Shown here: positions 1 through 38,132 of the stretch, piece by piece
Position numbering within the stretch: position 1 is the stretch's first letter
Layout: every line of letters starts with the position of its first letter
DNA from: Actinomycetes bacterium
GTDB lineage: Bacteria > Actinomycetota > Acidimicrobiia > Acidimicrobiales > RAAP-2
NCBI GenBank assembly: GCA_021818025.1
Contig: JAKAFH010000012.1
Coordinates: 1 to 38,132 of the forward strand
DNA length: 38,132 nt
Direction: 5' to 3'
Position numbers and translations under genes: made by a program
The notes under the pieces: generated by a model
The model's database searches: none
What the model saw: the letters and a program-made list of their open reading frames with translations, nothing else
What the model was told of the DNA's origin: nothing

Positions 1-650
1 CCCGCTAGGGAGAGAAAGACGATCCCGAGCGTTGGCGAGGACCACCACCAGCCCACCAGCGTGCCCACCGTCGTCGGGCCGCCACCGATGAGCGCCATCA
101 GCCCGAGGAACGCCCACGACGGCCGGTTGGTCGCGCCTACGAGCGGGCTGACGATCCCGAAGCCCTCGGTGGCGTTGTGCAGCGCGAAGCCGATCACGAG
201 CACGGTGGAGAGTCCGATGGCGCCGAGGTGCGAGGCGGTGCCGATCGCGAGGCCCTCGCCGAAGTTGTGCAGCCCGATCCCCGCGGCGATCATCAGACTC
301 ATCGACGTCGGCGTCGAGGCGGCCGCCGAGCGGCCCCGCCGGGACCAGTGCTGGTAGAGCGCGAGGCTGAGCAGGCCGACGGCCGCCCCGCCGAGCAGTA
401 GCGCCACGTCACCGACGGTCGAGGCGACCGAGCCGCCGCGGTGCTCGTGCAGGGCGCTCAACTGATCCTTGATCGGTGCGTAGGCGTTGGAGAAGACGTC
501 CACCACGAGAAAGAGCAGCACGCCGATCGCCACCGCGTTGAGGAACGAGCGGACGCGCTCGGCCGGCGCGCGCAACCGTCCGATGGGCAGCCCCGCGACG
601 ATCGTGGCCCCGGCGATGAAGCCGAGTACCACGGTCTTGACGAAGGACAC
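1..650 (-). CDS. ZIP-family metal transporter (3' end cut by window)
   Basis: Membrane protein that by family would move divalent metals such as zinc or iron into the cytoplasm. I translated the minus strand from a GTG at 650; 216 residues are visible and the C-terminus lies outside the window. It has an N-terminal hydrophobic helix, a His-containing loop (LHEHRGG), then two helices with the ZIP metal-site signatures HNFGEG and HNATEG. This spacing of paired HNxxEG motifs is characteristic of ZIP helices 4 and 5. The start lies 5 bases beyond the stop of the upstream flavoprotein, so the two are probably cotranscribed. Family assignment is firm; the metal is not determined. Confidence 0.8.
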   Translation of the reverse strand, partial: MSFVKTVVLGFIAGATIVAGLPIGRLRAPAERVRSFLNAVAIGVLLFLVVDVFSNAYAPIKDQLSALHEHRGGSVASTVGDVALLLGGAAVGLLSLALYQHWSRRGRSAAASTPTSMSLMIAAGIGLHNFGEGLAIGTASHLGAIGLSTVLVIGFALHNATEGFGIVSPLVGATNRPSWAFLGLMALIGGGPTTVGTLVGWWWSSPTLGIVFLSLA

Positions 651-655
651 GGTGA

Positions 656-1990
656 CTAGTCCTCGGCGCGCTCGCCGAGCAGGAGAGCGTAGGCCCGTTC
701 GGGCACCACGTCCACGAGTCGCGCGAGCGCGCGGTAGGCGAGCTCGCCCGGTCCGCGCTCGTCGTTGCGCATGAGGTTGGCCATCACGACGAGCACCTCG
801 CGCATGACCGGCTCGATCCGCATGCCCAGGCCGACGCAGGCGGCGAGGATCTTGGGCTCTGAGATCAGGCGCACGAAGGCCCGCGCGACCTTGTAGTACT
901 CGCCGTAGGCCGACTCGAGCCGCTCGTCGTAGACGGCCAGGTGGCTGGGCTCGTCCGCGAGCAGGGCCTCGGCGACGACGCCGGCGGCGAGCCGGCCCGT
1001 CTCGTAGCCGTAGGCGATCCCCTCGCCGTTGAAGGGGTTGATCGAGCCGCCGGCGTCGCCCACGACCAGCGTGTTCGCCCCGGTGTGGGGACCGCGCGCG
1101 AGGCCCATGGGTAGGCGTCCGCCGGTGGGCACGCTCAGTCGCGTCGCCTCGCTTAGCCCCCACGCGCTCGCGGTCTGGCTGACGAAGTACTCCTGGAGCT
1201 TGGTGGTGTTCACGCCCTTCCATGCGCCCGCCGTCGAGAGCAGGCCCACGCCCACGTTCACCCGGCCATCGCCGAGGGGAAAGATCCAGCCGTAGCCCGG
1301 CACGACCTCGCCGCTGGGGTCGCGGATGTCCAGGTGCGACTCGATCCAGGGCTCGGCGTGCCGATCGCTCGAGTAGTAACCGCGCAGCGCCATGCCCATG
1401 GGCCACTGGCGGTTGCGCGTGACGCCGAGCTCGCGGCCGAGGCGCGAGTTCTGCCCGTCGGCGACGACCACGTAGCGTGCGCGCACCTCGGCCGTGGTGC
1501 CGGTCGCCTTCTCGTAGAGCGTCACCCCCGCCGCGCCGCGCAAGCGGCCCTCGGGGGCGTCGGTCGCCTCGAGCAGGCCAACGGCCTCGACGCCCGTGAC
1601 GACCGTGGCGCCCGAGGCGGCGGCGTGCTCGGCGACGAGTCCGTCGAGGTTGAAACGCGTGATCGTGTAGCCGTAGTTGGGAAAGACCGCGTGGTCGGGC
1701 CAGTTCATCTCGAGCGAGGCGCCAAAGCCGAAGGCGCGCAGGCCGTGGTAGCGGTGTCCGTGGGCAGCGACGGCTGGTTCGAGGCCCATCGCAGCGAGCT
1801 GGTGCACCGATCGCGGCGTGAGCCCGTCGCCGCAGGTCTTCTCGCGAGGGAACTCCTTCTTCTCGACGAGGCAGACCGACCAGCCAGCCTCGGCGAGCCA
1901 GTAGGCGCACGCGCTGCCACTCGGTCCCGCGCCAACGATGACGGCGTCAAAGAGGGGCGTGGTCGTTGCGAGGCGATCGAGCTGAGGCAC
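656..1990 (-). CDS. Geranylgeranyl reductase family FAD-dependent oxidoreductase
   Basis: A 444-residue flavoprotein of the family that hydrogenates isoprenoid chains (geranylgeranyl groups, menaquinone side chains as in actinobacterial MenJ, archaeal lipids). Seen: N-terminal dinucleotide fold IVGAGPSG (about residues 18-25), the family motif KTCGDGLTP, and the second FAD motif VVGDAGGSINPFNGEGIAYG. I chose the GTG at 1990 because it precedes the Rossmann strand by about 16 residues and because TATGCT ends 6 bases upstream. It is divergent from nuoA with only 66 bases between starts. The inferred role, partial saturation of the menaquinone used by complex I, rests on family and context. Another isoprenoid substrate is possible. 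Confidence 0.85.
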   Translation of the reverse strand: MPQLDRLATTTPLFDAVIVGAGPSGSACAYWLAEAGWSVCLVEKKEFPREKTCGDGLTPRSVHQLAAMGLEPAVAAHGHRYHGLRAFGFGASLEMNWPDHAVFPNYGYTITRFNLDGLVAEHAAASGATVVTGVEAVGLLEATDAPEGRLRGAAGVTLYEKATGTTAEVRARYVVVADGQNSRLGRELGVTRNRQWPMGMALRGYYSSDRHAEPWIESHLDIRDPSGEVVPGYGWIFPLGDGRVNVGVGLLSTAGAWKGVNTTKLQEYFVSQTASAWGLSEATRLSVPTGGRLPMGLARGPHTGANTLVVGDAGGSINPFNGEGIAYGYETGRLAAGVVAEALLADEPSHLAVYDERLESAYGEYYKVARAFVRLISEPKILAACVGLGMRIEPVMREVLVVMANLMRNDERGPGELAYRALARLVDVVPERAYALLLGERAED

Positions 1991-1996
1991 GGCGAC

Positions 1997-2002
1997 AGCA
2001 TA
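1997..2002 (-). promoter_or_regulatory. -10-like box for the reductase gene
   Basis: On the minus strand TATGCT fits TANNNT and is followed by 6 bases and then the GTG at 1990. That is the spacing expected for a leaderless actinobacterial transcript. No convincing -35 hexamer is visible 17 bases upstream. Confidence 0.4.
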
Positions 2003-2051
2003 GGACGAAGGACCTTGCTGGCCGCCGAGTGGAAGGGGGTGCTCGGTCTGG

Positions 2052-2057
2052 TAGAAA
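2052..2057 (+). promoter_or_regulatory. Possible -10 box of the nuo operon
   Basis: TAGAAA lies in the 66-base divergent spacer just before nuoA. It is 8 bases upstream of a GTG at 2066, which would be an alternative leaderless nuoA start (protein beginning VDQYLPILG). The same octamer TAGAAATG precedes ctaE at 29639. No -35 element was recognised and the sixth base is A rather than T, so this is weak. Confidence 0.25.
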
Positions 2058-2515
2058 TGATGAACGTGGACCAGTACTTGCCAATACTTGGACTCCTCCT
2101 CCTCGGGGTGTTGTTCGCGTCGGGATCGTTCGTGGCGTCGGCGTTGCTCGCCCCTCACAAACGGCCCTATGACGCCAAACTCGCGCCCTACGAGTGCGGG
2201 ATCGTCCCCGAAGTAGAGCCGCCGCAACGGTTCCCCGTTCGCTTCTATCTCGTGGCGATGATCTTCGTGATCTTCGACATCGAAGTGGTCTTCATGTACC
2301 CCTTCGCCGTGGTCTTCCGCCAGCTCGGCACCTTCGGACTGATCGAGGTCCTGGCGTTCTCGCTCACCGTCTTTGGCGCGCTGCTCTTCTTGATCAGTGA
2401 GGGCGCCCTCTCCTGGGGCCCGGTCAAGCACCTCACCGCGGGCATGCCCGCGCGAACCAGCTCGTCGACCATCGTGCGCATCGGCGTCAACTCCCAGTCC
2501 GAAACGGCGGCGTAG
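2057..2515 (+). CDS. nuoA: NADH-quinone oxidoreductase subunit A
   Basis: Small membrane subunit of complex I at the base of the quinone channel. The protein is 152 residues from ATG 2057; a second ATG at 2060 and a GTG at 2066 are equally plausible starts. It has three hydrophobic segments with the family motifs YECGIVP and the acidic FDIEVVF. The stretch before the C-terminal Ser/Thr-rich tail (SEGALSWG) is also typical. It is the first gene of nuoA-N. The tail is longer than in E. coli but usual in actinobacteria. Confidence 0.93.
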   Translation: MMNVDQYLPILGLLLLGVLFASGSFVASALLAPHKRPYDAKLAPYECGIVPEVEPPQRFPVRFYLVAMIFVIFDIEVVFMYPFAVVFRQLGTFGLIEVLAFSLTVFGALLFLISEGALSWGPVKHLTAGMPARTSSSTIVRIGVNSQSETAA

Positions 2516-2518
2516 CGC

Positions 2519-3082
2519 GTGGCTCTAGAAGACCTGCAACATAACTTCCTCACCGGCCGTATCGAAGACCTCGTGCGCTGGGCCCGCCGGGCCTCGGTCT
2601 GGCCCGCGACCTTCGGTCTGGCGTGCTGCGCCATCGAGATGATGGCCGCCGGCGGCGCTGACTTCGACCTCGCGCGCTACGGCATGGAGGTCTTTCGCAA
2701 CTCCCCGCGCCAGGCCGACCTCATGATCGTCGCCGGGCGGGTCTCCCAGAAGATGGCCCCCGTGCTGCGCCAGGTCTACGACCAGATGATGGAGCCCAAG
2801 TGGGTCATCTCGATGGGCGTGTGCGCCTCGACGGGTGGGCTGTTCAACAACTACGCCATCGTCCAGGGCGTCGACCAGATCGTGCCCGTGGACGTCTACG
2901 CGCCGGGCTGCCCGCCGAGCCCCGAGACGCTGATGCACGCGATTCTCACCCTGCACGAGCAGATCCGCACCGGCGAGATCCTCAAGCGTCGTTCGAGCGG
3001 CGAGCCCACGCACCTCGACCACCAGGAGAGCCCCTGGACCCCCGAGGTGCCCGTCGCGGTACGACTGGGGACCCCGAAGTGA
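2519..3082 (+). CDS. nuoB: NADH-quinone oxidoreductase subunit B
   Basis: Peripheral-arm subunit carrying iron-sulfur cluster N2, the last centre before quinone. The protein is 187 residues with a GTG start three bases after the nuoA stop. The four N2 ligands are all present: the adjacent pair C36-C37 ([10 protein letters not shown]), C102 (GVCASTGG) and C131 (APGCPPSPE). The C-terminal 40 residues are a variable extension. It overlaps nuoC by GTGA, which indicates translational coupling. Confidence 0.96.
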
Positions 3083-3573
3083 TCGAACTGCCCGCCAACG
3101 CCCCGGCCGGGGTCATCACGGCCGACGTCCTCAAGTCCGACATCGGGTGCTTTCCGACCCGCGAGCAGTACTTCGGCCTGGTCAGCGCCCTTAAGGCTGA
3201 CGGCTTCGAACTCTGCGCCGACGTCTGTGGCGTCGACTACCTCGAGTACGCCGAGCGCAGCCTCCCCGAGGGGGTGCTGCCCACGCGCTTCGAGGTGGTC
3301 GTGAACCTCTTGTCGATGTCGCGCCGCCAGCGCGTGCGCATCCGCGTCCAGGCCGGCACCGAGTCGCCCGCGGTCGACTCGCTCTTCACGCTCTACCCGG
3401 GCAGCGAGGCCATGGAGCGCGAGGCCTTCGACATGTTCGGCATCATCTTCAACGGACACCCCGACCTGACTCGGATCCTGATGCCCGAGGACTGGGAGGG
3501 CCACCCGTTGCGCAAGGACTACGGCGCCGGGCGCGTTCCGGTGCAATTCAAGGAAGCGCCGGGCCCCCGATGA
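3079..3573 (+). CDS. nuoC: NADH-quinone oxidoreductase subunit C
   Basis: 30-kDa-type subunit of the hydrophilic arm that packs against NuoB and NuoD. The protein is 164 residues from the GTG at 3079, which overlaps the nuoB stop. The family signature is seen as [20 protein letters not shown] followed by [15 protein letters not shown]. The short N-terminal region before the conserved core is normal for actinobacteria. NuoC and NuoD are separate here, not fused as in E. coli. The stop overlaps the nuoD start by ATGA. Confidence 0.95.
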
Positions 3574-4922
3574 GCGATCCCACCGTACGAGCAGCCGAGC
3601 GGCTGGAACCACTGGTCGTCGAGACCTCCGAGGGCGCCCAGGGACTCCAGCGACGCGAGGCGACGCCCGCGGGCGAGCTGAGCCGCGAGGTCGGCTCGGT
3701 GCTTCGCGTCGACGGCCACGCCTTCGACCCGTCCTCGATCGACTACGAGCGTCGCGACGACGAGACGATGATCATCAACATGGGTCCGTCGCACCCGTCG
3801 ACCCACGGCGTGTTGCGGATCATGCTCGAACTCGACGGCGAGTTCGTCCTTCGCGCCAAGCCCGTCATCGGCTACCTGCACACCGGCATGGAGAAGACCG
3901 GTGAGGAGTTGAGCTACGTCCAGGGGGCGACCAACGTCACCCGGATGGACTACCTGAGCCCGGTGACCAACGAGCTGTCGTACTCGCTCGCGGTCGAGTC
4001 GTTGCTCGGCATCGAGGTGCCCGAGCGCGCCACGTGGATCCGCATGATGATGTCCGAGCTCAACCGCATCTCCTCGCACCTGGTGTGGATGGCGACCAAC
4101 GGCATGGACCTCGGGTCCACGTCGATGATGATCTACGGCTTCCGCGAGCGCGAGCTCATCCTCGCCTTCTTCGAGAAGACGGCCGGACTGCGGCTCAACT
4201 TGAACTACGTGCGCCCCGGCGGCGTCGCCGCCGACCTGCCCGACGGGTGGGAGGACGACGTCACGGTGATCTGTGACACGATCGACGAGCGCACCTACGA
4301 GTACGACCAGCTGCTCACGGGCCAGCCGATCTTCCGCGAGCGCATGGTCGGCGTCGCGCCGATCACCGCCGAGGAGGCGCTCGCGCTCTCGGTGACCGGA
4401 CCGCTGCTGCGCTCGACGGGCGTGCCGTGGGACCTTCGGCGCACGATGCCCTACCTCGCCTACGACCAGGTCGACTTCGACGTCATCGTGGGCACCTACG
4501 GCGACAACTTCGACCGGTACGCCATTCGACTCAACGAGATGCGCGAGTCGATCCGCATCATCCGCCAGTGCATCGAGATGATGCCCCGCGGCGACTACCG
4601 CAGCCAGGACCCCAAGGTGACCCCGCCGCCGCGCGCGCGCATCGGGGAGTCCATGGAGGCGCTCATCCACCACTTCAAGCTCTTCACCGAGGGCTTCCAC
4701 GTCCCCCAGGGCGAGGTCTACTCGGCCATCGAGTCGCCTCGCGGGGAGATCGGGTGCTACCTGGTGTCCGACGGGGGCCCCAAGCCCTACCGGATCCACG
4801 TGCGCGCCCCCAGCTTCGTGAACCTGCAGGCGGTACCGCTGTTGATGCGCGGTGGCTCGATGTCTGACGCCATCACCGTGATCTCGACGGTCGACCCCAT
4901 CATGGGAGAGGTAGACCGATGA
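3570..4922 (+). CDS. nuoD: NADH-quinone oxidoreductase subunit D
   Basis: 49-kDa-type subunit that forms the quinone-binding pocket with NuoB and NuoH. The protein is 450 residues. The quinone-site motif GPSHPSTHGVLR is present, followed by PVIGYLHTGMEK and RIHVRAPSFVNLQ near the C-terminus. About 60 residues precede the conserved core, a longer N-terminus than in most homologues. The ATG at 3570 is the start that overlaps nuoC (ATGA) and fits the coupling seen through the operon. It ends in another ATGA overlap with nuoE. Confidence 0.96.
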   Translation: MSDPTVRAAERLEPLVVETSEGAQGLQRREATPAGELSREVGSVLRVDGHAFDPSSIDYERRDDETMIINMGPSHPSTHGVLRIMLELDGEFVLRAKPVIGYLHTGMEKTGEELSYVQGATNVTRMDYLSPVTNELSYSLAVESLLGIEVPERATWIRMMMSELNRISSHLVWMATNGMDLGSTSMMIYGFRERELILAFFEKTAGLRLNLNYVRPGGVAADLPDGWEDDVTVICDTIDERTYEYDQLLTGQPIFRERMVGVAPITAEEALALSVTGPLLRSTGVPWDLRRTMPYLAYDQVDFDVIVGTYGDNFDRYAIRLNEMRESIRIIRQCIEMMPRGDYRSQDPKVTPPPRARIGESMEALIHHFKLFTEGFHVPQGEVYSAIESPRGEIGCYLVSDGGPKPYRIHVRAPSFVNLQAVPLLMRGGSMSDAITVISTVDPIMGEVDR

Positions 4923-5538
4923 CCCATTTCCGCACCGACCTTCGCCAGCGAGCCGTCGAGCTGGTGTCGCTCTACCCCCGCGCGCGCTCGGCGATGCTGC
5001 CGTTGCTGCACCTGGCCCAGGAGCAGGACGGCTACGTCACCGACGATGCCATGGCCGAGATCGCCGAGCTCACGGGCACGACCCCGGCCGAGGTACGCGG
5101 CACGGCGGCCTTCTACGACATGTTCCACCTCGAGCCCGTCGGCAAGTACGTCGTGGGGGTGTGCACCAACATCGCCTGCCTGCTCGCCGGTGGCGAGGAC
5201 CTGCTCGCCCACGCCAGCGCCACGCTCGGCTGCTCGGTGGGCGGCACGTCGGCCGATGGTCTGTTCACCCTCGAAGAGACCGAGTGTCTCGCCGACTGCA
5301 ACATCGCGCCCGTCGTCCAGGTGAACCACCGCTACGTGCGAACGACCACACCCGAGCTCTTCGACGCGCTCGTGGACGACCTGCGCCACGGCCGTCTCGA
5401 CCACGACGTGCCGCCCCACGGCACGCTGATTCGCATCCGTCGCTCCGGCGGACTTCGGGTCGATCCCGAGGAGCTCGCCGGTGAGCGCGCCGAGGCGCGC
5501 GCTGCGCGCGAGGCCCGTGCGGCGACGGAGGCGAAGTA

Positions 5539-5539
<1 letters not shown>
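4919..5539 (+). CDS. nuoE: NADH-quinone oxidoreductase subunit E
   Basis: 24-kDa-type thioredoxin-fold subunit with the [2Fe-2S] cluster N1a in the NADH-oxidising module. The protein is 206 residues. The four ligands are C82 and C87 (VCTNIAC) and C123 and C127 (ECLADC). An Ala/Arg/Glu-rich C-terminal tail of roughly 40 residues follows the core and looks disordered. The start overlaps nuoD by ATGA and the stop shares one base with the GTG of nuoF. Confidence 0.95.
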
Positions 5540-6835
<1,296 letters not shown>

Positions 6836-6843
<8 letters not shown>

Positions 6844-9430
6844 CCAGACGCGAACCACCGTGTCCATCACCCTCAACGGGCGGGCCGTCGAGGCCCAACC
6901 GGGCGAGCTGCTGATCGAGGCGGCCGAGCACGCGGGCGTCTACATCCCGCGGTTCTGCTACCACCCGCGCATGGAGCCCGTCGGGGTCTGTCGCATGTGC
7001 CTGGTCGAGGTGGACGGCCCGCGCGGCGCCACGCTGCAGCCGGCCTGCTACATCCGGGTCAACGACGGCATGTCGGTGAACACCGAGTCCGACAAGGTCA
7101 AGAAGGCCCAAGACGGCGTCCTCGAGTTTCTGCTCGCCAACCACCCGCTCGACTGCCCGGTCTGCGACAAGGGCGGCGAGTGCCCGCTCCAGGACCAGTC
7201 CCTCGCCCACGGCTCGGGCGAGACCCGGTTCGTCGAGGAGAAGCGCCACTTCGTCAAGCCGATCGAGATCGGCGAGCTCGTCCTGCTTGATCGCGAGCGC
7301 TGCATCCAGTGCTCGCGCTGTACCCGCTTCGCCGCCGAGGTGGCCGGCGACGCCCAGATCGACTTCGCCGGGCGCGGCGACCTCATCGAGGTCGCGCCGT
7401 CGCCGACGGTGCCCTTCGACTCGATCTTCTCGGGCAACACGGTCCAGATCTGCCCCGTCGGCGCACTGACCGCCAAGGCCTATCGCTTCACCGCGCGCCC
7501 CTGGGACCTCGAGCAGGTCGAGAGCACCTGCACGGCCTGTGCCGTGGGCTGTCGAATCGCCGTGCAGTCCTCGGGCAACCGCCTGACGCGCGTGCTCGGC
7601 GTGGACAGCGACCCGGTGAACCGGGGCTGGCTGTGTGACAAGGGCCGCTTCACCCTCGACGCCGTGGACGGCAACCCCGAGCTGACCGACCCGCTCGACC
7701 CGCGCAGCCGCATCACCGAACCACTCGTGCGCCGCGACGGCGAGCTGGTGACGACCTCGTGGAGCGAGGCGCTTCGCGCCGCGGCCACGATCCTGCGCGA
7801 CGCGGCCGCGAACCCCGGCGGGGTCGGGGCCATTGGCGGCGCGGCGCTGACCAATGAGGGCGCCTTCGCCTGGGAGCGCTTCGTGCGCGGCGTGCTAGCC
7901 AGCGAGCACCTCGACGCCCAGTACGGCGACGGCCTCGACGCGACTCTGATCCAGGCCCTACCCAAGGCGACCATCGACGAGGCCGCCAACGCGGCGACGG
8001 TGGTGACCCTGACGGGCGACCTGCGCGAGGAACTGCCCGTGCTGTTCTTGCGCCTTCGCCCGCGCATCGTCTCGGGCAAGACCAACCTCATCGAGTTCGC
8101 CGCCGGACCGAGCGCGCTTCGCCGTCACGCGCGCGTGGCGCTGCCCGTTCGCCCCGGCGACGTGGACCAGGTCGCCGAGGCGCTCGCCAACGGCACGGCG
8201 CCCCACGCCCTCGGGCTCGACGAGTTCGAGCTCACCACGGCCCACAATCTGCTCGGCGACACCGGCAGCGGCGTCGTCTTCGTCGTCGGGCGCGCCAACC
8301 TGGCCGAGCAGTCGACGGTCGTCGAGGCGGCGATCCGCCGTCTGGCGGCGCGTTACCCCGACGCGACGTTCCTGCCCGCGCTGCGGCGCGGCAACGTCAT
8401 GGGCGCACTCGACATGGGACTCGCCCCGCGGCTGCGGCCCGGGCGGGGCTTTGACGCGAGCGCGAGTGGTCGCGACGCGCTCGCCCAGCTCGACGCGATG
8501 ATCGCCGGCGACCAGCGGGCCCTCCTGTTGCTCGGTGGTTGCCTGCTCGGCAACGTCGCCGACGCAAAGCACGCCACCGCCGCGCTCGAGCGCGCCTCGG
8601 TCGTCGCGGTCACCGGCCACGGCGGTGCGACGCTCGCCTACGCCGACGTCGTGCTGCCCGCCACGGTCCAGCACGAGCGCAGCGGCACCGTGACGAACCT
8701 CGAGGGTCGCGTCAGCGCCGTCACCGCCAAGGTCGGCGCTCCGGGCTCGGCGTGGTCGGACGTGACCATCGTCGCCGAACTCGCCGAAGAGTTCGGCCAG
8801 CGCCTCGGGCTCGACTCGATCGAGCTCACGGCCAAGGCCATCGAGGAGACGACGGGCTACCCGGCGCTGTCGGTGCTCAACGACGCGACGAGCGACGGCG
8901 TGGTCGTCGGGCGCGCCGCGCACTACGAGCGCCGAGCGCTTGACCCGATGGCCTTCCCCGGCCTGCGCTCGACCGACACCGTCGGTCTCGCCTCACACGG
9001 TGGCGACACCGTCACCCTTGACGCGACGGGCCGCGGCTCGAGCGTCGCGGCGACCCTCGCCGACGTGACGGCCGCGCCCGTGGCCGTGCCACCGACCGAC
9101 GCCTACGCGCTGCGCGTGTTCGCCGGGCGGCGACTCTACGACCGGGGCATCGCGGTGCGCGGCTCCACGGCCCTGGACAACCTCGTCGCCACGACCACCG
9201 TCGCGCTCAACCACTTCGACCTGGACCGGCTCGGCGCCGTGCCCGGGGACGTGGTGACCGTGCGCACCGAGCGCGGGGCGGTGGCCCTGCCGGTCGCCCT
9301 GGACGACCAGGTCGCCCGGGGCGTGGCCAGCGTGGCGGTGGGCACGCGCGCGGCCGACGGCACCGACGTGCTCGCGTCGCTCTTCGACCGTGACGCGGTG
9401 ATAACCCAGATTCGACTGGAGACGCGATGA
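6836..9430 (+). CDS. nuoG: NADH-quinone oxidoreductase subunit G
   Basis: Largest peripheral subunit, a chain of iron-sulfur clusters carrying electrons from NuoF/E to NuoI. The protein is 864 residues from ATG 6836, just inside nuoF. The N-terminal [2Fe-2S] ligands lie in RFCYHPRMEPVGVCRMC plus QPAC. The His-ligated [4Fe-4S] motif is HPLDCPVCDKGGEC, and another set is CIQCSRC with ICPVGA. The extra N7-type motif Cx2Cx3Cx27C (CTACAVGC to GWLCDKGRF) is intact, as in Thermus and E. coli but not in mitochondria. The C-terminal half is the molybdopterin-oxidoreductase-like domain without visible active-site features. Confidence 0.95.
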
Positions 9431-10662
9431 CCTCCTGGCTGGCAACGGTGGACCCGCTCTTCGCCCACGGCGTGACCTGGGCGGTGCTGCTGATCGTGAT
9501 CATCAAGGTCCTCGTCGGCTTCGCCGCGCTCATGGGCTCGGTCACGCTGATGATCTGGTTCGAGCGCAAGGCGATCTCGGACATGCAGAGCCGCATCGGG
9601 CCCCAGCGGTGGGGGCCATTCGGCCTACTCCAGACCCTCGCCGACGGCGTCAAGCTCTTCTTCAAAGAGGACCTGCTGCCGGCGGAGGCCGACCGGTTCG
9701 CCTTCAAGCTCGCGCCCTACCTCGTGCTGGTGCCGGCGCTGATCACCTTCTCGATCGTGCCCATCGGCGGCACGGTCACCATCGCCGGACACCCGGTGCT
9801 GCTCCAGGTCGCGAACCCACCGATCGGGATCCTGCTCATGCTCGCGATGTCGGGGATCTCGGTGTACGGCGTGATCCTCGCGGGCTGGTCCTCGGGCTCG
9901 AAGTACCCGCTCATGTCCGCGGTGCGCGCGAGCGCCCAGATGATCAGCTACGAAGCCGCGCTCGGCATGACCATCGTGACCGTCGTGCTCGCGACGGGCT
10001 CGCTGTCGACCCACGACATCGTCGCCGCCCAGGCTCACGGGGTCTGGCACTGGAACCTGATCCGCCTGGGCGTCGTTCCCTTCGTCGTCTTTCTCATCGC
10101 CATCACCGCCGAGCTCAACCGACCGCCCTTTGACGTCGTCGAGGCCGAGAGCGAGCTCGTCGGGGGCTTTCACACCGAGTACTCCTCGCTGCGCTTCGCG
10201 CTGTTCTTCCTCGCCGAGTTCATGAACACGATCACGATGTCGGCGATCATCGTGACGCTGTTCCTCGGCGGCCCGGCCGGCTGGGTGCCGAACATCCCCC
10301 ACGTGCGCTGGGTGTTCCCGATCCTGTGGTTCCTCGTCAAGACCGTCGGCTTCGCCTTTGGCTACGTGTGGTTCCGCGCCGCGCTACCACGACTTCGCTA
10401 CGACCAGCTGATGAACCTCGGCTGGAAGCGGCTGATCCCGCTCAGCCTCGGGTGGATGCTCATCGTCGCGGGCTTCCTCATCCGCCCGTCGTGGGGCTTC
10501 TTGATGGCGGCCCTCGTCATCCTCGCCTGGACGATCCTGACGCGCGCCTTCGCGCTCGGCCAGGGTCGCGAGGAGAGCGTGGACTCGATCCTGCCGCCGG
10601 TGGGCGAGCGGCCGCTGCCCGGACGCGTGCTCCGTGCCTGGACAGATAGGGAGAAGGACTGA
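9427..10662 (+). CDS. nuoH: NADH-quinone oxidoreductase subunit H
   Basis: Membrane subunit joining the two arms and forming the entry of the quinone chamber. The protein is 411 residues with about eight hydrophobic helices. The conserved matrix-side loops are present: FERKAISDMQSRIGPQRWGP, followed by a Lys/Glu-rich stretch, and the acidic loop AELNRPPFDVVEAESELVGG. The C-terminal hydrophilic tail (about 45 residues) is longer than in E. coli. It overlaps nuoG by ATGA and nuoI by one base. Confidence 0.96.
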   Translation: MTSWLATVDPLFAHGVTWAVLLIVIIKVLVGFAALMGSVTLMIWFERKAISDMQSRIGPQRWGPFGLLQTLADGVKLFFKEDLLPAEADRFAFKLAPYLVLVPALITFSIVPIGGTVTIAGHPVLLQVANPPIGILLMLAMSGISVYGVILAGWSSGSKYPLMSAVRASAQMISYEAALGMTIVTVVLATGSLSTHDIVAAQAHGVWHWNLIRLGVVPFVVFLIAITAELNRPPFDVVEAESELVGGFHTEYSSLRFALFFLAEFMNTITMSAIIVTLFLGGPAGWVPNIPHVRWVFPILWFLVKTVGFAFGYVWFRAALPRLRYDQLMNLGWKRLIPLSLGWMLIVAGFLIRPSWGFLMAALVILAWTILTRAFALGQGREESVDSILPPVGERPLPGRVLRAWTDREKD

Positions 10663-11414
10663 TGGCCAGCCCCCTCGATTTCTTCGGCGGCTTCAAGCTG
10701 ACCTTGCGCCACCTGGGTCGCGTGCGCGTGACGACCAGCTACCCCCAGGCCAAGCGACCCAAGCAGCCCCGCCAGCACGGCCGTCACGTCCTGAATCGCT
10801 ACGAGGACGGGATGGAGAAGTGCATCGGCTGTGAGCTGTGCGCCGGGGTGTGCCCGGTGGACTGCATCTACGTGCGCGGACTGGACAACCCGCCGGACCA
10901 CCCGGTCAGCCCCGGTGAGCGCTACGGCTACGTCTACGAGATCAACTACCTGCGTTGCATCCACTGCGACCTGTGCGTCGAGGCGTGCCCGACCCAGGCG
11001 ATCACCGAGTCCAAGCTCTTCGAGTTCTCCTTCACGAACCGCGCCGACGCGATCTACACCAAGGCCGAGCTGCTCGTGGACGACCAGGGCTTCCCTCGGC
11101 GCCTGCCGTGGGAGGACTGGCGCGAGGGCGAGGCGGCCATGACCGGTGGCTGGATGCGCGCGACCTCACCCGCGGGCGCCGCGGACTTCGAGGGCGTCGT
11201 CCAGTGGACGGGCGACCTGGGCGCGGGCGTGCGCGCGGCCGAGGCCGGCCAGTCCGAGAACCGCGACGACGAGGCGACCGGCTCCAAGCAGCTGCGCACG
11301 GCCTTCTTCCGTCACCTGCAGCCCGAGGACGTGCCGAGCAACCTGCGCGGGCTCAAGGCACGCATCAACGCGACGCGCGCCAAGACGGCCCGGCGCAAGG
11401 AGGGATCGAAGTGA
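10662..11414 (+). CDS. nuoI: NADH-quinone oxidoreductase subunit I
   Basis: Ferredoxin-like subunit with clusters N6a and N6b that pass electrons to N2 in NuoB. The protein is 250 residues. Two complete [4Fe-4S] motifs are visible: C54, C57, C60, C64 (CIGCELCAGVCP) and C99, C102, C105, C109 (CIHCDLCVEACP). About 110 residues follow the conserved core, more than in proteobacterial NuoI, and are charged with no recognisable domain. It overlaps nuoJ by GTGA. Confidence 0.95.
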   Translation: MASPLDFFGGFKLTLRHLGRVRVTTSYPQAKRPKQPRQHGRHVLNRYEDGMEKCIGCELCAGVCPVDCIYVRGLDNPPDHPVSPGERYGYVYEINYLRCIHCDLCVEACPTQAITESKLFEFSFTNRADAIYTKAELLVDDQGFPRRLPWEDWREGEAAMTGGWMRATSPAGAADFEGVVQWTGDLGAGVRAAEAGQSENRDDEATGSKQLRTAFFRHLQPEDVPSNLRGLKARINATRAKTARRKEGSK

Positions 11415-11983
11415 TCGCCACCGCCTACGCCATCCCCGACGTGCTGGTGTTCCTGACGTCGGCGCTGCTGATCCTCGTGGGGGCGGTGGGGGTGCTCGCC
11501 ATGCGTAACCCCGTCCACTCGGCCCTCAGCCTCATCCTCGCGCTCTTCGGCGTGGCCGTGGCCTTCGTCGCCCAGTCGGCCGACTTCCTCGCCGCGGTGC
11601 AGATCATCGTCTACGCCGGGGCGATCGTGGTGCTCTTCCTCTTCGTGATCATGTTCCTCGGCGTCGATCGTCGTGAGACGGTGCGTGTCGAGCCGCTCGT
11701 CGGTCAGCGCGTCTTCGCGGGCGTCGGCGTCCTGATCACCGTCGCGGGCCTGATCGCGCTGTTCGCGCGCTCGCACTGGGTGACCGGCGCGATCGCGGTC
11801 TCGTCCTCGGGCCAGGCGCTGCAGACCGGCTCGAAGAACGTCACCCAGATCGGCACGGCCGTCTTCACCACCTACCTGTTCGCCTTCGAGGCGACCGCGG
11901 CGCTGCTCATTGTCGCGGTGGTCGGCGCGGTGCTGCTCGCGCGGCGCGAGCGCGCCGCCGACGCGGAAGGGAGCCAGTCATGA
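11411..11983 (+). CDS. nuoJ: NADH-quinone oxidoreductase subunit J
   Basis: Membrane subunit of the proton-pumping arm near the quinone site. The protein is 190 residues from the GTG at 11411, which overlaps the nuoI stop. It has five hydrophobic segments, with the signature [19 protein letters not shown] in helix 2 and [20 protein letters not shown] in helix 3, the helix that contains the pi-bulge in known structures. The sequence ends in a short charged tail overlapping nuoK (ATGA). Confidence 0.94.
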
Positions 11984-12285
11984 ACGTCCCCGCGGCGTGG
12001 TACCTCGTCCTCGCGGCCCTGCTCTTTGGGATCGGTGCCTTCGGCGTCATGACCCGGCGCAGCGCCCTGATCATGTTCATGTGCCTCGAGCTCATGCTGA
12101 ACGCGGTGAACCTCACGTTCGTCACGTTCTCGCGCACGCTCAGTGACATCGGCGGCCAGGCGGCGGTCTTCTTCGTCATGGTGGTTGCCGCGGCCGAGGT
12201 GACCGTCGGCCTGGGCATCGTGGTGTCGGTCTTCCGTCGACGGTCCTCGACGTCGGTCGACGAACTCTCCGAGATGAAGGGTTGA
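11980..12285 (+). CDS. nuoK: NADH-quinone oxidoreductase subunit K
   Basis: Small three-helix antiporter-like subunit. The protein is 101 residues, the usual length. The two membrane glutamates needed for proton transfer in homologues are present, in [12 protein letters not shown] (helix 2) and [11 protein letters not shown] (helix 3). The start overlaps nuoJ by ATGA, and the nuoL ATG follows after one base. Confidence 0.95.
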
Positions 12286-12286
12286 G

Positions 12287-14158
12287 ATGGCACACGTCGC
12301 CACACTGATTCTGCTGGCGCCCCTCGCGGGCTTTCTCGTGGTGCTGCTCTTCGGACGGGCCCTGTCGGAGAAGGCCGTCGGCGCGATCGGCACCTCGGCG
12401 GTCGGGCTCAGCTTCGTCTTCAGCGTCTGGAGCTTCGTCAGCCTGCTGCACGAGACCAAGCGCGAGGTCACCGTCAACCTGTTCACCTGGATCGACGCGG
12501 GGACGCTGCACGTGCCCGCGGCGCTGCTCGTCGACCCGCTCTCGGTCACCATGGCGCTGTTCGTCACCGGCATCTCGACCCTGATCCACCTCTACTCGAT
12601 TGGCTACATGCACGGCGAGCGGGACTTCCGCAAGTTCTTCTTGTACCTGAACCTCTTCGTGTTCTCGATGCTGACCCTGGTGCTCGCCAACAACCTGGTG
12701 CTGACCTTCGTCGGCTGGGAGGGCGTGGGGGTGTGCTCGTACTGGCTGATCAGCTACTACTTCGACCGCGAGAGCGCCGCCTCGGCGGGCAAGAAGGCCT
12801 TCATCTACAACCGCGTGGGCGACGTGGGGATGCTCGTGGCGATGTTCCTGCTCTTCAGCCACCTGCACACGCTGACCTACCTGCACGTCTTTGGAAGCGC
12901 GGGCACGCTCTCGCCGACCGTGGCGACGCTCACGGTGCTCGCGCTGCTGCTCGCGGCGACTGGCAAGAGTGCTCAGATCCCGCTCTTCAACTGGCTGCCC
13001 GACGCCATGGAAGGCCCGACGCCCGTGTCGGCGCTGATCCACGCTGCGACCATGGTCACGGCGGGTGTGTACCTGCTCGTGCGCATGTCGCCGGTGCTCG
13101 CGCTCTCGAGCTCGGGCCGCGCCACGATCGCGGTGATCGGCGGGCTGACCGCCTTCGTCGCGGCGACGATCGCCACCTCCCAGAAGGACATCAAGAAAGT
13201 CCTCGCCTTCTCGACGGTCTCTCAGATCGGCTACATGGTGCTCGCGGTGGGAGCGGGCGCCTACTCCGCGGCGATCTTCCTCATGATCAGCCACGCCTTC
13301 TTCAAGGCCCTGCTCTTCCTCGGCTCGGGCTCGGTCATCCACTCGCTCAACGGCGAGCAGGACTTGCGCAAGATGGGCGCGCTGGCCAAGTTCCTGCCCC
13401 TCACGTTCCCCACCTTCCTCATCGGCTGGCTGGCGATCTCGGGCATCCCGCCCTTCGCGGGGTTCTGGTCCAAGGGCGACATCTTGACCAACGTGTACTC
13501 CTACTCGCGGGTGCTCTGGCTGCTCGGCGTGCTCACGGCGATCCTCACCGCCTACTACATGAGCCGGCTCTTCGTCCTGACCTTCCGCGGCACCGAGCGG
13601 TTCCGCGAGGTGACCCACGGCCACGACCCGCACGAGTCGCCCTGGGTGATGACCCTGCCGCTCGTCGTGCTCGCGGTACTTTCGACCTTGGGCGGGGTCA
13701 TCGACCTACCGTGGATCCACCACAACTCGCTCGCGGGCTTCCTCGACCCGACCTTCGGCTTCATCCCCGCGCTCGGCCACTCCTCGACCGCGGCGCAGTT
13801 CACCCTCGCCGGGGTGGACATCGTGGCCGCGATCCTCGGACTCATCGCCGCCTTCTCGATCTGGCGCGATCGCTCGTCCTCGCCGCGCTTCGAGCGGGAG
13901 TTCCTCGAGCGGGTCTGGCGCTGGGACGACTTCTATGACGCGACCATCGGCCGTCCGCTCACCGGGGCCGCGCAGTTCGGCGACGCCGTGGTCGAGCCGC
14001 GCCTGATCGACGGCGCGGTGACCGGCGTCGCGGTCGGCGTGCGCCGCAGCGCCGAGGGCCTGCGCAAGGTCCAGTCCGGTTTCGTTCGCCACTACGCGCT
14101 CGCGATGGTCCTTGGCCTGAGCGTCATCGTCGTCTATCTCCTCGCGAGGGTCGGGTAA
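12287..14158 (+). CDS. nuoL: NADH-quinone oxidoreductase subunit L
   Basis: Distal antiporter-like proton-pumping subunit. The protein is 623 residues and strongly hydrophobic throughout. Key helix motifs are visible: the glutamate of GWEGVGVCSYWLISYY, NRVGDVGMLVA, and the lysine/histidine region around FNWLPDAMEGPTPVSALIHA. Later comes FSTVSQIGYMVLAVG, and the C-terminal long amphipathic arm is followed by a last membrane helix. The length is normal for the family. Two bases separate it from nuoM. Confidence 0.95.
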   Translation: MAHVATLILLAPLAGFLVVLLFGRALSEKAVGAIGTSAVGLSFVFSVWSFVSLLHETKREVTVNLFTWIDAGTLHVPAALLVDPLSVTMALFVTGISTLIHLYSIGYMHGERDFRKFFLYLNLFVFSMLTLVLANNLVLTFVGWEGVGVCSYWLISYYFDRESAASAGKKAFIYNRVGDVGMLVAMFLLFSHLHTLTYLHVFGSAGTLSPTVATLTVLALLLAATGKSAQIPLFNWLPDAMEGPTPVSALIHAATMVTAGVYLLVRMSPVLALSSSGRATIAVIGGLTAFVAATIATSQKDIKKVLAFSTVSQIGYMVLAVGAGAYSAAIFLMISHAFFKALLFLGSGSVIHSLNGEQDLRKMGALAKFLPLTFPTFLIGWLAISGIPPFAGFWSKGDILTNVYSYSRVLWLLGVLTAILTAYYMSRLFVLTFRGTERFREVTHGHDPHESPWVMTLPLVVLAVLSTLGGVIDLPWIHHNSLAGFLDPTFGFIPALGHSSTAAQFTLAGVDIVAAILGLIAAFSIWRDRSSSPRFEREFLERVWRWDDFYDATIGRPLTGAAQFGDAVVEPRLIDGAVTGVAVGVRRSAEGLRKVQSGFVRHYALAMVLGLSVIVVYLLARVG

Positions 14159-14160
14159 GC

Positions 14161-15660
14161 ATGCATTCGTCTCTTTGGTTAACCGTGCTCATCCTGCTGC
14201 CGCTCGTCGGCGCGGGGCTCGCCATGCTCGTGCGCCGTCGCGACGGCGCCGCCTTCGTGGTCGCGGCCGTGACCTCGGTGATCGAGCTGGTGCTCACCCT
14301 GGTCGTGGCGGTGCTCTACAACAACCACGTCGCCGGGGCCCAGACCTTTGACTTCGTGGGCCGCTGGGTGCTGGCGGCGCCCTTCGGGCTCGCCTACGAC
14401 GTCGCGCTCGACGGCATCTCGCTCTTCCTCGTGGTGCTCGCGGCGCTGATCCTGGTGCTGGCGATCTTCGGCGCTCGCGACAAGCGACACGAGCCGGCCT
14501 TCGTGAGCTGGCTGCTGCTGCTGACGTCCTTTACGATCGGCAGCTTCGTCGCCCACGACCTGCTCGAGTTCTTCGTGTTCTTCGAGCTGACCCTGGTGCC
14601 GAGCTACTTCATCGTCGCCCAGTGGGGCGGTCGCGAGCGCGCCAAGGCCGCGCTCAAGTTCTTCGTCTACACCTTCGCCGGCTCGGCCTTCCTCTTCACG
14701 GGGCTGCTGTACCTCGGGTTCATGCACCAGCACCAGACCGGCGGCGCGCTGACCTTCGCCTACGGCGCGCTCGCCGCGACGTCGATGAGCCACGGCACCG
14801 CGGTCTGGCTCTTCTGCGCCTTCGCCATCGCCTTCGCGGTCAAGTCCCCGATCTGGCCGCTGCACACGTGGTCGCCCCTCGCGTACGCCGAGGCACCCAC
14901 CGCGGGGTCGATGGAGCTGTCGGGCCTGCTCGCCAAGCTCGGCTCGTACGGACTGCTGCGCTTCGCGGTCGGCCTCTTTCCCCTCGCGCTCGCCTCGATG
15001 CGCCCGGTGCTGCTCACCCTCGCGGTGATCGGCATCCTCTACGGGTCGGCCCTCGCCGCGGTCACCCCGGACCTGAAGCGGCTCGTGGCGTACTCCTCGC
15101 TCGCCCAGATGGGCTTCGTCACCCTCGGCGTGATCACCGGCTCGAAGATCGCCATGGTGGGCGCGGTGCTCTTGATGTTCAACCACGGCGTCATCACCGC
15201 CGGCTTCTTCTTGCTCATCGGCTTCATCGAGCGCCGCCGCGCCAGCGCGACGATCGCGGACCTGCGCGGCCTGCAGGGCCCGGCGCCGATCCTCGCCGCG
15301 CTCTTCACCGTGGTGATGCTCGCCTCGATCGGCTTGCCGGGCCTGTCGGGCTTCATCAGTGAGTACCTGATCCTCATCGGCGCCTTCGCGACCCACGCCT
15401 GGTGGGCCGTCGTGGCGACCCTCGGGGTCGTGCTCGCCGCCCTCTACCTGCTCTGGGGCTACCAACGGGTCTTCCACGGCGTGGCGACCGGCGCCAATGC
15501 CGAGATCAGCGACGCCTCGCACCCCGAGCGCTGGGTGATCGCGCCGGTCGTGGTGCTGGTGGTTGTGCTCGGGGTCTTCCCCAAGCCCGTCCTTGACCGC
15601 ATCACGCCGTCGGTCCAGCAACTCATCGAGCACGTCGCGCCGGCGGGGGTATCCAAGTGA
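14161..15660 (+). CDS. nuoM: NADH-quinone oxidoreductase subunit M
   Basis: Antiporter-like proton-pumping subunit. The protein is 499 residues with about 14 helices. The helix-5 glutamate is in LEFFVFFELTLVPSYF and the pumping lysine in GLLAKLGSYGLLR. The motif usually written HTWLPDAHVEAPTAGS reads HTWSPLAYAEAPTAGS here, so the Asp normally in that loop is missing while the EAPTAGS core is kept. The GTGA overlap with nuoN indicates coupling. Confidence 0.94.
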   Translation: MHSSLWLTVLILLPLVGAGLAMLVRRRDGAAFVVAAVTSVIELVLTLVVAVLYNNHVAGAQTFDFVGRWVLAAPFGLAYDVALDGISLFLVVLAALILVLAIFGARDKRHEPAFVSWLLLLTSFTIGSFVAHDLLEFFVFFELTLVPSYFIVAQWGGRERAKAALKFFVYTFAGSAFLFTGLLYLGFMHQHQTGGALTFAYGALAATSMSHGTAVWLFCAFAIAFAVKSPIWPLHTWSPLAYAEAPTAGSMELSGLLAKLGSYGLLRFAVGLFPLALASMRPVLLTLAVIGILYGSALAAVTPDLKRLVAYSSLAQMGFVTLGVITGSKIAMVGAVLLMFNHGVITAGFFLLIGFIERRRASATIADLRGLQGPAPILAALFTVVMLASIGLPGLSGFISEYLILIGAFATHAWWAVVATLGVVLAALYLLWGYQRVFHGVATGANAEISDASHPERWVIAPVVVLVVVLGVFPKPVLDRITPSVQQLIEHVAPAGVSK

Positions 15661-17129
15661 CTCTGACCATTCCCTCGATCCACTACCTGGCCCTGGTGCC
15701 GGTGCTGATCCTCTTCGGTGCGTCACTCGCACTGCTCATCGCGACGTCGCTCGTGCGCGGCCGGCTGGGCTCGCGCGTCGCCACCGGCGTCACGGTGCTC
15801 GCCTCGCTCGCCGCCTTCGTGGTGACCTTCTGGCAGTGGCGCTACCTCGACGCCCACGGCGCCTCCACGACCATCGCGAACGCGATCGTGCTCGACGGGT
15901 TCTCGGTCGTCGCGACCGCCGTGATCGCGATCAGCCTCGCCATGGCGGCCCTGGTCGCCCACGACTGGGCCAAGCGCCAGGGCGTCACCGGCGCGGAGTT
16001 CCACGTGCTCGCCCTCGCGACGGCCGCGGGCGCGGTGCTGATGACCCAGGCCAACGACCTGGTCGTGATCTTCCTCGGCCTCGAGATCCTCTCGATCGGG
16101 CTGTACGTCCTGGTGGCCTTTGACCGGCACCGGCTGCGCTCGGCCGAGGCGGCACTCAAGTACTTCCTGCTCGGCAGCTTCGCCTCGGCGATCTTCATCT
16201 ACGGCGCGGCCCTGATCTACGGCGCGACCGGGTCGACGAACCTGACCTCGATCTCGTACTTCCTCGGCTCGAACCTCGTGCTGCGCCCGGGCCTGCTCTA
16301 CGCGGGCGGCGCGCTGCTGCTCGTGGGCTTCGCCTTCAAGGTCGCGGCGGTGCCGTTCCACCTGTGGTCGCCCGACGTCTACGAGGGCGCGCCGACCCCG
16401 GTGACGGGCTACATGGCCGCCGTGGTGAAGGTGGGCGCCTTCGCCGCGCTGATCCGCGTGCTCATCTCGGCGCTCGGCACCCAGCTCGGCACCTGGCGGC
16501 CCATCCTCTGGGCGCTCATCGTGCTGACGACCCTCGTCGGCGCCTCGCTCGCGCTCGTGCAGCGCAACGTGAAGCGCATGCTCGCGTACTCGTCGATCAA
16601 CCACGCCGGCTTCATCCTGCTCGGCGTGTGGGCCGGCACCGTGCGCGGCTCGGCGGCGGCGCTGTTCTACCTGGCGACCTACGCGCCGGTGGTGGTGGCG
16701 AGCTTCGCCGTGCTGACCCTGGTCGGCGGCGACGGCGACGACCAGCACTCGATCGACCACTACCGCGGCCTCGCGCGGCGCCAGCCGCTGCTCGGCGCGA
16801 TGTTCGCGATCCTGCTGCTCAGCCAGCTCGGCGCGCCGCTCACGACCGGCTTCTACGCCAAGTTCGCCGTGCTCGGCGCGGCGGTGGACGCCGGTGGCGG
16901 CCCGCTCGCACTGATCACCCTGCTCGGGGCGGCCATCGCGGCCTTCTTCTACCTGCGCTGGGTGCTCACCCTCTACGCCGACGACCAGCTCGACGCAGCG
17001 CGCGTCGCCGTGCCGCGCGCGAGCGCGCTGGTGATCGGACTCGGGGTGGCGATCACGATCGTCTTTGGCGTCTGGCCCGGTCCGATCGCGGCCCTCGCCC
17101 AGCACGCGACGGTCCTGTTCACCCCGTGA
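15657..17129 (+). CDS. nuoN: NADH-quinone oxidoreductase subunit N
   Basis: Third antiporter-like proton-pumping subunit, next to NuoK in the complex. The protein is 490 residues, GTG start. Motifs: LGLEILSIGLYVLVAF with the helix-5 glutamate, the ALKYFLLGSFASAI stretch, FKVAAVPFHLWSPDVYEGAP, and the pumping lysine in AAVVKVGAFAALIR. It closes the canonical nuoA-N order, but the operon continues because its stop overlaps the GTG of the ATP-grasp gene. Confidence 0.95.
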   Translation: MTLTIPSIHYLALVPVLILFGASLALLIATSLVRGRLGSRVATGVTVLASLAAFVVTFWQWRYLDAHGASTTIANAIVLDGFSVVATAVIAISLAMAALVAHDWAKRQGVTGAEFHVLALATAAGAVLMTQANDLVVIFLGLEILSIGLYVLVAFDRHRLRSAEAALKYFLLGSFASAIFIYGAALIYGATGSTNLTSISYFLGSNLVLRPGLLYAGGALLLVGFAFKVAAVPFHLWSPDVYEGAPTPVTGYMAAVVKVGAFAALIRVLISALGTQLGTWRPILWALIVLTTLVGASLALVQRNVKRMLAYSSINHAGFILLGVWAGTVRGSAAALFYLATYAPVVVASFAVLTLVGGDGDDQHSIDHYRGLARRQPLLGAMFAILLLSQLGAPLTTGFYAKFAVLGAAVDAGGGPLALITLLGAAIAAFFYLRWVLTLYADDQLDAARVAVPRASALVIGLGVAITIVFGVWPGPIAALAQHATVLFTP

Positions 17130-17959
17130 GCCGCGTCGCGATCGCGACGTCGTCGGCCATCGAGGATCCTGACGCGCCAACCCTGCTCGGCGCGCTCGCG
17201 CGCCACGGGGTGCAGGCCGACCTGGTGGCCTGGGACGCGTCGATCGACTGGGGTGACTACGACCTCGTGGTCATCCGCTCGACCTGGGACTACGTCGGGC
17301 GCCGCGACGCCTTCCTCGCCTGGGCCCGCTCCATTGACCACCTCGCCAATCCCTACGGGGCGATCGAGTACTCCTCGGACAAGCACTACCTCGCCGACCT
17401 CGCGGCGCGCGGGCACCGGGTCGTGGCGACCGAGTTCTGCGACGTGGGCGTCGAGCCGCGATTCTTCGACGGCGACGTCGTGGTCAAGCCCGCCGTCGGC
17501 GCCGGCTCGGGTGGTGCCGCGCGCTACGCCGAGGCCGAGCGCGAGGCCGCGCGCCGTCACGTCGCGCGCCTGCACCAGCTCGGCTACGACGCGCTGATCC
17601 AGCCCTACGTCGCGAGCGTGGACACGCGCGGCGAGCGGGCGGTGGTGGTGATCGACGGGGCGGTGACCCACGCGATGACCAAGGCCGCGATGCTCAACGT
17701 CGAGGAGTCCGTGCGCACGCCCCAGTTCCGCCGCGACCAAATGAGCCGGGCCGACCTCGAGCCCGAGCTGCGCGACTACGTCGAGGGCCTGCTCGCCGAC
17801 GAACGGCTCGCGGGCCTGCTCTACGCGCGCGTCGACCTCGTCGCGACCGAGGCGGGGTGGGCGTTGATGGAGCTCGAGCTCGTCGAGCCCAACCTCTTTC
17901 TCACCTACGACGAGACCGCGACCGAGCGACTCGCCCGGGCGATCGCGCGCGCGGCCTAG
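17126..17959 (+). CDS. ATP-grasp ligase, RimK/DcsG-like
   Basis: A 277-residue ATP-grasp protein, expected to couple ATP hydrolysis to joining a carboxylate to an amine or similar nucleophile through an acyl-phosphate. Seen: an N-terminal pre-ATP-grasp fold with VVIRSTWDYVGRR (near residue 47), the SDKHYLADLAARG segment, the ATP-binding strand VVVKPAVGAGSGGA (near residue 120), and the terminal metal-binding strand LMELELVEPNLFL (near residue 250). RSTWDY and LVEPxLFL are hallmarks of the family that includes the cycloserine enzyme DcsG and many uncharacterised actinobacterial proteins. It overlaps nuoN by GTGA. The substrate is unknown. Confidence 0.8.
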   Translation: MSRVAIATSSAIEDPDAPTLLGALARHGVQADLVAWDASIDWGDYDLVVIRSTWDYVGRRDAFLAWARSIDHLANPYGAIEYSSDKHYLADLAARGHRVVATEFCDVGVEPRFFDGDVVVKPAVGAGSGGAARYAEAEREAARRHVARLHQLGYDALIQPYVASVDTRGERAVVVIDGAVTHAMTKAAMLNVEESVRTPQFRRDQMSRADLEPELRDYVEGLLADERLAGLLYARVDLVATEAGWALMELELVEPNLFLTYDETATERLARAIARAA

Positions 17960-18177
17960 TTGCGCTCGCCACGGTGGTGGTTGACGCGCCACGGCACGTG
18001 CCGATCTCGGGGCGAGGAGGGCTACTCGACCACCCGCCGGCAGAGCCTCACCGCCGCTCGCACCGCTGGCACGCGAGGCAGCGGCCCAGCTCGCGCCGGG
18101 TAGTGCACCCAGCTCGTGCGGGCGCCATCCAGCGCGACCGCACTGCTGGGTGATCGAGACCCTCGCAGCGAGAGCCG
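17960..18177. other. Convergent intergenic region with a 12-bp palindrome
   Basis: 218 bases between the stops of the ATP-grasp gene and the LPG-synthase fusion. No gene was found. The perfect palindrome CGGCACGTGCCG lies at 17992-18003. The nonamer CCCAGCTCG occurs twice further on. No stem followed by a T-tract was seen, so an intrinsic terminator cannot be assigned. Confidence 0.5.
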
Positions 18178-21177
18178 CTAGGGCTGGGCCTTGGCGCGCG
18201 CGGCTGCCGCCAGGACCTCCTCGGGCACCACGGTGCCCGGGCGGTTCGCGGGGTCGTGGGCGAGCAGCCGGCCGAGCACCGGGATCTCGGTGAGCGACTC
18301 GGCGCGCAGGGTCGCCGCGATGACCGGCACGAAGCTCTCGGCCGCGGGGTAGACGAGGTAGCGCGGCAGCCAGTTCGGGTAGTACTTCGCGTTGAACTGC
18401 CAGAGCGACTCGATGGGCAGCACCCCCGAGAGGCGCCGCAGCGCCCAGCGCTCGACGCGCGTGAAGGTTCCCTCGTCGGACTCGCCTTCGAGCACCGAGC
18501 GGAAGGCCGCGAAGTTGAGGCTGAGCCCGCGCGCGCCGCGTCCCGCCAGGTGCTCGATCGTCGAGCACAGCGCGTAGTCGATCAGCCCGTTGGGGTGCTC
18601 GCCGGGGTCCCGGCGCATCAGGTCGAGCGAGTAGCCGTTGATCGCTGGGGAGGGCACGAACTGGCAGACGGCCGCGGGCTCGCCGTCGGGGCTGGTCACG
18701 ACGGTGAGCAGCAGCCCCTTGTCCTTGGGATCGAAGAGCCGCCCGAGCATCATCGAGAAGCCCCGCTCGCCCTCGCCGCGGCGCAGCATCGAGATCAGCG
18801 AGACCAGTGCGGGGACGCGGACTGGATCGATCGCGCTCGGATCGAGGAACTCGACCGTGTAGCCCTTGCGCGCCAGTCGGGTGCAGGCCTGGCGCAGCCC
18901 CTTCATCTTGCCGCCCTCGAGGCTGAAGGTCTGACAGTCGACGATCGCCTCGTCGCCGATGTAGAGCGAGTGCAGGCCGGCGGCGTGGTAGATCGAGAGC
19001 CACTCCGCGCCCGCGCCCACGATCGCGATCGTCCAGCCGCGCGACTCGGCGAAGGCGCGAAAGCCGCTGAAGGCCTCGAGCCGCTCGGCCTCGGGGCCGA
19101 TCGGGTCGGGCGAGACGAGCGCGACGCCACCGTAGACGGCGTAGGCGACGAGCGTGTCGCGGAAGAAGAAGAACTGCTTGTCGTCGCGTAGCGCGAAGTA
19201 GTCGAGCGTGCCCCGGCCGTGGCGGCGCACGATCTCGCGCGCGCGCAGCTCGGCGAGGTGGCGCTCGCGCGTCGAGGTCGTGCTCGAGAGCCGCCGGTCG
19301 ACGACCGGGCGGGTGACGAGGTAGAGCGCCGACACGATCAGGGCCACGCCCACGGTCGTGAGCGTCGGGTTGATGAAGTCCCCGACCCGGTCGGGCAGGG
19401 GAACCGCGGTGATGCCGATGAGCCGCTCGGCGCAGCCGAGCACGACGGTGAAGTACCCCGGCAGGTGGTAGCGGCCCGACGAGGCCTCGATGCCGAGCGA
19501 GGCGGCGAGCACCACCACGACGCCGATCAGCGCGAGGGGCGGCAGCGCGGTTCGCGCGGTGGTGCGGTCGGTCGTCGCCTGGAAGTGGGACCGCACGACG
19601 AGCAGCAGCGTCAGGATCGCGACGGCGAGCAACGGCGAGACGAGGCTGCCCGCGCGCACGAGGTGGGCGATCGAGGTCGCGGCCACGACGACGACGGTGA
19701 CGGCCCAGGCGCGCCGCTGGCCGCGGCGCAGGCCGCGCGCCAGCATGATCATGAGGATGCCGGCCACCGCGGTCAAGGCGGCGGCCGACTTCGCAGCGCC
19801 GAGGGGCACGTAGGCCTCGACCACGAGCAGGCGGCTGCGCAGCGGGGGAACTGCCGTCACGATCAGGTTGACCAGGCCGTCGAGGAAGATGATCCCGCTC
19901 ACCAGGCGCCGGATGGTGCGCTGGCGGCGCTGCGCGCCGAGCCGGTCCACGCTCATCGGGAAGGGATTGCCCGTCGGCCAGGCACCGACCAGGGCGGTGT
20001 CGGTCGTGAGCTCGGGCTGGACCGGCGAGCCGGCGACCACCCGCTCTAAGAGGGTGCCGCGGCGAAGCGGGCTCTGCCCGGTGTAGAGGCGCACCTGGAC
20101 CGTGCTCGCCGCTTCGACCTCGACGATGCCGAGCCGGTCGACCGAGGTGAACACCGGTGGCAGACCGAGCAGGCCGTGCCGCTCGACGATCACGGTGCGC
20201 GACGGACCCGGGGTCGCACAGACGCCCCGGTCGAGGAACGCGAGCGCCGGGCGCGACGCGCCGCCGACGACGGCGCCGGCGCCGCCCCGCTCGGCGATGC
20301 GCCGCGCGTACTCGAGGGCGTCGACGTCCTCGACGTGGGTGCGCGCGAGGGGCTCGAAGAGATGCGGGGAGCTCGAGAGGGCACCGTGCTCGAAGCGCCG
20401 ACGTACGAGCAGTCCCGCCACGACGCCAGCGAACAGCTCCACGAGCGCGAGCACGAGCACCGTGGTGACGGTGTTGCCCCAGAAGCCGGTCGGGTGGTGC
20501 GCGTGGATCTTCAGGTGCAGCCCGAGGTGCAGGTGCCGGTCGGTGATCTTGTTCGCGATCGAGGTGAGTGTGCTCCATAGGTCGACGATCGCGAGGATGA
20601 CCACGGGAATCCAAACCCAGCCGCCCAGGCGCCGGTAGAGGGTGCGCGAGGCCACGAAGCGCGCCATCGCGTCGGGGTCCTCGAGCCGGTCGGCGTCGGC
20701 GCGGTCGCTTCGATTGGCCGGCGAGACGTCCACGACGTCACGCCCCGCGACGATCGCGACGTCGCGCACGTCGTTCGCGGTGGCGATCTGGGCCATGACG
20801 TCGTGGGCGAGCTCGACGCCGAGCGCCTCGAGGGCACCGGCCGCGCCCGGTTCGGCGAGGGCGGCGTCGTCGGCGCCGGGCAGCACGATGAAGCGGTGGC
20901 CGGGCCGCTCGGCGAAGGCGCGCAGGGCCGCGACGAGCGGCGGCAGGGCGCGCAAGGTGGCGGCGAGGAAGTCGGCGATGTCCTCGCTGCCCGTGGGGTG
21001 CAACAGGTTCCCCGCGACCACCACGGTCGCCGAGTCGTCGATGTCCTCGAGCAGGGCGATCAGCTCGCGCACTGGTCGGGCGGCGGGGTTCGTGGTCGGC
21101 GAGAGCGAGAGGTCGCTCACCACGTAGAGGTGCTGGCCATAGGGGATTGGCAGCGTGTATCGATCGGTCGCTCCCAC
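18178..21177 (-). CDS. Lysyl-phosphatidylglycerol synthase-like protein fused to a degenerate metallophosphoesterase-like domain
   Basis: A 999-residue membrane protein. The C-terminal ~340 residues (from about 650) are the DUF2156/MprF catalytic domain, which moves lysine or another amino acid from tRNA to phosphatidylglycerol. They include ALRDDKQFFFF, YGGVALVSPDPIGP, VGAGAEWLSIYHAAGL, FSLEGGKMKGLRQA and the terminal NAKYYPNWLPRY. Residues ~330-640 hold several membrane helices. Residues 1-180 look like a calcineurin-type phosphoesterase: YVVSDLSLS (18-26), VVVAGNLLH (52-60), VLPGADD (98-104). The metal motifs are altered: DxH has become DLS, GD has become GN and GNHD has become GADD. TM helices begin near 187. 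The GTG at 21177 is the only reasonable start upstream of this domain. It probably modifies membrane charge; the N-terminal role is unknown. Confidence 0.8.
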   Translation of the reverse strand: MGATDRYTLPIPYGQHLYVVSDLSLSPTTNPAARPVRELIALLEDIDDSATVVVAGNLLHPTGSEDIADFLAATLRALPPLVAALRAFAERPGHRFIVLPGADDAALAEPGAAGALEALGVELAHDVMAQIATANDVRDVAIVAGRDVVDVSPANRSDRADADRLEDPDAMARFVASRTLYRRLGGWVWIPVVILAIVDLWSTLTSIANKITDRHLHLGLHLKIHAHHPTGFWGNTVTTVLVLALVELFAGVVAGLLVRRRFEHGALSSSPHLFEPLARTHVEDVDALEYARRIAERGGAGAVVGGASRPALAFLDRGVCATPGPSRTVIVERHGLLGLPPVFTSVDRLGIVEVEAASTVQVRLYTGQSPLRRGTLLERVVAGSPVQPELTTDTALVGAWPTGNPFPMSVDRLGAQRRQRTIRRLVSGIIFLDGLVNLIVTAVPPLRSRLLVVEAYVPLGAAKSAAALTAVAGILMIMLARGLRRGQRRAWAVTVVVVAATSIAHLVRAGSLVSPLLAVAILTLLLVVRSHFQATTDRTTARTALPPLALIGVVVVLAASLGIEASSGRYHLPGYFTVVLGCAERLIGITAVPLPDRVGDFINPTLTTVGVALIVSALYLVTRPVVDRRLSSTTSTRERHLAELRAREIVRRHGRGTLDYFALRDDKQFFFFRDTLVAYAVYGGVALVSPDPIGPEAERLEAFSGFRAFAESRGWTIAIVGAGAEWLSIYHAAGLHSLYIGDEAIVDCQTFSLEGGKMKGLRQACTRLARKGYTVEFLDPSAIDPVRVPALVSLISMLRRGEGERGFSMMLGRLFDPKDKGLLLTVVTSPDGEPAAVCQFVPSPAINGYSLDLMRRDPGEHPNGLIDYALCSTIEHLAGRGARGLSLNFAAFRSVLEGESDEGTFTRVERWALRRLSGVLPIESLWQFNAKYYPNWLPRYLVYPAAESFVPVIAATLRAESLTEIPVLGRLLAHDPANRPGTVVPEEVLAAAARAKAQP

Positions 21178-21296
21178 CGCTCCAGTCTCGCAGTTTTCGT
21201 CGGTCCGACCCGCAAGCAACCGATGGCGGTCCTGCGCGAGCGCTCGCCCGAGCGCCCTCTGGCAAAGCCTGTCACAGGGCCAGCGAGCCCAACGGG

Positions 21297-22718
21297 TCAC
21301 TCGATGGCGGGCACCGGCCGAGGCTCGCGAAGCAGCGCCAGGGCCGGCAGGATCCCGGCGAAGGCGAGTGCCGCGGTCAGCCACCATCCGCGGTCGAAGG
21401 CCGCGAGCGCGGCCCGGGGCCCCGCCGAGCCCGAGCCCAGCACGGCCACCAACGCGGCGACTCCCAGGGCGATGCCGGTCTGGCGGATCATGTTGATCAC
21501 GCCCGAGCCCGTGGCGAAGGCGTGCGGGGGCAAGGCGGCGGTGGCGGTGGCCATCATCGTGGGCAGCACGAGGCCGACCCCGATCCCGCCGAGGATCATC
21601 CCACCGAGCACGCCGGTCACGTAGTTCGGTGCGATCGTGATCGCGAGCGCCCACCACACGCGACCCGCGCCGAAGATCACACTGCCGACGATGATCACCG
21701 CGCTCGACCCGAAGCGCCGGATCAGCCTGCCAGCCACGAGGAACGAGACGAGGGGAACCATGGCCGGCCCGGGGGCGACGGCGAGTCCCGTGCGCAGTGC
21801 GGACCAGCCCCAGGGCCCCTGGGCCCACAGCACGATCGAGAGCAGCATCGCCCCGAAGGCGCCTGAGAAGAACACGGCGACGAGCGAGGCGACCGTGAAC
21901 TCGCGCGATCGGAACAACGCGGGGTCGACCAAGGGGCTGCGGGCGCGCCGACAGTGCCACGCGAATCCCACCAGCAGGGCGAGCGCGGCCAGAAGTGTCG
22001 AGCCCGTTCGCGCCGACGTCCAACCCCAGGCGACGCCCCGAACCAGCCCGAAGGTCACGAGTCCGATGCCCGCGGTCGCGAGCACCACCCCGGCGAGGTC
22101 GGGCCGCTCGACGCTGTGGCCCGGTAGGGCGGGTAGCCGCCGCCAGCCCACCACGAGCGCGGCGATGCCGATCGGCACGTTCACCACGAACACCCATCGC
22201 CAGCTGACCGCCACCAGCAGTCCGCCAACGACCGGACCAACGGCGGCGGCGAGCCCACCGATGGCGGTCCACGCTCGGACGGCCCCCTGGCGCCGCTCGG
22301 GCTCGGAGGACGCGAGCACGAGACTCAGCGACGTCGGCGTGAGCAGCGCGGCCCCGACCGCCTGCACGACGCGAAAGCCGATCAGCATGGCGACGCTGGT
22401 CGACGCCGCGCAGGCGGCCGAGGCCGCGGTGAACACCGCCACGCCGAGGAGGAAGGTCCGGTCGCGCCGGTAACGGTCAGCGAGGCGGCCGAAGTACACG
22501 AGCAGCGAGGCGTAGACGATGGCGTAGGCGTTGAGCACCCACGACAGCTGACTCAAGTCCCGGGTGTGCAGGTCCTGGGCGATGCGCGGTAGGGCCACGT
22601 TCACGATGAACAGGTCCAGGCTCGCGAGCACCACACCGGCACAGGCGATCGCGAGCACGGCGGCCGGACTGGTTCCTCGTCTCGTTGGGGCGCCCGGTGC
22701 GTCGGTAAGTTGTGTCAT
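21297..22718 (-). CDS. MFS transporter, DHA2 (EmrB/QacA) type
   Basis: Proton-driven exporter, probably of a drug or other toxic small molecule. The 473-residue protein has about 14 hydrophobic helices, the DHA2 layout. It has the first-helix motif LASLDLFIVNVALPRIAQDL, motif A in YFGRLADRYRRDR, the motif-B-like region GFRVVQAVGAALLTPTSL and motif C in GGLAAAVGPVVGGLL. I chose ATG 22718 over a TTG 36 bases upstream because it lies 7 bases after a TAGGGT -10 box. It is divergent from an HxlR regulator that probably controls it. The substrate is not determinable. Confidence 0.88.
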   Translation of the reverse strand: MTQLTDAPGAPTRRGTSPAAVLAIACAGVVLASLDLFIVNVALPRIAQDLHTRDLSQLSWVLNAYAIVYASLLVYFGRLADRYRRDRTFLLGVAVFTAASAACAASTSVAMLIGFRVVQAVGAALLTPTSLSLVLASSEPERRQGAVRAWTAIGGLAAAVGPVVGGLLVAVSWRWVFVVNVPIGIAALVVGWRRLPALPGHSVERPDLAGVVLATAGIGLVTFGLVRGVAWGWTSARTGSTLLAALALLVGFAWHCRRARSPLVDPALFRSREFTVASLVAVFFSGAFGAMLLSIVLWAQGPWGWSALRTGLAVAPGPAMVPLVSFLVAGRLIRRFGSSAVIIVGSVIFGAGRVWWALAITIAPNYVTGVLGGMILGGIGVGLVLPTMMATATAALPPHAFATGSGVINMIRQTGIALGVAALVAVLGSGSAGPRAALAAFDRGWWLTAALAFAGILPALALLREPRPVPAIE

Positions 22719-22723
22719 GCAAC
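22713..22723. promoter_or_regulatory. Putative operator copy 1 (TGTCATGCAAC)
   Basis: 11-bp sequence repeated exactly at 22745-22755, start to start 32 bp (about three helical turns). This copy contains the exporter's start codon, so a protein bound here would cover its transcription start. The matched block extends to 15 bp with one mismatch (followed by gCAC or cCAC). The HxlR regulator is the obvious candidate ligand. Confidence 0.5.
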
Positions 22724-22725
22724 GC

Positions 22726-22754
22726 ACCCTAGTGCTGTGAATTCTGTCATGCAA
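22726..22754 (-). promoter_or_regulatory. Promoter of the MFS exporter
   Basis: On the minus strand: -35 TTGCAT (22754-22749), a 17-base spacer, -10 TAGGGT (22731-22726), then 7 bases to the ATG at 22718. This predicts a leaderless or near-leaderless transcript. The AGGGT could alternatively serve as a Shine-Dalgarno element. Confidence 0.6.
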
Positions 22755-22755
22755 C
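22745..22755. promoter_or_regulatory. Putative operator copy 2 (TGTCATGCAAC)
   Basis: Second exact copy of the 11-bp repeat. It covers the -35 hexamer of the exporter promoter and lies within the spacer upstream of the regulator's own -10 box. A protein bound here could repress both genes. Confidence 0.5.
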
Positions 22756-22759
22756 CCAC

Positions 22760-22765
22760 TAGGGT
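22760..22765 (+). promoter_or_regulatory. -10 box of the HxlR regulator gene
   Basis: TAGGGT, identical to the exporter's -10 and in mirror orientation, lies 6 bases before the GTG at 22772. The arms CACTAGGGT form an inverted repeat about the spacer (22725-22734 against 22757-22766, 9 of 10 matching). The -35 is poor. Confidence 0.5.
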
Positions 22766-22771
22766 TGGATT

Positions 22772-23254
22772 GTGGAACGCAAGAGCTTCGCCGACATGCA
22801 CTGCTCGGTGGCCCAGTGCCTCGAGGTCGTGGGCGAGTGGTGGTCGATGCTGATCGTGCGCGACGCGTTCTTGGGCGTCACGCGCTTCGACCGGTTCCAG
22901 GAACGCCTGGGGATCTCGCGCAACATCTTGAACCAGCGGCTGGCTCGCCTCGTCGACGAGGGGATCCTTGACAAGGTCGCCTACTCCGAGCACCCGCCGC
23001 GCTACGACTACCGTTTGACCGCCAAGGGCCTCGACCTGTGGCCGGTGATCACGGCCATGCGCCAGTGGGGCGACCGATACGCCGCGCCCGCCGGCCCACC
23101 GGTGCTCGCGGTGCACGAGACCTGTGGGCACGTGTCACAGGCCGTCATGGTCTGTTCGGCTTGCGGCGAACCACTCGCGGCGCGCGACGTGCGAATCGTC
23201 TCGGGCCCCGGCGACGCCGATGGTCGCGTCGCACCGGCGTCGCGCGATTGGTAG
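22772..23254 (+). CDS. HxlR-family transcriptional regulator
   Basis: A 160-residue winged-helix DNA-binding protein. The HxlR core runs from MHCSVAQCLEVVGEWWSMLI through the recognition region FDRFQERLGISRNILNQRL to YDYRLTAKGLDLWPVI. The C-terminus has paired Cys motifs (HETCGH and VCSACGE), a zinc-ribbon-like tail common in actinobacterial members. By family it binds as a dimer and senses a small molecule or redox state. It is divergent from the DHA2 exporter with 53 bases between starts, so it is probably the exporter's repressor and autoregulated. Confidence 0.9.
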   Translation: MERKSFADMHCSVAQCLEVVGEWWSMLIVRDAFLGVTRFDRFQERLGISRNILNQRLARLVDEGILDKVAYSEHPPRYDYRLTAKGLDLWPVITAMRQWGDRYAAPAGPPVLAVHETCGHVSQAVMVCSACGEPLAARDVRIVSGPGDADGRVAPASRDW

Positions 23255-23320
23255 CGTGGGTCGATCGGTCGCTCCCTCATCGTCTCGTAGCGTTCGTCGG
23301 ACCGGCCGGGAGGAACTTCG

Positions 23321-23800
23321 ATGGCCGTGACGCGTGAGAACTGGCACTGGCGCGATAGGCCATCGACGGGCGACGCCGTCATCTTCGACATCGACGGCGT
23401 GCTCGCCGACGCGGCCGGGCGCCAGCACTACCTCGAATGGGGCGACTGGCGCCGGTTCTTCGAGGCGTGCGGGGACGACCCCGTCGTCGAGGAGATCGAG
23501 CGGCTGCTCGAGCTGCTCGATCCGGGCCTCACGATCGTGCTGTTGACGGGCCGGCCCCGGCGGGTCCAGCCGCACACCTTGGGCTGGCTCGAGCGGTTCT
23601 CGATTCGCTGGGATCTGCTCATCATGCGCGAGTACGGCGACTACACGGGCGTCGACGAGTTCAAGCGCGCGACCGTCGCCGACCTGCGCGAGCACGGCTT
23701 TGACATCCGCCTCGCGCTCGACGACGACCCGAAGAACCACGCGATGTACGTCAGCGAGGGCGTGCCCTGCATTTACATCCACTCGGGCTACTACCGCTAG
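23321..23800 (+). CDS. HAD-superfamily phosphatase
   Basis: A 159-residue cytosolic hydrolase, expected to remove phosphate through an aspartyl-phosphate intermediate. All four HAD motifs are visible: I, FDIDGVLAD (nucleophile and acid/base Asp); II, VLLTGRP; III, the lysine in DEFKRATV; IV, LALDDDPKN. There is no obvious cap domain. The small size resembles PNKP-type 3'-phosphatases and short polyphosphate-handling HADs, but no such activity can be assigned. ATG 23321 has a good ribosome site (GGGAGG). Its stop is 3 bases from the convergent hemG stop. Confidence 0.8.
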   Translation: MAVTRENWHWRDRPSTGDAVIFDIDGVLADAAGRQHYLEWGDWRRFFEACGDDPVVEEIERLLELLDPGLTIVLLTGRPRRVQPHTLGWLERFSIRWDLLIMREYGDYTGVDEFKRATVADLREHGFDIRLALDDDPKNHAMYVSEGVPCIYIHSGYYR

Positions 23801-23803
23801 GGC

Positions 23804-25228
23804 CTATCCGAGCCGCGCGAGCGCGCCCGCGCCGGCGCGCCGGCCCGACCCGATGCTCGCGGGAATCCCGACGCCGTCGTAGGCGCTGCCGGCGAGTTCG
23901 ATGCCGGCGGCCCCAGCCGCGGCCCGGGCCCGGTCGATCAGTTCGTCGTGGCCGACGTAGTACTGGGGCAGGCCATCGGGCCAGCGCTGCACGAGGGTCG
24001 CCGTCGGCTCGCCGGTGGGGCTGAGGATGTGGCGCACCTCCTCGACGACCCGCGCGCTCAGCTCGGCGTCGTCGAGCTCGGCCCACCGGTGGTCGTCGAT
24101 GCGCCCGACGTGGGCGCGCAGGATCACGTCACGTTCGCGGCTCAGGTGCGCCCACTTGCGATCGAGGAAGGTGAGCGCGGTCACGAGCATCGTGCCGCCC
24201 CCGCGCCACGGGGTGCCGAGCGGCACGAGGACGCCCGTGCCGTGCTCGGGGAGGTGTGCGGCCGCGCGGGGAACGACGATGGTCACCATCGCCGCGCCGG
24301 CGTTCTGGATTGTGCCCAGCGCGGCGAGATCGGGGTCCAGGGAGCCGGCGAGCGCAGCGGCCGTGCCCGCGGGCGTGGCCACGACCACCACGTTGGCCGG
24401 GGTCGTCGTCGTGTCCGTGTCGACCTCGAAGCGGAACGAACCCTCGACGCGACGCAGTGCCGTGACGGCCGTCGAGGTGCGAAGGCGCACGCCGCGCGCC
24501 TCGAGTTGGCGGGCGAGCTCGACGGGCAGCGACCCCACACCGCCGAGCAGCGAGTAGAAGAGGGGGGTCGCGCTCGCACCGGACGTGGGTGCCGGCGCGG
24601 GTGGGCGCATCGCCTTCATCAACGAGCCGCCGCGGCGCGCGGCTTCGAGCAGCGAGGGGAAGATCGACCTGGCCGAGAGGTCGTCGATGCGGCCAGCCTG
24701 GATGCCACCCACCATGGGCTCGACGAACTGGTAGGCGAGTTCGCTGCCGAGCTTGGTCCGCACGATCGTGCCGATGGCCGCGTCGTCACCGACCGTGAGG
24801 CGGCGCGGCCAGAGCAGGTCGCGCCGCGAGGCCAGTCGGGCGCGCCAGGTGAGGCCGCGCATCGCCGCGACCGACTCGTAGGTGGTGGGGACCCCGAGCG
24901 CCAGGCCGCTGGGGATCTCGTGTAGGGCACCGCGCAGGTACATCGAAGCGCCCGACGCCCCGATCGGCTCGAGCTGATCGGCCCATCCGAGCTCGCTGAC
25001 CAGGGTCGTCGCCTCGGGTCGGCGCGCGAGGAAGCCGTCCGGGCCGAGGTCGATCGTGCGCTCGGCGAAGGTGGTCGTGGCGAGCGAGCCACCGACGCGC
25101 TCGCGCGATTCGAGCAGCTCGATCCGCGGGGTTCCCGGCGTCGGGCCGCTCGCCCCACCGCTGAGCTCCCAGGCCGCGGCGAGGCCGGCGATCCCCCCGC
25201 CGATGACCACGACCGAGCCGCGGCTCAC
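23804..25228 (-). CDS. hemG: Protoporphyrinogen/coproporphyrinogen III oxidase (HemG/HemY/CgoX type)
   Basis: FAD enzyme that removes six electrons from the porphyrinogen ring. In actinobacteria of the coproporphyrin-dependent pathway the product is coproporphyrin III. The protein is 474 residues. The N-terminal FAD motif VVVIGGGIAGLAAAWEL is present, then ERVGGSLATT and DLGPDGFLARRPE, and the C-terminal FAD-binding end is AGSAYDGVGIPASIGSGRRA. The GTG start overlaps the hemH stop by GTGA. It is the last of hemE-hemH-hemG. No hemQ lies next to it, so the final decarboxylation step must be encoded elsewhere. Confidence 0.9.
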   Translation of the reverse strand: MSRGSVVVIGGGIAGLAAAWELSGGASGPTPGTPRIELLESRERVGGSLATTTFAERTIDLGPDGFLARRPEATTLVSELGWADQLEPIGASGASMYLRGALHEIPSGLALGVPTTYESVAAMRGLTWRARLASRRDLLWPRRLTVGDDAAIGTIVRTKLGSELAYQFVEPMVGGIQAGRIDDLSARSIFPSLLEAARRGGSLMKAMRPPAPAPTSGASATPLFYSLLGGVGSLPVELARQLEARGVRLRTSTAVTALRRVEGSFRFEVDTDTTTTPANVVVVATPAGTAAALAGSLDPDLAALGTIQNAGAAMVTIVVPRAAAHLPEHGTGVLVPLGTPWRGGGTMLVTALTFLDRKWAHLSRERDVILRAHVGRIDDHRWAELDDAELSARVVEEVRHILSPTGEPTATLVQRWPDGLPQYYVGHDELIDRARAAAGAAGIELAGSAYDGVGIPASIGSGRRAGAGALARLG

Positions 25229-26136
25229 GCGTGCGCCTCAACGACCTCACAGAGCACGTCGATGAAGTCCGGCGCGTCGTTGAGCGACGCCGTGCGAATC
25301 AGGTTGAGGCCGATCTCGTGGGCCACCGCCTGGGCCTCGACGTCGACGTCGAAGAGCACCTCGAGGTGGTCGGCGACAAAGCCAATGGGGCAAGAGACCA
25401 CGTCGGTCAGACCGCCGGCGCGCTTGGTGCGCAGCACCTGGAGGATGTCCGGACCGATCCAGGGGTCGGCCGTGCGCCCGGCCGACTGCCACGCGACGTC
25501 AAAGGCATCGACGCCGGCCAGGGCCGCCGCGCGCTCGGCGCTCGCGCGCAGCTGGTCGGGGTAGGTGTCGCCGGTTTCGAGGATCCGTTCGGGCAGCGAG
25601 TGGGCCGAGAAGATCACCTCGGTCGTCGCCCGCCGCGCGGCGGGCACGCGCGCGAGCGCGTCGTTGACCCGTCGCGCGATCGCCTCGAGGAAGCCCGGTG
25701 CGTCCCACCACGCGCCGATCGGTCGAAAGTCGACGCCGTCGCCGAGCGCGTCGCGCGCGCGGCTCATGTACTGGTCGGTCGACATCGAGGACGAGTGCGG
25801 AGCGAGCGCGAGGCCGATCACGGCCTCGAAGCCCTCGTCGCGCATGGACTGGGCGATGGACTCGATGAGGGGCGGCTCGTACTTGGAGCCGAAGCGCACC
25901 ACGAAGCGGCCGGGGTGGCGGGCCTCGAGTGCCGCAGCGAGGGCGCGCACCTGGTCGTTCGTGCGCGCCGCGAGTGGCGAGGTCCCGCCGATCGCGTCGT
26001 AGCGGCGCGTGAGGTCCGCGAGCAGCTCGGGCGTCGGCGCGCGTCCGTGGCGGATGCGCGTGTAGTACGGCTCGATGCCCTCGCGCGACGAGGGCGTGCC
26101 GTAGGCCATCACGAGCACGCCGATCGGCCCGCTCAC
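25225..26136 (-). CDS. hemH: Ferrochelatase (coproporphyrin ferrochelatase type)
   Basis: Inserts Fe2+ into the porphyrin. The protein is 303 residues from the GTG at 26136, slightly short for the family but complete. Recognisable elements: VLVMAYGTPSSREGIEPYYT at the start, GGTSPLAARTNDQ, APHSSSMSTDQYM, and the catalytic histidine in IFSAHSLPER with its acidic partner region near ADPWIGPDI. SCPIGFVADHLEVLFDVD is near the C-terminus. No [2Fe-2S] cysteine cluster is evident at the C-terminus. GTGA overlaps on both sides tie it to hemE and hemG. Confidence 0.92.
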   Translation of the reverse strand: MSGPIGVLVMAYGTPSSREGIEPYYTRIRHGRAPTPELLADLTRRYDAIGGTSPLAARTNDQVRALAAALEARHPGRFVVRFGSKYEPPLIESIAQSMRDEGFEAVIGLALAPHSSSMSTDQYMSRARDALGDGVDFRPIGAWWDAPGFLEAIARRVNDALARVPAARRATTEVIFSAHSLPERILETGDTYPDQLRASAERAAALAGVDAFDVAWQSAGRTADPWIGPDILQVLRTKRAGGLTDVVSCPIGFVADHLEVLFDVDVEAQAVAHEIGLNLIRTASLNDAPDFIDVLCEVVEAHA

Positions 26137-27167
26137 AGTCCGGCCCGTCCTTCCTCGTGCACGACGCGAACGATCGCCTCGAGGACGCGCGGGTCCGTCG
26201 AGGCGAGCACGCCGTGGCCGAGGTTGAAGATGTAGCCGGGCTCGCGCCCGGCTCGATCGAGCACCTCGCGCGCGGCGCGAACGCCCAGGTCGACCCCGCC
26301 CAGGCACCGCGCGGGGTCGAGGTTGCCCTGCACGGGCCGGCCCCCGACGCGACGGCGGCCCTCGTCGAGGTCGACGTGCCAGTCGATGCCCATGACGGTG
26401 CTGCCGGCCGTGGCCATCAGGTCGAGCAGCTCGCCGGTGCCCACGCCAAAGAGGATCGTCGGCACGTCGAGGTCCGCGAGGCCGGCGAGCACGCGCGCGG
26501 TCGGCTCGAGCGCGAAGCGCCGGTACTCGTCACGAGTCAGCGCCCCGGCCCAGGAGTCAAAGAGCTGGATCGCGCGCGCCCCGTGGGCCACCTGGAGCCG
26601 CAAGAAGGCGACCGTGATCGAGACCAGCCGGTCGATCAAGCGATCAAAGAGCGCGGGCTGAGCGTGCATGAGGGTCTTGATGAGCGCGAAGTCCCGGGTG
26701 GGCGCCCCCTCGATGAGGTAGCTCGCCACGGTGAAGGGCGCGCCGGCGAAGCCGATCAGCGGGGTGTTGGTCGCCGCGAGGTCTGCCACGACCAAGTCGA
26801 CGGTCGCCGCGACGTGGGCGACGTCGCTCGCCTCGAGGTCGCGCAGCCGCTCGAGGTCGGCCTCGGTGTGGAAGGGCTCGGCGATCACCGGCCCGCGGCC
26901 GGGCACGACGTCCACGCCGAAGCCGATCGCGTGGTAGGGCACCACGATGTCCGAGAACAGGATCGCGGCGTCCACGCCGTAGCGACGCACCGGCTGCATC
27001 GTGATCTCGTGGGCGAGCGCGGGGTCCGCGATCGCCTCGAGGATCGAGCCGGTGCCGCGAAGCGCCCGGTACTCGGGTAGCGAACGGCCGGCCTGGCGCA
27101 TAAACCAGACCGGGACGTGATCGACCGATTCACCTCGACAGGCCCTCAGCAGTACCGGTTCCACCAC
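26133..27167 (-). CDS. hemE: Uroporphyrinogen decarboxylase
   Basis: Removes four carboxyl groups from uroporphyrinogen III to give coproporphyrinogen III. The protein is 344 residues, a normal length. Signature WFMRQAGRSLPEYRALRG holds the substrate-binding arginines. The catalytic aspartate lies in ILFSDIVVPYHAIGFGV; later motifs are IQLFDSWAGALTRDEYRRF and FNLGHGVLASTDP. Two consecutive GTG codons (27167 and 27164) could start it. The ribosome site AAAGGAG at 27175-27169 is so close that the second is slightly preferred. It is the first gene of the haem operon. Confidence 0.95.
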   Translation of the reverse strand: MVEPVLLRACRGESVDHVPVWFMRQAGRSLPEYRALRGTGSILEAIADPALAHEITMQPVRRYGVDAAILFSDIVVPYHAIGFGVDVVPGRGPVIAEPFHTEADLERLRDLEASDVAHVAATVDLVVADLAATNTPLIGFAGAPFTVASYLIEGAPTRDFALIKTLMHAQPALFDRLIDRLVSITVAFLRLQVAHGARAIQLFDSWAGALTRDEYRRFALEPTARVLAGLADLDVPTILFGVGTGELLDLMATAGSTVMGIDWHVDLDEGRRRVGGRPVQGNLDPARCLGGVDLGVRAAREVLDRAGREPGYIFNLGHGVLASTDPRVLEAIVRVVHEEGRAGL

Positions 27168-27185
27168 GCTCCTTTGCCGCCATTC

Positions 27186-27191
27186 AATCTA
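27186..27191 (-). promoter_or_regulatory. -10-like box of the haem operon
   Basis: TAGATT (TANNNT) on the minus strand lies about 18 bases upstream of hemE, leaving room for a short leader that contains AAAGGAG. No -35 hexamer was recognised. Confidence 0.35.
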
Positions 27192-27292
27192 GGTGCGAGG
27201 CGACAGACACGAGGTTGGTCCAGGCGCCGAGTGTCCTGCGTAGAGCAAGTAGGATTGTCGGACCCCATTTTTGGGATCGGGAGACGTGGTCT

Positions 27293-29596
27293 ATGGCACA
27301 TCAGCGCGAAATCGCGGAGGAACAGGCCTTCCTCGATCGGGCCCTCGAGGCGCTCGATCACATGCGGGCCGGAGCGCGGTCGCTACGCGACAGCGCCGCG
27401 GTCGCGAACATGCGTGGTGCTGGTGACCTGGTCGAGCGCGACGTCGTGATGGGTACGGCCCTGCAGCGCCTCGACCAGCTGGCCATCGGCGACCAGCCCC
27501 TCTTCTTTGGACGGATCGACTACGCCCCCGACACCGACGGCGCCTCGGACGTCTACCACGTTGGCCGCCTCGCGGTCTCCGACGAGTACCTGAACGCCCT
27601 CGTCGTGGACTGGCGAGCGCCGGTCGCCGAAGCCTTTTACCGCGCCACGGGCGTCGAGCCGCTCAACCTCGTCCGGCGTCGCCACGTGGCGATCCGCAGC
27701 CGCGAGGTGGTCGGCGTCGAGGACGAGTACTTCGCCGACGCCAACGGCGATCTCGCGCTGCCCGAGGAGGACGTGCGCGAGGCCACGGCCGAAGGACTGG
27801 TCGACGGGGGACTCGCCCTCGGCGGACCCGGGGCACTGCTCGCGGCACTCGGCCAGGCACGCACCGGGCGGATGGGCGACATCGTCGCCACCATCCAGGG
27901 CGAGCAGGACCGGATCATCCGTACGCCGCTGCCCGGGGTCCTGCTCGTCCAGGGCGGGCCCGGCACCGGCAAGACCGCGGTCGCGCTGCACCGGGCCGCC
28001 TACCTACTCTTCACCCACCGCGCGACCCTGGAGCGCCAGGGCGTCCTCGTGGTCGGCCCGAACCCGCTGTTCCTCAACTACATCGAGAACGTGCTGCCGT
28101 CACTGGGCGAGTCCGGGGTGACCCTCTCGACGATCTCGGGTCTGGTGACCAACGTCACGGTTCGCGCGCGCGAGTCTGACGAGGTCGACCGCCTGAAGGG
28201 CGACGTTCGCATGGTGACGGTGATCGCCCAGGCGGTGTCCACGCGCGAGCGCTCGCTGCGCGCCGACGTGGAGATCCCGGTCGGGCGCGCGATCATGGTG
28301 CTGCGCGCGCGTGAGACGCGCGAGGTCATCGAGCGGGCCCGCCGTCGGCCGGGGAACCACAACCAACGCCGCTCGGCGATCGGCCGGGAGCTCGCGAGCC
28401 GCCTCGCCTCGCAGTACTACCAGCGCTTCGTTCGCGACGAGGGCGAGGGTGCGAGCGGCGTCGGCGAGCTCGCCGACCAGATTCGCGCGACGCCCGAATT
28501 CCAGGCCGCGCTGCAGCGGATGTGGCCGCGACTGACGGGCCAAGAACTGCTGCACGACCTCTTCGGCGCCCCGGCGCTCGTGCGCGCGGCCGGCGCGGGC
28601 GTGCTGAGCGACGCCGAGTGCGACCTACTCGTGCGAGCGCGCTCGGCGAACCTCGACGACGTCGCCTGGACCAAGGCCGACGCGGCCCTGATCGACGAGG
28701 CGCGCGTGCTGCTCGGGCCCCGGCGCCGACCCCGCGCGACCGTCAAGGCGACCGACCCGCTGGTGCTCGACGGGGTGGACCTGGACAGCTACCGCGGTGA
28801 CGTGCGCGCGGCCGCCCTACGCGAGGTCGCGCGCCAGAACGTGGCCACGACCGTCGAGTTCGACGAGGCCGAGTTCGTCACCTACGGCCACATCGTGGTC
28901 GACGAGGTCCAGGACCTCTCGCCGATGGAGCTTCGGATCCTGCACCGACGCGACCTCACCGGGTCGATGACCATCGTGGGGGACATGGGTCAGGCGACCA
29001 CGGCGTCCTCGAGCGCCTCCTGGAACACCGTGTTGGCCGTGCTCGAGCCACGCCGGCCCCCGACGAGGGTGGATCTCACCGTCAGCTACCGCACCCCCGA
29101 AGAGGTGCTGCGCTTCGCGGCGCCGGTCCTCGCGCTCGCCGCGCCCGAACTCGAGCCCCCGCGCCCGGTGCGGCGCGTGGGCGTCGAGCCGATCGTCGAC
29201 ATCGTCAGCGTCGAAGGCTTCGAGGCGGCGTTAGTCGCCGCCGCCAACCGCGAGCGCGCCGCCGTCGACCCTGGTCGCACGGCGGTGATCGTGCGCGAAT
29301 CCGAGGTCGGGGACGTCGTGGCGACCCTTCGAGGGGCCGGGATCGACGCCGTGGACCCGCGCGACGACGAATCGATGGGACTCGCGGCTGACCTGGTCGT
29401 CCTGGCAGCCGAGAGCGCGAACGGCCTCGAATTCGACGCCGTCGTCGTGCTCGAGCCGCTGCGCATCGCGCGCCGGGGATCGACGAACGGCGAGCTGACC
29501 AACCGGGGCCTGCGGACCCTCTACGTCGCGATGACCCGGCCCACGCGCCGACTCGCCCTCGTGACGACCGAGGAGTTGCCGGCCTCGTTGCTGTGA
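27293..29596 (+). CDS. helD: HelD/HelR-like RNA polymerase-associated helicase
   Basis: Superfamily-1 ATPase that in relatives displaces stalled RNA polymerase from DNA or rifampicin from the enzyme. The protein is 767 residues. A charged, probably coiled-coil N-terminus (EIAEEQAFLDRALEALDH) is followed by FGRIDYAPD and VVDWRAPVAEAFYRATG, which are typical of this family rather than UvrD. Walker A GGPGTGKT is at 221-228, followed by AVALHRAAYLLF; the Walker B/motif II VVDEVQDLSP is near 536-545; motif IV/V-type VSYRTPEEVL and YVAMTRPTRRL follow. ATG 27293 has GGGAG 9 bases upstream. It is divergent from hemE. No rifampicin-associated palindrome was seen in the 125-base upstream region. Confidence 0.82.
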   Translation: MAHQREIAEEQAFLDRALEALDHMRAGARSLRDSAAVANMRGAGDLVERDVVMGTALQRLDQLAIGDQPLFFGRIDYAPDTDGASDVYHVGRLAVSDEYLNALVVDWRAPVAEAFYRATGVEPLNLVRRRHVAIRSREVVGVEDEYFADANGDLALPEEDVREATAEGLVDGGLALGGPGALLAALGQARTGRMGDIVATIQGEQDRIIRTPLPGVLLVQGGPGTGKTAVALHRAAYLLFTHRATLERQGVLVVGPNPLFLNYIENVLPSLGESGVTLSTISGLVTNVTVRARESDEVDRLKGDVRMVTVIAQAVSTRERSLRADVEIPVGRAIMVLRARETREVIERARRRPGNHNQRRSAIGRELASRLASQYYQRFVRDEGEGASGVGELADQIRATPEFQAALQRMWPRLTGQELLHDLFGAPALVRAAGAGVLSDAECDLLVRARSANLDDVAWTKADAALIDEARVLLGPRRRPRATVKATDPLVLDGVDLDSYRGDVRAAALREVARQNVATTVEFDEAEFVTYGHIVVDEVQDLSPMELRILHRRDLTGSMTIVGDMGQATTASSSASWNTVLAVLEPRRPPTRVDLTVSYRTPEEVLRFAAPVLALAAPELEPPRPVRRVGVEPIVDIVSVEGFEAALVAAANRERAAVDPGRTAVIVRESEVGDVVATLRGAGIDAVDPRDDESMGLAADLVVLAAESANGLEFDAVVVLEPLRIARRGSTNGELTNRGLRTLYVAMTRPTRRLALVTTEELPASLL

Positions 29597-29638
29597 GCCA
29601 TCTCAGTGGCCAGATAGCGGTTCGCGGCGCCTACCAAC

Positions 29639-29644
29639 TAGAAA
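29639..29644 (+). promoter_or_regulatory. Possible -10 box of ctaE-qcrCAB
   Basis: TAGAAA is followed by exactly 7 bases and then the GTG of ctaE, consistent with a leaderless transcript. The octamer TAGAAATG is shared with the nuoA upstream region. No -35 was recognised. Confidence 0.35.
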
Positions 29645-29651
29645 TGTCGGT

Positions 29652-30248
29652 GTGAGTCAGGCGATTCCCCTCGAAAGCCTGGCGAAGCCGGAGAAGATCG
29701 TCCACGATCGTCCCCCGATGCTGGCCATTGGCGTGATGATTTGGCTCGGGAGCGAGCTGATGTTCTTCTCAGGGCTCTTCGCCGCCCTGTTTACCATCCG
29801 CGCGCACCTGGCCGCGTGGCCACCTCGCGGCACGCACCTGGACACGGTGCAGGCCGGCGTCTTCACGGTCGTGCTGGTCGGATCCTCGTTCACGATGCAG
29901 TGGGCCGTCTGGCTGATCGAACACCGTCGCCGCGAAGAGGCGCGCCGGTGGGTCATCGTCACGATGATCATGGGCGCGCTGTTCGTCTCCAATCAGGCCT
30001 ACGAGTGGACGCACCTCACCACGCGCTGGTACACGAACTCCTACGGCTCGGTCTTCTTCATCACCACGGGCCTGCACGGCCTGCACGTCTTCCTCGGCCT
30101 CGTGGCCATGGCCTTCTTGCTCTTCCGCATGCGCGGGCGCGACGGCGACCCCGGTGAGCTCGCCGCCTTCCAGGGCGTCAGCTACTACTGGCACTTCGTC
30201 GACGTCGTGTGGATCGGCCTGTTCTCGGCCCTGTTCCTGCTCAAGTAG
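29652..30248 (+). CDS. ctaE: Cytochrome c oxidase subunit III
   Basis: Membrane subunit of the aa3 terminal oxidase. The protein is 198 residues with five hydrophobic helices, the short actinobacterial form. Motifs: MIWLGSELMFFSGLFAALF, NQAYEWTHL, FFITTGLHGLHVFLGLV and YYWHFVDVVWIGLFSALFL. The GTG start is chosen from the upstream -10-like box. The qcrC ATG follows the stop with no spacing. This linkage of ctaE with qcrCAB is the classic actinobacterial arrangement that underlies the bcc-aa3 supercomplex. Other oxidase subunits are not in the window. Confidence 0.94.
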   Translation: MSQAIPLESLAKPEKIVHDRPPMLAIGVMIWLGSELMFFSGLFAALFTIRAHLAAWPPRGTHLDTVQAGVFTVVLVGSSFTMQWAVWLIEHRRREEARRWVIVTMIMGALFVSNQAYEWTHLTTRWYTNSYGSVFFITTGLHGLHVFLGLVAMAFLLFRMRGRDGDPGELAAFQGVSYYWHFVDVVWIGLFSALFLLK

Positions 30249-31139
30249 ATGGGCGCCTCCTCCGCACGCCGTTCCCGTATCGTCGCCTGGGGCCTCTCGG
30301 CCTTCGTCGTCGCGGTTCCGTTGGCCTGGTTCACGCCGGCGCACGCCTCGACGCTGCCGCCCTACCAGACCGGTCGGCGCAACGCCGGCACCCCCAACTC
30401 GAGCGTCGTGGTGAAGAAGCACGGCGTCGTGACCTCCTACGGCGACAGCGCGATCACCTACCGGGCGCCGTCGCCGGCGCTCGCCGCGCTCGGCCAGGCC
30501 CTCTACCTGCAGAACTGCGCCTCGTGCCACGGCACCGAGGCCAACGGCGTGCCAGCCGCCGGCACGACCGGGGCCTACCCGAACCTCGTCGGACTCGGCC
30601 CGGCGACCATCGACTTCTGGATCGAGTCGGGCCGCATGCCCGCGGCGGACCCGCGATCGGTCCAGGCGCCCCGGCGCACGCCGCGGCTCACCCACGACCA
30701 GGCCCTCGCCGTGGCGGCGTGGATCAACTCGCTCTCGCCGAGCTACCCCTACATCCCCACGGTCAACCTGAAGGACGCGAACGTCGCCAACGGCGCGGCG
30801 CTCTTCGCGCTCAACTGCGCGGCCTGCCACACGATCGAGGGTGACGGCGACGCGCTGGCGCGCAGCACCTTCGCGCCGTCGCTGCGCAACATCCCGGCCA
30901 CCCAAGTCGCCGAGGCCATCCGGACCGGTCCGGGCAACATGCCCCGCTTCACCGGCAACCTCAGCGACTACCAGGTCGCCGACATCGTCAAGTACGTCAC
31001 CACCGAGATCCAGCACCCGCGCAACCCCGGCGGCTTCGGCCTGGGTGGGCTCGGCCCGGTGGCCGAGGGCTTCGTCGGCCTGCTGCTCGGGGTCGGGCTG
31101 CTCGCCCTCGTCGGATTCTGGGTAGGAGAACGTCAGTGA
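30249..31139 (+). CDS. qcrC: Diheme cytochrome c subunit of the bcc complex
   Basis: Carries electrons from the Rieske protein directly to the oxidase and replaces soluble cytochrome c. The protein is 296 residues. A hydrophobic N-terminal signal-anchor (about 11-33) is followed by two c-type haem sites, C90-A-S-C-H94 and C190-A-A-C-H194, the diheme hallmark of actinobacterial QcrC. Candidate methionine ligands are in SGRMPAADP and GNMPRFTG. A C-terminal membrane helix (GFVGLLLGVGLLALVGFWVG) anchors it. It overlaps qcrA by GTGA. Confidence 0.95.
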   Translation: MGASSARRSRIVAWGLSAFVVAVPLAWFTPAHASTLPPYQTGRRNAGTPNSSVVVKKHGVVTSYGDSAITYRAPSPALAALGQALYLQNCASCHGTEANGVPAAGTTGAYPNLVGLGPATIDFWIESGRMPAADPRSVQAPRRTPRLTHDQALAVAAWINSLSPSYPYIPTVNLKDANVANGAALFALNCAACHTIEGDGDALARSTFAPSLRNIPATQVAEAIRTGPGNMPRFTGNLSDYQVADIVKYVTTEIQHPRNPGGFGLGGLGPVAEGFVGLLLGVGLLALVGFWVGERQ

Positions 31140-32074
31140 GCGAACGTCGCGAACACCGCACCGCCGTCAGCCTGAACGGGCTGCGCGAGGACGATCCGCA
31201 CCTGCAGCCCGCGGCGCGCAACCCCCAGCTCGTCGAGCGGGTCATCGCGCTCACCCTGCTGGTGGGCGTCGTCTTGATCATCGGCTTTGGCGCCGCCTAC
31301 TGGGTGAACGCCGCGCCCTGGACGCTCGGTGCGACGATGGGCGGCGGCCTCTTCTTCCTCGGGGTCGGGCTCATCGCGTGGGCGAAGTACCTCATGGCCC
31401 GCGGACCCTTCGTCGAGGAGCGTCACGTGCTGGCCACCAGCCAGGAGGATCGCGACGCCTTCGCGGCCGCGATCGTCGAGCGCGGCGGCGGCGTGGTCAA
31501 GCGGCGCCGGGTCCTCGGCGGGCTCGTCGGTGGCGGGCTCGGGGCCTTTGGCGTCGTCGCGCTCTTCCCGTTGCTGCGCAGCCTCGGCCCACTGCCCAAG
31601 GGCACCCTCTTTCACACCGACTGGCGCGCCGGCAGCTTCGCGGTGGACATCACCGGGCGCCGCATCCACGTGAGCGACCTCGCGGTCGGCTCGATCGTGA
31701 CGGTCTTTCCCGAGGGCACCCAGAACACCGATCGCGGCCAGGCGGTCGACCAGACGGTCCTCATCCGGCTGTCCAACGAGAACTTCACCACTCAGAAGGG
31801 CCGCGAGTCCTGGGGCCCGATGGGCTACATCGCCTACTCCAAGCTGTGCACGCACCTCGGGTGCCCGGTCGGGCTCTACGAGCAGCAGTTGCAGCTGCTG
31901 GTGTGCCCGTGCCACCAGTCGATGTTCAACGTCAACAACGGCGCCATCCCCAACTTCGGACCGGCGCCCCGGCCGCTGCCCCAGCTGCCGCTGTACATCG
32001 ACGCGGCCGGCTACATCCGGTCCCAGAGCGACTACCACGAGCCCGTCGGGCCAGGATTCTGGGAGCGCTCATGA
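31136..32074 (+). CDS. qcrA: Rieske iron-sulfur subunit of the bcc complex
   Basis: Takes an electron from menaquinol and passes it to QcrC. The protein is 312 residues. Hydrophobic segments lie near residues 39-60, 65-85 and 125-145, the three-helix anchor typical of actinobacterial QcrA. The C-terminal Rieske domain has C238-T-H240-L-G-C243 and C257-P-C259-H260: ligands C238, H240, C257 and H260, with C243 and C259 as the disulfide pair. It overlaps qcrB by ATGA. Confidence 0.95.
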   Translation: MSERREHRTAVSLNGLREDDPHLQPAARNPQLVERVIALTLLVGVVLIIGFGAAYWVNAAPWTLGATMGGGLFFLGVGLIAWAKYLMARGPFVEERHVLATSQEDRDAFAAAIVERGGGVVKRRRVLGGLVGGGLGAFGVVALFPLLRSLGPLPKGTLFHTDWRAGSFAVDITGRRIHVSDLAVGSIVTVFPEGTQNTDRGQAVDQTVLIRLSNENFTTQKGRESWGPMGYIAYSKLCTHLGCPVGLYEQQLQLLVCPCHQSMFNVNNGAIPNFGPAPRPLPQLPLYIDAAGYIRSQSDYHEPVGPGFWERS

Positions 32075-33609
32075 GTAATGCCGTCGTGACCAAGCGGTCC
32101 AAGAAGCAGGCCCTCGGGCGCTACGGGCGCGTCGGCAAGGCGCTCGACGAACTCGACGATCGCCTGGGCGTGGCCAAGGGCGGGCGCAGCTTCCTCGACA
32201 AGATCTTCCCCGACCACTGGTCCTTCATGCTGGGCGAGATCGCGCTCTACTCGTTCGTGGTGCTGCTCGCCACGGGCGTCTTCCTCTCGCTGTACTACAT
32301 TCCGAGTTCGGCGATCGTGACCTACCACGGCAGCTACCTGCCCCTGGATGGCCAGTCGATGACCGAGGCCTACGCCTCCACGGTCAACCTCTCCTTCGCC
32401 GTGCGCGCGGGTCTCTTGATGCGTCAGATGCACCACTGGGCGGCCGACATCTTCATCGGCGCGATGGTCGTGCACATGGCGCGGGTCTTCTTCACCGGCG
32501 CCTTCCGCAAGCCGCGCGAGCTCAACTGGACGATCGGGGTGACGCTGCTCACCCTGGCGATCGTGAACGGCTTCCTCGGCTACTCGCTGCCCGACGACCT
32601 GGTCTCGGGCACGGGCATCCGCATCGCGTACTCGATCATCCTCTCGGTGCCGCTGGTGGGGACCTACCTCGCGTTCTTCGTCTTCGGCGGGAACTTCCCC
32701 GGCACCGCGGTGCTGCCGCGCTTCTTCATCCTGCACGTGCTCGTGGTGCCCGGGATCATGCTGGCGCTGGTGAGCGCGCACATGATCCTGCTCGTGCGTC
32801 AGAAGCACACCCAGTTCCCCGGCGAGGGCCGAACGGAGGACAACGTCGTCGGCACGCCGATGTTCCCGGTCTTCATGGCCAAGACCACGGGCTTCATGCT
32901 GATTGTCACCGGGGTCACGGCGTTGCTCGGCGCCTTCGCCCAGATCAACCCGATCTGGCAGTTCGGGCCCTATGACGCCTCGCGCATCTCCTACGCGGTC
33001 CAGCCCGACTGGTACATGGCGTTCCTCGACGGGGCGCTGCGCATCTTCCCGGCGTGGTCCTTCCACAGCTTCGGCCATACGATCCCCCTGGAGGTGACGA
33101 TCCCCGCGGTGATCTTCCCGGGCCTCGTCTTCGGGCTCGCCTACGCCTGGCCGGCGCTCGAGCGCATGGTCACCAAGGACGTCGCGCCCCACAACCTGCT
33201 CGATCGACCGAGCAGCCGGCCCAAGCGCACCGCGGCCGGGGTGGCGGTGCTCGCGGCGATCTCGATGCTCTTCATCGCCAGCTCGACCGACGTGATCGCC
33301 AACTTCTTTCACATCTCGCTCAACACCGTGCTCTGGGCGATGCGGGTGCTCGTGCTCGTCTCGCCGTTCATCGCCTACCCGATCGCCTACAAGATCGCCT
33401 CGGAGATGCACGCGACCCGCGGCTCGGGCAAGCGCAAGACCGCCAACGTGGTGACCCGCACCGACGAGGGCGAATACGTGGCGACCGCGGCACCGGCCTA
33501 CGCTGATGACGTGGCTCACGACCTCGCACCGACGCCGGTACCCCAGTACATCGAGGCGGTCGAAGCAGACGAGGAACCCGACGACGGCGTGCGCACGATC
33601 GATCGCTAG
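32071..33609 (+). CDS. qcrB: Cytochrome b subunit of the bcc complex
   Basis: Membrane core that oxidises menaquinol. The protein is 512 residues. The four haem-ligand histidines are H121 and H135 (QMHHWAADIFIGAMVVH, 13 residues apart) and H222 and H237 (14 residues apart); the 14-residue second spacing is the b6-like form. The quinol-site region reads NPIWQFGPYDASRIS. Unlike b6, the C-terminal subunit-IV-like helices are fused. A ~70-residue charged cytoplasmic tail ends the protein. The start at 32071 overlaps qcrA (ATGA). Confidence 0.95.
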   Translation: MSNAVVTKRSKKQALGRYGRVGKALDELDDRLGVAKGGRSFLDKIFPDHWSFMLGEIALYSFVVLLATGVFLSLYYIPSSAIVTYHGSYLPLDGQSMTEAYASTVNLSFAVRAGLLMRQMHHWAADIFIGAMVVHMARVFFTGAFRKPRELNWTIGVTLLTLAIVNGFLGYSLPDDLVSGTGIRIAYSIILSVPLVGTYLAFFVFGGNFPGTAVLPRFFILHVLVVPGIMLALVSAHMILLVRQKHTQFPGEGRTEDNVVGTPMFPVFMAKTTGFMLIVTGVTALLGAFAQINPIWQFGPYDASRISYAVQPDWYMAFLDGALRIFPAWSFHSFGHTIPLEVTIPAVIFPGLVFGLAYAWPALERMVTKDVAPHNLLDRPSSRPKRTAAGVAVLAAISMLFIASSTDVIANFFHISLNTVLWAMRVLVLVSPFIAYPIAYKIASEMHATRGSGKRKTANVVTRTDEGEYVATAAPAYADDVAHDLAPTPVPQYIEAVEADEEPDDGVRTIDR

Positions 33610-33612
33610 GCC

Positions 33613-34797
33613 GTGGCTCGTGCGCGGCCCACTCGCCGACCAAGCCTCGTCGCGCTGACGCTGCTGGTGCTGGGCCTCGGCGCCGTCGGGGCGGGCGGCG
33701 CCCCCGTGCCCTCGACCACCCCCACGACGGTTGCCGCCGAGCGCGCCCAGCCGGGCTGGACGGTAGCGAGCCGGTCGGCTCGCGGGGTGATGGTCGACTA
33801 CCGCAACGTCGTGGTGGGTGCGACGACCTTTCGCGTGCTGCGCCTACGCGCGCGCACGACCCTCTTGCGCTGGCACGTTGGCTCGACCGACCCAACGCGC
33901 GGCGCACTCGCGCCCGCGGACGCCGGACCATCGATCGACTGGCCGGTCGAGGGCCGCGCGGGCGTCGTCGCGGTCTTTAACGGCGCCTTCAAGCAGGCCG
34001 CCGGTGCCGGGGGCTCGATCGCCGACGGCCTGACGCTGGTGCCGATGCTGCGCGGGCGCATGACGATCGCCATCGACGCTGCCGGAAGCTGGGCCATGGG
34101 TCAGTGGGGCTCGCCCAACTTCCCCCCGCGGGGCTTTTCGCTCGTCAGTGCGCGCCAGAACCTCGGCGCGCTCGTGTGGAACGGTCGCGTCACGCCGAGC
34201 GCATTGTCACCAAACTGGCGCCAGTGGGGCGACCCCCTGCACGAGGTGCCGACGGTCGCGCGCAGCGGGCTCGGCGTCGACGCCAACGGCAACCTGATCT
34301 ACGTCGCCACGATGCAGCCCGTCCTCGCCGGGCCGCTCGCTCGCGCGCTCGTGGCGGCCGGTGCGGTCATGGGCATGGAGCTCGACATCAACCCCTTCTG
34401 GCCGATCCTCGGCGCGCCGTTCGCGCCCCTGCACCAGCCCGGGCCCATGCCCGTGCAGCTGCCGATGTCCGAGCACAGCCCGACGATCTACGCCACGGGC
34501 TGGACGCGCGACTTCTTCGTCGCCCTGGCCGAGCCGGCGTCGTGGGGATGCTGGTGGTCCGGACCGGGCATCACCGCGGCGCACGTGCCCGAGGCCCAGC
34601 CACTGACACTGCACGGCGCGAGGTGCGCCGTCACGCGAAGGCCACCAAAAGCCACGACGACCACGGCGCCGCGTCCCACGACGACCATCCGGTCCACGAC
34701 CACGACGACCACGACGACCACGACGACCCCGGTGTCCTCGACGACCACGGCCGCGACCGCCACCACGACGCCCGCACCCACCGCCAATCGATCCTGA
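33613..34797 (+). CDS. Secreted phosphodiester-glycosidase-like (NAGPA-type) protein with Thr-rich tail
   Basis: A 394-residue exported protein. An N-terminal Arg-rich then hydrophobic stretch (about 1-29) looks like a signal peptide. Residues ~50-330 resemble the NAGPA domain, which in other proteins cleaves sugar phosphodiesters: VVAVFNGAFKQ, GSIADGLTLVPM, VARSGLGVDANGNLIYV, GAVMGMELDINPFWP and PTIYATGWTRDFFVAL. From about residue 345 the sequence is almost pure Thr with Ala, Pro and Ser, a likely flexible or glycosylated wall-spanning tail. The start is a GTG 3 bases after the qcrB stop. The substrate is unknown. Confidence 0.75.
   Translation: MARARPTRRPSLVALTLLVLGLGAVGAGGAPVPSTTPTTVAAERAQPGWTVASRSARGVMVDYRNVVVGATTFRVLRLRARTTLLRWHVGSTDPTRGALAPADAGPSIDWPVEGRAGVVAVFNGAFKQAAGAGGSIADGLTLVPMLRGRMTIAIDAAGSWAMGQWGSPNFPPRGFSLVSARQNLGALVWNGRVTPSALSPNWRQWGDPLHEVPTVARSGLGVDANGNLIYVATMQPVLAGPLARALVAAGAVMGMELDINPFWPILGAPFAPLHQPGPMPVQLPMSEHSPTIYATGWTRDFFVALAEPASWGCWWSGPGITAAHVPEAQPLTLHGARCAVTRRPPKATTTTAPRPTTTIRSTTTTTTTTTTTPVSSTTTAATATTTPAPTANRS
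34652..34780 (+). repeat. Low-complexity ACG/ACC tract coding for a Thr-rich tail
   Basis: An imperfect, in-frame run of ACG and ACC threonine codons (units such as ACGACCACG) inside the 3' end of the phosphodiester-glycosidase-like gene. Such tracts are prone to slippage, so length may vary between strains. Confidence 0.75.
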
Positions 34798-34815
34798 GCG
34801 CTCGGTCGCCGTGCG

Positions 34816-34821
34816 TAACAT
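34816..34821 (+). promoter_or_regulatory. -10 box of the hut genes
   Basis: TAACAT (TANNNT, preceded by TGCG) is followed by 7 bases and then the GTG at 34829. This is the geometry of a leaderless actinobacterial promoter and decides the start of the hutG-like gene. No good -35 was seen. Confidence 0.5.
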
Positions 34822-34828
34822 GGGGCCC

Positions 34829-35728
34829 GTGACTTCAGACCAGCACTGGCCCTCGGCGGCGTCGCTCCTCGGGGACGAGCCAGTCACTGGTCGTCGGCTG
34901 GTCAGCCTCGTGGGTGTGTCGACCTACCTGTCCTCGGTGACCCCCCGGTCGTGGCACAGCACCCCCGAGGCGGTTCGCGACGCGCTCGAGCGCTACTCGA
35001 CATGGTCCTACAGCGACGGCGTGGACCTCGCCGACGTCGTGTGCGTGCTCGATCGCGGGGACGTCTTTGATCCTGACGGCGAGGACGCGAACGAGCGCGT
35101 GGCCGCCGCTATCTGCCAGGACCCCGAGGCCGACCTGCGACTCGTGCTCGGCGGCGACAACGCCGCCACCTGGCGCGCGATGACCGCTCTGGCGGGCGCG
35201 GACCTCGCGGACTGGGGACTGATCACGCTCGACGCGCACCTCGACCTGCGCGACGGCGTCTCCAACGGCTCACCGGTGCGCCAGCTCCTCGCCGAGGGAC
35301 TCGACGCCCGCCACGTCGTGCAGATCGGCCTCGCCGACTTCTCAAACTCGCCCTACTACGCCGCGCGCGCCCGCGACGCGGGCATCACCGTCGTCAGCCG
35401 CACGAGCGTCGCCGTGCGCGGACTCGACGCCGTGATCGACGACGCCCTCGCCATTGCGGGCGCCGACGATCGGCCGGTCTACGTCGACGTCGACCTGGAC
35501 GTCGCGGACCGCGCCGTCGTGCCGGGCTGTCCGGCCGCGGCCCCCGGCGGACTGAGCGCCCACGACCTGCGACGCGCGGTTGGCCGGCTGTCGGCGGACC
35601 CGCGGGTGCGCGCCCTCGACCTGACCGAGGTCGACGTCGGGCGAGACAGCGACGATCAACGGACGGTGCGCCTGATGGCGCTGCTGGTGTTAGAGGCCCT
35701 CGCGGGTGTCGGGAGACGAAGCGCATGA
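34829..35728 (+). CDS. hutG: Arginase-family hydrolase, probable formimidoylglutamase
   Basis: A 299-residue ureohydrolase-fold enzyme. In histidine breakdown this family member hydrolyses N-formimidoyl-L-glutamate to glutamate and formamide. The dimanganese-site motifs are LDAHLD (D135, H137, D139), then DGVSNGSPVRQLLAEG, and VDVDLDVADRAVVPG (D222, D224, D227). The first motif reads LGGDNAATW, with N111 where arginases have a ligand histidine (GGDH). Start: the GTG at 34829 lies 7 bases after TAACAT; in-frame starts at 34811 and 34820 are alternatives. It overlaps hutH by ATGA, which is the main reason to prefer formimidoylglutamase over agmatinase. Confidence 0.72.
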   Translation: MTSDQHWPSAASLLGDEPVTGRRLVSLVGVSTYLSSVTPRSWHSTPEAVRDALERYSTWSYSDGVDLADVVCVLDRGDVFDPDGEDANERVAAAICQDPEADLRLVLGGDNAATWRAMTALAGADLADWGLITLDAHLDLRDGVSNGSPVRQLLAEGLDARHVVQIGLADFSNSPYYAARARDAGITVVSRTSVAVRGLDAVIDDALAIAGADDRPVYVDVDLDVADRAVVPGCPAAAPGGLSAHDLRRAVGRLSADPRVRALDLTEVDVGRDSDDQRTVRLMALLVLEALAGVGRRSA

Positions 35729-37254
35729 CGGTAACGATCAATCTCGAGCCACTGACGCGCCGCGACGTGCTCGGCGTGGCGCGCGACGGCGAGCCCGTGG
35801 CGATCGCCGAGGCAGTCCTCGAGCGCCTCGCGCGCCAGCGCGGCGCGATCGACGCGATGGTCGAGAGCGGCACGCCCGTGTACGGCCTCTCGACGGGCTT
35901 CGGGGCCCTCGCCACAACCTTCATCTCGCCCGACCAGCGTCGCGAGTTGCAGCGGTCGCTCATCCGCTCCCACGCCGCGGGCGTCGGCGATGAGGTCGAG
36001 ACCGAGGTCGTGCGCGCGATGATGGTCTCGCGCCTCACGAACCTCTGCAGCGGGGTCTCGGGCGTGCGCCCCTCGACGGCGCTCGCCTACGCCGCGCTGC
36101 TCAACGCGCACGTCACGCCCGTGGTGCTCGAGTTCGGCTCACTGGGCTGCTCGGGTGATCTCGCGCCGCTCGCGCACGTGGCGCTCGCCTTGATGGGCGA
36201 GGGCGAGGTCCGCGACGCGCGCGGGAATCGCCGCCCGACCGCCGAGGTGCTCGCCGAGGTCGGCCTCGAGCCGGTCACCCTCGCCGAGAAGGAGGGACTC
36301 GCGCTGGTCAATGGCACCGACGGCATGCTCGGCCAGCTCATCCTCGCCATCGCGGACCTCGAGTCGCTGCTCGAGCACGCCGACCTCGCCGCGGCGCTCT
36401 CGATCCAGGCGCTGCGCGGGACCGACCGGGTCTTCCTCGAGGAGATCCACGCGCTGCGCCCCCACCCGGGTCAGGGTGCCAGCGCGGCGAACCTGATGGC
36501 GCTGCTCGCCGACTCGCCGATCGTCAAGTCCCACCTCGACGACCCGAGCCAGGTCCAAGACGCCTACTCGCTTCGCTGCGCGCCTCAGGTGCACGGTGCC
36601 GCGCGCGACACCGTCGCGCACGCGACGCGCGTGGCTGAGATCGAACTCGCCTCGGCGATCGACAACCCGTCGGTACTCGCCGACGGGTCGCTCGTGTCCA
36701 ACGGCAACTTCCACGGTGCGCCGGTCGCCTACGTCCTCGACTTCCTCGCGATCGTCGCCGCCGACGTCGCCTCCATCGCCGAACGGCGCACCGATCGCCT
36801 GCTCGACGTCGACCGGAGCTGGGGCCTGCCACCGTTCCTCGCCGACCAGGCCGGCGTCGACTCGGGTCTCATGATCGCCCAGTACTCCCAGGCCGCACTG
36901 GTGAGTGAGATGAAGCGGCTCGCCGCGCCGGCGAGCGTCGACTCGATCCCGTCCTCGGGCATGCAAGAGGACCACGTGTCCATGGGCTGGCACGCGGCGC
37001 GAAAGCTGCGTCGCGCCATCGAGGCACTGGCTGACGTGCTCGCGATCGAGTTGCTCGCCGCGTCGAGGGCCCTGGCGTTGCGCGCGCCGCTCGAGCCGTC
37101 CCCGGTCACCGCGGCGGTGCGCGACCGGGTGAACGAGGCTTCCGGCGGCCCGGGTCACGACCGATGGCTGGCACCCTCGATCGCGGCCGTGGGCAACCTC
37201 GTGCGCGATGGCTCCTTGCTCGCGATTATCGCGCGTTACGCCGACCTCGCGTAG
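35725..37254 (+). CDS. hutH: Histidine ammonia-lyase
   Basis: Deaminates L-histidine to urocanate, the first step of histidine use. The protein is 509 residues, the family length. The catalytic YGLSTGFGAL is at 53-62. The tripeptide that cyclises to the MIO electrophile is C142-S143-G144 in FGSLGCSGDLAPLAH. The numbering matches the classical Ala142-Ser143-Gly144, but Cys replaces Ala, a variant also reported in some actinobacterial enzymes. Other motifs: ALVNGTDGMLG, QDAYSLRCAPQVHGAARD, DNPSVLADG and SSGMQEDHVSMGWHAARKL. It overlaps the hutG-like gene (ATGA). Confidence 0.95.
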   Translation: MTVTINLEPLTRRDVLGVARDGEPVAIAEAVLERLARQRGAIDAMVESGTPVYGLSTGFGALATTFISPDQRRELQRSLIRSHAAGVGDEVETEVVRAMMVSRLTNLCSGVSGVRPSTALAYAALLNAHVTPVVLEFGSLGCSGDLAPLAHVALALMGEGEVRDARGNRRPTAEVLAEVGLEPVTLAEKEGLALVNGTDGMLGQLILAIADLESLLEHADLAAALSIQALRGTDRVFLEEIHALRPHPGQGASAANLMALLADSPIVKSHLDDPSQVQDAYSLRCAPQVHGAARDTVAHATRVAEIELASAIDNPSVLADGSLVSNGNFHGAPVAYVLDFLAIVAADVASIAERRTDRLLDVDRSWGLPPFLADQAGVDSGLMIAQYSQAALVSEMKRLAAPASVDSIPSSGMQEDHVSMGWHAARKLRRAIEALADVLAIELLAASRALALRAPLEPSPVTAAVRDRVNEASGGPGHDRWLAPSIAAVGNLVRDGSLLAIIARYADLA

Positions 37255-37306
37255 CGAGCGCGACAACTCGTGGCTCGTGATCAGTATGACTTCGTGAGTC
37301 GCGTTC

Positions 37307-37912
37307 GTGTCAGCCGCTGACGACGCTCGACCGCGGCTTTACCTCGACGCGCAACGCACGGACAGTCTTTGGAAGAACGGAGGTGGGACGACTCGAGAGA
37401 TCGTGCGCTCACCCGAAGGGCACGACTTCGATGACTTCGACTGGCGAGTGAGTTCAGCTCGGATCGAGTCCGATGGTGAATTCTCACGCTTACCAGGGGT
37501 CGTGCGGCACATCGTCAATCTGGGTAGTTCCGACGTCATCGTCAGTGTCGAAGGACGTGACTACGTCCTCTCACCGCTCCAGCCATTCACATTCTCTGGA
37601 GACTCAAACACTATTGCTCGTCTCACGGGCGGAGCGGTTCGCGATGTCAATGTCATGTGTCGGCGGGGTCGCGCGTCGGCGTCGATTGAGATTTTCGATG
37701 TCGAAGATGAACATGAGGAGTTCATCGCCGTAGGTACGTGGACGCTCTTGGTAGTGCTTACGGGCCGTTTTGTCCAATTGCCCGTTGTTGACGGCGAAAG
37801 CTCGTTAGGGTTTCTCGACGCGGTGGGTGGTCAAGGCCCGCTACGGTGTCACGTTCGAGGCGGCGGAAAGTTGTTGGTTATCCGGATCATGGACGCGCGA
37901 TCCTCGAATTAG
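37307..37912 (+). CDS. hutD: HutD-family protein
   Basis: A 201-residue cupin-like protein. HutD (Ves) is linked to histidine utilisation and is thought to limit its upper activity by binding pathway intermediates; no enzymatic role is established. The family opening SLWKNGGGTTREI is clear, with DFDWRVSSARIESDGEFSRLPG, QPFTFSGD and a Gly/Arg-rich end. The start is a GTG at 37307, 52 bases after hutH. The base composition is unlike its neighbours: 31/60 and 28/60 G+C in two sampled lines (37561 and 37681) against 41/60 in hutH. This suggests separate acquisition. Confidence 0.85.
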   Translation: MSAADDARPRLYLDAQRTDSLWKNGGGTTREIVRSPEGHDFDDFDWRVSSARIESDGEFSRLPGVVRHIVNLGSSDVIVSVEGRDYVLSPLQPFTFSGDSNTIARLTGGAVRDVNVMCRRGRASASIEIFDVEDEHEEFIAVGTWTLLVVLTGRFVQLPVVDGESSLGFLDAVGGQGPLRCHVRGGGKLLVIRIMDARSSN

Positions 37913-38130
37913 CGAGGGGCGGCGATCTGGAACTATTGCTGCTGCACTGGCCGGCCTCGGCGACGCCCAATCTCGTGAGCGCTCACCATCACCGTTCTGG
38001 GATAGGAATTCCTGACCCACCGTTGAGGCTGCACACTGGACCTGAAGGAGGGTTTGGTGGTGCACGCTGTGGCTTCCACCAAGAAATCAAGGAGACCACC
38101 ACCATGACCCCCAGTGGCGGTATCTACTAG
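37846..38130 (+). pseudogene. Probable decayed 3' end of an rsmE-like rRNA methyltransferase gene
   Basis: In the frame +2 relative to hutD, overlapping its last 67 bases, an open stretch of 94 codons ends in TAG at 38130. Part of it resembles the C-terminal half of RsmE (16S rRNA m3U1498 methyltransferase): ELLLLHWPASATPN, then about 25 residues, then LRLHTGPEGGF. E. coli RsmE has LHPRAS and RLLIGPEGGL with similar spacing. After GPEGGF a degenerate GFHQEIKETTTMT may correspond to the region ending in LRTETTALT, with residues missing. No N-terminal domain and no start are present, so I call it a relic. Chance resemblance is not excluded. Confidence 0.42.
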
Positions 38131-38132
38131 CG
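37913..38132 (+). other. Window-end region after hutD; two mini-ORFs, no intact gene
   Basis: Besides the rsmE-like stretch this holds two tiny ORFs with good ribosome sites. GTG 38060-TGA 38107 (15 codons, ending Pro-Pro-Pro-stop) lies behind GGAGGG. ATG 38104-TAG 38130 (MTPSGGIY) lies behind AAGGAG, and the two overlap by ATGA. TTGGTGG near 38054 can pair with CCACCAA near 38077. I do not recognise either peptide; they may be leftovers of the decayed gene. Confidence 0.3.

Follow-up and report, generated by a model that had tools for sequence, protein, structure and literature searches.

The question raised by this locus is what a phosphoesterase-like domain without its metal motifs is doing in the same open reading frame as a lysyl-phosphatidylglycerol (LPG) synthase, and whether such a protein is a real pseudoenzyme or an artefact of reading. 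The gene lies in what we call the window, the whole stretch of DNA analysed (38,132 nucleotides), and the protein it encodes, one of a group from uncultured actinobacteria, is referred to as the window protein.

Gene and domain organization

The initial annotation read 18178-21177 as one frame whose N-terminal part resembles a calcineurin-type metallophosphoesterase (MPE), with DLS (22-24), GN (56-57) and GADD (101-104) in place of the DxH, GD and GNHD motifs, and both the motifs and their coordinates had been read correctly. The features of the gene are as follows.

18178..21177 (-), whole gene, pseudo-MPE plus LPG synthase, 999 aa, GTG start, a single open frame
20638..21162 (-), degenerate MPE domain, first part, residues 6-180, from the model and fold matches
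21106..21114 (-), DLS, residues 22-24, former DxH, with D22 the sole ligand kept
21007..21012 (-), GN, residues 56-57, former GD
20866..20877 (-), GADD, residues 101-104, former GNHD
20746..20748 (-), A144, former His of the fourth motif, EHG in intact relatives
20383..20637 (-), transmembrane hairpin inside the MPE domain, residues about 181-265
20494..20538 (-), His-rich hairpin loop, residues 214-228, six His, low model confidence
19978..20382 (-), degenerate MPE domain, second part, residues 266-400, from the model and fold matches
20254..20265 (-), GGAS, residues 305-308, former GHxH
19258..19947 (-), LysX/MprF-like membrane segment, residues 411-640, about six helices
18349..19236 (-), LPG_synthase_C domain, residues 648-943, from Pfam

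A GGAG sequence precedes the GTG start at a distance of just 2 bases, which is poor spacing, and the first residue of the window protein is also where the alignment starts in many homologues. The C-terminal part matches LPG_synthase_C (PF09924) at 216.1 bits against a curated Pfam cut-off of 27.5, together with solved MprF, LpiA and synthase structures, and the fusion is found at 75 loci (66 pass a length filter and the remainder are mostly truncated at contig ends), so that the annotation of an LPG synthase fusion stands. With the NCBIfam profiles, residues 416-971 align with LysX positions 12-577 of 1102 at 274.9 bits (cut-off 742) and residues 412-957 with MprF positions 312-836 at 223 bits (cut-off 600). 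The activity predicted for the window protein is the attachment of an amino acid to a membrane lipid.

Fold of the N-terminal domain

By sequence, no MPE was found in the N-terminal domain with Pfam, with NCBIfam or in a PDB search using a mostly degenerate profile; specifically, the window protein gives no PF00149 match above the cut-off and no LpxH match in NCBIfam. The model of residues 1-410, a prediction from 24 sequences, has a pLDDT of 85.6 and a pTM of 0.82; confidence is low at 215-229 and 266-269. Its best Foldseek match in the PDB is H. influenzae LpxH (E 1.9e-5), the sole match with E <0.001. LpxH structures fill the top 23 VIA-align rows (Z 13.4-15.1, rmsd 3.0-5.9 over 181-205 aligned residues). 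Polymerase B-subunits, purple acid phosphatases and Vps29 come next, from Z 13.3 down, and the lowest LpxH row (13.4) is tied with the first other MPE fold (13.3). The N-terminal domain of the window protein thus belongs to the MPE fold, as the motifs had suggested; the initial annotation had allowed for a fold unrelated to metallophosphoesterases, and the structure search returned an MPE fold.

The hairpin helices span residues 168-215 and 232-266 in the model, and the fold match and the model together place the end of the MPE domain at about residue 400, with the hairpin inserted within it. We rejected the reading of residues 1-180 as a whole domain because both the model and the intact relatives described below require the part beyond the hairpin. 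The domain therefore spans about 6-400 rather than some 180 residues, and the first membrane region, taken earlier for a tether between the two domains, is a hairpin inside one of them. A full-length model (pLDDT 64.1, pTM 0.45, 14 sequences) is too weak to show how the domains are arranged or whether they touch. According to PMC5016852, lipid X is bound in LpxH by a helical insertion domain; the ligand numbers would put this insertion between His114 and His195. Judging by the model, the hairpin of the window protein appears to occupy the place of this lipid-binding helical insertion.

Loss of the metal site in the window protein and its retention elsewhere

The seven MPE metal ligands, as given in PMC5016852, were located in an alignment of 122 domains, each ligand in its own column, five short domains having been excluded beforehand. 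The window protein has one of the seven left (D22), and none of its 72 near relatives (the loci with numbers up to L092) has more than two, which agrees with the expectation that the ligands are lost throughout the clade. The N-terminal part of the window protein is a real pseudoenzyme, a fused LpxH-like MPE without its metal site. All seven ligands are present in 24 of the 122 domains (5 fused, 19 not fused), and graded counts are seen in L115 (five), L104 (four) and L102 (three). Among 67 full-length sequences, DxH is kept by L055 and L066 alone, GD, GNHD and GHxH are kept in none, and the GNHD position reads Gx[x]D with many variants. The initial annotation saw no GHxH, but its position can be located: VGGASR of the window protein lies opposite TGHTHR of the intact relatives, so that the lost motif is GGAS at 305-308, opposite GHTH. 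Other residues at the dead site are near-fixed in the near relatives, namely G306 (71/72), P323 (68/72), G324 (72/72), P325 (70/72), S326 (68/72) and R327 (68/72); residues 323-327 read PGPSR, and at 323-325 T/S-G-C predominates in the intact relatives. Of the positions in the old motifs, D22 is kept in 70/72 and D104 in 71/72.

Five fused proteins have all seven ligands and the LPG domain in one frame. L098 and L099 come from the window's class, L103 from its order, and L112 and L113 from one family elsewhere in the phylum; since L098 and L099 are 94% identical in the N-terminal domain, these represent at most four independent cases. The earlier picture of a pseudo-version alone is therefore incomplete. 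It had also been reasoned that homologues with intact ligands would point to misread motifs; such homologues do exist, but they are more distant, and hence they indicate true ligand loss rather than misreading. L098 matches PF00149 at 25.4 bits, above the cut-off of 21.5, and L099 falls below it at 19.4 bits; against the NCBIfam LpxH model L098 scores 20.8 bits, where the cut-off is 134. In the PDB, a profile of the intact type (ten sequences, nine with seven ligands and L147 with five) has LpxH as its top hit (E 1.8e-4) and Rv0805 as a close second (E 7.7e-4). Given the low score with the LpxH model and Rv0805 so close behind, what the ancestral enzyme acted on can only be guessed. The inserted hairpin is common to the intact relatives and the window protein, and other families of the phylum include standalone proteins of ~450-500 aa that carry the hairpin and every ligand.

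The histidine-rich hairpin loop

The clade of the window protein appears, from the aligned sequences, to have gained a His-rich loop in the hairpin. The loop of the window protein has six His in residues 214-228, and the medians are 5 His in 27 residues in the near relatives (n=72, range 1-8), 1 in 25 in intact relatives (n=24), 1.5 in 17.5 in other degenerate fused relatives (n=16) and 2 in other genera of the family (n=5); as the rows are related, a Mann-Whitney p value on these counts was disregarded. At least four His in the loop, found in 30 of 67 rows, requires one origin on the tree, while a threshold of three requires six changes and a threshold of five requires seven. Ligand loss is older than the loop: L093, L094, L100 and L101 have degenerate sites and three loop His.

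R-rich stretches lie on both flanks of the hairpin and the loop itself has three K/R, which makes the positive-inside case for an outward loop weak. The MPE parts are taken to be cytoplasmic mainly because the synthase domain of LysX and MprF is cytoplasmic, and by inference the His-rich loop would face outward. LysX2, according to PMC8974105, is an exception with its MprF-like domain outside.

Distribution and genome context

Of 296 genomes examined in the class, 37 match the N-terminal domain profile, and in 36 of these 37 the MPE frame includes the LPG domain, the exception being G110. A wider profile has matches in 60 of 396 genomes of the phylum, a set that overlaps that of the class. All 19 genomes of the window's genus have the LPG domain. 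In G110 (one contig, L120/L137) an intact MPE stands alone and there is no LPG_synthase_C match; G114, a member of the same family, has the fusion. A search for the two domains as separate genes, proposed in the initial annotation, was carried out in 16 genomes with a standalone MPE (12 full-length and 4 partial matches). LPG_synthase_C was found in three of them, G335 and G376 (full) and G379 (partial), always on a different contig, which argues that the standalone MPE is independent of LPG synthase.

Around the 75 loci, tblastn detects hemG in 64, hemH in 59, nuoN in 59, nuoM in 54, hemE in 51 and nuoL in 40, and it should be noted that loci end at flank or contig ends and that the nuo counts contain paralogue cross-hits. 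The fusion gene stably keeps its place between the heme and complex I genes, and this placement points to no functional partner. Upstream of the fusion gene, frame 23135-23782 (-), of 215 aa and without a Pfam match, is present in 59 of the 75 loci. The MFS transporter gene directly upstream, 21297-22754 (-), is found in 0/75 loci and is thus a local insertion. Frame 17132-17956 (+), between nuoN and the fusion gene, has weak ATP-grasp matches below the Pfam cut-offs.

Several further observations concern the genomes themselves. The window's genome encodes a second LPG_synthase_C protein (L002, contig 104, 619-1440, in a frame of 463 aa), and among 18 same-genus relatives a second LPG_synthase_C over the cut-off is found in G654, G655, G657 and G659. 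L149 (G102, contig 61) is a second degenerate MPE copy reaching the contig end, with the fusion on another G102 contig, and is perhaps an assembly duplicate. PF00149 has no match anywhere in the window's genome and none in 13 of the 19 genomes of its genus; all 12 genomes sampled from the order's other families have one to eight matches. The window's genus seems poor in these usually universal phosphoesterases.

Evolutionary history and alternative explanations

In a quick tree of 67 rows, from which rows ≥72% identical to a kept row, L139, L144 and the far MPE rows L162, L163, L168, L169 and L170 were left out, the distribution of intact and non-intact domains requires a minimum of 3 changes, and placing the intact rows on one side of a split is not rejected (AU p 0.6). 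The trees do not appear to separate one ligand loss from several. In a tree of the LPG domain with 39 rows, L183 falls together with the 33 MPE-fused rows in a single group (support 98), and a single clade of MPE-fused LPG domains is not rejected (AU p 0.47), with long branches among the unfused rows. Among relatives outside the genus, the MPE domain of L179 is shortened and without the hairpin and that of L183 is absent, and the synthase is kept in both, which indicates that the MPE domain is not needed everywhere. On these unrooted trees the simplest order is that an intact MPE was fused and that ligands, MPE or synthase were then lost lineage by lineage. The pseudoenzyme is most simply descended from an intact fusion of MPE and LPG synthase.

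Could the domain be a decaying remnant, one that after the end of catalysis need only fold and anchor the protein and is drifting towards removal? The median omega in 27 non-overlapping pairs, a rough value by the Nei-Gojobori method with GC-rich codons and some pairs near saturation, is 0.26 in residues 1-180, 0.17 in the hairpin, 0.11 in residues 266-410, 0.12 in the LPG membrane segment and 0.07 in the LPG catalytic domain, with the highest single values 0.69 (1-180) and 0.82 (hairpin). The high median and single values in residues 1-180, the shortening and loss of the domain in L179 and L183 and the graded ligand loss in L115, L104 and L102 all fit decay. However, the open frame is maintained in full-length relatives, new near-fixed residues have appeared at the dead site, and residues 266-410 seem, from these ratios, to be constrained as firmly as the LPG membrane segment, even if residues 1-180 look the least constrained of the five. 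The dead MPE domain as a whole is thus under purifying selection, and we regard decay as a doubtful account of it.

It is improbable that the domain is still an enzyme of another kind, working with a single metal, with different ligands or without metal. The retention of D22 and D104 and the new conserved set around the old site would suit such an enzyme, but six of the seven ligands are lost in the window protein and the residues that replace ligands vary, as at the Gx[x]D position. An artefact, be it misassembly, a wrong frame or a fold other than that of an MPE, is barely credible: it would account for the failure of Pfam MPE models to match the N-terminal domain and of a mostly degenerate profile to find an MPE in the PDB, yet it is contradicted by the recurrence of the fusion across loci and across 37 genomes of the class, by the alignment of the intact relatives and by the LpxH fold matches. 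A frame or assembly error was rejected, the open-frame fusion recurring across relatives.

Proposed mechanism

We consider it probable that a catalytic lipid phosphoesterase has been turned into a non-catalytic structural or regulatory module of a membrane-bound aminoacyl-lipid synthase. In the ancestor, we propose, an anchored LpxH-like phosphoesterase acted on a lipid phosphate beside a LysX-like transferase and may have made or trimmed the acceptor lipid locally. In the clade of the window protein the phosphoesterase step would be dead and the domain kept, more likely to hold or regulate the synthase. According to PMC10580965, LysX of Corynebacterium and of two mycobacteria makes lysyl-diacylglycerol. 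Should the intact fusions produce the acceptor lipid themselves, they would bear on the source of diacylglycerol for LysX-type enzymes.

Control of lipid aminoacylation by the pseudo-MPE, as put forward initially, is something we infer. PMC8974105 links aminoacyl lipids with resistance to acidic environments, which makes acid a plausible signal, and acid habitats of the relatives are at most hinted at (bog, fen, palsa). Sensing of acid or metal by the module is possible. A more specific version, in which the pseudo-MPE is an allosteric sensor whose His loop detects acid or metal outside and whose dead domain relays the signal or binds uncut lipid phosphate, switching aminoacylation within one polypeptide, we consider unlikely. 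Were the dead version to sense acid or metal, a single protein would couple the signal directly to the control of membrane charge. Living lineages carry both catalytic-looking and dead forms of one fused phosphoesterase, a natural experiment on the conversion of an enzyme domain into a regulator or scaffold.

Comparison with known systems

No description of an MPE-LPG synthase fusion was found in the literature searched, which lay mostly outside subscription journals, in keeping with the initial view that the arrangement is new. Both parts are known families. Polymerase B-subunits and Vps29, which are among the fold matches of the N-terminal domain, are non-catalytic MPE folds used as scaffolds, and they are soluble and unattached to a lipid enzyme. 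LpxH (UDP-2,3-diacylglucosamine pyrophosphohydrolase) is the best fold match, a lipid-acting MPE with an insertion before GHxH, but the window protein lacks six of the seven ligands, its insertion is a transmembrane hairpin and it is fused to an LPG synthase. In the PlcP-Agt system, as described in PMC9239053, the lipid-acting MPE is PlcP, and its partner transferase makes glycolipids on diacylglycerol; unlike the window protein, this system has separate genes, an active MPE and a glycosyltransferase. LysX (bifunctional LPG synthetase/lysyl-tRNA ligase) shares the membrane segment and the synthase domain, whereas the window protein falls below the equivalog cut-off, is without the lysyl-tRNA synthetase part and has an MPE at its N-terminus. 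MprF (flippase/LPG synthetase) aligns in the synthase part, but again the score is below the cut-off and a pseudo-MPE replaces the flippase half. The pseudo-MPE fusion is an actinobacterial architecture of aminoacyl-lipid synthases that takes its place beside flippase-MprF and LysX-tRNA synthetase.
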